DNA of 64,000 nucleotides, taken from NCBI GenBank assembly GCA_002842855.1, contig PHEE01000008.1:1-64000 (forward strand), written 5' to 3'. The position numbers and the translations under genes were made by a program. Source of the stretch: Alphaproteobacteria bacterium HGW-Alphaproteobacteria-4 (GTDB lineage Bacteria; Pseudomonadota; Alphaproteobacteria; Rhodobacterales; Rhodobacteraceae). Below, piece after piece: positions 1-64,000 of this stretch (position 1 is its first letter; each line of letters opens with the position of its first letter). The notes beneath the pieces were generated by a model. It was not told the origin of the DNA. It made no database searches and saw only the letters and a program-made list of their open reading frames with translations.

Positions 1-1
1 G

Positions 2-349
2 GCAGCGCCGGTGATCCTCGGTCGCGGCCAACCGCTCGGCTTTCGCGCCTGGGCCCCTGGCGTGGCCATGCAGCGCGGCCAATTTGGCGCGCTGATCCCT
101 GCGGCGGGTGCATGGTTGACCCCGCGCGTGCTGATCGTGCCGCTGCTGGCGTTCGATGCGCGCGGCTATCGGCTGGGCTACGGCGGCGGTTATTACGACC
201 GAACGCTGGCCGCGCTGCGCGCACGCGGCCCGGTCACCGCCATCGGCTTTGCCTTTGCCGCGCAGCAGGTGCCCGAAGTGCCGACCGAGGCCACCGACGA
301 AAAGCTTGATCTCCTGGTCACCGACTCAGGCATTTTCGGCCCCTTCTGA
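2..349 (+). CDS. 5-formyltetrahydrofolate cyclo-ligase, C-terminal part
   Basis: The frame is open from the window edge, so only about the last 115 residues are present and the start lies upstream. The glycine- and tyrosine-rich loop GYGGGYYDRTL (bases about 173-205) is the nucleotide-binding signature of the 5-FCL family, and the ending (EKLDLLVTD) also fits it. The family enzyme uses ATP to turn 5-formyl-THF into 5,10-methenyl-THF in cytosolic one-carbon metabolism. The TIGR00282 phosphoesterase gene follows in the same direction. Only the family call is firm, because the N-terminal half is not visible. Confidence 0.9.
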   Translation, partial: AAPVILGRGQPLGFRAWAPGVAMQRGQFGALIPAAGAWLTPRVLIVPLLAFDARGYRLGYGGGYYDRTLAALRARGPVTAIGFAFAAQQVPEVPTEATDEKLDLLVTDSGIFGPF

Positions 350-400
350 GCGTCTTCAACGCCCAAATACCCCGGGGGTCCCGGGGGCTGGCCCCCGGCC
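350..400. repeat. GC-rich hairpin repeat after the cyclo-ligase gene (probable terminator)
   Basis: The gap holds GCGTCTTCAACGC, then AAATACCCCGGGGG, then a strong hairpin with arms CCGGGGGC (381-388) and GCCCCCGG (391-398). Almost the same block lies at 10709-10760, before the choW gene. It belongs to the intergenic hairpin family seen through the window. Termination is inferred, since no T-run follows on the plus strand. Confidence 0.6.
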
Positions 401-448
401 TTTGCTCCGGGCTTGCCCTTTCGGCGTTCAGCCCCTAACGCTTGGCGC

Positions 449-1261
449 ATGAAAATACTGTTTCTGGGCGATGTGATGGGGCGGGCAGGGCGTGCGGCGG
501 TGGCGGCGCGGCTGCCGAGTTTGCGCGCCGATTGGGGGCTCGATTTCGTCGTGATCAACGGCGAGAATGCGACCTCGGGCGCGGGGCTTTCGCCCGAACA
601 TGCCAAGGCGCTGCTGACAGCCGGCGCCGATTGCGTGACGCTGGGCGACCATGCCTTTGACCAAAAGGACATGCTGCGCTTTGTCGAATCCGAGCCGCGT
701 ATTCTGCGGCCGCTGAACTTTGCCAGGGAATCGCCGGGCAAAGGTGCGCGGGTGTTTCTTGACCGGCGCGGGCGCAAGGTGCTGGTGGCGCAGGTGCTGG
801 GGCAGGTGTTCATGAAGCGGCCCTTCGATGACCCGTTTTCGGCGATCGACGCGGTCTTGCGCGCGCACCCGCTGGGCGGCATGGCGCAAGCCACGTTGGT
901 CGATATGCACTGCGAGGCGACCAGCGAAAAGATGGCGATGGGGCACTGGTGCGATGGCCGCGCCAGCCTTGTGGTCGGCACCCATACGCATGTGCCCACG
1001 GGCGATGCGATGATCCTGGGCGGCGGCACCGGCTACCTGACCGATGCCGGCATGTGCGGCGATTACAACTCGGTGATCGGCATGGACAAGGCCGAGCCGA
1101 TGCGCCGCTTCATCACCGGCATGGCGAAGGAACGCTTTGCCCCTGCCGAGGGCGAGGCGACGCTTTGCGGGGTTTACCTTGAAACCGATGACCGCAGCGG
1201 CAAGGCCACGCGGATCGCGCCGGTGCGGGTCGGCGGGCGGCTGGCGCAGGCCGCGCCGTGA
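449..1261 (+). CDS. TIGR00282/YmdB-like metallophosphoesterase
   Basis: A 270-residue protein with the family's metal-binding motifs in order: the N-terminal GDVMGRAGR, NGENATSG, the GNH-type box, HCEATSEK and GTHTHVPTGD. YmdB-family proteins are cytosolic phosphodiesterases active on cyclic nucleotides such as 2',3'-cAMP. The third box reads LGDHAFD here, with Asp where many members have Asn; Asp can still bind metal and may be usual in this clade. ATG 449 is chosen because the conserved MKILFLGD start lies there; the upstream in-frame ATG (413) falls in the repeat tail. The stop overlaps the next gene's GTG by four bases, suggesting coupling. Confidence 0.88.
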   Translation: MKILFLGDVMGRAGRAAVAARLPSLRADWGLDFVVINGENATSGAGLSPEHAKALLTAGADCVTLGDHAFDQKDMLRFVESEPRILRPLNFARESPGKGARVFLDRRGRKVLVAQVLGQVFMKRPFDDPFSAIDAVLRAHPLGGMAQATLVDMHCEATSEKMAMGHWCDGRASLVVGTHTHVPTGDAMILGGGTGYLTDAGMCGDYNSVIGMDKAEPMRRFITGMAKERFAPAEGEATLCGVYLETDDRSGKATRIAPVRVGGRLAQAAP

Positions 1262-2181
1262 GCGCAGAACGGCGCGCCAGACTGCTGATGTTCGGCGCGC
1301 TGGTGCTGCTCGGCGCGGGTTGGGGCCTTGGCGTGCCGTTCAACAAGATCGCGGTGACCGCGGGGCACCGCGACTTTGGCATCATCTTCTGGCAGGCGAT
1401 GGTCGCGGCCGGGCTGCTTTTGCCCTGGATGCTGACACGCGGCGGTCTCCCGCTGCACCGCCGCGCGCTGGCGCTTTATGCCTTCGTCGCGGTGGCCGGC
1501 ACCCTGGTGCCGAACTTCGCCTCGTTCAGCGCGCAGCGCTACCTGCCCTCGGGGGTGTCGGCGCTGGTGCTGTCGTTCATTCCCATGGTGGCGCTGCCGA
1601 TTGCGGTCTTGATGCGCACCGACCACGCCAGCCCAGGCCGCCTGCTTGGCCTTGTGGCGGGGGCGGTGGGGGTGGCGCTGATCGTGCTGCCGGGTGATGC
1701 GCTGCCCGATCGCAGCATGGTGCCCTGGGTGCTGGTGGCACTGATCGGCACCGTTTTTTACGCAATCGAGGGCAATGGCATCGCGCGCTTTGGCACCGCG
1801 GGCCTCAGCCCGGTGCAACTGGTGGCGGGGGCGGTGCTGCTGACGGCGCTGGTGGCGGGGCCGCTGGCGCTGGCGCGGGGGGTATTCATCAGCCCGCTCA
1901 GGGTCTGGGGGCAAGGCGACTGGGCGGTGCTGGCGGGCGGGGTGCTGAATGTCGGCTCCTACGTAGGGTATCTGTGGCTGGTGGGCCGCGCCGGGGCGGT
2001 TTTTGCCGCCCAGGTAAGCTACCTCGTGACCGGCTTTGGTGTGTTCTGGTCGATGGTGCTGCTCGGCGAACGGTTCTCACCGTGGTTCTGGGCGGCGGGA
2101 GCAGTGATTTTTCTGGGACTTGCGCTGGTGCAGCCGCGTCCGGCGCCGGTGCCGGGGGCAGCTGGCGAGGCACTGCGCTAG
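1258..2181 (+). CDS. EamA/DMT-family permease
   Basis: A 307-residue inner-membrane protein made almost wholly of hydrophobic helices, with the two-fold EamA repeat typical of ten-helix drug/metabolite transporters (first half to about residue 145, second from about 155). It starts with GTG inside the stop region of the phosphoesterase gene (GTGA overlap), so the two are probably co-transcribed. Family members mostly export amino acids or other small metabolites. The substrate cannot be read from the sequence. Confidence 0.85.
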   Translation: MSAERRARLLMFGALVLLGAGWGLGVPFNKIAVTAGHRDFGIIFWQAMVAAGLLLPWMLTRGGLPLHRRALALYAFVAVAGTLVPNFASFSAQRYLPSGVSALVLSFIPMVALPIAVLMRTDHASPGRLLGLVAGAVGVALIVLPGDALPDRSMVPWVLVALIGTVFYAIEGNGIARFGTAGLSPVQLVAGAVLLTALVAGPLALARGVFISPLRVWGQGDWAVLAGGVLNVGSYVGYLWLVGRAGAVFAAQVSYLVTGFGVFWSMVLLGERFSPWFWAAGAVIFLGLALVQPRPAPVPGAAGEALR

Positions 2182-2247
2182 CGCCGGGCGCGCTTGTGAG
2201 ATGGCGCCGCGCCGCTATAGTTGCGCCCAACATATCGCGGAGTTTGC

Positions 2248-4026
2248 ATGTTCGATCTGGGCCTGACACAGAATGCCGAGGCAATTCTGACCATTACCGT
2301 GGTTGTGGTCATGCTGATCCTGTTCATGCGCGAAAGCTGGCAGAGCGAGGTGGTCGCCATTGGCGGCGCGTCGCTGGTGCTGGCACTGGGCATCGTGCCT
2401 TATGATGCGGCGGTCAAGGTCCTGTCAAACTCGGCGCCCTGGACGATCATCATGATGTTTCTGATCATGGGCAGCCTTGTGCGTACTGGCGCGCTGGAGT
2501 GGTTGACGCGGCACGCAGAGGCGCAGATCGACCATCGCCCGGCGGTGACGCTGGTCATCATCTTCGGGTTGGTCGCCACGGCCTCGGCGTTTCTCAACAA
2601 CACGCCGGTGGTGGTCATGATGATTCCGGTCATGATGACGGTGGCGCGCAAGCTGGGGGTTTCGGCCTCAAAGCTGCTGATTCCTCTCTCCTATGCCGCA
2701 ATCCTTGGCGGCACGGTCACGCTGATCGGCACCTCGACCAACATTCTTGTCGATGGCGTGGCGCGCGAGCGCGGGCTGGCGCCGTTCACGATGTTCGAGA
2801 TCTCGGGCATGGGGGTGATAATGGTGCTGGTGGGCGGCGCCTATATGGCGCTGATCGGGCGCCACCTGCTGCCGGACCGCTCATCCATGGGGATGTTGCT
2901 GGGTGACAAGCGCCGGCAGAAATTCTTTACCGAGGTGGCGCTGCCCGAGGGTTCGGCGCTGATCGGGCAGAACGTGAACGAGGTCGATCTGTTCAAGCGC
3001 GACGGGGTGCGGGTGATCGACGTGCTGCGCGGCGATGCCAGTCTTCGGCGCGACATGGCAGGTGTGGTGCTGGCCGCAGGTGACCGCGTGGTGCTGCGCA
3101 CCGACATGGGCGAAGTGCTGGGCATGCAGCAAAACCCGAATCTGCGGATGGTCGACAAGCTGAGCTCGGTGCAGACCGATACCGTGGAGGTGCTGATCTC
3201 GCCCGGTTGCCGGATGATCGGGCGCAGCCTTGGCGAACTGCGGCTGCGGCGGCGGTATGGGGTCTATGTGCTGGCTGCGCACCGGCGCAACCAGAACATC
3301 GGCCGCAAGCTTGATGATCTGGTGGTGGTGGTGGGCGATACGCTGCTGCTGGAGGGGGCGCCAGACGATATCGCGCGGCTTGCCGCTGACATGGATCTTG
3401 TCGATGTCTCGAAGCCCCGCGTGCAGCCGTTCCGCCGCGCCAAGGCTCCGATTGCCGTTGGCGCGCTGGTGGCGGTTGTGGTGCTGGCCGCGTTCAATGT
3501 GGCGCCAATACTGCTTTTGGCTTCAATCGCGGTGGGGGTGGTGCTGGTGACCCGCGCCATTGACCCTGACGAGGCGTTTTCGTTTGTCGAGGGCCGCTTG
3601 CTGGCGCTGATCTTTGCGATGCTTATCATGGGTGCTGCGCTCGATCATTCCGGCGCGGTCAATCTGATTGTCGATGCGGTCGCGCCCATCCTGATGGACC
3701 TGCCGCCGGTGCTGATCATCCTCACCGTCTATCTGCTCGGCTCGGTGCTGACCGAGGTTGTCACCAACAATGCAGTTGCGGTGATATTGACGCCGATCGT
3801 GATCGGGTTGGCAGCAGCGCTTGGCTACAACCCGCGCCCGTTCGTGGTGGCGGTGATGTTTTCTGCTTCGGCCTCGTTTGCGACGCCGATCGGTTATCAA
3901 ACGAATACGATGGTCTACGGCCCCGGCGGTTACCGCTTTACCGATTACCTCAAGGTCGGAATTCCGCTCAACATCGTGATGGCGGCAGCGGCTTGCCTGA
4001 TCATTCCGCTCATCTGGCCACTTTAA
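2248..4026 (+). CDS. SLC13-family permease with two RCK_C (TrkA-C) domains
   Basis: A 592-residue membrane protein. Residues about 1-210 and 400-592 are hydrophobic transport halves carrying the NTPVVVMM- and [11 protein letters not shown]-type motifs of the SLC13/DASS group. The soluble middle holds two TrkA-C-like domains (about 220-295 and 305-385). Relatives of this shape are sodium-coupled transporters of sulfate or dicarboxylates, and the RCK_C pair may sense a ligand or nucleotide. ATG 2248 follows a CGGAG-like ribosome site; the 2221 start would add nine atypical residues. No neighbour points to a particular anion. Confidence 0.85.
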
Positions 4027-4117
4027 CCAGGCGCGGGGTGCTTGCGGCCCCCCGCTTCGCTGGCATATAGAGGCGCCGTACCGGACCCCCGGCATATGCA
4101 AGCGACGGAGTAGCCAA

Positions 4118-4858
4118 GTGGCAGGCCATTCGAAATGGGCGAACATCCAGCACCGCAAGGGCAAGCAGGACAAGATCCGCGCCAAGGTGTTTTCCAAGCT
4201 CGCCAAGGAAATTACCGTGGCGGCCAAGATGGGCGACCCCGACCCAGCCAAGAACCCGCGCCTGCGGCTGGCGGTGAAAGAAGCCAAGGCTGTGTCGATG
4301 CCGAAAGACGTGATCGACCGCGCCATCAAGAAAAGCATCGGCGGCGATGCCGAAACCTATGACGAGATCCGCTATGAGGGCTACGGGCCGAACGGCATTG
4401 CCATTATCGTTGAGGCGATGACCGACAACCGCAACCGCACCGCCAGCAACGTGCGCAGCTATTTCACCAAATGCGGCGGTAACCTGGGCGAAACCGGCTC
4501 GGTTTCGTTCATGTTCGACCGGGTCGGCGAGATCATGTATCCGCTGGCCGTGGGCGACGCCGACACGCTGCTGCTGGCAGCGCTCGAGGCCGGCGCGGAC
4601 GATGTGGAAACCGACGAGGAAGGCCACTGGATCACTTGCGCGCAGGATGCGCTGAACGAGGTGACGACAGCGCTGGAAGCGGCGCTGGGCGAAAGCGAAA
4701 CCGCCAAGCTGATCTGGAAGCCGCAGAACCTGACCGTGGTCGATGCGGAAACCGCCGAGCGGCTGATGAAGCTGGTCGATATGTTGGAAGATGATGACGA
4801 CGTGCAGAACGTCACCGGCAACTTCGACATCCCCGAAGAAATCGCCGCCGCTCTATAA
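4118..4858 (+). CDS. yebC: YebC/PmpR-family protein
   Basis: A 246-residue member of the YebC/TACO1 family, recognised from the N-terminal [17 protein letters not shown] and the [15 protein letters not shown] region near the end. Family members have been described as DNA-binding transcription regulators and, more recently, as factors that help ribosomes past difficult sequences. The start is a GTG placed after CGGAG, giving the canonical N-terminus. The gene stands alone between the SLC13 permease and a convergent porin-like gene, with a shared hairpin terminator. Confidence 0.95.
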
Positions 4859-4876
4859 GAGCCGGGGCCACAAACG

Positions 4877-4905
4877 AAAGGGCCGCGTGGTTGGCGCGGC
4901 CCTTT
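4877..4905. terminator. Bidirectional terminator between yebC and a porin-like gene
   Basis: Arms AAAGGGCCGCG (4877-4887) and CGCGGCCCTTT (4895-4905) form a perfect 11-bp stem with a 7-base loop. A/T-rich ends on both sides suit termination of both convergent genes. The hairpin is almost exactly repeated at 5974-6000 behind the second porin-like gene. Confidence 0.85.
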
Positions 4906-4924
4906 GCATTTCAGGTGGCAAACC

Positions 4925-5836
4925 TCAGTAGTTCAGCTTCCAGCCGACATAAGCGGAAGTGACGCCGTTGCCGCCGCCACCGAAGCCGTCCAGATAGCCG
5001 ACACCGGCGTAGCCGTTTTTCAGGAAGCTGACTTCCGCGTTGACCGAGTAGAAATCGTCTGAGCTGCCAGCGGTGCCGTAACCTGCATTGAGCGTCAGCC
5101 AATCGAGAGGTTTATAGAAGGCGTCAACCAAGACCAGCAGATCCGACGACAGGTTGGCGTCGACCAGCGTAAGGTGGCCGCCGAACTGACCAGCGTCATA
5201 GCCGACCTGTGCAAGGTAGTTTCGAAGATCAGTCGACCCAGTGTTGATAGCTTCAAAGCCGACGGCGAAATCTAGCGCACCATAGTCACGGCCGAAGTAT
5301 CCGGTTACCGATGTCGCGTCGCTGGCCGAACCGGTGAATTGATGCACCGAAAGCCCGGCGTCAAATCCGCCGATGAAGCCATCGAAACGCGCGCCGTAGC
5401 TATGTGCTTCGCCATACACTTGCACGAAATCCGTTACGCCAATCGCTTCGCCAAAGATCAGTGACAGATATCTGGAGCCGCCAAAGCGGGGTATCTGGAT
5501 CGCGCTGCCCACCGCGGAACGCGGCGCGCCGACCGAGAAGCGGCCAACCGAGGTATCGACCCAGAAGGTCGGGAACAGAGCGGCGCGGTTGTCAAAGGGC
5601 CCTCCGCTATCGGAGGCGATGCCAAGCACGCCGAGCTCGAAGCCCATCGGCAGGCTGCTGCCGCCGCCAAAGCCGAAGCCAATGGCGAGATCGGCATAGG
5701 CAAAGCTCACGTCGCTGCCGTTGCTGCTCAGGTAGTCATACTGGACCGAGCCGCGTGTGTAGAGGTTGTTCGATTGCGCCGAGGCGGCGGTTGCCGCTGC
5801 CAGAACAAGTGCTGCCGTGAGTGCCGCGTGTTTCAT
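4925..5836 (-). CDS. Porin-like outer-membrane protein, copy 1
   Basis: A 303-residue protein with a signal peptide (MKHAALTAALVLAAATAASA, cleavage after ASA), followed by alternating aromatic and glycine-rich strands typical of a Gram-negative porin. It ends in GWKLNY, with Tyr rather than Phe as the last residue. ATG 5836 is used because the signal peptide begins there. It is a diverged tandem paralogue of the gene at 6020-6937, sharing the ends (FLKNGYAG... AYVGWKLNY) and strands such as GRDYGA-DFAVGFE. A role in solute diffusion across the outer membrane is inferred from fold only. Confidence 0.75.
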   Translation of the reverse strand: MKHAALTAALVLAAATAASAQSNNLYTRGSVQYDYLSSNGSDVSFAYADLAIGFGFGGGSSLPMGFELGVLGIASDSGGPFDNRAALFPTFWVDTSVGRFSVGAPRSAVGSAIQIPRFGGSRYLSLIFGEAIGVTDFVQVYGEAHSYGARFDGFIGGFDAGLSVHQFTGSASDATSVTGYFGRDYGALDFAVGFEAINTGSTDLRNYLAQVGYDAGQFGGHLTLVDANLSSDLLVLVDAFYKPLDWLTLNAGYGTAGSSDDFYSVNAEVSFLKNGYAGVGYLDGFGGGGNGVTSAYVGWKLNY

Positions 5837-5973
5837 GGGCCGATTCTCCGTGACGATGTGTCGCATTGCGACCAAGTTACCATGCCCGCGCCCCGCGGTC
5901 ATCGCGGCGCGCGCCGGCCCTGCGTAAATCTCGGCCGGTGTGTTTTTTTTGTCCGTTGCCGAAAAAGCCAAAT

Positions 5974-6000
5974 GGGGCCGCGCGGTTGGCGCGGCCCTTT
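5974..6000. terminator. Terminator of porin-like copy 2 (duplicate of the 4877 hairpin)
   Basis: Arms GGGCCGCG (5975-5982) and CGCGGCCC (5990-5997) flank a 7-base loop, and TTT follows. From 5975 on, about 74 bases match 4880-4953 with roughly one difference, covering the terminator, the spacer, the stop and the last codons. Confidence 0.8.
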
Positions 6001-6019
6001 GCATTTCAGGTGGCAAACC

Positions 6020-6937
6020 TCAGTAGTTCAGCTTCCAGCCGACATAGGCGGTGGTGATGCCGCTGGAGAAACCGTCGCCATCAAAGTAGCCGATACCGGC
6101 GTAGCCGTTTTTCAGGAAGCTCGCCTCGGCGTTGGCGCCGTATACAGCATAACTGGCGTAGTTTCCGTAGGATGCGGTAACCTTCAGCCAGTCGAGCGGC
6201 CGATAGAAGGCCTCGACCGAATAGGCACTGTCGGGCATCAAGAAACTGTCGCCGAGCGACACCCGCGCGCCATAGGTGCCCACATCATAGCCCAGCGTCG
6301 CGACGTAGGTGGTTTCGCTGTTGCCCTCGCCTTGCAGATGCTCAAAGCCCACCGCGAAATCGAAGGCGCCATAATCGCGCCCGACGAAGCCGGTCAGCGA
6401 GGTTCCATTGCCGTCCATGCCTTTGCCGCCAATGCCCCCAAGATGATGCCACGAAAGCCCGACGTCGAAGCCGTTGAAGTTGCCGTCATAGCGAAGCCCG
6501 TAGGAATCAACACCACCCTGCAGCACCGCCATGTCGGTGAAATTGAACGCTACCTGGATGTCATCGGTAAAATAGTAGGTGCCGGCAATCGGCGGCACCT
6601 TGATCCGGCTGGCCATCGCCGAGCGGGGCCGACCGAGCGAGAACTTGCCATAGGCGGTTTCAGCCCAGACCGTCGGGAACAGCGCCGACGTGCTGAAATC
6701 TTCCTGGGTGCTTCCCACCGCCAGCACACCGAGGTCGAACCCGACCGGGGTGCCGCCAAACGCGCCGCGCAAACCCAAGGCGAAATCGCCAAACCAAAAG
6801 TCAATCTCGTCCGCGCCCGAAAGATATTCGTATTGCACGAAACCATTGGCATAGAGCGGCGAACTGCCGCCCGATTGCGCGAAGGCCGCGCCCGAACCTG
6901 CCAGCAGAGCAACCATTGACAGTACAGTTTTCTTCAT
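6020..6937 (-). CDS. Porin-like outer-membrane protein, copy 2
   Basis: A 305-residue paralogue of copy 1: signal peptide MKKTVLSMVALLAGSGAAFA, then a beta-rich body and the same GWKLNY ending. ATG 6937 follows a purine-rich ribosome site (CAGGGGGCG). Both copies read in the same direction, and each has its own terminator and leader, so they can be expressed separately. Identity is high at the C-terminus and patchy in the middle, where surface loops of a barrel would lie. It is placed as porin-like by composition and by the paralogue; no substrate is implied. Confidence 0.75.
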   Translation of the reverse strand: MKKTVLSMVALLAGSGAAFAQSGGSSPLYANGFVQYEYLSGADEIDFWFGDFALGLRGAFGGTPVGFDLGVLAVGSTQEDFSTSALFPTVWAETAYGKFSLGRPRSAMASRIKVPPIAGTYYFTDDIQVAFNFTDMAVLQGGVDSYGLRYDGNFNGFDVGLSWHHLGGIGGKGMDGNGTSLTGFVGRDYGAFDFAVGFEHLQGEGNSETTYVATLGYDVGTYGARVSLGDSFLMPDSAYSVEAFYRPLDWLKVTASYGNYASYAVYGANAEASFLKNGYAGIGYFDGDGFSSGITTAYVGWKLNY

Positions 6938-7186
6938 TTTCGCCCCCTGACCGAAACCTGCATTACACGGAGAGATTTTAGCACGCATCGCCGGCCCGAT
7001 CACCCGTGCCCGGGGCATGTGCCGTGGAAAAGGCCGGGTGTGTGGCGGCGCTGCACCGGGCAGGCAGAGCGCAACAAATGCGTTGCGGGGCAGCTGGCTT
7101 TTGGCAGCGGCCCACGTGGCAATTGCACTGGCGCGCAAACCCGCTGCAGGCTAGGCAAGCGCCAAGACAACGGTGGCGGGCTGGAA

Positions 7187-7783
7187 ATGGCGGCATTCTG
7201 GGCGGGGCTGCGGCTGGGGCTGGGGTTGATCGTGGCGATCGGCGCGCAGAACGCCTTCGTGCTGCGCCAGGGCCTGCGGCGCGAACATGTGTTTGCGGTG
7301 GCGCTGTTCTGCGCGGCTTCCGACGCGGCGCTGATCGCGCTTGGCGTTTCGGGTTTTGCGCTCGCCTCCGATGCGGCACCCTGGCTTGGCCCGGCCCTGC
7401 GCTGGGGGGGCGTGGCGTTCCTGGCGTGGTATGGCGCGCGCGCCTTTCTGGCCGCATGGCGCGGCGGGTCGGGGCTGGTGGCGGCGGGTGGGGCGCAGAG
7501 CCTTGCCGCAACGCTTGCCACCATCGCCGCGCTGACCTGGGCCAACCCGCATGTCTGGCTCGATACGGTGGTGCTCTTGGGGGCGGTGTCGGCGCAGTTT
7601 CCGGGGCAGGGCGTTGCCTTTGCGGCGGGCGCCATCACCGCCTCGTTCGGCTTTTTCTTTTCACTGGCCTATGGCGCGCGGCTGCTGGCCCCGGTTTTCG
7701 AGCGGCCGCGCGCCTGGGTAGTGCTCGATATTCTGATCGGCCTGGTGATGTGGAGCATCGCGCTGCAACTGGCGCTTGGCTGA
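7187..7783 (+). CDS. LysE/ArgO-family amino-acid exporter
   Basis: A 198-residue hydrophobic protein with the LysE-family opening GLRLGLGLIVAIGAQNAFVLRQG (read in parts) and the ALTWANPHVWLDT motif in the middle, both typical of basic amino-acid exporters such as ArgO. About six membrane helices are expected. ATG 7187 is chosen because conservation starts there; the longer frame from 7019 is low-complexity. The 249-base gap upstream holds no other recognisable feature. The substrate (arginine or lysine) is inferred from family. Confidence 0.85.
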   Translation: MAAFWAGLRLGLGLIVAIGAQNAFVLRQGLRREHVFAVALFCAASDAALIALGVSGFALASDAAPWLGPALRWGGVAFLAWYGARAFLAAWRGGSGLVAAGGAQSLAATLATIAALTWANPHVWLDTVVLLGAVSAQFPGQGVAFAAGAITASFGFFFSLAYGARLLAPVFERPRAWVVLDILIGLVMWSIALQLALG

Positions 7784-7843
7784 GATGTGCCCGACACAAT
7801 CGCGCCCTTGCGCTGGCCTCGCCGATGCGGTGATCTCGCGGCC

Positions 7844-8758
7844 ATGAGCACCCGCGCCCCCGCCCGCCGCCCCGACCGCCCCGTTGCCGGCGTGCTCTGG
7901 ATGCTGGCGACCGGGCTCAACTTTGTCGCCGTCACCGGCATCGTGCGCTACCTTGGCACCGATCTGCCCGCCGCCCAGGGTGCGTTTATCCGCTTTGCCT
8001 TCGGTCTTGTCTTTCTCGCCCCCACACTGGCACTGACGCTGAAGCGCGGGCTTGCCCCCGGCGCGCTGCGCCTGTTCGTGGCGCGCGGCGCGCTGCATAC
8101 GGCGGCGGTGGTGCTTTGGTTCTACGCGATGGCGCGCATTCCGGTGGCTGAGGTCACGGCCATCGGCTACCTAAACCCGATCGTCGTGACGATCGGCGCC
8201 GCATTCCTGTTTGGCGAAAGGCTGGCGGCGCGGCGGATCATTGCCATTGCCGTCGCCATTGCCGGCGCGCTGATCGTGCTGCGCCCCGGCCTGCGCGAGA
8301 TCGTACCCGGCCATTGGTCGCAACTGGGCGCCGCCACCTGCTTTGGCCTCTCGTATCTGATCGCCAAGCGGCTATCCGAAATCGCCCCGGCGGGCGCGGT
8401 GGTGGCGATGATGGCGCTGACCGTTACGGTCGGGCTTGCGCCACTGGCGCTTTGGGTCTGGGTGCCGGTGGGGCTGGTGCAGGTGGCCTGGCTCGGCCTC
8501 GTCGCGGTGTTCGCCACGGCCGGTCACTATTGCATGACCCGCGCTTTCGCTGCGGCGCCGCTGACCGTGACGCAACCCGTCACCTTCCTGCAACTCGTCT
8601 GGGCCACGGCTTTGGGCGCGCTGATGTTCGGCGAGGCGGTGGACCCGATGGTGATGCTGGGTGGTGCGCTGATCATCGGTGCAATCAGCTACATCACCTG
8701 GCGCGAGGCGCAGATCAAGCGTCGCACCACCCCCTCTGCTGCGGTTCCTGAGGCCTGA
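7844..8758 (+). CDS. EamA/DMT-family permease
   Basis: A 304-residue ten-helix drug/metabolite transporter with two EamA repeats. It keeps the DLPAAQGAFIRFAFG and EVTAIGYLNPI motifs seen in RhaT/EamA exporters. ATG 7844 is used because the preceding in-frame codons look non-coding. The gene follows the LysE exporter in the same direction with a 60-base gap. A long inverted repeat right after its stop separates it from the choline uptake operon. Substrate unknown. Confidence 0.85.
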   Translation: MSTRAPARRPDRPVAGVLWMLATGLNFVAVTGIVRYLGTDLPAAQGAFIRFAFGLVFLAPTLALTLKRGLAPGALRLFVARGALHTAAVVLWFYAMARIPVAEVTAIGYLNPIVVTIGAAFLFGERLAARRIIAIAVAIAGALIVLRPGLREIVPGHWSQLGAATCFGLSYLIAKRLSEIAPAGAVVAMMALTVTVGLAPLALWVWVPVGLVQVAWLGLVAVFATAGHYCMTRAFAAAPLTVTQPVTFLQLVWATALGALMFGEAVDPMVMLGGALIIGAISYITWREAQIKRRTTPSAAVPEA

Positions 8759-8767
8759 GCCTCCGGC

Positions 8768-8816
8768 GGGGATATTTGGCCCAAGGCAAGCCCGTTGCCT
8801 TGGGCCAAATATCCCC
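8768..8816. terminator. Perfect 22-bp inverted repeat, bidirectional terminator
   Basis: Arms at 8768-8789 and 8795-8816 pair perfectly over 22 bases around the 5-base loop GCCCG. Each arm is a GGGGATATTTGGCCCAAGGC-type unit, so the structure is two copies of the window's intergenic repeat facing each other. It lies between two convergent genes (stops at 8758 and 8840), where a shared terminator is expected. Confidence 0.85.
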
Positions 8817-8839
8817 CGCGGAGCGTGCGCCCCGTGCCG

Positions 8840-9850
8840 CTAGCCGTGCGGGTCGATCAGTCGCGCCAGCACGCCCTCGCGGCTGATCATGCCGCCGCCT
8901 GCCACGTTCAATTCAGGCGACGTGGCAAGCAGTGCCATCACCGCGCGCACGGTGACGTCGGCTGCCACCTCGGGGGCGCCGGGGGCATGGCCGGGGTGCG
9001 CCACATCGGCAGCGGTCAGCACCCCCAACGGGTTCATGTGGGCCACGAAGTCGGCCACATAGGCGTTGGCGGGGGCGGCGATGATATCGCGCGCGGTGCC
9101 CGCCTGCACGACCCGACCGCCCTCCATCAAGGCAATTCGATTGCCGAGCTTGAACGCTTCGTCGAGGTCGTGCGAGACAAAGATGATGGTGCGCCGCAGC
9201 GTTTCCTGAAGCTCCAGCAACTCATCCTGTAACCGCGACCTGATCAGCGGGTCGAGCGCCGAAAACGGCTCGTCCATCAACAGGATCGGGGCGTCGGTTG
9301 CAAATGCGCGCGCCAGCCCCACACGCTGCTGCATGCCGCCGGACAACTCTCCGACCTTGCGCTCGGCCCAGTCGGCAAGGCCGACCAGCGCCAGCTGCTC
9401 ATCAACCTTTGCGCGCCGCTCGGCCACTTTCATGCCGGCAAGTTCCAGCCCGAGCCCGATGTTCTCGCGCACCGTCCGCCACGGCAAAAGCCCGAACGCC
9501 TGAAACACCATCGCCACCCGTGTCAGCCGCAGCCGCCGCAAGGTAGCGGCATCGGCGTGGGTGACGCTGACCATCTGGTCGCCGTCCGAAATCCGCACTT
9601 CGCCCCGGCAGACCGGGTTGAGCCCGTTGACCGCGCGCAGCAGCGTCGATTTGCCCGACCCCGAAAGCCCCATCAAAACCAGTATTTCGCCGGTGGCCAC
9701 GCTCAGGCTGCAATCATGCACCCCTAGTACCTGCCCGGTGGCAACCTTGATGTCTTCTCGGCTCTGACCCTCGTCCATCAGCGGCAGTGCTGCCTGCGGG
9801 TGTTCCCCAAACACGATCGAGACGCGGTCGAATTCGACGGCTACCGGCAT
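8840..9850 (-). CDS. choV: Choline ABC transporter ATP-binding protein
   Basis: A 336-residue ATPase of the proline/glycine-betaine/choline class: Walker A GLSGSGKSTLL, signature LSGGMQQRVGLARA, Walker B ILLMDEPFSALDP, then the H-loop (FVSHDLDEA). Residues beyond about 265 form a short regulatory tail rather than a full CBS pair. It energises import by ChoW and ChoX. ATG 9850 has a GGAG about 10 bases upstream inside choW; the TTG at 9856 is the less likely start. The choline assignment rests on ChoX features and the adjacent betIBA genes. Confidence 0.9.
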   Translation of the reverse strand: MPVAVEFDRVSIVFGEHPQAALPLMDEGQSREDIKVATGQVLGVHDCSLSVATGEILVLMGLSGSGKSTLLRAVNGLNPVCRGEVRISDGDQMVSVTHADAATLRRLRLTRVAMVFQAFGLLPWRTVRENIGLGLELAGMKVAERRAKVDEQLALVGLADWAERKVGELSGGMQQRVGLARAFATDAPILLMDEPFSALDPLIRSRLQDELLELQETLRRTIIFVSHDLDEAFKLGNRIALMEGGRVVQAGTARDIIAAPANAYVADFVAHMNPLGVLTAADVAHPGHAPGAPEVAADVTVRAVMALLATSPELNVAGGGMISREGVLARLIDPHG

Positions 9851-9852
9851 GC

Positions 9853-10683
9853 TCAACGCTCCATCCTGAGCATCCGGTCAAGGATGATCGCCACTACCAC
9901 GATGATGAAGCCCGCCTCGAACCCCAGCGATGTGTTGACCGAATTGAGCGCCCGCACTACCGGCACGCCAAGCCCCGAGGCGCCCACCAGCGCCGCGATC
10001 ACCACCATCGAAAGCGACAGCATGATGGTCTGGTTCAGCCCCGCCATGATCTGCGGCAGCGCATAGGGCAGTTCTACCTTCCAAAGCACCTGCCGCGGCG
10101 TGCCGCCAAAGGCGGTGGCGGCTTCCAGCAGCGGTTGCGGTGTCGAGACGATGCCCAGATGCGTGAGCCGGATCGGGGCGGGCAGCACGAAGATCACCGT
10201 GGCAATCAGCCCCGGCACCATGCCGATGCCGAAAAACACGATCGCCGGAATGAGATAGACGAAGGTCGGCAGCGTCTGCATGAGATCGAGCACCGGGCGA
10301 AGCGCCGCGAAAAGGCGCGGCCGGTGCGCGGCCGCAATTCCGATCGGCACCCCCACCGCCATGCACACGACGCAGGCCGAAAGCACCAGCGTCAGGCTTT
10401 CGGTGGTGGCCTTCCAGTAGCCCTGGTTGAGAATGAACAGGAACCCCGTCAGCACCAGCGCCGCTGTCCTCCAGTTGCGCTGCAAACCCCATGTGACCGC
10501 CACGAACAGCGCCACGGTCACCAGCGGGTTCGGCGTCTGCAACAGCCACAGGATACCATCGATCAGCGCCTGCATGACGTTCGAGATAGCGTCGAAAAAG
10601 CCGCCCGCGTGGGCTTTTAGCCAATCGAACACCAGCTTGGCGGTTCTGCCCACCGGCAACTTGTAGGCGGTCAGCCAGTCCAT
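9853..10683 (-). CDS. choW: Choline ABC transporter permease
   Basis: A 276-residue inner-membrane permease of the ProW/ChoW type, with about six helices and the binding-protein-dependent transport loop region (ALPQIMAGLNQTIMLSLSM, in part) near residue 215. The stop is two bases before the choV start, so the pair is translationally close. A GC-rich hairpin repeat separates it from choX upstream. Choline specificity comes from context: glycine betaine and proline permeases look similar. Confidence 0.88.
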   Translation of the reverse strand: MDWLTAYKLPVGRTAKLVFDWLKAHAGGFFDAISNVMQALIDGILWLLQTPNPLVTVALFVAVTWGLQRNWRTAALVLTGFLFILNQGYWKATTESLTLVLSACVVCMAVGVPIGIAAAHRPRLFAALRPVLDLMQTLPTFVYLIPAIVFFGIGMVPGLIATVIFVLPAPIRLTHLGIVSTPQPLLEAATAFGGTPRQVLWKVELPYALPQIMAGLNQTIMLSLSMVVIAALVGASGLGVPVVRALNSVNTSLGFEAGFIIVVVAIILDRMLRMER

Positions 10684-10708
10684 CCCTCACCCCCAAAACG
10701 GTTGCTGT

Positions 10709-10760
10709 GCGTCTTCAACGCGAAAATACCCCGGGGGGTCCGGGGGGCTGGCCCCCCGGC
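10709..10760. repeat. GC-rich hairpin repeat between choX and choW
   Basis: This near-copy of the 350-400 block carries GCGTCTTCAACGC, AAAATACCCCGGGGGG and a stem CCGGGGGGC (10740-10748) / GCCCCCCGG (10751-10759). It lies inside the transport operon, where it could cut read-through or protect mRNA ends so that the periplasmic binding protein is made in excess over the membrane parts. That role is inferred. Confidence 0.6.
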
Positions 10761-10773
10761 CCGCCCGAAGCTG

Positions 10774-11703
10774 TCACTTTAGCGCAGCCGTCACCGCCGC
10801 CAGCGCATCGCCACCGTTCTTGGTGGTCACCCCTGCCAGCCACGGCCCGAGCACCGCCGGGGTGTTGGCGAGCCAGGCCTTGGCCGCTGCCTGTGGCTCG
10901 ATGCCGTCATCAAGGATCGCGCCCATGATCTCGTTTTCCAGCGCCAGAGTGAATTCGAGGTTCTGCAGGAATGTGCCCGTATTGGGGCACTCGGTCGCAT
11001 AGCCTTTGCGCACGTTGGTTGCTACCTCGGCGCCGCCGAAGTCGGGGCCGAAGAAATCATCGCCACCCGCCAGATAGGTCATCGCGAAATTGGCGTTCAT
11101 CGGGTGCGGTTCCCATCCAAGGAAGATGATCGGCTTGGACGAGGCGTCGAACCGTTCAACCTGCGCCAGCATGCCCTGCTCCGAGCTCTCGACCAGCTCG
11201 AACCCTGCCAGTCCGAAGGCGTTGGCAGCGATCATGTCGAGGATCAGGCGGTTGCCATCATTGCCCGGCTCGATGCCGTAGATCTTGCCGTCGAGTGCGG
11301 CCTTTTGCGCCGCGAGGTCATCGAAACTGTCGATGCCGAGCGCGGCGCCCGCCGCGTTGGTGGCCAGCGTGTATTTCGCCCCCACCAGGTTCACGCGCAG
11401 CGTTTCCACCGTGCCGGCGTCGCGGTAGGGGGCAATGTCGGCCTCCATCGTTGGCATCCAGTTGCCGAGGAACACATCGACATCGCCCGTGGAAAGCGCC
11501 GAATAGGTGACCGGCACCGACAAGAGCTTGATATCGGTTTCATAGCCAAGCGCGTTCAGCACAAAGCTGGCAACGGCGGTGGTGGCGGTGATGTCGGTCC
11601 AGCCGACATCCGAGAAAATCACCTTGTCGCAGCCCGCGCCATAGGCGGGAACGGCGAGCACAACGCTGGCGGCGGTGGCGAGAAGGGCGGTCTTGATGTT
11701 CAT
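10774..11703 (-). CDS. choX: Choline ABC transporter substrate-binding protein
   Basis: A 309-residue periplasmic protein with signal peptide MNIKTALLATAASVVLAVPAYG. The body shows the ChoX features DVGWTDI (Trp in the cation-binding cage) near residue 36, DVFLGNWMP near 98 and FLGWEPHPMNANF near 200, which build the aromatic box for the trimethylammonium group. It is the first gene of choXWV, divergent from betI, with a palindromic operator candidate between them. This fits uptake of choline as betaine precursor or as a carbon and nitrogen source. Confidence 0.9.
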   Translation of the reverse strand: MNIKTALLATAASVVLAVPAYGAGCDKVIFSDVGWTDITATTAVASFVLNALGYETDIKLLSVPVTYSALSTGDVDVFLGNWMPTMEADIAPYRDAGTVETLRVNLVGAKYTLATNAAGAALGIDSFDDLAAQKAALDGKIYGIEPGNDGNRLILDMIAANAFGLAGFELVESSEQGMLAQVERFDASSKPIIFLGWEPHPMNANFAMTYLAGGDDFFGPDFGGAEVATNVRKGYATECPNTGTFLQNLEFTLALENEIMGAILDDGIEPQAAAKAWLANTPAVLGPWLAGVTTKNGGDALAAVTAALK

Positions 11704-11726
11704 GGTCGGCTCCCTGAGACGTTTTT

Positions 11727-11748
11727 GTTGATTGACGAGTCAATAAAC
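11727..11748. promoter_or_regulatory. Candidate BetI operator in the choX-betI gap
   Basis: A perfect palindrome ATTGAC-GA-GTCAAT (11731-11744) extends to GTTGATTGAC / GTCAATAAAC with one mismatch in ten. It sits between divergent choX (start 11703) and betI (start 11793), where a choline-responsive TetR-type repressor would control both operons. The family is known to bind such dyads; binding here is inferred. Confidence 0.7.
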
Positions 11749-11792
11749 TTGCCTGTAGCTCGGTTTGGCAAGTGTTATTTCACGAGGATGCC

Positions 11793-12371
11793 ATGCCCAA
11801 GCTTGGGGCCGAGCCTATCCGAAGGGCGGCGCTGGTGAAAGCCACCATTGAAATGGTGGGCGATTCCGGCTCGCTCGATGTGACCGTGGCGCAAATTGCG
11901 CGCCGCGCCGGCATGTCTTCGGCGCTGGCGCATCACTATTTCGGCTCGAAGGAACAGATCTTTCTGGCGGCAATGCGGTCGATTCTCAGTATCTACGCCG
12001 CCGAGGTGCGTGGTGCGCTGGCGGCGGCCGAGGGCCACCGCGGGCGGCTGCGTGCGATCGTGCGCGCTTCGTTCGGGCCGGGGTCGTTCCGGCGCGAGGC
12101 GGTGGGGGCCTGGCTGAATTTCTACGTTCTGGCGCAGACATCGCTCGAGGCGCGACGGCTTCTGGCGGTCTATCAGGGGCGGTTGCATTCGAACCTGATG
12201 CACGATCTGCGCCCGCTGGTCGGCCCGCGCGCGGCGGGCGTTGCGCGCGGCGTTGGCGCGCTGATCGACGGTGTCTACATCCGCGCCGCGCTGACGCCGG
12301 GCAATGCCGACCGGCGCAGCGCCGCGGTGCTGGTGCTGGAATATCTGGAACGCGAGATGGAGGGGCGCTGA
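11793..12371 (+). CDS. betI: BetI-type TetR-family repressor
   Basis: A 192-residue TetR regulator. The N-terminal helix-turn-helix reads [24 protein letters not shown], given here as its two parts (about residues 28-51), followed by a helical ligand domain with the [13 protein letters not shown] stretch seen in BetI. BetI represses choline-to-betaine genes until choline is bound. ATG 11793 follows GAGGA; the ATG of the longer frame (11772) lacks a good site. The stop TGA overlaps the betB ATG by one base, a typical coupled arrangement. Confidence 0.9.
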
Positions 12372-13822
12372 TGCAGGCACAACCGAGGGCCAGCCATTTT
12401 GTCGATGGAAAATGGCTTGAAGATACCGCCGGGGAAAAGTTTGATGTGATCTACCCTGGCACCGGCCAGGTCATCGCGCGGCTGCATGCGGCAACCCCCG
12501 CGGTGATCGAGGCGGCACTGGCCAGCGCGGCGCGCGCGCAAGGCGCCTGGGCGGCGCTGCGGCCGGTGGAGCGGGGCCGCATTCTGCACCGCGCCGCGGC
12601 GATCATCCGGGCGCGCGGCGCGGCACTGGCGCGGCTCGAAACCCTCGACACCGGCAAACCGTTGCAGGAAACGCTTGTGGCCGACTGGCCTTCGGGGGCC
12701 GATGCGCTGGAGTATTACGCGGGTCTGGCACCGACGGTGACGGGCGAGACGATCCCGCTGGGGCGCGATTTTGTTTACACCCTGCGCGAGCCCTTGGGGG
12801 TGTGCGTCGGCATTGGTGCCTGGAACTACCCCAGCCAGATCGCCTGCTGGAAGGCGGCGCCTGCCTTGGCGCTGGGCAATGCGATGGTGTTCAAGCCGTC
12901 CGAGGTGACGCCTTTGGGCGCACTGCAACTGGCGGCGATTCTGGTTGAGGCGGGCTTGCCGCCGGGGCTTTTCAACGTGGTGCAGGGGATGGGTGCGGTG
13001 GGGGCGGCGCTGGTGGCCGATGCGCGCGTCGCCAAGGTATCGTTGACCGGGTCGGTGGCCACCGGGGCGCGGGTCTATGCCGCCGCCGCGGCGGGGATGA
13101 AGGCGGTGACGATGGAGCTGGGCGGCAAATCGCCGCTGATCGTGTTTGATGACGCGAGCCTGGAGGATGCGGTCGGGGCCGCGATGCTGGGCAATTTCTA
13201 TTCATCCGGGCAGGTCTGCTCGAACGGCACCCGGGTGTTCGTGCAAAGCGGCATCAAGGCGCGGTTTCTGGAGCGGCTCAGCGCGCGGGTGGCGGGTATC
13301 GTGGCGGGCGATCCGCTGGACCCGGCAACGCAATTCGGGCCGCTGGTCAGTGCGGCGCAGCACGCGAAGGTGCTGGGATATATCGACCGTGCAAGGGCTG
13401 AGGGCGCGCGGCTGATCTGCGGCGGCGGGCCGGGCAACGCCGGGCCGCTGTTCGTGCAGCCCACGGTCTTTGCCGATGTTGCCGACGCCATGGAGATTGC
13501 GCGCGAAGAGGTGTTCGGGCCGGTGATGGCGGTGCTTGATTTCGAGACCGAGGCCGAGGCGGTGACACGCGCCAACGCCTCGCCCTATGGCCTTGCCGCC
13601 GGGGTGTTTACCGCCGACATGGCGCGTGCGCATCGGGTAATAGGTGCGTTGCAGGCAGGCACCACCTGGATCAACGCCTACAACCTGACCCCGGTCGAAG
13701 CACCCTTTGGCGGTGTCAAGGGGTCGGGGATCGGGCGCGAGAACGGGCGTGCGGCGGTGGAGCACTATAGCCGGGTGAAATCGGTTTACGTCGGGCTGGG
13801 GCCGGTCGAGGCGCCTTACTGA
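12371..13822 (+). CDS. betB: Betaine-aldehyde dehydrogenase
   Basis: A 483-residue NAD(P)-dependent aldehyde dehydrogenase, the usual length for BetB. The catalytic Cys283 lies in [12 protein letters not shown] and the general-base Glu249 in MELGGKSP; the conserved WNYP and cofactor-fold motifs are present. It oxidises betaine aldehyde to glycine betaine in the cytosol, the second step after BetA. It is coupled to betI by a TGATG overlap and followed by a hairpin repeat before betA. Confidence 0.93.
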
Positions 13823-13827
13823 GGGCG

Positions 13828-13880
13828 CCGGGGGCGCTTCGCCCCCCGGACCCCCCGAGGATATTTGGCCAAGGCAAGCC
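13828..13880. repeat. Hairpin plus GGATATTTGG repeat between betB and betA
   Basis: Stem CCGGGGGCG (13828-13836) / CGCCCCCCGG (13840-13849), then GAGGATATTTGGCCAAGGC (from 13857), nearly the same unit as each arm of the 8768-8816 palindrome. It sits inside the bet operon, so it may lower read-through into betA or act in mRNA processing. Confidence 0.6.
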
Positions 13881-13906
13881 TGACGCGGTCAGCAAGGATG
13901 GACGGA

Positions 13907-15565
13907 ATGGAAGCGGAATTCGTGATCGTGGGGGCCGGCTCGGCGGGGTCGGCAATGGCGTATCGGTTGGCCGAGGCCGGGCGCAAGGTGATTGTGATCG
14001 AGCACGGCGGCACCGATATGGGACCGTTCATCCAGATGCCGGGCGCGCTCAGCTACCCGATGAACATGGGGATTTACGACTGGGGGCTGAAGACCGAGCC
14101 TGAACCGCATTTGGGCGGCCGGGTGCTGGTGACGCCGCGCGGCAAGGTGCTGGGCGGGTCATCAAGCATCAACGGCATGGTCTATGTGCGCGGCCATGCG
14201 AAGGATTTTGACCATTGGGCCGAGCAGGGCGCGACGGGCTGGGGCTATGCCGATGTGCTGCCCTATTTCAAGCGGCAGGAAAACTGGCATGGGCAGGCCG
14301 ATGGCGGCGACGGCGCGTGGCGGGGGCACTCGGGCCCTTTGCATGTGACACGGGGGCCGCGGACCAACCCGCTCTTTGCGGCCTTCATCGAGGCGGGGCG
14401 GCAGGCGGGCTACCCGGTGACTGCGGATGTGAACGGCCACCAGCAGGAAGGCTTTGGCGCGATGGAGGCGACGATCTGGCGCGGGCGGCGCTGGTCGGCG
14501 GCCAATGCCTACCTGCGCCCGGCGATGAAGACCGGCAACTGCACCGTGGTGCGGGGGCTTGCGCTGCGGGTTGTGCTGCGCGAGGGGCGCGCGGTGGGGG
14601 TGGAGGTGGAACGCGCCGGGCGCGTCGAGGTGATCGGCGCGCGGGCCGAGGTGATACTGGCGGCATCCTCGCTCAACACCCCGAAACTGCTGATGCTTTC
14701 GGGCATTGGCCCGGCGGCGCATCTGGCCGAACATGGCGTGGCGGTGGTGGCCGACCGGCCCGGCGTGGGTGCGAATTTGCAGGACCATCTGGAGGTCTAC
14801 ATGCAGTTTGCGGCGCGCCAGCCAGTGACGCTGTTCAAATACTGGAACCTGATCGGCAAGGGCATGATCGGGGCGCAGTGGCTGCTGACCGGCAAGGGCA
14901 TAGGTGCGTCGAACCAGTTCGAGGCCTGCGCCTTCATCCGTTCGGCGGCGGGGGTGGACTACCCCGACATTCAATATCACTTCCTGCCGATTGCGGTGCG
15001 TTATGATGGCAAGGCGGTGGCCGAGGGCCACGGGTTTCAGGCGCATGTCGGGCCAATGCGGTCGAAATCGCGCGGCACGGTCAGCTTGCGCTCGGCCGAC
15101 CCGAAGGCAGCGCCGGTGATACGCTTCAATTACATGAGCCACCCGGATGACTGGGAGGAGTTCCGCCGCTGCATTCGCCTGACGCGCGAGATCTTTGCGC
15201 AAGACGCGATGACCGAACATGTGAAACACGAAATTCAGCCAGGGCAGGGGGTTGAGAGCGACGCCGAGATTGACGCATTTATCCGCGAGCACGCCGAGAG
15301 CGCCTTTCACCCTTGCGGCACCGCGCGGATGGGGCACGCCGACGACCCGCTGGCGGTGGTTGACCCGCAAGCCCGGGTGATCGGGGTGGCAGGGCTGCGG
15401 GTGGCCGACAGCTCGATTTTCCCGCGGGTGACGAATGGCAACCTCAACGCGCCTTCGATCATGGTGGGCGAAAAGGTGGCCGACATGGTGTTGGGGCGCG
15501 CGCCGCTGGCGGCGGAAAACGCCGAGCCATGGGTAAACCCCGACTGGCGCACCGCGCAGCGCTGA
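13907..15565 (+). CDS. betA: Choline dehydrogenase
   Basis: A 552-residue GMC-family flavoprotein: FAD-binding [20 protein letters not shown] at the start, the GMC signature around [19 protein letters not shown] (in part), and the active-site His in [10 protein letters not shown] near residue 470. It oxidises choline to betaine aldehyde at the membrane, passing electrons to the respiratory chain. ATG 13907 has AAGG nine bases upstream and gives the usual MEAEFVIVG start; ATG 13898 has its purines too close. Last gene of betIBA. Confidence 0.93.
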
Positions 15566-15625
15566 AACACTTGTTTGCCGCTGTATCGGGGCTACGCTTG
15601 AAGCGGCGGCAACAGGAGGCAGGCG

Positions 15626-16192
15626 ATGGATGACAAGGTGAAGGCGCTGGCCGAGCAGTTGATGCGCAAGGGCTATGACGAGTTGCCCGAACGCGACCAG
15701 CGGGTGCTGCGCCGGATCGCCGCGCGCACGGCAATTTCGCGCGACCTCAGCCTTGGCGGCGCAAAGGGCGAGCCGCTTGGTGCCTGGGTTGCCGACAGGG
15801 TGGCGCAGTTTGGCGGCTCGTGGACCTTCATCCTGATCTTCGCGGCGATGATCGTGTGCTGGGTGGTGCTGAACGCCTGGGCGCTGGCGGTGGCGCTTGA
15901 CCCCTATCCGTTCGTGTTTCTCAACCTGATCCTGTCGATGTTGGCGGCGCTGCAGGCGCCGATCATCATGATGTCGCAAAACCGGCAAAGCGAGAAGGAC
16001 CGGCTCGCGGCCGCGCATGACTATGAGGTGAACCTGAAGGCCGAGCTTGAGATCATGAGCCTGCACGAAAAGGTCGATGACATCCGCATGCACCAGCTCG
16101 AGCGGCTTTTTGCGCAGAACACCGGCCGGCTGGAGGCGATCGAGGCGCTGCTGCGGGCCGCCGAGGGGCGCGCGAGCGGGGACGCGCGTTAA
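15626..16192 (+). CDS. DUF1003 membrane protein
   Basis: A 188-residue protein of the DUF1003 family. A hydrophilic N-terminus (about 1-60) is followed by two adjacent helices (FILIFAAMIVCWVVLNAW and FVFLNLILSMLAALQAPIIM), then a charged, probably coiled-coil tail starting at the family motif MMSQNRQSEKDR. AGGAGG lies eight bases before the ATG. Function is unknown for the family. It stands alone after betA. Confidence 0.85.
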   Translation: MDDKVKALAEQLMRKGYDELPERDQRVLRRIAARTAISRDLSLGGAKGEPLGAWVADRVAQFGGSWTFILIFAAMIVCWVVLNAWALAVALDPYPFVFLNLILSMLAALQAPIIMMSQNRQSEKDRLAAAHDYEVNLKAELEIMSLHEKVDDIRMHQLERLFAQNTGRLEAIEALLRAAEGRASGDAR

Positions 16193-16237
16193 CCCAGCCC
16201 TACCATAGGTATTGACCTTGTACGCTGCATCCCCGAT

Positions 16238-16891
16238 ATGCAGCGAATGTTAAGGATTTGTTCACTTCTCGTTCTGGTTGTGCTGGCGGCCCCTTTGGGG
16301 GCGGAAACGCTGGCGGGTGTCGCGCGTGTGGTCGATGGTGATACGCTTGAGGTGGCGGGCGCGCGGATCCGGCTGCTGGGCATCGATGCGCCCGAAAAGG
16401 GGCAGCGCTGCACCGATGCGCAGGGCCAAGCGTGGGACTGCGGCGGGTTTGCCACCGCGGCGCTGGTGCGACTTGTAGCCCCCGGCGTGATCTGCGACGG
16501 CAACGAGCGCGACCGCTACAAGCGGTTGGTGGCAACGTGCCGCGCTGGTGGTGCCGACGTTGGCGCGGCACTGGTAGAAGGCGGCGCCGCCTTTGCCTAT
16601 GCCCGCTATTCGACCGACTACCTGCCCCACGAGGCGCGCGCCCGTGCCGCCGGGCGCGGTGTCTGGGAGGGGCAGGCCGAGCGACCCGAGCGGGTGCGGG
16701 CCTCAGGCGGTTCTGCCGCGGCACCCCAAGGTTGTGCGATCAAGGGCAATATCTCGGGCAACGGGCGGCTTTACCATCTGCCAGGCAGCCGTGGCTACGG
16801 CGCGACGGTGATTGCCACCGACAAGGGTGAGCGTTGGTTTTGCACCGAAGAACAGGCGCTTGCAGCCGGATGGGCAAAGGCGCGCGGCTGA
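16238..16891 (+). CDS. Secreted thermonuclease-like (SNase) protein
   Basis: A 217-residue protein with a signal peptide (to about residue 22, LAAPLGAET) and an SNase domain: VVDGDTLEVAGARIRLLGID with Arg and Asp in catalytic positions, DAPEKGQ, and the second Arg in NERDRYKRLVA. The C-terminal 50 residues (from GCAIKGNIS) form the extra-small domain often fused to these proteins, ending near a CTEEQALAAGW motif. Calcium-dependent cleavage of DNA or RNA outside the cytosol is expected. ATG 16247 is an alternative start; neither has a clear ribosome site. Confidence 0.85.
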   Translation: MQRMLRICSLLVLVVLAAPLGAETLAGVARVVDGDTLEVAGARIRLLGIDAPEKGQRCTDAQGQAWDCGGFATAALVRLVAPGVICDGNERDRYKRLVATCRAGGADVGAALVEGGAAFAYARYSTDYLPHEARARAAGRGVWEGQAERPERVRASGGSAAAPQGCAIKGNISGNGRLYHLPGSRGYGATVIATDKGERWFCTEEQALAAGWAKARG

Positions 16892-16892
16892 T

Positions 16893-16906
16893 TTGACCGA
16901 GGTCAA
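16893..16906. promoter_or_regulatory. FNR/FnrL-like box upstream of the DUF465 gene
   Basis: TTGACCGAGGTCAA is a perfect dyad of TTGAC-N4-GTCAA form and fits the FNR-family consensus TTGAT-N4-ATCAA with the C/G variant. It ends 61 bases before the DUF465 start. This would allow oxygen-dependent activation; binding is inferred. Confidence 0.6.
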
Positions 16907-16967
16907 GGCGGGGCGCAGGTGCGCGGGTCCATGATCGGCCCCGTGCAAAGCAAGAAAGGCCAAGGCC

Positions 16968-17207
16968 ATGCCCAACACCCCACACGAAATCGGTGAAGAC
17001 TTCCCCGGCGCGGCCGCGCGGATTGCAGCGTTGTCGGCAAGCAACGCGCAATTTGCCAAGCTGATCGCGGCCTATGACGAGGTCAATCAGGCAGTGAACC
17101 GCGCCGAAACCTACGAGGACCACCTGGAACAGCTTGCCGAAGTGGCGTTGCGCAAGAAACGCGCGGCGCTGAAAGATGAAATTGCGCGGGCGCTGGCGGC
17201 GGCCTGA
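16968..17207 (+). CDS. DUF465 (YdcH-like) small protein
   Basis: A 79-residue, highly charged helical protein of the DUF465 group, with the repeated pattern FAKLIAAYDEVNQAVNRAE and a K/R-rich stretch ALRKKRAALKDEI that ends most members. It is probably a short cytosolic coiled coil of unknown role. AAGAAAGG precedes the ATG. An FNR-like dyad upstream hints at induction at low oxygen. It converges with pccR. Confidence 0.8.
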   Translation: MPNTPHEIGEDFPGAAARIAALSASNAQFAKLIAAYDEVNQAVNRAETYEDHLEQLAEVALRKKRAALKDEIARALAAA

Positions 17208-17213
17208 CCTGCC

Positions 17214-18608
17214 TCAGGCGATGTCATAGGGCAACACGCCGCGATTGTCGGGATCGACCCGCAAGCGCCGTTCAAGCGGCGGCACCGAGCGCTGGTGGCA
17301 TTCGCGCCGCTCGCAGATCCGGCAAGAAATGCCGATCGGCTGATACGCGCGCGGGTTCGCAAGTTCCATGTCGTCGGCGTAGACCAGGCCGCGCGCATGG
17401 CTGACCTCGCAGCCAAGCCCGATCGCGTAGCGGCGCACAGGCGCGTGAAACGAGCCCCCGCTTTTCGAGACGTCGCGCGCCAGACACAGGTAGCGCACAC
17501 CATCGGGGGTTTCCGCCAACTGGCGCAGAAACCGCCCCGGCGTCTCGAAAGCCTGGTGCACATTCCACAAGGGGCAGGCGCCGCCGAAACGGGCAAATTG
17601 CAGCCGCGTGGCCGAATGGCGCTTGGTGATTGTTCCGGCCTGATCGACCCGCACGAAGAAAAAGGGAATGCCCTTGGCGCCCGGCCGCTGCAGCGTTGAA
17701 AGGCGGTGCGCGATCTGTTCGATACTGGCGCCGAAGCGGTCGGCGAGGCGTTCGAGGTCGTGTCGGGTTTCTTGCGCGGCAGCCTGAAAGGCGCGGTAGG
17801 GCAAGAGTGCCGCACCCGCGAAATAGTTCGCCAGCCCGATTTTGGCGATGGCGCGTGCGGTGTCGGATTGAAACCGCGCAAGGTCAAGCGTGGCCTCCAG
17901 CAGGTCGTGCTGGGTGATCAGCGCAACCTGATGCAACAGCTGAAACGCTTGCGTCGGTGCCCCCGCGCGGGTCGACAGCGTGAGCACGCCTCCCTCGTGG
18001 TGCCGAAGGGCTTCAATATCGGAAAACTGAACTTTTACCCCCCGCGCGCCCAGGGCGTCGGTGGCGCGAAGAATAGGATCCAGCCGCTTGCCATCAGGGC
18101 AGGAAAACCGCTCTGCCGCACGATCGACGGCGTCGAGGTAATTATCGCAATAGTGAAAGAAGTCGCGCACCTCTTCCCACGGCGAAGAAACTGATTGGCC
18201 GCCCTCGCGGCCCATCGCCTCATCAAGGCTGGCGAGCCTTTCGTGGCCCTGCCGATAGGCGCGGTGCAGTTCGAGAAACGCGCGCGCAAGGGCTGGTGCA
18301 TTCGATGCCGCCAGCCGCAGGTCGGCCAGCGGGGCGGTGGTGTCGGCAAATACCGGGTCGGCCAGCGCCTCGCGCATGTCGGAGACCAGACGCTCGGCAT
18401 CGCCCACCGAAAGCTCGGTGACATCGAGACCGAACTCACCCGCAAGCCCCAGCACCACGCTGGCGGAAACCGGGCGGTGGTTGTTTTCCATCTGGTTGAG
18501 GTAGGGCAGCGACACCCCGAGCCGGTCGGCGAACACCTTTTGCGTCAGCCCGAGCCGGGCCCGCGTTTCGCGCAGTTTGACGCCTGCATAGAGCTTTTGC
18601 GTGGCCAT
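17214..18608 (-). CDS. pccR: PccR-type short-chain fatty acyl-CoA regulator (ScfR family)
   Basis: A 464-residue regulator with an XRE helix-turn-helix at residues about 8-62 (ARLGLTQKVFADRLGVSLPY, in part), a middle ImmA/IrrE-like region (about 150-290) and a C-terminal DUF2083 domain ending in a Cys-rich segment (CRICERRECHQR). ScfR proteins sense short acyl-CoAs; PccR of Rhodobacter sphaeroides controls propionyl-CoA carboxylase genes. This copy lies close to pccB, pccA and methylmalonyl-CoA mutase. Two TTTGCAAA boxes lie just upstream of its own start, suggesting autoregulation. Confidence 0.88.
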   Translation of the reverse strand: MATQKLYAGVKLRETRARLGLTQKVFADRLGVSLPYLNQMENNHRPVSASVVLGLAGEFGLDVTELSVGDAERLVSDMREALADPVFADTTAPLADLRLAASNAPALARAFLELHRAYRQGHERLASLDEAMGREGGQSVSSPWEEVRDFFHYCDNYLDAVDRAAERFSCPDGKRLDPILRATDALGARGVKVQFSDIEALRHHEGGVLTLSTRAGAPTQAFQLLHQVALITQHDLLEATLDLARFQSDTARAIAKIGLANYFAGAALLPYRAFQAAAQETRHDLERLADRFGASIEQIAHRLSTLQRPGAKGIPFFFVRVDQAGTITKRHSATRLQFARFGGACPLWNVHQAFETPGRFLRQLAETPDGVRYLCLARDVSKSGGSFHAPVRRYAIGLGCEVSHARGLVYADDMELANPRAYQPIGISCRICERRECHQRSVPPLERRLRVDPDNRGVLPYDIA

Positions 18609-18621
18609 TATGCCCTCAAAG

Positions 18622-18649
18622 TTTGCAAAACCACTCTAGGCTTTGCAAA
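18622..18649. promoter_or_regulatory. Paired TTTGCAAA boxes, candidate PccR operator
   Basis: TTTGCAAA occurs at 18622-18629 and 18642-18649, exactly 20 bases apart (two helical turns), 13 bases upstream of the pccR start. As I recall, PccR recognises two TTTGCAAA units separated by four bases; here the spacing is 12. A pair of perfect self-complementary octamers in this place is unlikely to be chance. Confidence 0.7.
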
Positions 18650-18658
18650 ATGGGTGCG

Positions 18659-19858
18659 TCAAACCCCCAATTGCCGCCGCCGCCGGAACACCCATACGAT
18701 GGCTGCAACCGAGGCCAGAGACGAGGCGAGCATCAGAAGAATCAATGGCAGCGCCCCGGTATCTGGCCCCAGCAACGCGCCCGCCCAAACCGACAGCGCC
18801 GCGCCGCCGCCCACGTTGAGCGTGGCGCCAAGGCCCGAGGCGGTGCCCGCAAGTTCGGGCCGCACCGACATCATGCCCGCGTTGGCCGAGGGCAGCGCGA
18901 GGCCATTGCCAAAGCCGGTGACGCCGACCATCGCGAAGAACATCAGCGGGTGCACGACCCCCGCAAAGTCGGTCACCAACGCCACCAGAAGCGCCATAGT
19001 CGCGGCCAGGGTGCCCGCCAACACCATGCGGTCTATGCCAATACGCGCGGCATAGCGCCCAGAGATGAAATTTCCGACCGCATACCCCAATGCAGGCAAG
19101 GCAAAATAGCCGCCAAGCTGCGAGGGGCTGAGGTGGTAGACCGTGGTTCCCACGAAGGGCGCGCCGCCGAGGTAGGCAAAGAACAACCCCGAGGCGAAGG
19201 CGGCCGAAAGCGAATAGCCCCAGAACCGCTGCGAGCGCAGCAGCGCCGGGTAGCTGCGCAGCTGCGCGGCAAAACCCACCCCGCCGGGCCGCGTCGTCTC
19301 GCCCAGATCGGCCCAGACAAGCGCCGTGACCGCCAAGCCCAGCACCCCCAACAACGCGAAATTGGCGCGCCAGCCGAAAGCCTCATCAAGCACGCCGCCG
19401 ATCACCGGGCCGATCATCGGCACCAGTGACATGCCCATGGTGACATAACCGATCATCGAGGCCGCCTGTTCGGTTGGCACCATGTCGCGCACCACGGCGC
19501 GGCTGATAACAAAGTTGGTGGCCACCACCGCCTGCACCAGCCGGAATGTCAGAAACATGCCTGCGGTATGCGCGAACAGGGTGCCGAGTGTGGCAAGCAA
19601 GAACAGGGCGAGCACCGCGAGTGTAACCCGGCGGCGGCCGAAGCGGTCGGAGATCGGGCCGATCAGCAATTGTAGCACCGCCGACATCGCGAGGTAGGCC
19701 GAGACCGACAGCTGCATTACATGGTATTCGACGCCGAAATACACCGCCATGCCCGGCAGCGAGGGCAGAAAGATGTTGAGCGACAGCGCCGCCAGCCCTG
19801 CCAGCAGAACCAGGGTGACAATGTGCGGCGGGGCGGAGCGATTCAGAAACTGGCGCAT
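18659..19858 (-). CDS. Bcr/CflA-type multidrug MFS transporter
   Basis: A 399-residue, twelve-helix major facilitator of the Bcr/CflA drug:proton antiporter branch. It has the A-motif IGPISDRFGRRRVTL near residue 67 and the FRLVQAVVATNFVISRAVVRD segment (in part) that marks this branch. It reads in the same direction as pccR, 50 bases upstream, with the PccR boxes between. A link to propionate metabolism is not shown. Confidence 0.85.
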   Translation of the reverse strand: MRQFLNRSAPPHIVTLVLLAGLAALSLNIFLPSLPGMAVYFGVEYHVMQLSVSAYLAMSAVLQLLIGPISDRFGRRRVTLAVLALFLLATLGTLFAHTAGMFLTFRLVQAVVATNFVISRAVVRDMVPTEQAASMIGYVTMGMSLVPMIGPVIGGVLDEAFGWRANFALLGVLGLAVTALVWADLGETTRPGGVGFAAQLRSYPALLRSQRFWGYSLSAAFASGLFFAYLGGAPFVGTTVYHLSPSQLGGYFALPALGYAVGNFISGRYAARIGIDRMVLAGTLAATMALLVALVTDFAGVVHPLMFFAMVGVTGFGNGLALPSANAGMMSVRPELAGTASGLGATLNVGGGAALSVWAGALLGPDTGALPLILLMLASSLASVAAIVWVFRRRRQLGV

Positions 19859-19905
19859 GTATTCTCGCTATTGGCGCGGCGCGCATTTGTCCACGCCCCG
19901 CGCGC

Positions 19906-20256
19906 TCAACTCCACTTGTGAAAAATGAACCACGCCCCCGCAGCGATCAGTGCAAAGCCGATGCCGTGCTGCCAGGTGATCGGCTCTTTCAGATAGGTCC
20001 ATGAAAAAATGGCGAAAACAGAAAGAGTGACGACCTCTTGAATGGTTTTCAGCTGTGCCGCGCTGAAAACTCCATGGCCGATCCGGTTGGCGGGCACCTG
20101 CAAGGTGTATTCGAAAAACGCGATGCCCCAGCTGATCAGGATCACCACGATCAGGGGGGCAGCCTTGAACCTAAGATGCCCATACCACGCAAAGGTCATG
20201 AACACGTTCGAGGCCACGAGCAGGCCGATAGTCAGCACTGGTACGGGAACGTTCAT
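19906..20256 (-). CDS. DMT-like DUF486 membrane protein
   Basis: A 116-residue, four-helix membrane protein of the DUF486 family. Hallmarks are FMTFAWYGHLRF near residue 20, the FFEYTLQVPANRIGH motif near 47 and the ending GIGFALIAAGAWFIFH. Members resemble a half-size drug/metabolite transporter and may pair to form a channel; function is unknown. It is divergent from pccB, so the 168-base gap between them holds both promoters. Confidence 0.85.
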   Translation of the reverse strand: MNVPVPVLTIGLLVASNVFMTFAWYGHLRFKAAPLIVVILISWGIAFFEYTLQVPANRIGHGVFSAAQLKTIQEVVTLSVFAIFSWTYLKEPITWQHGIGFALIAAGAWFIFHKWS

Positions 20257-20309
20257 GGCACCTCCGCAAACACGCGCAAGCTAGCCGAGCCGCATCGTGG
20301 CGGGAAGGC

Positions 20310-20357
20310 TTCGCAAAGTTGCAATTCGCAGGCGCGCCGTTGGCAACAATATGCAAA
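20310..20357. promoter_or_regulatory. Candidate PccR half-sites upstream of pccB
   Basis: TTCGCAAA (20310-20317) and TATGCAAA (20350-20357) each differ from TTTGCAAA by one base, and TTGCAATT (20319-20326) lies between. The cluster sits 70-115 bases before the pccB start in the divergent gap. It is weaker than the pair at 18622-18649 but is in the expected place for control of pccB. Confidence 0.4.
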
Positions 20358-20424
20358 TTTTCTCAATTCTGCTTGTCGGCATGTGCCAAACCGCTAGGGT
20401 GCCGCAAACCCGGGAGGTATCGCC

Positions 20425-21957
20425 ATGAAAGACATCCTAGAGCAACTGGAGCATCGCCGCGCAGAGGCGCGTCTGGGGGGTGGGCAGCGCCGGATCGACG
20501 CGCAGCACGGCAAGGGCAAGCTGACGGCGCGCGAGCGCGTCGAGCTGTTGCTCGATGAGGACAGCTTTGAAGAATTCGACATGTTCGTGGCGCATCGCTG
20601 CACCGAATTCGGCATGCAATCCGACCGCCCGGCGGGCGACGGGGTGGTGACCGGTTGGGGCACGGTAAACGGCCGCATCGTCTATGTCTTCAGCCAAGAC
20701 TTCACCGTTTTCGGCGGCTCGCTTTCTGAAACGCATGCGCAAAAAATTTGCAAGATCATGGATATGGCGGTGCAAAACGGCGCGCCGGTGATCGGCATCA
20801 ACGACAGCGGCGGGGCGCGGATTCAGGAAGGCGTGGCCAGCCTTGCCGGATACGCCGAGGTTTTTCAGCGCAACATCATGGCTTCAGGCGTGGTGCCGCA
20901 GATTTCCCTCATCATGGGGCCTTGCGCGGGGGGGGCGGTCTACAGCCCCGCCATGACCGATTTCATCTTCATGGTCAAAGACACCTCCTACATGTTCGTG
21001 ACCGGCCCCGATGTTGTGAAAACCGTCACCAACGAGATCGTTACGGCGGAAGAGCTGGGCGGCGCGAGCACGCATACCAAGAAATCGTCGGTGGCCGATG
21101 GCGCCTATGAAAACGACGTTGAAGCGCTGGCCGAAACCCGCCGCCTGATCGATTTTCTGCCGCTATCGAACCGCGAGCGCCCCCCGGTGCGGCCCTTCTT
21201 TGATGATGTCGCGCGGATCGAGGAAAGCCTTGATACGCTTATTCCCGACAACCCGAACCAGCCCTACGACATGAAGGAACTGATCGGCAAGATCGCGGAT
21301 GAAGGCGATTTCTTTGAAATCCAGCGCGATTTTGCGGCCAACATCATCACCGGCTTCATCCGCATCGAAGGCGAGTCGGTGGGCGTGGTCGCGAACCAGC
21401 CAATGGTGCTGGCGGGCTGCCTTGATATCGACAGCAGCCGCAAGGCCGCACGGTTTGTGCGCTTTTGCGATGCGTTCGAAATACCGATTCTGACGCTGGT
21501 CGATGTGCCGGGGTTCCTGCCTGGCACCGGGCAGGAATATGGTGGCGTCATCAAGCACGGCGCGAAACTGCTGTTTGCCTTTGGCGAGGCAACGGTGCCG
21601 AAGGTGACCGTCATCACCCGCAAAGCCTACGGCGGCGCCTATGACGTGATGAGTTCCAAGCACCTTCGCGGCGATTTCAACTATGCCTGGCCGACGGCGG
21701 AAATTGCCGTGATGGGCGCCAAGGGCGCGGTAGAAATTCTCTACCGCAGCGAACTTGCCGACCGCGACAAGATCGCGCATCGCACCGCTGATTACGAGGA
21801 CCGCTTTGCCAACCCCTTCGTGGCCGCCGAAAAGGGCTTTATCGACGAGGTGATCCAGCCCCGCTCGACGCGCAAACGGGTGGCGCGCGCGTTTGCCAGC
21901 CTGCGCACGAAAAAGCAGACGAACCCATGGAAAAAGCACGACAACATTCCGCTCTGA
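20425..21957 (+). CDS. pccB: Propionyl-CoA carboxylase beta subunit
   Basis: A 510-residue carboxyltransferase, the usual length for PccB. The N-half has the acyl-CoA-binding [12 protein letters not shown] near residue 130 and the [12 protein letters not shown] oxyanion region; the C-half has the second crotonase-like domain ([28 protein letters not shown]). With PccA it converts propionyl-CoA to (S)-methylmalonyl-CoA in the cytosol. GGGAGGT precedes the ATG. It heads a run of co-directional genes reaching the terminator before pccA. Confidence 0.95.
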
Positions 21958-22059
21958 GCATAGAATCGAGGGCCCGATGCGGCTGACGTTTGACCAGACC
22001 GTGGCGAGACTTTGCGCAGCGGCACGTCTGATTGCGAGAATCGGCAATTCGGCCTATGC

Positions 22060-22080
22060 TTCATGTGCAAGTCACATGAA
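22060..22080. promoter_or_regulatory. Perfect hyphenated palindrome before the lipoprotein gene
   Basis: TTCATGTG (22060-22067) and CACATGAA (22073-22080) pair perfectly around CAAGT, ending 15 bases before the ATG at 22096. It could be an operator or an mRNA hairpin close to the ribosome site (TGAGG). No T-run follows, so it is not a standard terminator. Confidence 0.45.
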
Positions 22081-22095
22081 CGTTATGAGGTTGCC

Positions 22096-22440
22096 ATGCG
22101 CATTGCCGAATTCGTTACCGTTACTGCCTCGCTCGCGTTGCTGCTTGGCGCCTGCGCCAAACCGGTTGTCCGCCCGATCCTGCCCGAACCCGTCTACAAC
22201 AAGTATGGCGATGTTTCGGAAGGTGCCTGCCGGCCCGAACGCCAGCCGTTCTCGCGCTACTATCCGCAGCGCCTGCCCACCTGCGAATCTTTCTGCCTGC
22301 CGGGTGAGCGGCCTGATTATTCGATCCTGTCGCATGTTACCACGGTGCCGAATTGTGTGCCGATCCGGGATGACGAGCCGAATGATCCGGGACGGCAGCC
22401 GATCATTCCAGGCAACGGCCTCACCCACCTGGGGCCGTAA
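22096..22440 (+). CDS. Small lipoprotein between pccB and pccA
   Basis: A 114-residue protein with a lipoprotein signal (MRIAEFVTVTASLALLLGAC; lipobox LGAC, Cys20). The mature part is proline-rich with four further cysteines (GACRPERQ, TCESFCLPGE, PNCVPIRDD), which could form disulfides in the periplasm. It has no known domain. ATG 22096 follows TGAGG; the longer frame from 22012 lacks a signal. Its place inside the pcc gene run suggests joint transcription, not a shared role. Confidence 0.75.
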   Translation: MRIAEFVTVTASLALLLGACAKPVVRPILPEPVYNKYGDVSEGACRPERQPFSRYYPQRLPTCESFCLPGERPDYSILSHVTTVPNCVPIRDDEPNDPGRQPIIPGNGLTHLGP

Positions 22441-22473
22441 CAGCCTGACCGGCCGTGTTCAGGGGGCCGCGTC

Positions 22474-22881
22474 ATGCTGAAGCATCGCGGCTTTCCGGGG
22501 CGGTTGCGCGGCACCGACTATCAGTTTGTGATCCGCCGAGCGGTGCACGGGCGCGGTGTTACAAAGATCGTCGCGCGGGAACGTTATCGCGATCGTGCCA
22601 CAGCTGACAGGCGCGCCGACGAAGGCTTTCTGGCCGCCCTTTGGGATTATTTCGGTGAAGCGCCGTTCGAGCGTGGCAACCTTGATGCCGGGCGCATTTC
22701 ATGGCTGTTCGGTCGCGAGGTGGTACCCGCCGAAGACCCGTTTGACCCCGAAAGCTACGAGGCACTGCTGAAAATCGACGTACGCCGGGCCCGCGCCGCT
22801 TTTCCCGAAGTGTTCGCGGAAGGGCGTGTGCCGTTGCAGGGCGAGGGCGAGGGCGACGACGAGGACGCGCCATGGGCGTGA
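22474..22881 (+). CDS. Hypothetical protein between pccB and pccA
   Basis: A 135-residue soluble protein I do not recognise. It is rich in Arg and aromatic residues (RGTDYQFVIRRAVHGRG, ARERYRD), with a helical middle and an acidic tail GEGEGDDEDAPWA. No signal peptide or membrane helix is seen. The third-codon G+C bias is like that of its neighbours, and it follows the lipoprotein gene by 33 bases, which supports it as real. No function is proposed. Confidence 0.6.
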   Translation: MLKHRGFPGRLRGTDYQFVIRRAVHGRGVTKIVARERYRDRATADRRADEGFLAALWDYFGEAPFERGNLDAGRISWLFGREVVPAEDPFDPESYEALLKIDVRRARAAFPEVFAEGRVPLQGEGEGDDEDAPWA

Positions 22882-23218
22882 TCTTGCCACTTGCCCCGCC
22901 GTTCCGGCAGCATTTCGCCGAAGTGCCATGCCTCACGAAAACGGGCTTTGCCAAAGGCTTCTGGGCACGGCAGGCTGGGAATACGGGGTGCGCCGCCAGC
23001 ACGGCAAACCCTGGACTGAACCTGAAACCCAACTATCCCTCTACCCTATCCCTTACCCTCTGTTCCTGGCCTGGCCCCTTGTGGGCCAGGCACCTTTGGC
23101 CAAAGCCGATGGCGTGCGGGGGGGGCAACATCGGGAACCTTCGGGGTCGAGCGGTGTTGTCACACCGAGCCGTGGCGCCCCTGATGGTCGCTTGTGGCCA
23201 ACAAGGAGCTGAACGAGC
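22882..23218. other. 337-base gap without a convincing gene; one hairpin
   Basis: Open frames across this gap lack family features and usual codon bias. The gap has pyrimidine-rich near-repeats around 23040-23062 and a perfect 9-bp hairpin, arms GCCTGGCCC (23069-23077) and GGGCCAGGC (23083-23091), with no T-run. Its end carries the AAGGAG ribosome site of the next small gene. A small RNA or long leader cannot be excluded. Confidence 0.5.
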
Positions 23219-23437
23219 ATGGGAATTCTCAAATTCGCGGTCGCTATTGCTGCCGCTGCAACGCTTTCGGGCTGCGACTACCTCAATAACGACACCGAGC
23301 GCGGCCTTGCCGGGGCGGCAACCGGCGCGGTCGTCGCGGGTGCGCTCGGCGGCAGCGCGGTTACCGGCGCAATTGTCGGCGGCGCCGCAGGCGTGTTCTG
23401 CGATGACCTGCGCGTTCAGGGCTGCGTCAACCGCTAG
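23219..23437 (+). CDS. Small glycine-zipper lipoprotein
   Basis: A 72-residue protein with lipobox LSGC (Cys19) after MGILKFAVAIAAAATLSGC. A glycine-zipper stretch (LAGAATGAVVAGALGGSAVT, in part) follows, then CDDLRVQGC near the end, which could form a disulfide. Such proteins usually sit in the outer membrane or periplasm; the glycine-zipper pattern favours tight membrane or self-association. AAGGAG lies about 10 bases before the ATG. A strong terminator follows 40 bases after the stop. Confidence 0.75.
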   Translation: MGILKFAVAIAAAATLSGCDYLNNDTERGLAGAATGAVVAGALGGSAVTGAIVGGAAGVFCDDLRVQGCVNR

Positions 23438-23476
23438 GTCCGCGTTGCCGCAAACAGCGGCCGCACATCAATTCAT

Positions 23477-23512
23477 AACGCCACCGGGGCCCGCCGCCCC
23501 GGTGGCGTTTTT
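23477..23512 (+). terminator. Rho-independent terminator before pccA
   Basis: Perfect 14-bp stem, arms AACGCCACCGGGGC (23477-23490) and GCCCCGGTGGCGTT (23496-23509), followed by T's to 23512. It separates the pccB gene run from pccA, so pccA should have its own promoter in the 63 bases before its start, or depend on read-through. Confidence 0.9.
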
Positions 23513-23575
23513 GCATTCCACCACCAACACCGGAGCGGGCAGGCGGCCCGCCAATCCGGGCAGAGGGGCCCCCAC

Positions 23576-25579
23576 ATGTTCAAGAAGATCCTGATCGCCA
23601 ACCGCGGCGAAATCGCTTGCCGCGTCATCAAGTCGGCGCAGAAAATGGGCATCAAGACGGTTGCGGTCTTTTCCGACGCCGACCGACATGCGCTGCATGT
23701 GCGTATGGCCGACGAGGCGGTGCACATCGGCCCGTCGCCTGCCAACCAATCCTACATCGTGATTGACAAGATCATGGCGGCAGTGCGTCAGACCGGCGCC
23801 GAGGCGGTGCACCCCGGCTATGGGTTCCTGAGCGAAAACATGAAGTTCGCTGCGGCGTTGGAGGCTGAAGGCGTGGTATTCATCGGCCCGCCGAGCCCCG
23901 CGATCGAGGCGATGGGCGACAAGATCACCTCAAAGAAGATCGCGCAGGAGGCGGGGGTTTCCACCGTGCCCGGCTACATGGGCCTGATCGCTGACGCGGA
24001 TGAGGCCGTCAAGATCAGCCAGCAGGTCGGCTACCCCGTGATGATCAAGGCCAGCGCCGGTGGCGGCGGCAAGGGCATGCGGATTGCGTGGAACGACGCC
24101 GAGGCGCGCGAGGGCTTTCAAAGTTCGAAAAACGAGGCGGCGTCGAGCTTTGGCGATGACCGCATCTTCATCGAAAAATTCGTGACACAGCCCCGTCACA
24201 TCGAAATTCAGGTGCTTGCCGACAAGCGCGGCAACACGGTTTACCTGCACGAGCGCGAATGCTCGATTCAGCGGCGCAACCAGAAGGTGATCGAAGAGGC
24301 CCCTTCGCCCTTTCTCGACGCCGAAACCCGCAAGGCGATGGGCGAACAGGCCTGCGCCTTGGCCCGGGCGGTGGGCTATACCAGCGCCGGCACCGTGGAG
24401 TTCATCGTCGATGGTGCGCGCAACTTCTATTTCCTCGAAATGAACACCCGGTTGCAGGTAGAACACCCGGTGACCGAGCTGATCACCGGCATCGACATTG
24501 TCGAGCAGATGATTCGCGTCGCCAATGGCGAGCCGCTGCCCTTCAAGCAGTCGGATCTGAAGATCAACGGCTGGGCGATGGAAAGCCGTCTTTACGCCGA
24601 AGACCCGTACCGCGGGTTTCTGCCTTCGATCGGGCGGCTTACCCGCTACCGCCCCCCGGTTGAGGGCAAGACCCTTGGCGGCGGCATCGTGCGCAACGAT
24701 ACTGGCGTTTTTGAGGGCGGCGAGATCAGCATGTTCTACGACCCGATGATCGCAAAACTCTGCACCTGGGCGCCGACGCGCGGCGAGGCCATTGAGCAAA
24801 TGCGGATCGCGCTGGATTCGTTCGAGGTTGAGGGCATCGGCCACAACTTGCCGTTTGTCGGCGCGGTGATGGACCATCCGCGCTTCGTTTCAGGCGATAT
24901 CTCGACCGCCTTCATCGTCGAGGAATACCCCGACGGCTTTCAGGGCGCGACACTTGCGCCCGAGCTTACGCGCCGCATTGCTGCCGCCACCGCCGCGATG
25001 AACCGGGTGGCCGAGATCCGCCGCACACGCATTTCGGGCACGCTTGGCAACCATGAACGCCGCGTAGGCAAAGACTGGGTGGTGACGCTGCAAGGCACCG
25101 AATATGCCGTGCGGATCGATGCCGACCGCGAAGGCTCGACCGTGCATTTCGCTGATGGTGGCGCCGTGCGCGTCAGCTCGGACTGGGTGCCGGGGCAGCC
25201 GCTTGCAAGCCTTTTGGTCGATGGCAAGCCGCTGGTGCTCAAGGTCGGCAAAATCCCCTCGGGCTTTCGCATCCGCGCCCGTGGCGCCGACCTCAAGGTG
25301 CATGTCCGCACCCCCCGGCAGGCCGAACTGGCGCGCCTCATGCCAGAAAAACTTCCGCCCGACACCTCGCGTTTCCTTCTGTGCCCGATGCCCGGCCTGA
25401 TTGTGAAGATCAATGTCGAAGAAGGGCAGGAGGTGCAGGAGGGGCAGGCGCTGGCCACGGTCGAGGCGATGAAGATGGAAAACATTCTCAAGGCCGAGCG
25501 CAAGGGCGTGGTGAAAAAGGTCAACACCAAGGCCGGGGCAAGCCTCAAGGTCGATGATGTCATCATGGAGTTCGAATGA
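23576..25579 (+). CDS. pccA: Propionyl-CoA carboxylase alpha subunit (biotin-carrying)
   Basis: A 667-residue protein. Biotin carboxylase fills residues about 1-450 (MFKKILIANRGEIACRVIKS start, Gly-rich ATP loop KASAGGGGKGMR, RLQVEHPVTE); then a BT-like linking domain; then a biotin carrier domain whose attachment Lys633 lies in EAMKMEN. It uses ATP and bicarbonate to carboxylate biotin for PccB. It is convergent with the DUF4174 gene, with stops four bases apart. Confidence 0.95.
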   Translation: MFKKILIANRGEIACRVIKSAQKMGIKTVAVFSDADRHALHVRMADEAVHIGPSPANQSYIVIDKIMAAVRQTGAEAVHPGYGFLSENMKFAAALEAEGVVFIGPPSPAIEAMGDKITSKKIAQEAGVSTVPGYMGLIADADEAVKISQQVGYPVMIKASAGGGGKGMRIAWNDAEAREGFQSSKNEAASSFGDDRIFIEKFVTQPRHIEIQVLADKRGNTVYLHERECSIQRRNQKVIEEAPSPFLDAETRKAMGEQACALARAVGYTSAGTVEFIVDGARNFYFLEMNTRLQVEHPVTELITGIDIVEQMIRVANGEPLPFKQSDLKINGWAMESRLYAEDPYRGFLPSIGRLTRYRPPVEGKTLGGGIVRNDTGVFEGGEISMFYDPMIAKLCTWAPTRGEAIEQMRIALDSFEVEGIGHNLPFVGAVMDHPRFVSGDISTAFIVEEYPDGFQGATLAPELTRRIAAATAAMNRVAEIRRTRISGTLGNHERRVGKDWVVTLQGTEYAVRIDADREGSTVHFADGGAVRVSSDWVPGQPLASLLVDGKPLVLKVGKIPSGFRIRARGADLKVHVRTPRQAELARLMPEKLPPDTSRFLLCPMPGLIVKINVEEGQEVQEGQALATVEAMKMENILKAERKGVVKKVNTKAGASLKVDDVIMEFE

Positions 25580-25583
25580 GCCG

Positions 25584-26030
25584 CTATCGCCCTGCCGGTT
25601 GCAGTTGCAGCACTTCTTGCCGGCGCAGCGGGAACTTGTCGATGGCGCGCGTGATCTCGCGCACATCCCACGGCAAGGGCTTGCGCAATTCGGGCTCCAG
25701 GTCTTTGTCGAGCAGCACCAGGCTGAAACCGCGCGGGCGCAGTTTCAGGCGCCATTCGCTGCGGGCGGCGGGGTCTGTGTCGGTAATCACGACCACGTCG
25801 CGTTCCTCCAGCGCCGCCGGGTTTTCGGCCAGCATCCGCATTTGCGTGGCAAATGCTGGGTCGGCAGGGCTGTCGGCAAACACCACGATCGGGCGCTTGA
25901 GCCACAATAACTCGGCCACCGTCGCCTCTGCTGCGTCCAGCGGCACGAAATCAGGCACCGCCGGGGCTTCCTGCGCGGCGGCGGCAATGGGCAGAAATGC
26001 CGAAAGAACAAGGATGTATAGCGGTTTCAT
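25584..26030 (-). CDS. DUF4174 secreted protein
   Basis: A 148-residue protein with signal peptide MKPLYILVLSAFLPIAAAAQ and a DUF4174-type domain (about 40-140), recognised from the PIVVFADSPADPAFATQ and LRPRGFSLVLLDKD segments. The domain has a thioredoxin-like strand order but no CxxC. ATG 26030 has AGGAGG directly upstream; the longer frame has no signal start. It lies between pccA and the mutase on the opposite strand, as an island in the pathway cluster. Function unknown. Confidence 0.8.
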   Translation of the reverse strand: MKPLYILVLSAFLPIAAAAQEAPAVPDFVPLDAAEATVAELLWLKRPIVVFADSPADPAFATQMRMLAENPAALEERDVVVITDTDPAARSEWRLKLRPRGFSLVLLDKDLEPELRKPLPWDVREITRAIDKFPLRRQEVLQLQPAGR

Positions 26031-26124
26031 GGCGCCTCCTGCCATTTGATATAGGGCAGGCGCGCGCGAAACCAAAGGACGAATGCCCGCCGTTGGCGGA
26101 CCTCAGACGAAAAGGGATAACCCG

Positions 26125-28254
26125 ATGAGCGACACTACCGACCTCTGGCGCAAATTGGCCGCCAAAGAGCTGAAAGGGAAAGACCCCGACACGCTGATCT
26201 GGAACACGCTGGAGGGCATTCCGGTCAAGCCGCTCTACACCGCCGAAGACGTGGCAGGCCTGCCGCAGATGCACGAAGTGCCGGGTGTGGTGCCCTTTAC
26301 CCGCGGTGTGCGCGCCACGATGTATGCGGGCCGCCCCTGGACGATCCGCCAATACGCGGGCTTTTCCACCGCCGAAGCCTCGAATGATTTCTACCGCAAG
26401 GCGCTGGCGGCCGGGCAGCAAGGCGTTTCGGTGGCGTTCGACCTTGCCACTCACCGCGGTTACGACAGCGACCACCCGCGCGTTGTGGGCGATGTCGGCA
26501 AGGCCGGAGTGGCGATCGATTCGGTCGAGGACATGAAGATCTTGTTCAACGGCATTCCATTGGAAAAAGTCAGTGTTTCCATGACCATGAACGGTGCGGT
26601 GATCCCGATTCTCGCCAGCTTCATCGTGACGGGCGAAGAGCAGGGCGTGCCGCGCGCCGAGCTTTCGGGCACAATTCAGAACGACATCCTGAAAGAGTTC
26701 ATGGTGCGCAACACCTACATTTACCCGCCCGAGCCTTCGATGCGGATCATTGCCGACATCATCGAATACACCTCGGCCGAGATGCCGAAGTTCAACTCGA
26801 TCAGCATTTCCGGCTACCACATGCAGGAGGCGGGCGCGAACCTTGTGCAGGAACTGGCCTATACGCTGGCCGACGGGCGCGAATATGTGCGCGCCGCCAT
26901 CGAGCGCGGCATGAACGTGGACGAATTCGCCGGGCGCCTGAGCTTTTTCTTCGCCATCGGCATGAACTTTTTCATGGAGGCCGCCAAACTGCGCGCGGCG
27001 CGGCTGCTGTGGCACCGTATCATGACCGAGTTTGGCGCGCAAAAGCCGGGCAGCCTGATGCTGCGCACCCATTGCCAGACCTCGGGCGTTTCGTTGCAGG
27101 AACAAGATCCCTACAACAACGTGGTGCGCACCGCTTATGAGGCGATGGCGGCGGCACTCGGGGGCACGCAAAGCCTGCACACCAACGCGCTGGATGAGGC
27201 GATTGCGCTGCCGACCGAGTTTTCGGCCCGCATTGCGCGCAATACTCAACTGATATTGCAGGAAGAAACCGGCATTACCCATGTCGTCGATCCGCTGGCG
27301 GGCAGCTACTACGTCGAAAGCCTGACAGCGGAGCTGGCCGAAAAGGCCTGGGCGCTGATCGAAGAGGTTGAGGCGATGGGCGGCATGACCAAGGCGGTCG
27401 CCACCGGCATGCCCAAGCTGCGGATCGAGGAATCTGCGGCGCGGCGGCAAGCGATGATCGACCGCGGTCAAGAGGTGATCGTGGGTGTCAACAAGTACAA
27501 GCTGGCCAAGCAAGACCCGATCGAGATTCTCGATATCGACAACGTCGCGGTGCGGGAAAGCCAGATTGCGCGGTTGGCGCAGGTGCGTGCCGGGCGCAAC
27601 GAGGCCGCCTGCACCGCGGCACTGGACGAATTGACCCGGCGCGCGCGCGCGGGCGGCAACCTTCTGGAGGCCGCGGTGGCGGCGGCGCGGGCGCGCGCGA
27701 GCGTGGGAGAGATCAGCATGGCGATGGAAAAGGTGTTCGGCCGCCACCGTGCCGAGGTGAAAACCCTCGCCGGGGTTTATGGCGCCGCCTACGAGGGCGA
27801 CGATGGTTTTGCCGCGATCCAGAAAGACGTCGAGGCTTTCGCCGAGGAAGAAGGCCGCCGCCCGCGCATGCTGGTGGTGAAGATGGGACAAGATGGACAC
27901 GACCGCGGCGCCAAGGTGATTGCCACCGCCTTTGCCGACATCGGCTTTGATGTTGATGTGGGGCCGCTGTTTCAGACCCCGGAAGAGGCCGCGCAAGATG
28001 CGATCGACAACGACGTGCATGTGGTCGGCATCTCAAGCCAGGCGGCGGGCCACAAGACGCTGGCACCGAAGCTGATCGAGGCGCTGAAGGCGCGTGGTGC
28101 CGGCGACATTCTGGTGATCTGCGGTGGCGTCATTCCGCAGCAGGATTATGATTTTCTGACCCGCGCCGGGGTCAAGGCGATTTTCGGGCCGGGCACCAAC
28201 ATTCCCGCCGCCGCACGCGATATTCTGGCGCTGATCCGGGCGGCGCGCGGCTGA
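26125..28254 (+). CDS. Methylmalonyl-CoA mutase
   Basis: A 709-residue single-chain mutase, the usual length. The N-terminal barrel carries [19 protein letters not shown] and [10 protein letters not shown] for acyl-CoA binding; the C-terminal cobalamin domain has the D590-x-H592 motif ([10 protein letters not shown]), whose His replaces the lower axial ligand of B12. It converts (R)-methylmalonyl-CoA to succinyl-CoA, ending propionate assimilation. AAAGGGA precedes ATG 26125. Names in use include scpA, bhbA and mcm. No epimerase gene is recognised in the window. Confidence 0.95.
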
Positions 28255-28257
28255 AGA

Positions 28258-28321
28258 CGGGGGGCCGTCTGCCCCCCGGGACGCCCAATTCTTGGGCGTC
28301 CTCCCCCCCGAGGATATTTGC
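28258..28321. repeat. Double hairpin plus GGATATTTG repeat after the mutase gene
   Basis: A GC-rich stem GGGGGGC (from about 28259) / GCCCCCC is followed by a perfect 9-bp stem GACGCCCAA (28280-28288) / TTGGGCGTC (28292-28300), then CCCCCCGAGGATATTTG (to 28320). It is another member of the window's intergenic family and a likely end of the mutase transcript. Confidence 0.65.
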
Positions 28322-28392
28322 ACCAATGCAGATACGAGGCTGGGGGGTTGCAGCCGCAGGAGCATCGGGCATGATAGGCGCGGAGGTGACGC

Positions 28393-28992
28393 ATGGCGGC
28401 GGTTCTCGATCATGTGGCGATTGCGGCGGCAAGCCTTGGCGAGGGGGTTGCCTGGGTCGAGGAACGGCTTGGGGTGCGGATGGCGCCGGGGGGTGAGCAT
28501 GCCGAAATGGGCACGCACAACCGCCTGTTGAGCCTCGGGCCTCAGGAGTATCTTGAGGTGATTGCGGTAAACCCGGACGCGCCGCGCCCGACGCACCCGC
28601 GCTGGTTCGGGCTGGACCGGTTTGCGGGGCCGCCGCGGGTGGCGGCCTGGGTGCTGCGGGTGCCCGATCTCGATGCGCGACCGCTGCCCGATGGGGTTGG
28701 CCCGCCGATGGCGCTCAGGCGCGGCGACCTTGCGTGGCGGCTGACGGTGCCTGCGGGCGGGCTGGGGCCGTTTGACGGGCTGTTTCCGTCGTTCATCGAA
28801 TGGGCGGGCGCGCACCCGGCGCCGCGCCTGCCCGACCTCGGGCTGCGGTTGGCCGCGCTGGAGATTACCCACCCCGAAATTACCGCGCTCGCCGCGTTGC
28901 TGCCGGGGCGTGATGCACGCATTGCCTTTGCACATGGTGCGCCCGGCCTGCGGCTGCGCCTCGACACGCCTGAGGGAGAGCGTCGCATATGA
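28393..28992 (+). CDS. VOC/glyoxalase-like protein
   Basis: A 199-residue protein of the Glyoxalase_3-like part of the VOC fold: [10 protein letters not shown] at the start, the [21 protein letters not shown] motif near residue 40, and [14 protein letters not shown] near 155. Members often serve as metal-dependent lyases or dioxygenases, but this subgroup is not characterised. It is not a methylmalonyl-CoA epimerase by length or motifs, despite lying next to the mutase. Its stop overlaps the acetyltransferase start (ATGA). Confidence 0.75.
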
Positions 28993-29474
28993 TCCGTGCC
29001 GCCCACCCGCGCGACTTCGACCAGATCATGGCGTTCTGGAACCCGATGATCCGCGATACCACGGTGACGTTTTCCAGCGAGGAAAAGACTGCAGCCAGCC
29101 TTGCCGACATGATTGCGAGCCGCCGGGCCGCGGCGGCTGAGTTTCTGGTGGCCGAGGAAGGCGGGCAGGTGCTGGGGCTGGCGACCTACGCACAGTTTCG
29201 CGGCGGCAACGGCTACCGCCACGCGATGGAGCACACGGTCATTCTGGCACCCGAAGCGCAGGGGCGCGGGCTGGGCCGGGCGCTGATGGTGGCACTCGAG
29301 AGCCATGCGCGCGCCGCCGGATGCCATGTGCTGGTGGCGGGGGTTTCGGGGGAAAATGCGGCAGGTCTGGGGTTTCATCGGGCGATCGGGTTTGTGGAGA
29401 CCGGCCGGATGCCGCAGGTCGGGCGCAAATTCGGACGCTGGCTTGATCTTGTGCTGATGCAAAAGACGCTTTGA
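28989..29474 (+). CDS. GNAT acetyltransferase, phosphinothricin-acetyltransferase-like
   Basis: A 161-residue GNAT enzyme with [17 protein letters not shown] at the start and the acetyl-CoA loop QGRGLGRALM (about residues 91-100). The IRDTTVTFSSEEKT and HTVILAPEAQ segments match the Pat/MddA group, which acetylates phosphinothricin or methionine sulfone. It is translationally coupled to the VOC gene by a four-base overlap. The natural substrate is not known. Confidence 0.82.
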   Translation: MIRAAHPRDFDQIMAFWNPMIRDTTVTFSSEEKTAASLADMIASRRAAAAEFLVAEEGGQVLGLATYAQFRGGNGYRHAMEHTVILAPEAQGRGLGRALMVALESHARAAGCHVLVAGVSGENAAGLGFHRAIGFVETGRMPQVGRKFGRWLDLVLMQKTL

Positions 29475-29491
29475 GGCGCTAGAATCGGCGC

Positions 29492-30184
29492 ATGGACAAA
29501 CCCGTTTCCCTCTGGACCCGGATTACTGAAGCGCTCGGCGCGCTGGCGCGTGGCGAGGGGCTGGGGGCGGTCTTCGAGCAACTCCGCGCCCCGCCCGAGC
29601 GGTCGGTTGCCTTTACGATAGCGGTGATCGCGCTTGGCGCCAAGCTGGCCAAGGCCGACGGGCAGGTGACGCGCGACGAGGTGGCGGCGTTTCGGCAGGT
29701 GTTCACCATTGCGCCCGGCGAAGAAGGTAACGCGGCGCGGGTGTTCAACCTCGCGCGCTCGGACGTGGCGGGGTTTGACGCTTGGGCGCGGCGGATTGCG
29801 GCGATGTTCGGGCCCGGCGCCGAAGTGCTGAAAGACCTGCTTGAAGGGCTGTTCGTAATCGCGCTGGCGGATGGTGAATACCACCCTTCGGAAGATGCCT
29901 TTCTGGCCGAGGTAGCGCGGGTGTTCGGGCTAACGGACGCGTGTTTTCGTTCGATCCGGGCGCGGCTTGTGCCGGGGGCCGAGCCTGACCCTTGGGCGGT
30001 GTTGGGGGTTCCGCCCGGTGCGCCGATGGCCGAGGTGCGCGCCGCCTGGCGCGCGCTGGTGCGCGAAACCCACCCCGACCGTGCTCAGGCGCGCGGCCTG
30101 CCGCCCGAAGCCGTGAAACTGGCTGAGCGGCGGCTGGTTGCGGTAAACCGCGCCTGGGAACAGATCGGCGGGCAGGGCGGCTGA
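29492..30184 (+). CDS. DjlA-like co-chaperone (TerB plus J domain)
   Basis: A 230-residue protein. A TerB-like helical domain (about 35-150) shows AVIALGAKLAKADGQVTRDE and ALADGEYHPSEDAFL acid-rich repeats; a J domain at about 165-228 has the HPD motif (ETHPDRAQ). DjlA proteins stimulate DnaK ATPase at the inner membrane; here I see no strong N-terminal anchor helix. Its stop overlaps the next gene (TGATG). The family call is firm; cell location is uncertain. Confidence 0.85.
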   Translation: MDKPVSLWTRITEALGALARGEGLGAVFEQLRAPPERSVAFTIAVIALGAKLAKADGQVTRDEVAAFRQVFTIAPGEEGNAARVFNLARSDVAGFDAWARRIAAMFGPGAEVLKDLLEGLFVIALADGEYHPSEDAFLAEVARVFGLTDACFRSIRARLVPGAEPDPWAVLGVPPGAPMAEVRAAWRALVRETHPDRAQARGLPPEAVKLAERRLVAVNRAWEQIGGQGG

Positions 30185-31191
30185 TGCGCATTGCCACCTA
30201 CAACGTCGAATGGTTCTCCAGCCTCTTTGACCGCCGCGGCAAGATGCTGGAAGATGCCGAGCCTTCGGCGCGCTTTGGCGTTTCGCGGAGCGAGCAACTG
30301 GGCGCGCTGGGCATCGTGTTCACCGCGCTAAATGCCGATGCGGTGCTGATTGTCGAGGCGCCTGACAATAACCGCCGCCGACAGACGGTGCCGATGCTGC
30401 AACGTTTCGCGCAACACTTCGGGTTGCGCACCCGCGCCGCAATTATTGGCTATGCCAATGAAACACAACAGGAAATTGCGCTTCTTTATGACCCGGATGT
30501 GCTGTGCGCACGCCATGACCCGCAGGCAGACGGGGTGCCGCGGTTCGATGGCAGCTACCGCATCGACCTGAATATCGACGCTGTGCCCGAGACCGTGACA
30601 TTCTCCAAACCACCGCTCGAGGTGGCCGTGGTGACCAGGGGCGGCAAGCGGCTGCGGCTGATCGGTGTGCATATCAAATCGAAAGCGCCGCATGGCGCAA
30701 ACTCGCCCGAGGCAATGGTGCGGTTGGCGATTGAAAACCGCCGCAAACAGCTTGCGCAATGCATCTGGCTGCGGGCGCGCGTTGAGCAGCACCTTGCGGC
30801 GGGCGATGACCTGATCGTGCTTGGCGATTTCAACGATGGCCCCGGCATTGACGAGTTCGAGGGGCTGTTTGGCCGTTCCGGGGTTGAGATTGTGCTCGGT
30901 GAGGCGGCGCCACCCGCCATGCGCCTTCGCGACCCGCATGCGCACGCGGTGCTGATGCACCCCACCGCCGCCGCCCCGACCTCGGCGCGGTTCTATCTGC
31001 CTGAAGAGGGGCATTATTTCACCGCGCTGCTCGACTACATCATGCTTTCGCCGGGGCTTTGCGCGCATGCGCCCAAGTGGCGGATTTGGCACCCGTTCGA
31101 TGACCCAGTCTGCTACCGCACCCCCGAGCTGCGCGAGGCGTTACTGCAAGCGTCAGACCATTTCCCGGTCAGTGTCGATCTGGCTTTCTGA
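30184..31191 (+). CDS. Endonuclease/exonuclease/phosphatase-family protein
   Basis: A 335-residue EEP-fold protein: TYNVEWFSSLFDRRG at the start, VLIVEAPDNN (metal Glu) near residue 57, GVHIKSKAPHG near 162, DLIVLGDFNDGPG near 211 and SDHFPVSVDL at the end, which give the metal and catalytic residues (Asn, Glu, Asp/Asn, Asp/His). It lacks a signal peptide, so it is probably cytosolic. DNase, phosphodiesterase or lipid phosphatase activity cannot be told apart. It is coupled to the DjlA-like gene. Confidence 0.82.
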   Translation: MRIATYNVEWFSSLFDRRGKMLEDAEPSARFGVSRSEQLGALGIVFTALNADAVLIVEAPDNNRRRQTVPMLQRFAQHFGLRTRAAIIGYANETQQEIALLYDPDVLCARHDPQADGVPRFDGSYRIDLNIDAVPETVTFSKPPLEVAVVTRGGKRLRLIGVHIKSKAPHGANSPEAMVRLAIENRRKQLAQCIWLRARVEQHLAAGDDLIVLGDFNDGPGIDEFEGLFGRSGVEIVLGEAAPPAMRLRDPHAHAVLMHPTAAAPTSARFYLPEEGHYFTALLDYIMLSPGLCAHAPKWRIWHPFDDPVCYRTPELREALLQASDHFPVSVDLAF

Positions 31192-31232
31192 GGGGCGCTG
31201 GAAGGTTGCGCGATTCGTGCTACACTTGCGCC

Positions 31233-31598
31233 ATGAAAAGGTTCGCTCTTGCCTCCGCACTGCTTTTCGCGCCCCCGCTTGCGGCTCAGGTGCCGCCCGA
31301 AGCGCCGCCCCCGGTGCCGGCGGAAGATGGCCTTAGCCTGATGGAACGTGGCGCGCAGTTGCTGCTGCGCCAATTTCTCAACGAGGTCGGGCCGAAGGTT
31401 GGCGAGGTGCAGGAAGGGCTGAAAGACGCGCTCGCGGCGCTTGAGCCGGCACTGCGCGAGCTGTTGGAGATGATCGGCGACATTCGTTATTATGAGGCGC
31501 CCGAGCGGTTGCCCAATGGTGATATACTGCTGCGCCGCAAACCCGATGCGCCGCCGCTGACCGGGCCGCTGAAGCCTGGCCAATCGCTCGATCTCTAA
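31233..31598 (+). CDS. Small secreted protein next to ppx
   Basis: A 121-residue protein with a signal peptide (MKRFALASALLFAPPLAAQ) and a proline-rich start, then a helical region (ERGAQLLLRQFLNEVGPKVG, ALEPALRELLEMIGDI) and an ending with PNGDILLRRKP. Relatives in the family are often mis-named AAA ATPases; there is no P-loop here. A periplasmic helical role is all that can be said. It ends four bases inside the convergent ppx gene. Confidence 0.7.
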   Translation: MKRFALASALLFAPPLAAQVPPEAPPPVPAEDGLSLMERGAQLLLRQFLNEVGPKVGEVQEGLKDALAALEPALRELLEMIGDIRYYEAPERLPNGDILLRRKPDAPPLTGPLKPGQSLDL

Positions 31599-33136
31599 GG
31601 GTTCAGCACCAGCGGTTTTGCCCCCATTGCAGCCGCAAGCGCCAGAAAGCGCGCCTCGGCAACCTCGCCAAACAGCCCTTCGCCGCGTTTGCTCAGTTTG
31701 AGTTGTAGCGTGTTCGTGTTCCGCAGCAGGGCCAGTTCGCCCGCGTCCTCGGGCGAGGTGACAGAGAACATCGCGCCAAAACGCATCGCCTTGCCCAGAA
31801 TCTCGGCGTCGCGCTGCTGCCCCTCGTCGAGTAGCGCAAAGATCGGCGTCAGGTTCGACCCCGAGCGCGAGTTCTTGTAACGGTGCAGCAGCGCCAGCCC
31901 CAGAAACACCCGTTCGGGGTGCGAAAGCGCCGCCATATTCGCACGGGTGACGTTGTCAAAGCACGATTCGGCCCGGTAATCGGGGTGCGCGCGCCAGGTG
32001 GTGTCGTGCAACAGGCAGGCCGCGCGGATCAACCGCATCCGCTCGGGCGGGGCGTCCGCGAACAGCGGCAGGATGAAGGCATGCAGCTTTTTGCCAAAAC
32101 CGGGGGTGCGCGCCATGGTGCGTTCCGCGTGGCGGCAGGCCTCCAGCAACGGGTCGCGGCGGCGCAGACGCTCGGGCATCTGCTCATAGAGCAGGCCTTC
32201 GCGAATACCATAGGACGAAACGGCAAGCTCCTGCGGAGCAAAGCTCTTGACCAACTGCCGCAGCACAAGGCTGGCCAGCGGCACCAATTCCATCCGCGCC
32301 AGCGAAGTGCCGGTGCGGGCGCGCAGGGCATCAATATCGTTTGCTGCGATCCAGTCCACGGTTTCAGCTACCGCCTCGGGGGTCATGCGGTATTCGTGCA
32401 GCACCGTCATCGGGTAGTGCCGCCGCTCCATATCCAGCCGCGCGATCGCGCGCCACGAGCCGCCGACCAGATAGATACGCTGGTGCGTGCGGCCCATCTT
32501 TTCTGCCAGCCCCTCCAGCACGGTGGCAATGTGGGCAGCCACCCCCGGCGCGCCACCCTTTACCTGTTGCAACTGAAACGGCCCAATAGGGGCTGAAACT
32601 CGGGCTCCGACTTTACCTTTTGCAACAACCGCGAGTTCCATCGAGTTGCCGCCCATATCACAGACAAGCCCCTCGGCGTCGGGCCAACCCAAAAGCACAC
32701 CTTGCGCCGAAAGCCGTGCCTCTTCTTGCCCGTCGATGATCCAGAGCTTGAGCCCGGTTTCCTTCTCGACCTCACGGGCAAAGGCGACACCATCTCTGGC
32801 GTCGCGCACCGCGGCAGTGGCAACACAGCTCAGCGGGGCTGCCCCCATGCTGCGCGCCAGCATCGAAAACCGCTTCAACGCCGCCAGCGCGCGCTTGCGC
32901 CCGCGCGGGTTCAGCTTGCCACTGTCGGCAAGGCCCTGGCCCAGCCCTGCCATCACCTTTTCGTTGTAGAAATAGGCCGGGCTGCGCGCAGCGCCGTCAA
33001 ACACCACCATCCGCACCGAGTTGGAGCCAACATCGACCACGCCGACGCGGCTCAGCGCGCGCACCGAGGGGTCATTGAACAGGTGGCGCCCAAACGGGTC
33101 CCAGTCGTCGGAATGCGCGTCGGGTCTGGCGGTCAT
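31595..33136 (-). CDS. ppx: Exopolyphosphatase, Ppx/GppA family
   Basis: A 513-residue protein with the ASKHA-fold phosphate loops VDVGSNSVRMVVFDG (about 33-47) and CDMGGNSMELAVV (about 165), and an HD-like C-terminal region (LLHDTTWRAHPDYR). It hydrolyses terminal phosphates of polyphosphate, or possibly pppGpp. It follows ppk by 39 bases in the same direction, so synthesis and breakdown of polyphosphate are encoded together. Confidence 0.9.
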   Translation of the reverse strand: MTARPDAHSDDWDPFGRHLFNDPSVRALSRVGVVDVGSNSVRMVVFDGAARSPAYFYNEKVMAGLGQGLADSGKLNPRGRKRALAALKRFSMLARSMGAAPLSCVATAAVRDARDGVAFAREVEKETGLKLWIIDGQEEARLSAQGVLLGWPDAEGLVCDMGGNSMELAVVAKGKVGARVSAPIGPFQLQQVKGGAPGVAAHIATVLEGLAEKMGRTHQRIYLVGGSWRAIARLDMERRHYPMTVLHEYRMTPEAVAETVDWIAANDIDALRARTGTSLARMELVPLASLVLRQLVKSFAPQELAVSSYGIREGLLYEQMPERLRRRDPLLEACRHAERTMARTPGFGKKLHAFILPLFADAPPERMRLIRAACLLHDTTWRAHPDYRAESCFDNVTRANMAALSHPERVFLGLALLHRYKNSRSGSNLTPIFALLDEGQQRDAEILGKAMRFGAMFSVTSPEDAGELALLRNTNTLQLKLSKRGEGLFGEVAEARFLALAAAMGAKPLVLNP

Positions 33137-33175
33137 CGGTCCATCCTGGGAATCGGTGGCAGCAGCATTTAGGCG

Positions 33176-35341
33176 CTAGTCATGCCCGTGGGCAAGCTGC
33201 GGAACGTCGCGGGCGCCGGCCGAACCGCGCCCCGATAGCGAAGGGTTTTCCATGAAGAACCGGTGGCACGAGAAGAAATCGGTCTTTCCGTCGGGCAAAT
33301 AGCGGCGATAGCTGCCATCGGGCTGCAGCACCCAGCTTTGCGCCTCGTCGGCAAGGTTGGCTGCCATGATCTGATCGACGATTTGCGCGCGCACGGTGGC
33401 ATTGGTGATCTCGATCAGCGTTTCCACCCGCCGCGTAAGGTTGCGCCCCATCCAGTCGGCAGACGAGATGAACACCCGCTCGTGTTTCGAGGGCAATCCG
33501 TGCCCGTTGCCAAAGCACACGATCCGGCTGTGTTCCAGAAACCGCCCGACGATCGACTTAACCCGAATGTTCTCGCTCAACCCCCTGATGCCGGGGCGCA
33601 CGCCGCAGATGCCGCGCACGACCAGCGTGATTTTCACCCCGGCGCGCGATGCTGCATAGAGCGCGTCGATCACCTCGGGCTCGATCAGGCTGTTCATCTT
33701 GGCCCAGATCTCGGCGGGCCGCCCGGCGCGGGCATGGTCAGCCTCGGCAGCGATCATCGCCAGCAGCCTCGGCTTCAGCGAAATCGGTGAAATCGAAAGG
33801 TTTTCAAGCCCCTCTGGCTGCACATAGCCGGAAAGATAGTTGAACACCTTGGTCGCGTCGCGCCCCAGCGCGGGGTCGCAGGTGAAGAAACTGAGGTCGG
33901 TATAGATGCGCGCGGTGATCGGGTGATAGTTGCCGGTGCCGTAATGCGTATAGGTTACCAGCTGGTCGCCCTCGCGGCGCACCACGGTCGAGATTTTTGC
34001 GTGGGTTTTGTAGTTGACGAAGCCATAAACGACATGCGCGCCCGACCGTTCCAGACGGCGCGACTGGCGGATATTGGCGGCCTCGTCAAACCGCGCCTTC
34101 AACTCGACCAGCGCGGTCACCGATTTTCCCGCCTCGGCCGCTTCGCAGAGCGCTGTCACAATCGGGCTGTCGCGGCTGGTGCGGTAGAGCGTTTGCTTAA
34201 TTGCCAGCACATCGGGGTCGGCCGCCGCCTGCGCAAGGAACCGCACCACCATGTCGAAAGTCTCGTAGGGGTGGTGCAGCAACATGTCTTTTTGCCGGAT
34301 CGCCGCAAACATATCACCGCCGTGGTCCTGCACCCGTTCGGGCACGCGCGGGGTGAAACTGGGCCACAGCAGGTCTGGCCGCGTGCTCAGCACCAGTTCC
34401 TTGAGGTCGGCGATGCCCAAAAGCCCCTTTACTTCAACAACTTCGTCTGGCGAAACGCCAAGCTCGTGCATCACCAGCGCGCGCAGGCCGGCAGGCGCCC
34501 CGGCGGTAATCTTCATCCGGATCACCTGTCCCCGGCGGCGGCGCTTGAGCGCGGTTTCGAACTCGCGCACAAGGTCTTCGGCTTCGTCTTCCACCTCAAG
34601 GTCGCTGTCGCGCAGCACCCGGAAGGCGCAGTGCCCAATGTCGCGATACCCGGGGAAAAGTGAGCTTAGGTGCAGCATCAACAGTTCTTCCAGTGGCAGA
34701 AACCGCGCTTCGCCGGGCAGCCGGATGAAACGGTCGATCTGCTGCGGAATCGGCAACAGCGCCTGCAACCGCCGCTGATCGCCCTCGCGGCGCAATTCGA
34801 GCGCAAGGCAGAAGCCGGCGTTGGGAATGAACGGGAACGGGTGCGCCGGGTCGATCGCCAGAGGCGAAAGCACCGGAAACACCTTGTTGAGGAAATGCTC
34901 GGCCAGATGCGCGCGGTCTCGCGCGGTCAGTTTCGAGCGGGTCAACAACACGATGCCCGCTGCCTGCATCTCGCGCCGGATCTGGTTCCAGACCTGCTGC
35001 TGGTGCTGCATCAGGCGGCGCGCATCGGCGTTGATCAAGATCAGCTGCTCGGCAGGGCTGAGACCATCATGCGAGGGCAGGGCATTGCCCTCGCGCATCA
35101 GCTCGCGCAGGCCTGCCACACGCACGGTGTAGAATTCGTCAAGGTTGGTGGCCGAGATCGACAGAAACCGCAGCCGCTCCAGCAGCGGCACGCGCGGGTT
35201 CTCGGCCTCTTCCAGCACCCGCCAGTTGAAGGCAAGCCAACTCATTTCCCGGTTGAAAAACCGCGGCGGCCCGGAAATTACTGCCTCGGGCATGGTGACG
35301 GGGGTGGGAAACGGGGTGCGAAGGAAGTCTGCCTGAGTCAT
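33176..35341 (-). CDS. ppk: Polyphosphate kinase 1
   Basis: A 721-residue PPK1 with the four usual domains: N ([16 protein letters not shown]), H, C1 and C2. The phospho-accepting His is expected at about H466 (THYGTGNYH), and the second conserved His in [15 protein letters not shown]. It makes polyphosphate reversibly from ATP, often at the membrane. It sits in the order perM-hda-ppk-ppx, and a PPK2 is at 47272, so both enzyme types are present. Confidence 0.95.
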
Positions 35342-35394
35342 TTTGCGCTTTTGCCGCGAATTTGCGAAGGTTTCATGACGGCAGTCTGAGGCCG

Positions 35395-36069
35395 TCAGGC
35401 GCCACTGTCCAGCACCCGCGCGGCAAGGGCGCGGCTGACCTTGACCCCCTCGGCCAATGCGGCGGCGTCAAGCAGGTCAACCACCCGCCGCGCTTCGGCC
35501 AGCGAGCGGTCGATATGCGCCACAAGCCATGTAATCAACGCGGGCGTGACCGCAAGCTGACGGTCGGCGAACAGCTTGACCAGCACCGCAGCCAAGAGCG
35601 CGTCATCGGGCGGCGCGATCTGCACCGTGGCCAGCGCCACCATGCGGCTGGCCAGATCGGGCAGCACAAGGCCCCAGTCGCGTGGCGGGCGCGCGGCGGT
35701 AAGCAGCAGAAATGCACGCTCCGCCGCCGCAAGGTTGTGCAAATGAAACAGCGCCGCTTCGGCCTCGGGGGTGCCGCCGATTGCCTCGGCATCCTCCACG
35801 ATTACGGCGCCCGCAGCTGTCAGCCCCGGCACCACCGCCCGCGTCAGCGATACCGCAGCCACCATTGCCGCGCCCCGCTCATCCGCCCAAAGTTGCGCAA
35901 GGTGCGATTTGCCCGCCCCCGCCGGGCCCTGCACCAGCATTCGCCGCTGTGGCCACGCCTCGGGCGCGTCCAGAGTGGCCAGCGCCAGCGCATTGGCGGG
36001 CGAGATAAAGAAATCCGCACGCCCGCTGGCGCTGCGCAGCGGCAGATCGAAGGCCAGTTGCTGTGGCAC
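35395..36069 (-). CDS. hda: Hda/DnaA-like AAA protein
   Basis: A 224-residue DnaA-related AAA protein without a DNA-binding domain IV: it starts [10 protein letters not shown], with P-loop [10 protein letters not shown] near residue 50, and ends in a small lid domain. The QLAFDL start matches the clamp-binding motif of Hda (QL-LF type). With the sliding clamp, Hda makes DnaA hydrolyse ATP after initiation. The GTG start directly follows the perM stop with no gap. Confidence 0.85.
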
Positions 36070-37155
36070 TCACTCGCCCTCTTGCCGCTCGGGCGGGCCA
36101 TCGTGAACCTGCCCCGTGTAAAGGCGGCTGGTCTGATACCACTTTAGCCCGAACCGCACCAGAACCCCGACAATCGCGGCAAAGGGCACCGCCACCAGCA
36201 TGCCGACAAAGCCGAACAGTGACCCCAGCGACGACAGCGCGAAGATCAGCCACAGCGGGTGCAACCCGACCGAAGACCCGACCAGCCGCGGGGTGACGAC
36301 ATTGCCTTCCAGAAACTGACCAAGCGCAAAAATCGCCGCTACAATGCCGATGCTGACCCAGTCGCCCCAGAACTGGTAAAACGCCAGCCCCAGCGCCAGC
36401 GCCCCGCCGATCAGCGCGCCGACATAGGGAATGAAGGTAATCGCCCCCGCCGCCGCCCCCACCAGCAGGCCAAATTGCAGCCCCGCAAGCATCAGCGTGA
36501 TCGCGTAAAAGGTGCCCAGTATCAGGCAGACCGAAACCTGCCCACGCAGAAACCCCGCCATCACCCGGTCGATTTCGCGCGCAATATCGCGGATGATCGG
36601 CGCGTGTTCGCGCGGCAACAGCGCATCGATCCGAGCAACCATATGGTCCCAGTCCAAGAGCATGTAGAACGCCACCACCGGCACCACCACCGCAAAGATG
36701 ATCGCGTTGATCACGCTCATGGCCGATGTAAGCACGCCCGAAACCAGCGCGCCCCCCTGCGCCTTGATCGCCTCGCCCACCGCAATCAGCGTGTCGCGCA
36801 CCACCGAACCTTCGACCATGATCGCTGGAAACTTCGCGGTCAGGAACCCTTGCAGGCGGGTCGCCATTGCCGGCGCGGTCTCGACCAGTTGCACCGTCTG
36901 GCGGATCAGCGTCGGCAGCACCAGAAGCCCGATCACCACAAAGGCGGTCGCCGCCAGCAGCGCGATCAGCAAGGTCGCCAGAGTCCGGTTCAGCCCCAGC
37001 TTTTGCAAACGGTCCGCCACCGGATCCATGAAATACGCCAGCGCGCCGCCAAGGATGAAGGGCAGGATCACCGAACCGAGGCCCCAGAGCACCAGCATCA
37101 GCGCAATCAGCGCCACGCCCCAGTATTTTGCCTGCTCGCGCACCGGCAACGACAT
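36070..37155 (-). CDS. AI-2E family (PerM) membrane protein
   Basis: A 361-residue protein with about eight membrane helices and the AI-2E motifs FIPYVGALIGGALALGLAF and GQFLEGNVVTPRLVG, both near the C-terminal half. Family members export small molecules or ions; the quorum-signal name rests on one case. It precedes hda with no gap and is probably first in the operon. Substrate unknown. Confidence 0.85.
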   Translation of the reverse strand: MSLPVREQAKYWGVALIALMLVLWGLGSVILPFILGGALAYFMDPVADRLQKLGLNRTLATLLIALLAATAFVVIGLLVLPTLIRQTVQLVETAPAMATRLQGFLTAKFPAIMVEGSVVRDTLIAVGEAIKAQGGALVSGVLTSAMSVINAIIFAVVVPVVAFYMLLDWDHMVARIDALLPREHAPIIRDIAREIDRVMAGFLRGQVSVCLILGTFYAITLMLAGLQFGLLVGAAAGAITFIPYVGALIGGALALGLAFYQFWGDWVSIGIVAAIFALGQFLEGNVVTPRLVGSSVGLHPLWLIFALSSLGSLFGFVGMLVAVPFAAIVGVLVRFGLKWYQTSRLYTGQVHDGPPERQEGE

Positions 37156-37259
37156 GCCGCACCCCTCCGGGGGCGCAAAAGCCCCGCAATCACATTGCCC
37201 AAGCGGGCGCAGGATTCAAGGGGCGGTTGGGCTGGGGTATCCACCCCCCGGCTGAACGG

Positions 37260-37730
37260 TCAGTCCAGACCAAGCCACAGTTTGCCGTTTCGGTAGCCGC
37301 CGCGGATCAGCGTTGCGGGCGCGCGCACCTCGGGGTGGGCCTCGGCCCAGTCTCGGAAATGATCGTTGCTGACGATCCGCGCCCGCATTTCGCGTGCGGC
37401 ACTCAGAATGGTGGGGTCGGCGGGCTGCCCCTTGGGCACCACCAGCACATGCTTCTCGGGCAAACCCAACAGGTGCGCAAAATGCGCATCGTCCCGATAG
37501 CGCCCTTCAAGCTTCCAGCCAGCGTTGGCGTCAAACACCACACCGGGCCTGAATCCGCGCCGCCTAAGCTCGGCCAACACCTCGGCGACGCTGGCGATAT
37601 CCGGGGTGTTGTCGCGCCAGTGCATGACGTTGGAGCCATCAACCAATACCGTATCCCGCCGACCTCTGCGGCGCAGAAACAAGAAAAGACCGAAAAGAAC
37701 CAACGGAACAAGAAGATAGAGGATCTGCAT
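37260..37730 (-). CDS. Membrane-anchored NYN/Zc3h12a-like ribonuclease
   Basis: A 156-residue protein with one N-terminal helix ([19 protein letters not shown]), a basic stop-transfer stretch, and a PIN-like NYN domain: Asp31 and Asn34 in [19 protein letters not shown], and VSNDHFRDW. This set of acidic residues matches RNase_Zc3h12a proteins, metal-dependent RNases. ATG 37730 is taken because the helix starts there. RNase activity near the membrane is inferred from the domain. Confidence 0.8.
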
Positions 37731-37838
37731 GAATGTCCTGTCGAAGTGCACAGGCATGATGCCAGAGACCGGGCGTGATGCAAGTGCTCCGTTCCAGACG
37801 CTCGGCGGGGCCGAAATCCCGCCGCGTTTCTTTCTCGT

Positions 37839-37874
37839 CCAAATATCCCGGGGGCGCGGGGGCAGCGCCCCCGC
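37839..37874. repeat. Intergenic hairpin repeat upstream of proS
   Basis: CCAAATATCCCGGGGG (inverse GGATATTTGG core) is followed by the stem GCGGGGGC (37856-37863) / GCCCCCGC (37867-37874). Same family as the other intergenic elements, here between the divergent NYN and proS genes. The rest of this 226-base gap holds nothing further I recognise apart from the proS ribosome site. Confidence 0.6.
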
Positions 37875-37956
37875 ACGCATCCGCAAAGCCCCTCCCTTGC
37901 CTCACCGCGTCCAATCGGATAGCCCATGCGGCAGCCATTCAGCCAAAGGTTCCCCC

Positions 37957-39294
37957 ATGCGCCTTACCCGCTACTTTCTGCCCGTCCTCAAGGAAAACCC
38001 CGCCGAGGCGCAGATCGTCTCGCACCGCCTCATGCTGCGCGCGGGGATGATCAAGCAGCAGGCGGCGGGCATTTATTCGTGGCTGCCCTTGGGCTTCAAG
38101 GTGCTGAAGCGCATCGAGCAGATCGTGCATGAGGAACAGCAGCGCGCCGGGCACATCCCTTTGCTGATGCCCACCCTGCAACCCGCCGACCTTTGGCGCG
38201 AGAGCGGGCGCTATGATGATTACGGGCAGGAAATGCTGCGCATCCGCGACCGGCAAGACCGCGAAATGCTTTATGGCCCCACCAACGAGGAGATGATCAC
38301 CGACATCTTCCGCAGCCACGTTTCCAGCTACAAGGAATTGCCGCTGACGCTTTACCACATCCAGTGGAAGTTCCGCGATGAGATGCGACCGCGTTTTGGC
38401 GTCATGCGCGGGCGCGAGTTTCTGATGAAAGACGGCTACAATTTCGACATCGACAAGGCATCGGCCCTGCACGCCTACAACCGCCACATGGTCAGCTACC
38501 TGCGCACCTACGAACGCATGGGCCTGACCGCAATTCCGATGCGCGCCGACAGCGGCCCGATTGGCGGCGATGATACGCATGAGTTTCTGGTGCTGGCCGC
38601 CACCGGCGAGTCCGAAGTGTTCTACGATTCCGCGGTGACCGAGCTCAAGCTCGGCGCCCGCGAGGTCGATTACGACGACCGCGAAGCGGTGGCGGCGGTC
38701 TGCCGCGAGTTCACCACGCTTTACGCGCGCACCGATGAAACCCACAAACCCGAGCTGTTCGAGCAAATCCCCGAAGACCGCCGCCGGGTGGGCCGGGGCA
38801 TCGAGGTGGGGCAGATATTCTATTTCGGCACCAAGTATTCCGCCGCGATGGGCGCCACCGTGGTCACCGCCGATGGTGCGCGGGTGCCGGTCGAAATGGG
38901 CAGCCACGGCATCGGCGTTTCGCGCCTTCTGGGCGCGATCATTGAGGCAAGCCACGATGAGCGGGGCATCATCTGGCCCGAGGGGGTGACCCCGTTCCAC
39001 GCCGGCATCGTCAACCTAAAGCAAGGCGACACCGCCACCGACGCCGCCTGCGAGGGGCTATATGCGGCGCTCAAACGTGCCGGGCTCGACCCGCTTTATG
39101 ATGACCGCGACGAACGCGCCGGTGCCAAATTCGCCACCATGGACCTGATCGGCCTGCCGTGGCGGCTGACCGTCGGCCCGCGCGGGCTGGCGAAAGGCGT
39201 GGTCGAACTGACCAACCGCCGCTCGGGCGTGTCGGAAGAGATGAGCAGCGAAGACGCCGTGGCACGGCTGGTGGAGGTCTACGCCGGGGTCTGA
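37957..39294 (+). CDS. proS: Prolyl-tRNA synthetase, short form
   Basis: A 445-residue class II synthetase: motif 1 and [13 protein letters not shown] near the start, motif 2 [21 protein letters not shown] (in part), motif 3 [16 protein letters not shown], then the anticodon-binding domain. It is about 120 residues shorter than the E. coli type because the editing (INS) insertion between motifs 2 and 3 is missing; this short form is usual in alphaproteobacteria. ATG 37957 is set by the conserved MRLTRYFLP start after AAAGG. Confidence 0.95.
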
Positions 39295-39389
39295 TGGCAT
39301 AACCGCCCACCCGCTGACGTGATCGTCACGCCGCGATAGCGGGCGCATCACCTAGGGTATTGGCTTGTAGTCTGCCACGGACCAAGCCC

Positions 39390-40589
39390 ATGCCGCCCTT
39401 GAACACCCTTGTTGCCGCTGTCTTGCTCATCGTGCTGCCCGGTGCATCGGTCAGAGCGCAGGCATGGGATTTCGGCACCCGTAACACCGATCTGGCGCCC
39501 GCCTTCGCCAACCAGACCCGTGCGCCGAAGCTGCAAAGTGGCATAAGCTTGCGAGTCGAAACGCTCGCACGCGGGCTAGAGCACCCTTGGGGCATCGCGG
39601 TGTTGCCAGAAGGCGGGTATCTGGTGACCGAGCGCAGCGGAACCCTGCGCCACATCGACAAGAACGGCGATGTGAGCGCCCCGATTGCGGGCGTGCCGCA
39701 AGTCTACGCGCGCGGGCAGGGGGGGCTTCTTGACGTGGCCCTCGCACCAGATTTTGCCACTTCTGGCTGGCTCTATCTCACCTATGCGAAACCGCTTGGC
39801 GGCGGCTTTTCGGCTACGGCAGCAGCGCGCGCGCGGCTTTCGCCAGACCGCCGCCGTCTGACCGGCGTGAGCGATATTTTCGTGCAGTCGCCACCCTCGC
39901 CCTCGCCCGCGCATTACGGCGCGCGCATAGTTGCCAGCGGTGCTTATGTCTTCATCACCAGCGGCGAACATGCGTCAGAGGCCGAGCGCGAATTTGCGCA
40001 GCATCTCGACAAGAGCTACGGCAAGGTGATCCGGCTAGCACCCGACGGTGGCACCCCCTCCGACAACCCCTTTGCGGGCGGGCCGGGCGCCGCGCCGCAA
40101 GTCTGGAGCCTTGGCCACCGCAACGTGCAGGGCGCCGCGCTGCACCCGCGCACCGGCCAGCTATGGACCCTCGAACATGGCCCGCGCGGCGGCGATGAGC
40201 TGAACCAGATCACTCCGGGCGCAAATTACGGCTGGCCGCTGGTCAGCTATGGCGAAAACTATTCCGGCACCGCCATTGGCACCGGCGCGGCGCGCGCGCC
40301 CGGCCTGACCGAGCCGCGCTATTTCTGGGATCCGGTGATTGCGCCGGGCGGGTTTGCCTTTTACGACGGTGCAATGTTCGCAGGCTGGCAGGGTGACATC
40401 ATCGCGGCTTCGCTTACCCCCGGCGGTATCGTGCGGCTAAAACTCGAAGGCGACCGCGTGGTGGGTGAAGAGCGCTTCTTGCACGGTGAGATGCGCATTC
40501 GCGATATCGAGATTGCGCCCGATGGCGCGATACTGGCATTGGTCGATGCGGCGGATGGCAAGCTTCTGCGTCTGACGCCGGAGCCCTGA
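39390..40589 (+). CDS. Secreted PQQ-dependent sugar dehydrogenase-like protein
   Basis: A 399-residue protein with a signal peptide (about 25 residues, ending VRAQA) and a six-bladed propeller of the Asd/glucose-sorbosone dehydrogenase type: GLEHPWGIAVLPEGG, GGLLDVALAPDF, GHRNVQG, HGPRGGDELNQI and the Gly-rich NYGWPLVSYGENY. It should oxidise aldoses in the periplasm with PQQ. It stands between proS and lolC in the same direction. PQQ synthesis genes are not in the window. Confidence 0.85.
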   Translation: MPPLNTLVAAVLLIVLPGASVRAQAWDFGTRNTDLAPAFANQTRAPKLQSGISLRVETLARGLEHPWGIAVLPEGGYLVTERSGTLRHIDKNGDVSAPIAGVPQVYARGQGGLLDVALAPDFATSGWLYLTYAKPLGGGFSATAAARARLSPDRRRLTGVSDIFVQSPPSPSPAHYGARIVASGAYVFITSGEHASEAEREFAQHLDKSYGKVIRLAPDGGTPSDNPFAGGPGAAPQVWSLGHRNVQGAALHPRTGQLWTLEHGPRGGDELNQITPGANYGWPLVSYGENYSGTAIGTGAARAPGLTEPRYFWDPVIAPGGFAFYDGAMFAGWQGDIIAASLTPGGIVRLKLEGDRVVGEERFLHGEMRIRDIEIAPDGAILALVDAADGKLLRLTPEP

Positions 40590-40657
40590 CGCTATCAGGC
40601 ATCTTGACCTTGGCCCGCGCGCAGACCACCTTGCGCCCGGTTCAACTGGAGACCGTT

Positions 40658-41938
40658 TTGGCCAGCACCCGCCCCTTTGCCGCCTTTGAATGGATGATCG
40701 CCTGGCGCTACCTGCGGGCGCGGCGCGCCGAGGGCGGCGTGAGCGTGATGACGTGGATCAGCCTCATCGGCATCACCCTGGGTGTGATGGCGTTGATTGC
40801 CACGCTGGCGGTGCGCGCGGGCTTTCGCGGCGAGTTTGTCGATACCATCCTTGGCGCAAACGCGCATGTCACCGCCTACTCGACCGGCTACACCACCGAG
40901 ACCGGCGCCTATTCGCGCGCGATGCCCGATTACGCCGCCCGCGCTGCCGCCATCCGCGCCATTCCCGGCATTACCCGCGCCGCGCCGCTGGTGCGCGGGC
41001 AGGTGATGCTGACCGCCTCAGACCGTTCGAACGTGGCCGAGGTCTACGGCATTGCAGCCGAAGACCTTGCCACCATCCCGCGCGTCGCCAACCCCGAAAC
41101 TTCGCTGGGTAACCTCGCCCGCTTTGGCGAGGGCATCGCCATCGGCTCGGGCCTTGCGCGCGAGTTGGGCGTGGGCGTGGGCGACCGTGTGCGGATGATT
41201 TCGCCCAATGGTGCGAAAACCCCATTTGGCGTCAGCCCGCGCGTGTCCAGCTACGAGGTGGTCTATATTTTCACTGCCGGGCGCTGGGATATTGACCGCA
41301 CCCGCGCCTATATGCCCTTTGCCGAGGCGCAGACCTTTTTCAACCGTGAAGAGGCAGCGGACGAGATTGAAATCTACGTTGCCAACCCAGAAGCGGTCGA
41401 CGACTGGGCGCCAGCGCTGCTGGCATCGACCCCCGGCACGCTCTTGTGGACCTGGCGCGATGCCTCGGGCAGCTTTCTGCGCGCCCTGACGATGGAGGAT
41501 AACGTGATGTTCGTGATCCTCTCGATCCTGGTTCTGATCGCCGCCATGAACATCACCTCGGGGCTGATAATGCTGGTGAAGAACAAGGGCCGCGACATCG
41601 GCATTTTGCGCACCATGGGGCTGACCGAGGGTTCTGTGCTGCGGGTGTTCTTTCTTTGCGGCGCCTTCACCGGCACGCTTGGCACCATCGCCGGGGTCAC
41701 GCTCGGGTGTCTTTTTGCGCTTTACATCGACCAGATCATGTCGCTGGTGAACTGGGTCGGCGGCGGCGGCGTGTGGGATCCCTCCATCCGCGGCATTTAC
41801 GAGTTGCCCGCCGAGTTGCGGCTGGCCGATGTGCTCAAAGCCGTGGGCCTGTCGTTGGGTCTGTCGCTGATTGTCACCATCTTCCCTGCCCGCCGGGCGG
41901 CGCGGCTCAATCCGGTCGAGGCCTTGCGGTATGAGTGA
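40658..41938 (+). CDS. lolC: Lipoprotein-releasing ABC permease, LolC/LolE family
   Basis: A 426-residue permease with the LolC/E opening (FEWMIAWRYLRARR), a first helix (SLIGITLGVMALIATLAV), a large periplasmic domain (about 60-260) and three C-terminal helices with the FRLG-type KNKGRDIGILRTMG coupling segment. It moves outer-membrane lipoproteins from the inner membrane to LolA. TTG 40658 is taken as start (GGAGA six bases before); no ATG lies upstream. It overlaps lolD by eight bases. Only one LolC/E-type gene is seen, as in many alphaproteobacteria. Confidence 0.85.
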   Translation: MASTRPFAAFEWMIAWRYLRARRAEGGVSVMTWISLIGITLGVMALIATLAVRAGFRGEFVDTILGANAHVTAYSTGYTTETGAYSRAMPDYAARAAAIRAIPGITRAAPLVRGQVMLTASDRSNVAEVYGIAAEDLATIPRVANPETSLGNLARFGEGIAIGSGLARELGVGVGDRVRMISPNGAKTPFGVSPRVSSYEVVYIFTAGRWDIDRTRAYMPFAEAQTFFNREEAADEIEIYVANPEAVDDWAPALLASTPGTLLWTWRDASGSFLRALTMEDNVMFVILSILVLIAAMNITSGLIMLVKNKGRDIGILRTMGLTEGSVLRVFFLCGAFTGTLGTIAGVTLGCLFALYIDQIMSLVNWVGGGGVWDPSIRGIYELPAELRLADVLKAVGLSLGLSLIVTIFPARRAARLNPVEALRYE

Positions 41939-42605
41939 GGTTCTGGCGCTTGAGGGCATCGAAAAGGGCTACATGCTGGGCACGCCGGGGGCGGTGCAGG
42001 TGCTGCGGGGCGTGTCGCTTGCCGTTGCGCGCGGCGAGGTGGTTGCACTTGTCGCCCCGTCCGGCGCCGGCAAATCGACCCTGCTGCACATCGCCGGGCT
42101 GCTCGATACGCCTGATGCGGGGGCGGTGCGGCTGGCCGGGCAGGATATGGCCGGGCTAACCGATGCCCGCCGCACCGAGGCGCGGCGGCGCACGCTTGGC
42201 TTTGTCTATCAGTTCCACCACCTGTTGCCCGAATTCACCGCGACCGAAAACATCACCCTGCCGCAACTTGCCAATGGCGTGCCCAAACCCGAGGCGGTGG
42301 AGCGTGCCACCGCCCTGCTTACCCGCGTCGGTCTTGCCGACCGCCTTGGCCACCGCCCCGCCGAGCTTTCGGGCGGCGAGCAGCAGCGGGTGGCCTTTTG
42401 CCGCGCGCTTGCCAATGGTCCGGCGCTGTTGCTGGCCGATGAACCGACCGGCAACCTCGACCCCGCCACCTCGGATCAGGTCTTTGCCGTGCTGATGGAG
42501 GTGGTGCGCGAAACCGGGCTTTCGGCGCTGATCGCCACCCACAACATGGCGCTTGCGGCGCGGATGGACCGGGTTGTGCGGCTCGATCAGGGCCGCGTGG
42601 TCTGA
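41931..42605 (+). CDS. lolD: Lipoprotein-releasing ABC ATPase
   Basis: A 224-residue ATPase: Walker A APSGAGKSTLL near residue 42, Q-loop FVYQFHHLLPEF (the LolD-specific hydrophobic run), signature LSGGEQQRVAFCRAL, Walker B LLLADEPTGNLDP. It powers the LolC/E permease encoded just before it. ATG 41931 overlaps lolC. Given the several lipoproteins in the window, this is a natural partner, though its job is general. Confidence 0.93.
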   Translation: MSEVLALEGIEKGYMLGTPGAVQVLRGVSLAVARGEVVALVAPSGAGKSTLLHIAGLLDTPDAGAVRLAGQDMAGLTDARRTEARRRTLGFVYQFHHLLPEFTATENITLPQLANGVPKPEAVERATALLTRVGLADRLGHRPAELSGGEQQRVAFCRALANGPALLLADEPTGNLDPATSDQVFAVLMEVVRETGLSALIATHNMALAARMDRVVRLDQGRVV

Positions 42606-42664
42606 TCTGGCGCAAGGCGCGCGCGCGCCTGCGGCCTTAGCATCTGGCGAGAAGGAGGCCGCCC

Positions 42665-43063
42665 ATGCTTTTCCGTCCGCTGATCTTCGCCGTCGCCGTC
42701 GCCGCGCTGCCGCTGGCCGCCTGCCTGCCCGCGCCCGCGCCCACCGGAGCGGCCGACTACGCCACCTATTGCGCCGCTTGCCACGGCCCGACCGGCAAGG
42801 GCGATGGCGCCCGCGCCTATGGCCTCGCCAAGCCGCCCTCTGATCTGACCACCATCGCCGCCCGCAACGGCGGCGCCTTCCCTCGCACACGGGTGATGAC
42901 GCAGATCTGGGGCTACGCGCGGGCCACCCCCACGCCCGGCATGCCCGCCTTCGGCACGCTGCTGGAAGGCGAGACTGAGGGGCTATCGGTCGCCAAACTG
43001 ACGACGGTCGTCGGACAAAGTCCGGAAAAGTTCGGACCTCTCGAACTCCGAAACACGTTTTAG
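42665..43063 (+). CDS. Lipoprotein-like c-type cytochrome, 3' end replaced
   Basis: A 132-codon frame. Signal with a lipobox-like LAAC, haem site CAACH near residue 37, and probable Met ligand in GMPAFG. Up to about residue 106 (TLLEGE) it looks like a normal small cytochrome; from there the frame runs into AT-rich DNA and ends after about 26 unrelated residues. The closing C-terminal helix of such cytochromes is therefore missing, which would weaken the fold. GAAGGAGG precedes the ATG. The damage coincides with the insert carrying the HNH-like gene. Confidence 0.75.
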   Translation: MLFRPLIFAVAVAALPLAACLPAPAPTGAADYATYCAACHGPTGKGDGARAYGLAKPPSDLTTIAARNGGAFPRTRVMTQIWGYARATPTPGMPAFGTLLEGETEGLSVAKLTTVVGQSPEKFGPLELRNTF

Positions 43064-43858
43064 AACTTCGCCCTCAGACAACAGTTTCTGGGTTGGAGAA
43101 ATATTATCGAAAATCTCAAGTGATTTGTTCGCGCGTTCGAGTAGGTGACCCCATATTACTTTCAAGTATCGAGTAGGATTCGTGTCAAAAAACCCGTCAG
43201 AACATTGAAGGTGATATTTATTCAGCTTGCGGTCCAAATCTATAATGCGACCTAGGAACACCAGGGGCCCAATCTTTGTAAAAGTGTAGCAGAGCCGATC
43301 ATCATCGCAGAATAACATATCGCGCTCAACAGATCGGTGGGCATAGGTATTCCAATTTGCTGGAAGGCCCTCTGCGTCAAAACCGTCGAAATATCCGGGA
43401 TAGATCATGTATAGCCTGTTCTCTCCTGGGTTTCTTTCTCGCCCAAGAAGGAATTTCCTCCAAGATTCTTTCGCAACTTCAGCAGCGGCACTAATTGCAG
43501 GAGAGTATTGCTTGTCGATTTCGCGATATTCTTGGGACTGAAGAGTCCGAAGCGCCAATGATGCTGCAAAGCGCGAAAGCCACGGTCCATAGCGCCCTGA
43601 TAGCCTTTCTCTGCGCGTTGCAGGTAAGAACACATGGTTGTTTGCGGCCTTTTCATGCGCTGATAGCAAGGATTCGCATTGGGTGCAGAAGAGAGGATGT
43701 TTATCTCCGTCTTGTACGCGCAAATTAGGCCTCTCGCCATGTCGTATATATGGCGTGCCGCCGCTCTTAATCAGCCATCGGAAAACGAACTTTGGAATGA
43801 TATGACTGTTGTGAAGGTCTCGCACTTCACCACAAAGCCAACAGATTCCGTTCCTCAT
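42983..43858 (-). CDS. Zinc-finger/HNH-like 'SHIIP' protein on AT-rich insert
   Basis: A 291-residue protein that I cannot name. The N-terminus has a treble-clef-like site: Cys6-x2-Cys9 (CWLC), then LHNSHIIPKF (His16, His19), then Cys58-x2-Cys61 (FCTQC). This resembles small HNH-nuclease-like proteins of variable bacterial regions; catalysis is not established. The body is helical with aromatic residues and has no further known domain. The DNA is strikingly poor in G+C (24 and 23 of 60 in lines 43081 and 43201). ATG 43858 overlaps the parE stop by one base, with GGAGGAG 11 bases upstream. Confidence 0.7.
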   Translation of the reverse strand: MRNGICWLCGEVRDLHNSHIIPKFVFRWLIKSGGTPYIRHGERPNLRVQDGDKHPLFCTQCESLLSAHEKAANNHVFLPATRRERLSGRYGPWLSRFAASLALRTLQSQEYREIDKQYSPAISAAAEVAKESWRKFLLGRERNPGENRLYMIYPGYFDGFDAEGLPANWNTYAHRSVERDMLFCDDDRLCYTFTKIGPLVFLGRIIDLDRKLNKYHLQCSDGFFDTNPTRYLKVIWGHLLERANKSLEIFDNISPTQKLLSEGEVLKRVSEFERSELFRTLSDDRRQFGDR

Positions 43859-45754
43859 CACACATCCAGCTCCTCCACGAACCGCGCATTTTCCTGAATG
43901 TATTGGAACCGCAGCTCCGGCTTTTTCCCCATCAGCCGTTCCACCAGTTCCGCCGTTTCGCCGCCCACCTCGTCGTCGATCGTCACCCGAATGAGCTTGC
44001 GCGTCAGCGGGTTCGTCGATCTTGCCCTTGCCGCCAAGCCCCTTGGCCAGCCATTCTTCCTTTTCGGCGTCGTCGGAAACATACATCCGTTTCGCCCCCT
44101 GTGTCAGCCGATAGAGGGGCGGGCAGGCGAGGTAGAGGTGGCCCTTGTCGATCAGCGGCCGCATCTGGGTGAAGAAGAAGGTCATCAGCAGGCTGGCGAT
44201 ATGCGCGCCGTCCACGTCGGCGTCGGTCATGATGATGATCTTTTCATAGCGCAGATCATCAAGCCGGAATTTGCTGCCAAGCCCCACCCCCAGCGCCTGG
44301 CTGAGGTTGGCGATTTCGGCGTTGTCGCCCATTTTCGCGCTCGCCGCCCCGAGCACGTTCAAAATCTTGCCGCGCAGCGGCAGCAGCGCCTGGTTCTTGC
44401 GCTCGCGCGCCATCTTGGCGCTGCCCCCGGCGCTGTCACCCTCGACAATGAACAACTCGGTGCCCTCGCGGCTTGCGGCCGAACAATCGACCAGCTTGCC
44501 GGGCAGGCGCAGCTTTTTGGTGGCGGTCTTGCGCGCGGTTTCCTTTTCGGCCCGCCGGCGCAGCCGCTCTTCGGCGCGCAGCACCAGAAAATCAAGGATC
44601 GCCCCGGCCGATTTGGTATCGGCCGCCAGCCAGTTGTCAAAATGGTCACGCACCGCGCCTTCGACCAGTCGCGCGGCTTCGGCGGTGGCCAGTCGGTCTT
44701 TGGTCTGGCCTACGAACTCGGGCTCGCGGATGAAGCAACTGACCAGCGCGCATCCGCCCAGGGCCAGATCATCGCGGGTGATCTCGGCGGCTTTACGATT
44801 CTTGACCAGCTCGCCATAGGCGCGAATGCCTTTCAAGATCGCCGCCCAGAACCCGGCCTCATGGGTGCCGCCCTCGGGCGTGGGCACGGTGTTGCAGTAG
44901 CTTTGAATGAAGCCGTCGCGCGACGGGGTCCAGTTGATCGCCCATTCCACGCTGCCGGGCACGCCGAACTTTTCGGCAAAGCCGACCTTGCCCGCAAACG
45001 GGCGGTCGGCGTAGTTGGTGCACCCCTGTAACTGCTCGCCCAGGTAATCGGCCAGGCCGCCGGGAAAATGAAACACCGCCTCCGTCGGCGTGTCGCCGTC
45101 GGAAATTTCGCACTTCCAGCGGATTTCCACGCCCGAGAACAGGTAGGCCTTTGACCGCACCAGCTTGAGCATCCGCGCCGGGCGAAAGCGGTTATGGCCG
45201 AATATCTGTTCGTCCGCGTGAAAGCTGACCGTGGTGCCGCGCCGGTTTGGTGCGGTGCCGATGCGCCGGATCGGTCCCAGAGGCAAGCCACGCGAAAAGC
45301 TTTGCTCCCACAACTCGCGGTTCAATGCGACCTGCACCACCATGCTGTCAGAAAGCGCGTTGACCACTGATGCCCCCACCCCGTGCAACCCGCCCGAGGT
45401 CTGATAACTGTCTCCCGAAAACTTGCCGCCCGAATGCAGCGTGCACATGATTACCTCAAGCGCCGACTTGCCGGGAAACTTCGGGTGCGGATCGACCGGA
45501 ATGCCACGGCCATTATCGCGCACGGTCACCGTGAAATCGGCGGCCAGTTCTACCTCGATGCGGGTGGCGTGGCCCGCCACCGCCTCGTCCATCGCGTTGT
45601 CGAGTACCTCGGCCACGAGGTGATGCAGCGCCCGCTCATCGGTGCCGCCAATATACATGCCGGGCCGCTTGCGCACCGGCTCCAGCCCCTCCAGCACCTC
45701 GATCGAGGATGCGTCATAGGTTTCCGTTCTGGCGGAAAGAAGGTCGTCGGCCAT
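43858..45754 (-). pseudogene. parE: parE, DNA topoisomerase IV subunit B, broken by an internal deletion
   Basis: The ParE frame runs from ATG 45754 (MADDLLSARTET) through the ATPase, transducer and TOPRIM parts (EGDSAGGSAK, MTDADVDGAHI) to KGKID, codon 580. There, at 44014/44015, the expected 20 or so residues with RFKGLGEM are missing, and the next ParE codons (NPLTRKLIRVT) resume in another frame, ending normally at FVEELDV. The inferred loss is about 59 bases. Topoisomerase IV is normally essential, so a second copy, a sequencing or assembly error, or a recent mutation must be considered. Without correction, ribosomes would read on into the HNH-like gene. Confidence 0.85.
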
Positions 45755-46086
45755 GGCACCTGCTCGGGTTTGATTGCCGCATATTGTGGCCCAAGCGCGC
45801 GCCGGGAGCAATCGCTTGATTGCCCCGCAGTTGGCTGGAACGAGATCCCCCCGGCATTGCAGGTTCGCGCGGCTGACATGCCATGTGCGCCGACGCATTT
45901 TCGATTTTGCGACGGATCGGCATGAGCGCGTCGATGATGCCGCTTGGGCAAATCTTCTGACACCGGAAATTGACTGCGCCGCCTGACCTGATCACCGCGC
46001 GGTGCGCGGCGGTGATGCCGGTCAGACAGACCGCGCGCGGCCAAGAGCAGCGGAACCGCATTCGGCTGCCGCGCATGGGTGCGGGC
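45755..46086. other. 332-base gap upstream of parE, with a long imperfect hairpin
   Basis: No convincing gene is seen on either strand. The gap contains a hairpin with core arms ATCACCGC (45991-45998) and GCGGTGAT (46009-46016), extended by CTGACC on the left and GGTCAG on the right (about 45983-46024). It could end the ArsC-like transcript, whose stop is at 46087. A parE promoter must lie here, but I cannot place it. Confidence 0.5.
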
Positions 46087-46413
46087 CTAAAGCCCCCAGG
46101 CGGCGATTGCCTTTTCGTCCCAGCCGAGGGTCATCTTGTCGCCCTCGCGCAGCACCGGCCGGGTCATCAGCGTTGGATAGGCGCGCAATTGCGCGTCGGC
46201 TTCGGCGGCCTTGAGCCAGTCGCTCAGCCCGCGCCAGGTGGTCGAATTGCGGTTAACCAGCCGGTCATCGAAGGCGGCCAGCAAGGCGGCCCATTCGCTG
46301 TCGCTCAGGGGTTCGGCGCGCACATCGCGAAACGCGACCTCGTGCCCCGCCGCTTCCAGCGCCTTGCGCGCCTTCTTGCAGGTATCGCAGGTCGGGATGC
46401 CGTAAAGGATCAT
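46087..46413 (-). CDS. ArsC/Spx-family thioredoxin-like protein
   Basis: A 108-residue protein of the ArsC/YffB family: YGIPTCDTCKKARKALEAAG at the start carries the redox Cys (CxxC), and STTWRGL and PTLMTRPVL follow as in YffB and Spx relatives. These act as glutathione-linked reductases or regulators; arsenate reduction is not implied by the motif, because the arsenate Arg set is not clear. ATG 46413 is set by homology. It lies after GST on the same strand, behind a hairpin. Confidence 0.8.
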   Translation of the reverse strand: MILYGIPTCDTCKKARKALEAAGHEVAFRDVRAEPLSDSEWAALLAAFDDRLVNRNSTTWRGLSDWLKAAEADAQLRAYPTLMTRPVLREGDKMTLGWDEKAIAAWGL

Positions 46414-46438
46414 CGGTGGGGCCTTTCGTTGGGGCGGG

Positions 46439-46456
46439 CGGGGGCTTTCGCCCCCG
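46439..46456 (-). terminator. Hairpin between GST and ArsC-like genes
   Basis: CGGGGGC (46439-46445) and GCCCCCG (46450-46456) form a 7-bp stem with a TTTC loop, directly behind the GST stop. Without a T-run it may attenuate rather than end transcription. Confidence 0.5.
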
Positions 46457-47116
46457 TTACATAGGTTCCGCCTGCCGCTTTTCCCACATCGCCTTGAAGG
46501 CCGGGCGCGACTGGCAGGCGGCAAGCCAGCCCTTCACGGCCGGGAAGGCATCCATCAGCGCCGTATGTGCCTGCGCATAGCGCACCATTTCGGCCATGTT
46601 GATGTCGGCCACGGTAAAGCGCCCGCCGACGATGTGACCCTCGCGCGCCAGATGCGCCTCGAGCACCTTGAAGGGGCGCTGCAATTTCGCCTCGGCGGCG
46701 GCGATCACCGCGCGCCCGGCCTCGGTCTTGTCTTCGCCGCGTGCGTAAGCGTAGGAAATGTCAAGCGCCGGGCCTTCGATGGAACTCACCCCGTAAAGCG
46801 CCCATTGCTGCATCCGCGCGTCTTCCTGCGCATCGGTTGGCGCAATCGTGCCGCCGAACTTGCGCGCAAGGTAGAGGTTGATCGCCAGCGACTCGGTCAG
46901 CACGAAACCGTCATCATCGAGCACCGGAATCGCCGCCGCCGGGCTGATCGCCAGAAATGCCGGCGAGGTGGTGTTGAGCGCCGCATCCGCCGCCGCCGGG
47001 TCGGGCAGGCGATAGCCTTGAATCACCGGCACGAAGCGATAGCTCGCCCCCAGCTCGGCCAGAAGCCAGATGTTGCGCGTCGCGCGCGAGCGATAGATTC
47101 CGTAAAGCGTGAGCAT
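46457..47116 (-). CDS. Glutathione S-transferase
   Basis: A 219-residue two-domain GST: thioredoxin-like N-terminus (MLTLYGIYRSRATRNIWLLAEL, in part, with Ser in the catalytic area), the cis-Pro and glutathione site AAIPVLDDDGFVLTESLAI, and an all-helical C-half ending near FKAMWEKRQAE. It conjugates or reduces electrophiles with glutathione in the cytosol. The exact class is not assignable from sequence alone. ATG 47116 is the homology start. Confidence 0.85.
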   Translation of the reverse strand: MLTLYGIYRSRATRNIWLLAELGASYRFVPVIQGYRLPDPAAADAALNTTSPAFLAISPAAAIPVLDDDGFVLTESLAINLYLARKFGGTIAPTDAQEDARMQQWALYGVSSIEGPALDISYAYARGEDKTEAGRAVIAAAEAKLQRPFKVLEAHLAREGHIVGGRFTVADINMAEMVRYAQAHTALMDAFPAVKGWLAACQSRPAFKAMWEKRQAEPM

Positions 47117-47201
47117 GGTGAACCCCTTGATGGACCTTCCCACTCTGAGCGTCTGCGCGGGCAAAGAAAAGGGGCGTTTCGCGTCGATTCGGCGCTGATC
47201 C

Positions 47202-47215
47202 TTGATCCGGATCAT
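47202..47215. promoter_or_regulatory. FNR/FnrL-like box upstream of ppk2
   Basis: TTGATCCGGATCAT matches TTGAT-N4-ATCAA in nine of ten defined positions and ends 56 bases before the ppk2 start, about the same distance as the box in front of the DUF465 gene. It suggests induction of PPK2 at low oxygen; binding is inferred. Confidence 0.6.
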
Positions 47216-47271
47216 TGCGGAGCAGAAACCTGTCCTGAGAATTGCAATAATTCAAAGCCGGGAGATTCTTC

Positions 47272-48312
47272 ATGCGCAATTCCGATCTGCTTGCCGCCGT
47301 GCCGTCCATCGGCTCCGATGTCGCCAAGACCGAACCCGAGGCGCTGCCCTTGCCCGCCACCTCGCCTGAAGGGCCGGAGCCCAAGCAAGACCCCTTGCCC
47401 GCGACCGCGGCAGAGGCGCGTGCAGTGGCCGGTCCCAAGACTTTTCCCAGCCTGACCAGTACGCCGATGGTTGCCAAACCGCCACATGGGGCGCTTGCAC
47501 GTCAGCCGCACCTGCGGCGTATGGGGCGGAGCCGCTATGAGGCGGAAAAGGCGCTTTTGCAGGCCGAGTTGCTGAAGGTGCAGATCTGGGCGCACGAAAC
47601 CGGGCAGAAGTTCGTGCTGCTGTTCGAAGGCCGCGATGCCGCAGGCAAAGGTGGCACCATCAAACGCTTCATGGAACACCTGAACCCGCGATTTGCGCGC
47701 GTGGTAGCGCTGCAAAAACCTTCTGATGCGGAACGCGGCCAGTGGTTCTTTCAGCGCTACATCGGCAGCTTGCCGACCGCAGGCGAAATGGTGTTCTACG
47801 ACCGCTCTTGGTACAACCGTGCCGGGGTCGAGCGGGTCATGAGCTTTTGCACCCCCAGCGAGTACCTTGAGTTTATGCGCCAGACCCCCGAGTTTGAGCG
47901 CATGTTGGTGCGCTCGGGGGTGCGGCTTTACAAATACTGGTTCTCGGTCAGCCGCGAAGAGCAGCGCCGCCGATTCGTCTCGCGCCAGAACGACCCCCTG
48001 AAACGCTGGAAACTCAGCCCGATAGACATCGCGAGCCTCGATAAGTGGGAGGCGTATTCCGAGGCGAAAGAGGCGATGTTCTTTTACACCGACACCGCCG
48101 ATGCGCCCTGGACGGTGGTCCGGTCGGATGACAAGAAGCGGGCGCGGCTGAACTGCATGCGGCATTTCCTGTCAACCCTGGATTACCCCGCCAAGAACCA
48201 CGAAGTGGTCGGCACCCCGGAACCGCTGATCGTCGGCAGTGCCGCCGAAATGGCGCGCCAGCCAGTGCCGATTGTCGTGGGTGTCGAGCACCTGCCCCCG
48301 GGCGCTGTGTAA
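47272..48312 (+). CDS. ppk2: Polyphosphate kinase 2
   Basis: A 346-residue PPK2 of the short (one-domain) type. The Walker A-like loop GRDAAGKGG is at residues 120-128, the lid area is YDRSWYNRAGVERV, and LDKWEAYSEAKEAMF lies near 255. The enzyme moves phosphate between polyphosphate and nucleotides, mostly toward making NTPs. An unusual N-terminus (about 1-80) is Pro/Ala-rich and probably disordered. An FNR-like box upstream suggests low-oxygen control. It complements the ppk/ppx pair at 31.6-35.3 kb. Confidence 0.92.
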   Translation: MRNSDLLAAVPSIGSDVAKTEPEALPLPATSPEGPEPKQDPLPATAAEARAVAGPKTFPSLTSTPMVAKPPHGALARQPHLRRMGRSRYEAEKALLQAELLKVQIWAHETGQKFVLLFEGRDAAGKGGTIKRFMEHLNPRFARVVALQKPSDAERGQWFFQRYIGSLPTAGEMVFYDRSWYNRAGVERVMSFCTPSEYLEFMRQTPEFERMLVRSGVRLYKYWFSVSREEQRRRFVSRQNDPLKRWKLSPIDIASLDKWEAYSEAKEAMFFYTDTADAPWTVVRSDDKKRARLNCMRHFLSTLDYPAKNHEVVGTPEPLIVGSAAEMARQPVPIVVGVEHLPPGAV

Positions 48313-48371
48313 TCGGGCTTAGCCGGGGCTGGCGCCTTGCCCCTGCCGCGCGCCACGGTTAAGCAGCGCGC

Positions 48372-49730
48372 ATGAGCGCCAAGACACCCCTCGGCTACCG
48401 TTCCCATGCACGTGCGCTGCTGGCGCTCGGGGTGCCTTTGATCGGCAGCCATCTTGCGCAGATGCTGCTGCATGTTACCGACACGGTCATGCTGGGCTGG
48501 TATGGCGTTACTGCGCTGGCGGCGGTGGTGCTGGGGTCTTCGGCCTTTTTCATCGTGTTCATCCTTGGCTCGGGTTTTGGCATCGCGGTGCTGGGCATGG
48601 TTGCCTCGGCGCTGGGCGCGGGCGACACCACGCAGGTGCGCCGTGATACCCGCATGGGGCTTTGGCTTTCGGCGTTCTATGGCGTCGCGGTGATGCCGTT
48701 GATGTGGTGGTCGGGGCCGATCCTGCTGGCGGCGGGGCAACAGCCCGAGGTGGCGGCGCTGGCGCAAGACTATCTGCGCATCGCGGGTTTCGGCATGGCG
48801 CCCGCACTGCTCATCATGGTGCTGAAAAGCTACCTCGCGGCGTTTGAACGTACGCAGGTCGTGCTTGCAATCACGCTGTTCAGCGTCGGGCTGAACGCCG
48901 CAATCAACTGGGCGCTGATCTTCGGCAACTGGGGCGCGCCGGAATTGGGTGTTCAGGGCGCCGCGATTGCCACGTTGAGCGTTCAGATCGCGGGCGCCGG
49001 GCTGCTCGCGCTTTATGCGGGTTTGCAGCCTGCCCTGCGGCAGTTCGAGTTGTTCCACCGCTTCTGGCGCCCCGACTGGCAGGCAATGGTCAAGGTGTTC
49101 CGGCTGGGGCTGCCGATCGGCCTGACCGGTCTGGCCGAAGGCGGGCTGTTTCAGGCCAGCGCGCTGATGATGGGCTGGCTGGGCGCAGCGGCGCTGGCCG
49201 CGCACGGCATCGCGCTTGAACTCGCGGCGCTTACCTTCATGGTGCATCTTGGGCTATCCAACGCCGCAACGGTGCGCGTGGGCCGCGCCGATGGCGCGCG
49301 CGATACCCGCGCCTTGCGCGATGCCGCAGCTACCGCCACCGCGATGTCACTGGCTTTCGCGGCGGCAATGGTGGCGCTGTTTCTTGCCGTTCCCGAGTTT
49401 CTGGTGGCGCTGTTTCTCGATGAGGGCAAACCCGGATCTGCCGGGATCATCGCGTTTGGCGCAAAACTGCTGGCGGTCGCCGCGCTTTTTCAGATGTTCG
49501 ACGCGATGCAGGTGATGGCGCTGGGTCTTTTGCGCGGCGTGCAGGATACGCGGGTGCCGATGTGGCTTGCCTCGGTCAGCTACTGGCTGATCGGCATTCC
49601 CGCCAGCTATCTTCTGGCCTTCCCGCTGGGGCTTGGCGGGGTCGGGCTATGGTTCGGGCTGGTGGCAGGGCTTGCCGCCGCTGCGACGCTGCTGATGGCG
49701 CGGTTCTGGCGCGGGCGGCTTGCGGCCTAG
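48372..49730 (+). CDS. MATE-family efflux transporter
   Basis: A 452-residue, twelve-helix protein of the NorM/DinF-type MATE family: the opening LALGVPLIGSHLAQMLLHVTDTVMLG and GLPIGLTGLAEGGLF at the start of the second half are typical. It exports cationic drugs or metabolites using a sodium or proton gradient. It ends four bases into a convergent hypothetical gene (tail overlap). Substrate unknown. Confidence 0.88.
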   Translation: MSAKTPLGYRSHARALLALGVPLIGSHLAQMLLHVTDTVMLGWYGVTALAAVVLGSSAFFIVFILGSGFGIAVLGMVASALGAGDTTQVRRDTRMGLWLSAFYGVAVMPLMWWSGPILLAAGQQPEVAALAQDYLRIAGFGMAPALLIMVLKSYLAAFERTQVVLAITLFSVGLNAAINWALIFGNWGAPELGVQGAAIATLSVQIAGAGLLALYAGLQPALRQFELFHRFWRPDWQAMVKVFRLGLPIGLTGLAEGGLFQASALMMGWLGAAALAAHGIALELAALTFMVHLGLSNAATVRVGRADGARDTRALRDAAATATAMSLAFAAAMVALFLAVPEFLVALFLDEGKPGSAGIIAFGAKLLAVAALFQMFDAMQVMALGLLRGVQDTRVPMWLASVSYWLIGIPASYLLAFPLGLGGVGLWFGLVAGLAAAATLLMARFWRGRLAA

Positions 49731-50143
49731 CTTTCGCCGGCGCCGCCTTTCAGCATCCGCTCGGCCTTGCGCCGCACCAGCACCGTGCGCAAATCGTGCA
49801 TGGCCAGCAGCAGCGCGTCGGTCACTTCCTCAAGCTGCGCATCCGTGGCCTTGGATTGCGCCCAGTGCGTGGTCAGGTTCATACTGTCGACGCTGCGCAA
49901 GATGTCGTCAATGTCGCGGGCCGCCAACAGGGCCAGGCGCCGTGCCAGCCAGTCACGGCAGGCCTCCAGATCGGCCTCGCTCAGTATGCGGTCGCCGTGC
50001 GGCTTGATCTCGCCGTTGCGCACGTTCACGAGCGCGATCTGCTCCATTTCGATCCGCCGCTGGCGGTTCTCGGTATCGACCCGAAACACCGCCGCGCCGT
50101 TCTCGCGGATTCGAAAATAGTATTCCGGCAGATCGCCCGCCAT
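49727..50143 (-). CDS. Conserved-looking hypothetical protein
   Basis: A 138-residue soluble protein I do not recognise. It starts with a beta-rich part (YYFRIRENGAAVFRVDTENRQRR, in part) and continues in helices with DLEACRDWLARRLALLAARD and a basic end. It has no signal peptide or membrane helix. The regular G+C codon bias and the Met after the aspC stop region support a gene. It reads in the same direction as the aminotransferase, 33 bases behind. Confidence 0.65.
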   Translation of the reverse strand: MAGDLPEYYFRIRENGAAVFRVDTENRQRRIEMEQIALVNVRNGEIKPHGDRILSEADLEACRDWLARRLALLAARDIDDILRSVDSMNLTTHWAQSKATDAQLEEVTDALLLAMHDLRTVLVRRKAERMLKGGAGES

Positions 50144-50176
50144 CGGTCCCCCAGTCGGCCCTTTCCGGGCCCTTGT

Positions 50177-51439
<1,263 letters not shown>

Positions 51440-51460
51440 TCAAGCAGGAAAGGAAAACCG

Positions 51461-51874
51461 ATGGATGCCGAAAAACCAGATCAATGGTTCAGCGCCGAGG
51501 TTGCCACCTTTGGCGACAGGCTGGCCGCCGCGCGGGAAGCGGCCGGCATGACGCAAAAAGCGTTGGCCACGCGCCTCGGGGTGCGCCTGACCACCGTGCA
51601 GGCATGGGAAGACGACACCTCCGAGCCGCGCTCGAACCGGCTGCAAATGCTGGCGGGCATGCTGAACGTGTCGCTGATGTGGCTTTTGACCGGTGAGGGC
51701 GACGGGCTGAATGGCCCAGCAGGGTCGGCGGGCAAGGGCGCGCGCGCCGATGTCGCGGCCTTGCAGTCCTTGCGCGAAATCCGCCATTGTGTCACCGACC
51801 TTGATGCGCGACTGGCGCGGCTTGAGGCGCAACTGGTCAAGGCAGAGGGTGGGATTGATGGACGAGACGCGTGA
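51461..51874 (+). CDS. XRE-family regulator
   Basis: A 137-residue protein with a Cro/CI-type helix-turn-helix at about 14-70 (ALATRLGVRLTTVQAWEDD, in part) and a helical, probably coiled-coil C-terminus (LREIRHCVTDLDARLARLEAQL) that could dimerise. No ligand domain is seen. It overlaps the next gene by 17 bases and so is likely co-expressed with the SdhE homologue. Confidence 0.82.
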   Translation: MDAEKPDQWFSAEVATFGDRLAAAREAAGMTQKALATRLGVRLTTVQAWEDDTSEPRSNRLQMLAGMLNVSLMWLLTGEGDGLNGPAGSAGKGARADVAALQSLREIRHCVTDLDARLARLEAQLVKAEGGIDGRDA

Positions 51875-52130
51875 GGCAAGGCTGAAGCGCATGACGATGC
51901 GCAGCTGGCGGCGCGGAATCAAGGAGATGGACCTGATCTTCGGCCCCTGGGCCGAGGTGCATCTGGCCTGGCTCGATGCCGATACGCTGGAGCTCTACGA
52001 GGCGCTGCTGGCCGAGAACGATCAGGACATCTACCCCTGGATCACCACCGCCACCCGCACACCCGCGCATTACGCCGCGCTGATCGACCAGATCCGCACC
52101 TTTGCCCGCACCCGCATCGCTGCGCCCTGA
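51858..52130 (+). CDS. sdhE: Succinate dehydrogenase assembly factor SdhE-like
   Basis: A 90-residue SdhE/SDHAF2 homologue with the invariant RGxxE motif at Arg19-Gly20-x2-Glu23 (WRRGIKEMD). The family helps attach FAD to succinate dehydrogenase. The length is normal. ATG 51858 lies within the 3' part of the XRE gene in another frame, giving a 17-base overlap. Confidence 0.88.
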   Translation: MDETREARLKRMTMRSWRRGIKEMDLIFGPWAEVHLAWLDADTLELYEALLAENDQDIYPWITTATRTPAHYAALIDQIRTFARTRIAAP

Positions 52131-52226
52131 ACTGCGTTGCATTTGATCCGAATTTCGCTCGGCTTAACCGAAACTTGGGGTTTTTGCCCCATTTTTGCCC
52201 CCGGGCAGCGAAAGACGGAGTGATTG

Positions 52227-52724
52227 ATGACGATGCAGACCCCTGTGGTACATGCCCCCCGCTCGGGGTTCTTGTCGGGCTACCTCGACAGTCTGGCAAT
52301 GGTGGAACGGCTCCACCGGCTGCTGCTGGATGTGATCAAGGACGAATTCGAGCGGCTCGGAATTCTTGAAATCAACGCGGTGCAGGCGCTGCTGTTGTTC
52401 AATATCGGTGAGAATGAGGTGACCGCCGGCGAACTGAAAACGCGCGGCTACTATCAGGGCTCGAACGTCAGCTACAATTTGAAAAAGCTGGTCGAAACCG
52501 GCCACATGCACCACCAGCGTTGCGAAATTGACCGCCGCTCGGTGCGGGTGCGGCTGACCCCGAAAGGCCGCGATTTGCGCGATGCGGTGGCGGCCTTGTT
52601 CTCGCGCCATGCCGAGGGCATGGAGGCGCGCGGTGTGCTCGGGCTCGACGCGCTCGATACGCTCAACCTGTCGCTCAGGCGAATGGAGCGGTATTGGTCA
52701 GACCAGATCCGCTATATCTACTGA
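52227..52724 (+). CDS. MarR/LdtR-like winged-helix regulator
   Basis: A 165-residue regulator with a winged helix at about 55-120 (ELKTRGYYQGSNVSYNLKKL, in part) and flanking dimer helices. The pattern, including the EINAVQALLLFNIGENEVT lead, resembles LdtR, a MarR-type regulator linked to L,D-transpeptidase control in Rhizobiales. Start ATG 52227 follows CGGAG; ATG 52233 is also possible, and TTG 52224 unlikely. The target is unknown. Confidence 0.78.
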   Translation: MTMQTPVVHAPRSGFLSGYLDSLAMVERLHRLLLDVIKDEFERLGILEINAVQALLLFNIGENEVTAGELKTRGYYQGSNVSYNLKKLVETGHMHHQRCEIDRRSVRVRLTPKGRDLRDAVAALFSRHAEGMEARGVLGLDALDTLNLSLRRMERYWSDQIRYIY

Positions 52725-52784
52725 GCACGAAACGGGTGCCGTCTGCCCCCCAACCCCCGAAGGTATCTGCGCATTCAAGAAGCG

Positions 52785-53213
52785 CTACCAGTGCCCTGTG
52801 TTGCCCATGCTGGCCCAAGGTTCGGCGGGTCTCTTTGCGGCGCCGTTCTGCAAAAGCTCGATCGAGATGTTGTCGGGGCTGCGCACGAAGGCCATGCGGC
52901 CATCACGCGGCGGTCGGTTGATCGTCACGCCATGCGCCGCCAGATGCGCGCAGGTGGCGTAGATGTCATCGACACCATAGGCGAGATGGCCAAAATGGCG
53001 GCTGTCAGAGGGCAAGCCGGCGTCGCCATCCCAGTTCCAGGTCAGTTCAAGGGCGGCATCCTCTTGCCCCAGCGGCGCGAGGTAGACCAGCGTGAAGCGT
53101 CCTTGCGGGTTTTCGTGGCGCCGGACCTCTTGCAGCCCCAACAGCGCGTAGAACGCCATCGAGGCTTCGAGGTCGAGCACCCGAACCATTACATGCAGAT
53201 AGCGCAAAGCCAT
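52785..53213 (-). CDS. gloA: Glyoxalase I
   Basis: A 142-residue lactoylglutathione lyase of the Ni-dependent GloA type, with all four metal ligands in place: His7, Glu56 (ALELTWNW), His76 (HFGHLAYGVDD) and Glu119 (ISIELLQ). It converts the methylglyoxal-glutathione adduct to S-lactoylglutathione in the cytosol. ATG 53213 gives the common MALRYLHVM start. A hairpin-poor gap separates it from the MarR gene; a partial repeat (CCCCCGAAGGTATCTG) is at about 52753. Confidence 0.9.
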   Translation of the reverse strand: MALRYLHVMVRVLDLEASMAFYALLGLQEVRRHENPQGRFTLVYLAPLGQEDAALELTWNWDGDAGLPSDSRHFGHLAYGVDDIYATCAHLAAHGVTINRPPRDGRMAFVRSPDNISIELLQNGAAKRPAEPWASMGNTGHW

Positions 53214-53270
53214 GTCAGTCTCCTGTGTTCGGGGCCAGTCTAGCGTGCCGGGCGGCAACATGGAACCGCC

Positions 53271-54656
53271 TCAGAAGTTCGAGCGGAAGCCAATGCTGAC
53301 CGACAGCTCGCGCCGCTCGAAGCTTGAAACGTTCGAGCGGGTTTCAAGCGCGCGCAGTTTGACCTGCGGCGCAAACCCGGCGTAGCTGGCGTTTGGAAGC
53401 CACAGGTCGAGTTCGGCGAAGCCGAGCGTTTCCTGCCGCCCGCCGGGAACCGAGATAAAGCCGAGAGTGTAGTCGGGGAAGTCGGAATAGCTCAGCCCGA
53501 ACGACGCGGAAAGCCCGACCGGGCCGATCTGGCGCGCGGGTTGCACGCTGATTTGGGCCGACACGGCGTCGCCGCGCGCGTTGGCGCGGTCGGCTTCGAC
53601 GTGCCGCAGACCGAGGCTGAGGGTGAAGCCGGTGCCATTGCTGGCGACGCCACGCCAGCCGCCGCGAAGCGACGCGATCGACTGGTCGCGCCCCGTGCCG
53701 GGTGCGGCCCGCTGCTCAAACCCCGCGCCATAGAAAAACCCGTGTCCTGCTGGGCTGCGGTCGGCCCCGAGTCGCAGGTAATCATAGGCCACGGCACCCG
53801 CCGACCACGCCCGCCCCGCCGCAAGGTCAAGCGCAACGCTGCCGCCCTTCGCCGGGGTGGCGATACTGTGCCGCAGACCCAGTTCGGCGGAGCTGGCGCC
53901 AAAGCTGCTGTTGCTAATTTCGGTCTCAACAATCTCGCCCGATGGGCCCCGGGTTTCGGTGGTGGGCCTGCCCTCCAGCTCGACCGCGCGCAGCCCCAGG
54001 CTTAGCGACACCTGCGTTTCGCTGGCCTCGGTGCGGCGCAGCCGGTAACCGAGCCGCGCATCAAGCGTGCCGACCACGCCCGGCAGCGCCATTGCATCAT
54101 CGCTGAGCAAACCGGTCAGCGGCACCCCGTCGATCACGTTGTGACGAGAACTCGCACCCGCGTTGACGTTGCTTGAAGGCTGGATGCCGAACCGCAGCTG
54201 CGCGCTCCACGGCGTGGCGGCACGCAACGCGGCCAGCGCGCGTTCGGCGCCCGCGCGGCGCGTGGGGTCGGGTGCGGCATCGGCGGCGTGGCGCAGCCAG
54301 TAGCGCGCCAGCAGCGGCTTGTCGCCCTGCAAGGCTGCGGTCGCCACAAGACGCGCGGATTCGTGCTTTTGCACCTTGCTGCCCGCGGCATGAAACGCGC
54401 CTTGCCCGGCCTGCATCGCCTCGCGCGGGTGGCCCTGCCAAAGCATCACCGTGCCGATCACATATTGCGCAAAGGCATCGCCCGGGCTGACCCTTAGGAT
54501 CGCCCGCGCCAGTTCCAGCGCCTCGGCGTGGCGGCCCGCGCTGGCAGCGGCAAGCGCGGCGATCTGCGCCTGCCCCAGGTCAATCGAGGCCGCCCGCGCC
54601 GGGGCAGCCGCCAGCAAGACGGCCACCAGCCCTGCCGCGATGCGCCTGGCGATCAC
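53271..54656 (-). CDS. Slam-like outer-membrane protein (DUF560 barrel with TPRs)
   Basis: A 461-residue protein with a signal peptide (about 22 residues, ending ARAA), a TPR-like helical part (about 30-150) and a C-terminal beta-barrel (about 165-461) ending in SIGFRSNF with terminal Phe. The barrel opens with the PSSNVNAG box typical of DUF560/Slam. Slams move lipoproteins to the cell surface. A GTG start is used. The gene right upstream encodes a lipoprotein with a TbpB-like barrel pattern, its probable client, eight bases away on the same strand. Confidence 0.78.
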   Translation of the reverse strand: MIARRIAAGLVAVLLAAAPARAASIDLGQAQIAALAAASAGRHAEALELARAILRVSPGDAFAQYVIGTVMLWQGHPREAMQAGQGAFHAAGSKVQKHESARLVATAALQGDKPLLARYWLRHAADAAPDPTRRAGAERALAALRAATPWSAQLRFGIQPSSNVNAGASSRHNVIDGVPLTGLLSDDAMALPGVVGTLDARLGYRLRRTEASETQVSLSLGLRAVELEGRPTTETRGPSGEIVETEISNSSFGASSAELGLRHSIATPAKGGSVALDLAAGRAWSAGAVAYDYLRLGADRSPAGHGFFYGAGFEQRAAPGTGRDQSIASLRGGWRGVASNGTGFTLSLGLRHVEADRANARGDAVSAQISVQPARQIGPVGLSASFGLSYSDFPDYTLGFISVPGGRQETLGFAELDLWLPNASYAGFAPQVKLRALETRSNVSSFERRELSVSIGFRSNF

Positions 54657-54663
54657 CCCGCGC

Positions 54664-55596
54664 TCATGGGAACGGCGCGACCTGCGTGCAGACCGGCAGG
54701 GTGTTGTTCGGCCCGCACTGGGTCAGCACGAACACGCCGTGTTCGCGCTCGTTTTGCCAGTCCTTGTTGAATTCGTCGAGGTTCACGAGGCCCGCGAGCG
54801 AATTGGCCCCGACCCCGCCAAAGATGCCGCCGTAAACGCCGACCCCCGTGTTGTTACCGTCATTGTATTCAGCGCCACCGAGGAATGTGCCGTCGGCGGC
54901 GATGCCGGCACGCACCAGCACGATGTCGGCCAAGGGCAGGCTCTGGTCGATCAGCACGCGATTGTAGATTGCGCCATTGATCGAATCGTCAAGGAAGTTG
55001 ACGTTGAAGAAGATGTCGCCCGAAACCCGGCTCGATTGCGCCGGTATGAGCACCGGGTCGGTTCCGGACAGCACCGGCTTGGCCACATCGGTCGGGCTGC
55101 CGCGCACCACATCGACATTGGTGACCGCCGCATAGCTGCCCGCGTAGGAAACCTGCCCCGCCCCCGGCCCGGTGCCGATGGCCGGCCGCTGAAAGTCGCC
55201 GGTGCGCGCATAGACCCCGCCGCCGAAGTATCTGTTGAACTGGCCGCCATCAGCGACCGTGCTGGCACGCAGCGAACCATCGTCGCTTTGCCTGGCAAGT
55301 GCCACGAACAGCCGGTCAAGCGCATCTTCCTGGATCATGAAGGCGATGTAGCCGCCGGTATCGAGCAATGGCACACGTTCGTAGTCGACAAGGCGAGGTG
55401 TCGAATCCAGATAATTGATGTTCACCTGCAAGGTCGTGCCGTTGAAGATGATCTCGTTCACATTGACCTTGAGCGCTGCGGGGGTTGCCGGGCTGGTGCC
55501 GGGCGTGACGCCACCGCCACCGCCGTCAGTGCCCTCATCGGTGCTGCAAGCACCCAATGCGACCGCTGCCAGCAACGGCACCCAGAATCTTGACAT
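54664..55596 (-). CDS. Probable surface lipoprotein (TbpB-like barrel), Slam partner
   Basis: A 310-residue lipoprotein: lipobox LGAC (Cys17) after [17 protein letters not shown], a Gly/Thr/Pro-rich linker, then beta-rich repeats with a closing [20 protein letters not shown] box like the barrel hairpin of TbpB-type proteins (YGGFYGP-like). One Cys pair lies near the end ([13 protein letters not shown]). ATG 55596 follows GGGAG. With the Slam-like gene next, surface display is likely; ligand (iron carrier, haem or other) is unknown. The opposite-strand thyX gene begins 72 bases away. Confidence 0.7.
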
Positions 55597-55668
55597 TATG
55601 CACTCCCGTGCCCAGAAAACCGCTTCCAACATGAGAGTAGCGCTGATTCTGTCACCCCGGAGGGCACC

Positions 55669-56574
55669 ATGCCGCTTACCCCCGAACAGGCCGCCGAGAT
55701 TGCCGAGGCCCGCACCACCCCGCGCCCCACGTTGCGGGCCACATCGCCCGGGATGGAGGCCGAGCTTTATGTTGCGCACGAAATCCTCGACCACGGCCTG
55801 CTGCGGGTGATCGACTACATGGGCGACGATGCCGCTATCTGTCAGGCCGCGCGCGTCTCATATGGGCGCGGCACCAAGGCGGTGACCGATGATCGGGGCC
55901 TGATCCGCTACCTCATGCGGCACTGGCACTCGACCCCGTTCGAGATGTGCGAGGTCAAGTTTCACGTTAAACTACCTGTCTTCGTGGCGCGCCAGTGGAT
56001 CCGCCACCGCACCGCCAACGTCAACGAATACTCGGCCCGCTATTCGATTCTCGACCGCGAGTTCTACATTCCGGCGCCCGAAAACCTCGCTGCGCAATCG
56101 GTCGTGAACAATCAGGGTCGGGGGGAATTGCTTGAGGGCGACGAGGCGCAGCGGGTGCTCGATCTCTTGCGCGATGATGCGATGCGCAGTTTCGACCATT
56201 ACGAGGGCATGCTCAGCCAGGATGGGCAAAAAGGCCTCGCGCGCGAATTGGCGCGCATGAACCTTCCGATGAACACCTATACCCAATGGTACTGGAAAAC
56301 CGACCTGCACAATCTTTTTCACTTTCTGCGCCTGCGCGCCGATACCCATGCGCAATACGAAATCCGGGTTTATGCCGAGAAGATGTGCGAGATTACCCGT
56401 GCCTGGGTGCCGCTCGCCTACGGTGCCTTTGAAGATTACCGGCTGGGCGGGGTGAACCTTTCGGCCCGCGCAAAAGAGGTGCTGCAACGGCGGCTGCGCG
56501 GCGAAGTGGTGACGCAAGAGATGAGCGGCATGAGCAAGGGCGAGTGGCGCGAGTTTCAGGCCGAATGGGGGTAA
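55669..56574 (+). CDS. thyX: FAD-dependent thymidylate synthase
   Basis: A 301-residue ThyX with the signature RHR-x7-S ([11 protein letters not shown]), the dUMP/FAD binding [11 protein letters not shown], and [19 protein letters not shown] near residue 205. It makes dTMP from dUMP using methylene-THF as carbon donor and FADH2 as reductant. The start follows GGAGGGC. No thyA is in the window, so it may be the main thymidylate synthase. Confidence 0.95.
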
Positions 56575-56578
56575 AGGC

Positions 56579-56598
56579 AAAGGGCCCAAAAGCCCTTT
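56579..56598 (+). terminator. Terminator after thyX
   Basis: AAAGGGC (56579-56585) and GCCCTTT (56592-56598) pair with a CCAAAA loop, just behind the stop, and CC follows the T's. Short but perfectly paired. Confidence 0.7.
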
Positions 56599-56623
56599 CC
56601 GGTTCCCCAATCTGACTTTTGAT

Positions 56624-56641
56624 CTATTGATAAATCAATAG
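56624..56641. promoter_or_regulatory. 18-base perfect palindrome upstream of the DUF2177 gene
   Basis: CTATTGAT-AA-ATCAATAG is a perfect dyad, 115 bases before ATG 56757. Its centre ATTGAT-AA-ATCAAT has the same spacing as the BetI-operator candidate ATTGAC-GA-GTCAAT, and is two bases too short for an FNR box. It is AT-rich in a GC-rich region and looks like a TetR-type operator. Confidence 0.5.
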
Positions 56642-56756
56642 GTTGCAATACTCCCGCGCGTGGCCATACCACCGCGATCCTCATTTTGCCGTGCGGCCCT
56701 TCCCATCTGCCTGCCTCGCGCTACCTCTTTTCCGAGCAGCAATTTTTGGAGCCCCC

Positions 56757-57158
56757 ATGGTCCCCCTCGCGCTTTACGCCACCACCGCCCTGATCTTCCT
56801 CGCCCTCGATGCCGTGATGCTGAGCCGCGTCATGCGGCCGCTGTTTGAGCAGCACATCGGGGGCCTGCTTGCCACAGACCTGCGCCTTGTCCCGGCGGCG
56901 TTGTTCTATCTCGGCTATGTCGCGGGGCTGGTGTGGCTCGTTTCGCTTCCAGCGCTGCGCGCCGGTGCACCGATGCAGGCGCTGATCGGCGGCGCGGTTC
57001 TGGGGGCGCTCGCTTACGGCACCTACGAGTTCACCAATTACGCGACCCTCTCGGCCTGGCACCCCTCGATGGTTGCCACCGACCTGATCTGGGGCACCGT
57101 TCTGACCGGGTTTTCCGCTTGGGCAGGGGTGGCGATCACCCGCGCCTGGGCCGCCTAG
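56757..57158 (+). CDS. DUF2177 membrane protein
   Basis: A 133-residue protein with four helices and the DUF2177 motifs [19 protein letters not shown] near the start, [11 protein letters not shown] near residue 85 and [16 protein letters not shown] near the end. Function unknown. ATG 56757 is chosen because the membrane part starts there. It ends four bases inside the convergent carB gene. A palindromic operator candidate lies upstream. Confidence 0.82.
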
Positions 57159-60100
57159 GCCTGCAACGGGCGCACCGAAATTTCGCCCTCGCCGCGCGAT
57201 TTCATTGCCGCAACGGCGGCGATGCAGGCGGCGGCGGTGGTGAAATAGGGGATCCGGTCATAAAGCGCGACTGCGCGAATATCGCGGCTGTCCGACACCG
57301 CCTGCAACCCCTCAGTGGTGTTCATCACCAGTTGGATGTCGCCGTTTTTCAACCGGTCAACGATGTTCGGGCGGCCTTCGTAAACCTTGTTGACGACCTC
57401 GGCAAGAACTCCGTTTGCCTCAAGAAAGGTTGCGGTGCCACGTGTGGCCAGAAGCGAAAACCCCATGGAAACAAGAGCATTGGCAGATTCCGCCAGCTCC
57501 GCCGTCTTGTCCATTTCCTTGACCGACAGGAACACCCGGCCGGATTCCGGCAGTATCGTGCCCGCCCCCATCTGCGCCTTCAGGAACGCGCGTGCAAAGT
57601 TGCGATCCCACCCCATCACCTCGCCGGTTGAGCGCATTTCGGGGCCCAGCAGCGTGTCGACGCCGGGGAAGCGCGCGAAGGGCAGCACCGCCTCTTTCAC
57701 CGAGAACCAGGGGGTGATCGGGTCGGCCAGCGTCATCGGGTTGGCCAGCGGCAGGGTCGAATCCGGGCCCACGCCCGCAGGGTAGGCGGCGCGGAGCGGG
57801 AAATTCGCCATCGGCTCGCCCGCCATCAGCCGCGCTGCGATCGAGGCGATGGCGCTGTCGGTGGCCTTGGCCACAAAGGGCACGGTGCGGCTGGCGCGCG
57901 GATTGACCTCGAGCACATAGATCACATCGTCCTTGATCGCGAATTGCACGTTCATCAGGCCGACCACGTTCAGGCCCAAAGCCAGCGCCTCAGTCTGTTT
58001 TTTCAGTTCGGCCACAGTCTCGGGCGAAAGCGTATGGGGCGGAAGCGAGCAGGCAGAGTCGCCCGAATGCACGCCCGCCTCTTCGATATGCTGCATGATG
58101 CCCGCGACATGCACCGTTTTGCCATCGCAGAGCGCATCGACATCCACCTCGATCGCGTTCGAAAGATAGCTGTCTAGCAGCACCGGGCTGTCGCCCGAAA
58201 CCCGCACCGCCTCGCGGATATAGCGTTCAAGCTGGGCATCGTCGCGCACGATTTCCATGGCGCGTCCACCGAGCACATACGAAGGGCGGATCACCAGCGG
58301 GTAGCCGATACGCCCTGCAATATCAAAGGCTTCGTCGCGCGAGCTGGCAAGGCCGTTGACCGGCTGTTTCAGGTCGAGGTCGTTCAACAGCGTCTGGAAA
58401 CGCTTGCGGTCTTCGGCAAGGTCGATGGCATCCGGCGAAGTGCCAAGGATCGGAATCCCCTCGGCCTCAAGCGCGCGCGCGAGTTTCAGCGGGGTTTGCC
58501 CGCCAAACTGCACGATGACGCCGTGCAAGGTGCCGTTTTCCTGCTCAACCCGCAGAATCTCGAGCACATGTTCCAGCGTGAGCGGCTCAAAATACAGCCG
58601 GTCCGAGGTGTCATAGTCGGTGCTGACGGTCTCGGGGTTGCAGTTGATCATGATGGTTTCGTAACCGGCCTTGGTCAGCGCAAAGCAGGCGTGGCAGCAG
58701 CAATAGTCAAACTCGATGCCCTGCCCGATGCGGTTGGGGCCACCGCCGAGGATGACCACTTTTTTCGCCCCCGTCGGGCGCGCCTCGCATTCCACATCAC
58801 CCATCGCGGGGGCTTCGTAGGTGGAATACATGTAGGGTGTCTGCGCCTCGAACTCGGCGGCGCAGGTGTCAATGCGCTTGAAAACCGCCTGCACCCCGAG
58901 GTTGCGGCGTGCGCGGCGCACCTGGCCCTCGTCGCGACCGGTGAGCGTGGCCAGTCGGGCGTCGGTGAAACCCATCATCTTGAGCTTGCGCAGGCCTTCG
59001 GCGTCACGCGGAAGGCCGGTGGCACGAATTTCGGCCTCTTGTTCGATAATTTCTCTTATCCGGGCCAAAAACCAAGGGTCATACGCCGTAGATTGTTCGA
59101 TTTCTGCATCTGTCAGCCCGTGCCGCATGGCCTGCGCAATCAAGCGCATGCGGTCAGGTGTCTGCGCCGAGATGGCCTTCACCACCGCGGCCTTTTCGGG
59201 CGCGCCCACTATTTCAATCTCGTCAAACCCGCTCAGACCGGTTTCCATACTCGCCAGCGCCTTTTGCACCGATTCATGGAAGGTGCGGCCAATCGCCATT
59301 GCCTCGCCCACCGATTTCATCGCGGTGGTCAATTCGGCCTTTGAGCCCGCGAATTTTTCAAACGCAAACCGCGGGATCTTGGTCACCACATAGTCGATGG
59401 TCGGCTCGAAACTTGCCGGCGTCACCTTGGTGATGTCGTTGTCCAGTTCATCAAGCGTGTAGCCCACGGCGAGTTTGGCCGCGATCTTGGCAATCGGGAA
59501 ACCGGTGGCTTTGGATGCAAGCGCGGAGGACCGCGAGACCCGCGGGTTCATCTCGATCACGACCATGCGGCCATCGACCGGGTTGATCGCCCATTGCACG
59601 TTCGAGCCGCCGGTCTCTACCCCGATCTCGCGCAGTACGGCGATCGAGCCGTTGCGCATGATCTGGTATTCCTTGTCGGTCAGGGTCAGCGCCGGGGCAA
59701 CAGTGATGGAATCGCCCGTGTGCACGCCCATCGGATCGACGTTTTCGATGGAACAGACGATGATGGCGTTGTCTGCCTTGTCGCGTACCACCTCCATCTC
59801 GAACTCTTTCCAGCCCAGCAGCGATTCATCGACCAGAATCTGCGCGACCGGGCTGGCATCGAGCCCCGAGCGGCAGATGCGTTCGTAATCGTCGCGGTTG
59901 TAGGCGACGCCTCCCCCGGTGCCGCCGAGCGTATAGGCGGGGCGGATGATGGCGGGAAGGCCGACGTGCTCAATCGCGGCAATCGCTTCGGCGACACCCG
60001 CGTTAATGTCATACTTGCCGCTTGGCAGTTTCGGCGCTGCAATGATGGTGGCTTTCGGGTTTTCCAGCCCGATACGGTCCATGGCTTCGCGGAACAACCT

Positions 60101-60487
60101 GCGATCTTCAGCCATTTCAATAGCTTGGCGGTTGGCGCCAATTAGTTCAACGTTAAACTTGTCTAGCACGCCCATGTCGGCCAGCGCGAGGCTGGTGTTC
60201 AGCCCGGTCTGTCCGCCCATCGTGGGCAGCAAGGCATCGGGGCGCTCCTTTTCGATGATCTTGGCCACCACCTCGGGCGTGATCGGCTCAATATAGGTGG
60301 CATCGGCCATTTCGGGGTCGGTCATGATCGTGGCGGGGTTCGAGTTCACCAGAATGACCCGGTAGCCTTCTTCGCGCAGCGCCTTGCAGGCCTGTGCGCC
60401 GGAATAGTCGAACTCGCAGGCCTGCCCGATGATGATAGGCCCCGCACCGATAATGAGAATGGATTTGATATCGGTTCTCTTCGGCAT
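57155..60487 (-). CDS. carB: Carbamoyl-phosphate synthase large subunit
   Basis: A 1110-residue CarB (about 40 longer than E. coli), with two ATP-grasp halves: the first (about 1-405) with [18 protein letters not shown] and the Gly-rich [12 protein letters not shown], the second (about 565-940) with [18 protein letters not shown] and [12 protein letters not shown]. The C-terminal MGS-like domain (from about 955; [13 protein letters not shown]) takes regulators such as UMP. It makes carbamoyl phosphate for pyrimidines and arginine with CarA, which is not in the window. Divergent from aspS. Confidence 0.97.
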
Positions 60488-60663
60488 GACGGTCCCCTTC
60501 GGCGGCGCAAATTGACCGCGTTATAGACATGTGAAGGGTGCGCGCAAGTGCCGAAGGCCCCGCGAAAGCGCAGATGACAGGTTTTCCGCCGCGCCGCGCC
60601 TTGACTTCGCCGCGCCGTCGCGGTGTATCGGCGCGAAACCAACGCCTCGGGAAGGGGACGCCC

Positions 60664-62442
60664 ATGCACGCCTATCGCAGCCACACCTGTGGCGATCTGA
60701 ACGCCACGCATGCCGGGCACGATGTGCGCCTGGCGGGCTGGGTGCACCGGGTGCGCGACCATGGCGGCGTGCTGTTCATCGACCTGCGCGACCATTACGG
60801 CATCACGCAGCTGATCTGCGATGGCGATTCGGCGGCGTTCAAGGCGCTTGAGACGGTGCGCGCTGAATGGGTGATCCGCATCGACGGCGGCGTGAAGCTG
60901 CGCGATGCCGCCCTTGTGAATGCCAAGATCCCCACCGGCGAGATCGAGGTCTATGTGCGCGAGGTCGAGGTGCTGGGGGCAGCTGACGAATTGCCCGTGC
61001 AGGTGTTCGGCGATCAGGAATACCCCGAGGAAACGCGCCTTGCCTACCGCTTTCTCGATCTGCGGCGCGAAGGGTTGCACGCCAATATGATGCTGCGCTC
61101 AAATGTCGTGCGCAGCATGCGCAACCGGATGTGGGCGCAGGGGTTTACCGAATTTCAGACGCCGATCATCACCGCCTCATCCCCCGAAGGCGCGCGCGAT
61201 TTTCTGGTGCCGTCACGCCTGCACCCCGGCAAGTTCTATGCGCTGCCGCAGGCGCCGCAGCAGTTCAAGCAGCTGATCATGGTGGCCGGGTTCGACCGCT
61301 ACTTTCAGATCGCGCCCTGTTTTCGCGATGAAGACCCGCGCGCCGACCGCAGCCCCACCGATTTCTACCAGCTCGACCTTGAGATGAGCTTTGTGACGCA
61401 AGAAGATGTATTTGCGGCGGTGCAGCCGGTGATTCAGGGCGTTTTTGAAGAATTCGGCGGCGGGCGCACGGTTGATGCCAACTGGGCGCGCATTTCCTAC
61501 GCCGACAGCCTGTTGTGGTATGGCTCCGACAAGCCCGACCTGCGCAACCCGATCAAGATGCAGGTGGTGAGCGACCATTTCCGCGATTCGGGCTTTGCGA
61601 TTTTTGCCAAGCTGCTCGAAAATGACGGCACCGAGGTGCGCGCCATCCCCGCGCCGAAGGGCGGCAGCCGCAAGTTCTGCGACCGCATGAACGCATTTGC
61701 ACAACAGCAGGGCCTGCCGGGGATGGGGTATATCTTCTGGCGGAAAGCAGAAGATGGTTCGGGCACCGAGGCTGCCGGCCCACTTGCCAAGAACATCGGC
61801 CCCGAGCGGACCGAGGCGATCCGCCAGCAGCTTGGCCTTGGCGAAGGCGACGCTGCCTTTTTCCTCGGTGGCAAGCCCGAGCAGTTCGAGGCAGTCGCGG
61901 GCCGGGCGCGCAACGAGATTGGCCGCGAACTGGGGCTTGTGGAAGAAAACTGCTTCAAATTTGCGTGGATCATCGATTTCCCGATGTATGAGAAGGACGA
62001 CGAGGGCAAGATCGACTTTTCCCACAACCCGTTTTCGATGCCACAGGGCGGGCTTGAGGCGCTGCAAGGCGATCCGCTGAAAGTGCTCGGGTATCAATAC
62101 GATCTGGCCTGCAATGGCTATGAGCTGATCTCGGGCGCAATCCGCAACCACAAGCCGGAAATCATGTTCAAGGCGTTCGATCTGGCGGGGTATCCGGCCA
62201 GCGAAGTCGAAAAACGCTTTGGCGGCATGGTCAAGGCGTTTCGCTATGGCGCCCCGCCGCACGGTGGCTGCGCGGCTGGCATCGACCGCATCGTGATGTT
62301 GCTGGCCGATGAGGCGAACATTCGCCAGGTCATCATGTTCCCGATGAACCAGCGCGCGGAAGATCTGATGATGGGCGCGCCATCTGAACCGACCAACGAG
62401 CAACTGCGCGAGTTGCGCCTGCGCCCTGCGCCCAAAGACTGA
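60664..62442 (+). CDS. aspS: Aspartyl-tRNA synthetase
   Basis: A 592-residue bacterial AspRS: OB-fold anticodon domain (about 1-110, [13 protein letters not shown]), class II motif 2 ([21 protein letters not shown], in part), bacterial GAD insertion (about 285-415) and motif 3 ([12 protein letters not shown]). Whether it is discriminating or also charges tRNA-Asn cannot be told. ATG 60664 is the homology start. The 176-base divergent gap to carB shows no repeat or hairpin that I can name. Confidence 0.96.
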
Positions 62443-62448
62443 GCCGCG

Positions 62449-62583
62449 TCAGCCGCCGAAAGCCCGCACCGCGGTTGCGAGAACGGAAAATACCAGCGTC
62501 AACGCCCCGAGGCTGAACACGGTCCAATGTGTCGCGCGGGTCAGGCGTTCGTTCTCGACGATAAGGCGAAGGCGTCTGGACAT
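62449..62583 (-). CDS. 44-residue single-helix membrane protein
   Basis: A short frame, MSRRLRLIVENERLTRATHW followed by a hydrophobic helix (VFSLGALTLVFSVLATAV) and RAFGG. A positive N-terminus and one helix suit an inner-membrane micropeptide. A weak AGGAACC precedes the ATG. It is convergent with aspS, seven bases away. No family is recognised; confidence is moderate. Confidence 0.5.
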   Translation of the reverse strand: MSRRLRLIVENERLTRATHWTVFSLGALTLVFSVLATAVRAFGG

Positions 62584-62726
62584 GATCAAGGGTTCCTTCG
62601 TTTGAAGCCGGTCGGGCACATGTTTGGCGCCGATTGCGGCAGGTTTGCGGAGCACAGGTGCCAAATTGCGGGCATTTGCGCGCGCGGGCGCGCTGCGCTA
62701 GGGTTACATGCAAACGAGGAGCCGAA

Positions 62727-63443
62727 ATGCGCGCAGAAAAGATGTTCGGGGCGGCGTTGCCCGACTGGAAAGCCCCGGTTCGGCCCGGCCCGGTCCAGAT
62801 CGAAGGGCGCTATGCCCGCTTGGAGCGGCTTGACCCGGAAGCCCACGCCCATGCGCTGCATGCGGCCTACAGCGAAGATGACAGCGTCTGGGATTACTTG
62901 CCCTACGGCCCCTTTGCCTCGGAAGCCGGTTTCATCCGCTGGCTGCGCGACATGGCCACCAGTACGGACCCCTTCTTTTATGCGATCCGCGACCTCGATA
63001 CCGGGCTGATCGGCGGCATGCAGTCGTATCTGCGCATCGCGCCCGAGGTGGGCAGCATCGAGCTTGGCCACATCAACATGGCGCACCGTCTGCAACGCAG
63101 CCGTGCCGCGACCGAAGCGATGTTGCTGATGATCGGGTGGGCCTTCGACGCGGGTTACCGCCGCTTTGAGTGGAAATGTGATGCGCTCAACCTGCCCTCG
63201 CGCCGCGCCGCCGCGCGTTTGGGGCTGAGCTTTGAGGGCGTATTCCGGCAGGCCGCAATCTACAAGGGCCGCAACCGCGACACCGCATGGTTTGCCGCGA
63301 TCGATGCCGAATGGCCGGTGCTCCGGGCGGCCAGTGCACGCTGGCTCGCGCCCGAAAATTTTGACCCCGAGGGTGGCCAGATCACGCGCCTGAGCGACCT
63401 TACGCGGCCACTCCTCGCCACGCGGGACCCGGTTTTGAGCTGA
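62727..63443 (+). CDS. GNAT acetyltransferase, RimJ/RimL type
   Basis: A 238-residue enzyme: the opening VQIEGRYARLERLDPEAHA, IGGMQSYLRIAPEVGSIELG near residue 95, and EWKCDALNLPSRRAAARLGL near 155 fit the RimJ/RimL branch that acetylates N-terminal amino groups. ACGAGGA precedes ATG 62727. It is longer than the core by a C-terminal tail (about 40 residues, SARWLAPENFDPEGGQ). The acceptor is unknown. Confidence 0.83.
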   Translation: MRAEKMFGAALPDWKAPVRPGPVQIEGRYARLERLDPEAHAHALHAAYSEDDSVWDYLPYGPFASEAGFIRWLRDMATSTDPFFYAIRDLDTGLIGGMQSYLRIAPEVGSIELGHINMAHRLQRSRAATEAMLLMIGWAFDAGYRRFEWKCDALNLPSRRAAARLGLSFEGVFRQAAIYKGRNRDTAWFAAIDAEWPVLRAASARWLAPENFDPEGGQITRLSDLTRPLLATRDPVLS

Positions 63444-63482
63444 TCTGAAACCTGCCTGTGGTCTGCACCCTGCGCGCATGAT

Positions 63483-63998
63483 CTAGAATGCCGCGCCTTG
63501 TGCCAGACGAACGCGAACCATGGCCGCAACCCGGGCAAGGCCCGGCCCGGTGCCGGTGCCCGCCCGCTGCGCCCGCGCCAGCGAACCCGCTGCCTCGCGC
63601 AGCGCCTGGTCATGGGCGCCAAGCGCGATTCCGGCGAGAAAATGCGAGATGTAGTCGATTGCCGCGCCATCAGGGGCGGCACCGAGAACCTCGGCGACCT
63701 GCGTCAGATCATCGCGCAGCGCAAGCTGGTCTGGCCGCACGATAGCGTCTGGCACCGCATGCAGGCCCTCTGGTCGCAGGTCCGGCGGCAGCGCGCCAAG
63801 GATCAGGTTCTGAAAAGCGGCAAGGCTTTCAACAGGTTTCGCAAAAAAGCCATCGGCACCTGCCGCGAGTGCTGCCGCCTCGCCATCACTGCCACCCGAG
63901 CAGCCAAGGATCACCGTACTGCGGCCGGGTAGGGCGGCGAGCTCTGCGATCAGGTCCGCGCCAGAACCGTCCGGCAAACCAAGGTCGACGATCACGAC
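63483..63998 (-). CDS. Response-regulator-like protein, C-terminal fragment
   Basis: The frame runs off the window's right end, so the start is missing. The visible part begins at VVIVDLGLPDGSGADLI, where Asp (in VDLGLPD) is the usual phosphorylation site, and continues with the Lys of the AKP loop (FFAKPVESL), as in CheY-like receivers. The C-terminal 100 residues (from about EGLHAV) form a helical part of no known family (LRDDLTQVAEVLGAAP, ALREAAGSLARAQRAG). No DNA-binding domain is seen. Confidence 0.75.
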   Translation of the reverse strand, partial: VVIVDLGLPDGSGADLIAELAALPGRSTVILGCSGGSDGEAAALAAGADGFFAKPVESLAAFQNLILGALPPDLRPEGLHAVPDAIVRPDQLALRDDLTQVAEVLGAAPDGAAIDYISHFLAGIALGAHDQALREAAGSLARAQRAGTGTGPGLARVAAMVRVRLAQGAAF

Positions 63999-64000
63999 TG

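Follow-up and report, generated by a model that had tools for sequence, protein, structure and literature searches.

A predicted Slam-type cargo and exporter gene pair at the thyX/glyoxalase locus of Rhodobacterales

Slam proteins of the type XI secretion system (T11SS) place lipoproteins on the bacterial surface. For the Slam1/TbpB pair, the account given in PMC9090332 comprises Sec export and lipidation of the lipoprotein, and a chaperone that holds the cargo unfolded before it traverses the Slam barrel and folds outside the cell.

In Rhodobacteraceae/Roseobacteraceae, a locus made up of ThyX, a barrel lipoprotein, a T11SS protein and a glyoxalase has been described (Grossman et al., 2025, PMC12282271). 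According to that survey, a barrel lipoprotein is present in 10 of the 11 hand-annotated loci of cluster 3 and the TbpBBD domain in 8 of the 145 loci of that cluster; a change of cargo class was put forward as a possibility. In the passages that deal with aquatic cluster 3 T11SS, the cargo is left open and new targeting domains are suggested (PMC12282271). A search of the open-access literature returned no experimental work on a Slam pair of Rhodobacterales.

Here, we analyse such a pair in a stretch of 64,000 nucleotides from an alphaproteobacterium of the family Rhodobacteraceae (HGW-Alphaproteobacteria-4, contig PHEE01000008.1), hereafter called the window. The initial annotation had treated the pair as an unusual alphaproteobacterial case; this implied novelty has to be given up, the same locus having been described in 2025 (PMC12282271). 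It is very probable that the two genes form a self-contained Slam / type XI (T11SS) surface-display module. From taxonomy and shared gene order, the exporter would be a T11SS protein of SSN cluster 3.

The gene pair and its intergenic region

On the minus strand of the window, the gene of a 310-aa lipoprotein is followed, 7 bases on, by that of a 461-aa exporter. The cargo ORF starts with an ATG at 55596 and its stop ends at 54664; the exporter ORF starts with a GTG at 54656 and its stop ends at 53271. Both ORFs have the coordinates first assigned to them, while the spacing, initially given as eight bases, is 7 when counted. The thyX gene lies upstream of the cargo gene and is divergent from it, and a glyoxalase-superfamily gene lies downstream of the exporter.

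54664..55596, minus strand: cargo, predicted T11SS/Slam surface lipoprotein with TbpB/fHbp fold, 310 aa (ORF, Pfam/NCBIfam, model)
53271..54656, minus strand: exporter, Slam / SlipAM (DUF560, T11SS) outer-membrane protein, 461 aa (ORF, Pfam, profile-profile comparison, model)
55669..56574, plus strand: thyX, flavin-dependent thymidylate synthase, backbone flank (Pfam, recurs in relatives)
52785..53261, minus strand: glyoxalase-superfamily gene (gloA-like), backbone flank (Pfam, recurs in relatives)
55597..55668, unstranded: thyX/cargo intergenic region, 72 bp, without a TTGAC promoter-like element (alignment and scans)

The gene order extends to a MarR-type regulator, an HTH protein and an aminotransferase, and it recurs in related genomes. 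The window's genome assembly (59 contigs, 93% estimated completeness) carries one OmpH/Skp-family gene. The only TonB plug domain detected in it is on contig 35, outside the window, in agreement with the earlier remark that no transferrin-type receptor is visible.

The gap between thyX and the cargo gene measures 72 bp in the window vs. 172-347 bp in 52 other loci. A TTGAC element directed toward the cargo gene is found in 51 of these 52 loci (shuffled mean 8, maximum 15), and in 50 of those it lies 40-110 bp before the cargo start. The window gap contains no TTGAC; aligned with its three closest relatives, it is short of a block of about 100 bp in which the element lies. A consensus scan of positions 55400-55900, a search to which other promoter types are invisible, returned no promoter-like site. 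As the window copy has no such TTGAC element, expression in the window strain is doubtful. These observations favour a reading in which the pair is no longer expressed: its promoter would have gone with a deletion of about 100 bp, and the still-open genes would be in the course of loss. We regard this as possible but unlikely: both frames are open and conserved as in relatives, the scan covers one type of promoter, and a loss here would also hit thyX, a usually important gene that starts from this stretch. Furthermore, with 59 contigs and 93% estimated completeness, a local assembly fault at this gap is possible. In the window strain, either the promoter has been lost, or another one is used, or the assembly is faulty here. 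Apart from this question, both divergent genes, thyX as well as the cargo gene, may be affected by the missing 100 bp or so.

Cargo, pairing and genomic site

The cargo displays four parts.

55546..55557, minus strand: lipobox LGAC, residues 14-17 (Cys17 invariant in 64/64 aligned sequences)
55462..55545, minus strand: Gly/Asp/Thr-rich tether, residues 18-45 (model confidence low in its first part)
55204..55461, minus strand: N-terminal beta domain, residues 46-131, presumed effector/handle part (model)
54718..55155, minus strand: eight-stranded barrel domain, residues 148-293 (model; TbpB_B_D at residues 144-278)

Relatives were gathered as 70 named Rhodobacterales-type loci with two peptide patterns derived from window-like proteins, a selection that does not sample the family at random. 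The cargo alignment (A3) has 64 rows, the window and 63 others. L103, L105, L106 and L120, where the cargo is divergent or its start unclear, were omitted from it, as were L099, L110 and L112.

The lipoprotein with its LGAC lipobox is thus borne out by the ORF and by the invariance of Cys17 in these 64 sequences. Likewise, the GVYGGIFGG hairpin pointed out at the start is located between strands E251-260 and E266-274 of the modelled barrel, with Gly253 and Gly261 invariant. With standard profiles, the sole Pfam match of the window cargo is TbpB_B_D (18.3 bits, cut-off 26, residues 144-278), and NCBIfam slam_lipo gives an E value of 4e-4 (20.7 bits vs. a cut-off of 80). Lipoprotein barrel profiles therefore do match, as proposed, but always under the curated Pfam/NCBIfam cut-offs. 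The profile of the cargo family matches fHbp chains with E 0.003; a search of solved structures with the single cargo protein gave nothing useful. The predicted structure (pLDDT 90.8, pTM 0.86) consists of a disordered tether, the N-terminal domain and the barrel. All of the 50 matches listed by VIA-align are fHbp, haemophilin/HphA, NHBA, HpuA, TbpB or LbpB, with Z scores of 16.7 for fHbp, 14.2 for haemophilin, 13.3 for NHBA, 11.9 for HpuA and 11.6 for TbpB.

The description as a TbpB-like lipoprotein is therefore backed, as far as the fold goes, by the predicted structure and by the conserved pairing with the exporter. TbpB proper was rejected: the protein has 310 aa and one barrel, and lacks two lobes with TbpB_A/TbpB_C handles. 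Moreover, no TbpA-type TonB-dependent receptor was detected in the window. Among the 64 cargo sequences, the mean majority fraction is 0.50 in the N-terminal domain and 0.48 in the barrel. As the former is conserved about as well as the latter, the sampled cargos look, from their alignment, like a single protein family and not like a common barrel carrying exchanged heads.

What the cargo may bind is a separate matter. In most characterised Slam systems the cargo serves metal or haem acquisition, and a haemophore-like or metal-carrier-binding surface protein could be envisaged here. Indeed, the predicted structure matches haemophilin 6om5 over its whole length (Z 14.2, 197 aligned, rmsd 3.6) and also TbpB, and iron uptake is often served by known T11SS cargo (PMC12282271). 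Such a role nevertheless appears improbable to us, given that the one TonB plug detected in the genome is on another contig, that 28 of the 64 cargos have 0 or 1 histidine, and that metal and haem genes are missing from the cluster 3 neighbourhoods reported by Grossman et al. (PMC12282271). Iron boxes upstream of the loci show no clear enrichment either. In scans of 53 loci with consensus sequences, Irr-like scores of at least 9 occurred in 10 loci vs. 5 of 53 shuffled, iron-rhodo boxes in 11 vs. 14, and Fur-like scores of at least 11 in 13 vs. 17. Iron or haem capture by the cargo is possible, though unsupported.

Pairing is nearly constant among the gathered loci. Once L099 and L110 are set aside, because their contigs end within the cargo region, 67 of the 68 assessable loci carry a lipoprotein gene beside that of the exporter. 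Our script called a lipobox ORF upstream of the exporter in 66 of the 70 loci. L106 was added by eye, its lipobox lying in an open frame without a preceding ATG, GTG or TTG, and in L105 the script's start was wrong, the true lipobox being upstream in the same frame. The exception is Silicimonas algicola (L112), where thyX lies directly against the exporter with no cargo between (4892-7323), and where a family profile search of the genome found no cargo relative elsewhere. In L103, a 196-aa lipoprotein with a weak FHBP_C match (E 0.013) occupies the cargo position (5337-5927) and is possibly a reduced cargo.

Standard searches recover few of these cargos. At E<=0.001, Pfam TbpB_B_D matches 8 of the 64 aligned cargos and FHBP_C 5 of 64; slam_lipo matches 17 of 64. 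A single-protein cargo search was positive in 11 of 61 genomes, overlooking cargos visible on inspection. Because the adjacent lipoprotein is there in 67 of 68 loci although TbpB_B_D sees 8 of 64, barrel cargo probably seems rare in print for want of search sensitivity, and of the two options named in the survey our own counts favour cargo below the detection threshold over a changed cargo class. For the sampled subfamily the answer would thus be simpler: nearly every exporter adjoins a TbpB/fHbp-fold lipoprotein that standard profiles miss.

As judged from sequence distances, cargo and exporter diverge together. In the 47 loci with all four genes, their distances correlate with a coefficient of 0.646, and the partial correlation given the ThyX and glyoxalase distances is 0.634, with 0 of 999 permutations as high, a test that removes shared ancestry incompletely, so that clade structure may inflate the value. 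The cargo correlates with either flank, given the rest, at -0.08 and -0.09. Mean distances are 0.645 for the cargo and 0.662 for the exporter vs. 0.195 for ThyX and 0.241 for glyoxalase.

The 2025 paper also allows the DUF1194 proteins, instead of the lipoprotein, to be the main cargo of these exporters. DUF1194 (MIDAS) genes are close to the exporter in 44 of the 64 loci with 3 kb of downstream sequence, and in 102 of 145 loci of the survey (PMC12282271). However, the lipoprotein is more constant (67/68), and the locus lacks DUF1194 in the window and in its three closest relatives, which leaves this view very unlikely. DUF1194 was likewise not detected in the window's genome, an empty search answer that carries little weight alone, and it was rejected as the defining partner. 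As a side observation, L107 carries three MIDAS-motif DUF1194-type ORFs in a row after the glyoxalase gene (7830-9995), several other loci having one or two.

The genomic site was followed in 37 genomes of the family, the window's own and 36 others. The exporter is at the ThyX/glyoxalase locus in 20 of them, the window's own included. In 17, it lies between the two flanking genes on one contig, with these 2407-3054 bp apart, and in 3 it lies beside one flank (G005, G029, G034). A matching ORF is directly upstream of the exporter in 20/20 of these genomes, counting L050, whose lipobox is out of frame with the body. This copy (4806-5711), with its lipobox signal peptide and body in different frames, reflects either decay or a sequencing error. 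In 9 of the 37 genomes, 60-257 bp separate ThyX and glyoxalase, and neither exporter nor cargo was found. Genomes were called pair-free from single-protein searches (E<=0.001), and a divergent pair elsewhere in them is possible. Among the remaining genomes, the gap is filled by a DUF817 gene in one (L135, 2093-2986) and by a PhoX phosphatase gene in another (L137, 1725-3815), so that it looks like a variable site. One genome has a gap of 566 bp without a large gene, in two the flanking genes fall on different contigs, two give no match for either flank, and G028 has a weak exporter match away from the locus. Judging from these gene contents, the two genes of the pair either occur together or are both missing in the 37 genomes sampled.

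Among the gathered loci, thyX is found in 53 of the 67 with 1.5 kb upstream and glyoxalase in 61 of the 64 with 3 kb downstream. Nevertheless, as ThyX and glyoxalase adjoin each other in genomes without the pair, their co-occurrence with T11SS need not mean a shared pathway. We lean, by a small margin over even, toward the view that the T11SS of Rhodobacterales is a stand-alone two-gene cassette, an fHbp/TbpB-fold lipoprotein with its own Slam, that would be gained and lost as a unit between thyX and glyoxalase, both genes evolving fast together and without a TonB receptor. The cargo class would then have been neither changed nor lost, ThyX and glyoxalase would be a mere address, and the surface role would be receptor-independent (contact, shielding, phage/host interaction). 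If this is true, the printed folate or aldehyde hints drawn from ThyX and glyoxalase reflect the address only. In any case, function should not be read from these two neighbours.

The exporter family

The exporter combines helices and a barrel.

54216..54578, minus strand: periplasmic TPR domain, residues 27-147 (model, TPR structure matches)
53274..54209, minus strand: 14-stranded barrel, residues 150-461 (model; CymA and OmpG matches)
54162..54173, minus strand: SNVN box, residues 162-165 (Asn163 and Asn165 invariant)

Alone, the window protein matches SlipAM (PF04575) at 13.4 bits, under the cut-off of 22 and over residues 405-461 only, along with weak TPR matches. A SlipAM search of the window's whole genome gave no match, its own controls being likewise unmatched. 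Relatives are better recognized, since SlipAM matches 16 of 19 at E<=0.1 (best 1.9e-10) and 13 of 42 at E<=0.001 (best 3.2e-12). We therefore compared a profile of 42 exporters with 14 canonical SlipAM proteins, chosen for scores well over the Pfam cut-off, and obtained an hhalign probability of 99.9% (E 1e-33, 411 columns, 15% identity). With the barrel only, the alignment with SlipAM runs end to end (E 3.7e-35), while the controls fail (2.0% for the reversed barrel, 0.03-0.16% for five column-shuffled barrels). Hence, the proposed PF04575 match stays sub-threshold for the single sequence and is recovered by the family profile. The SNVN box is real, both Asn163 and Asn165 being invariant in the 19-sequence and in the 42-sequence exporter alignments. 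In the corresponding N-x-N of the 14 canonical SlipAM proteins, Asn203 is invariant and Asn205 nearly so.

The AlphaFold model of the exporter (pLDDT 91.6, pTM 0.79) has TPR helices at residues 27-147 and 14 long strands at residues 150-459 (DSSP). Against the PDB, Z scores of 17-21 are reached by TPR domains for the helices and by the 14-stranded CymA and OmpG for the barrel; no solved Slam is among the matches listed. A search of solved structures with the single exporter protein returned TPR designs only, and the exporter profile matched PDB sequences over the TPR part in the best 60 of 100 matches. A function in polysaccharide export, as a porin of the PgaA/BcsC/PelB kind that likewise has TPR plus barrel, is what the first Foldseek rows (BcsC, PelB, a polysaccharide secretin, with porins also present) and the PgaA model TIGR03939 (E 0.02) might suggest. 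It is extremely improbable and was rejected, since the PgaA match is limited to TPR residues 31-83, the barrel aligns with SlipAM, and among the immediate neighbours, which are ThyX, the lipoprotein, glyoxalase and regulators, no gene of glycan synthesis was identified. Membership of the exporter family in Slam/SlipAM is supported at the level of sequence profiles. Because profile-profile comparison, predicted structures and conserved pairing agree, the exporter is best read as Slam-like, with the TPR plus barrel architecture first proposed for it.

Display mechanism and comparison with known systems

By analogy with Slam1/TbpB, the cargo lipoprotein would cross the inner membrane by Sec, be lipidated at Cys17 and be brought to the outer membrane. 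It would be kept unfolded by a chaperone of the periplasm, for example Skp, and the exporter would act as a TPR-plus-14-strand-barrel translocon that recognises the C-terminal eight-stranded barrel of the cargo and passes the protein outward, so that it folds on the cell surface (steps modelled on the account in PMC9090332). Once displayed, the cargo would hang on its flexible tether with the N-terminal domain outward.

The gene pair, the lipobox, the fold, the exporter family, the pairing, the joint divergence and the Skp-family gene are read directly from sequence or model; translocation, surface exposure and the order of steps would follow from an anatomy that fits each step. The display module is favoured because the SlipAM profile match, both models, the pairing in 67 of 68 loci, the joint divergence, the slam_lipo match and the Skp-family gene all point to it. 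Against it, the window proteins fall under every curated cut-off, the window copy is without the TTGAC element, the exporter of L112 has no adjacent cargo and none was found elsewhere in that genome, no Slam is among the PDB rows listed, and the top Foldseek rows are polysaccharide-export barrels and porins. As to function, our guess, much less certain than the display mechanism, is that the cargo is a surface binding or contact protein working without a TonB receptor.

Among described systems, the marine cluster 3 T11SS locus, as presented in PMC12282271, resembles the window in having ThyX, a lipoprotein with a predicted eight-stranded barrel, the exporter and glyoxalase, without TonB partners. 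The window differs from it by the absence of DUF1194 and by its shortened intergenic promoter region. The survey's count of TbpBBD (8/145; PMC12282271) stands against 67 of 68 loci with a lipoprotein beside the exporter here, the two being counts on different samples. The neisserial pairs Slam1/TbpB and Slam2/HpuA, as described in PMC9090332 and PMC5449769, share with the window a TPR domain followed by a 14-stranded DUF560 barrel, and a lipobox cargo, often adjacent, with a C-terminal eight-stranded barrel. In contrast, the window cargo has one barrel and not two lobes, no TonB receptor lies beside the pair, and identity in the profile alignment is 15%. Over both N-terminal domain and barrel, the cargo model comes closest to factor H binding protein (fHbp) and haemophilin/HphA among the structures listed, with 13-17% identity in those rows; the likeness is one of predicted fold.

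With dozens of cargo-exporter pairs now named, several of them from Rhodobacterales in culture, and with the empty sites as natural controls, surface display and function become testable in harmless bacteria. The window pair is a real member of a known system, one that earlier work has already reported from this group of bacteria; the present analysis adds a near-universal cargo in the sampled subfamily, naturally empty sites, joint divergence and a shortened promoter region.
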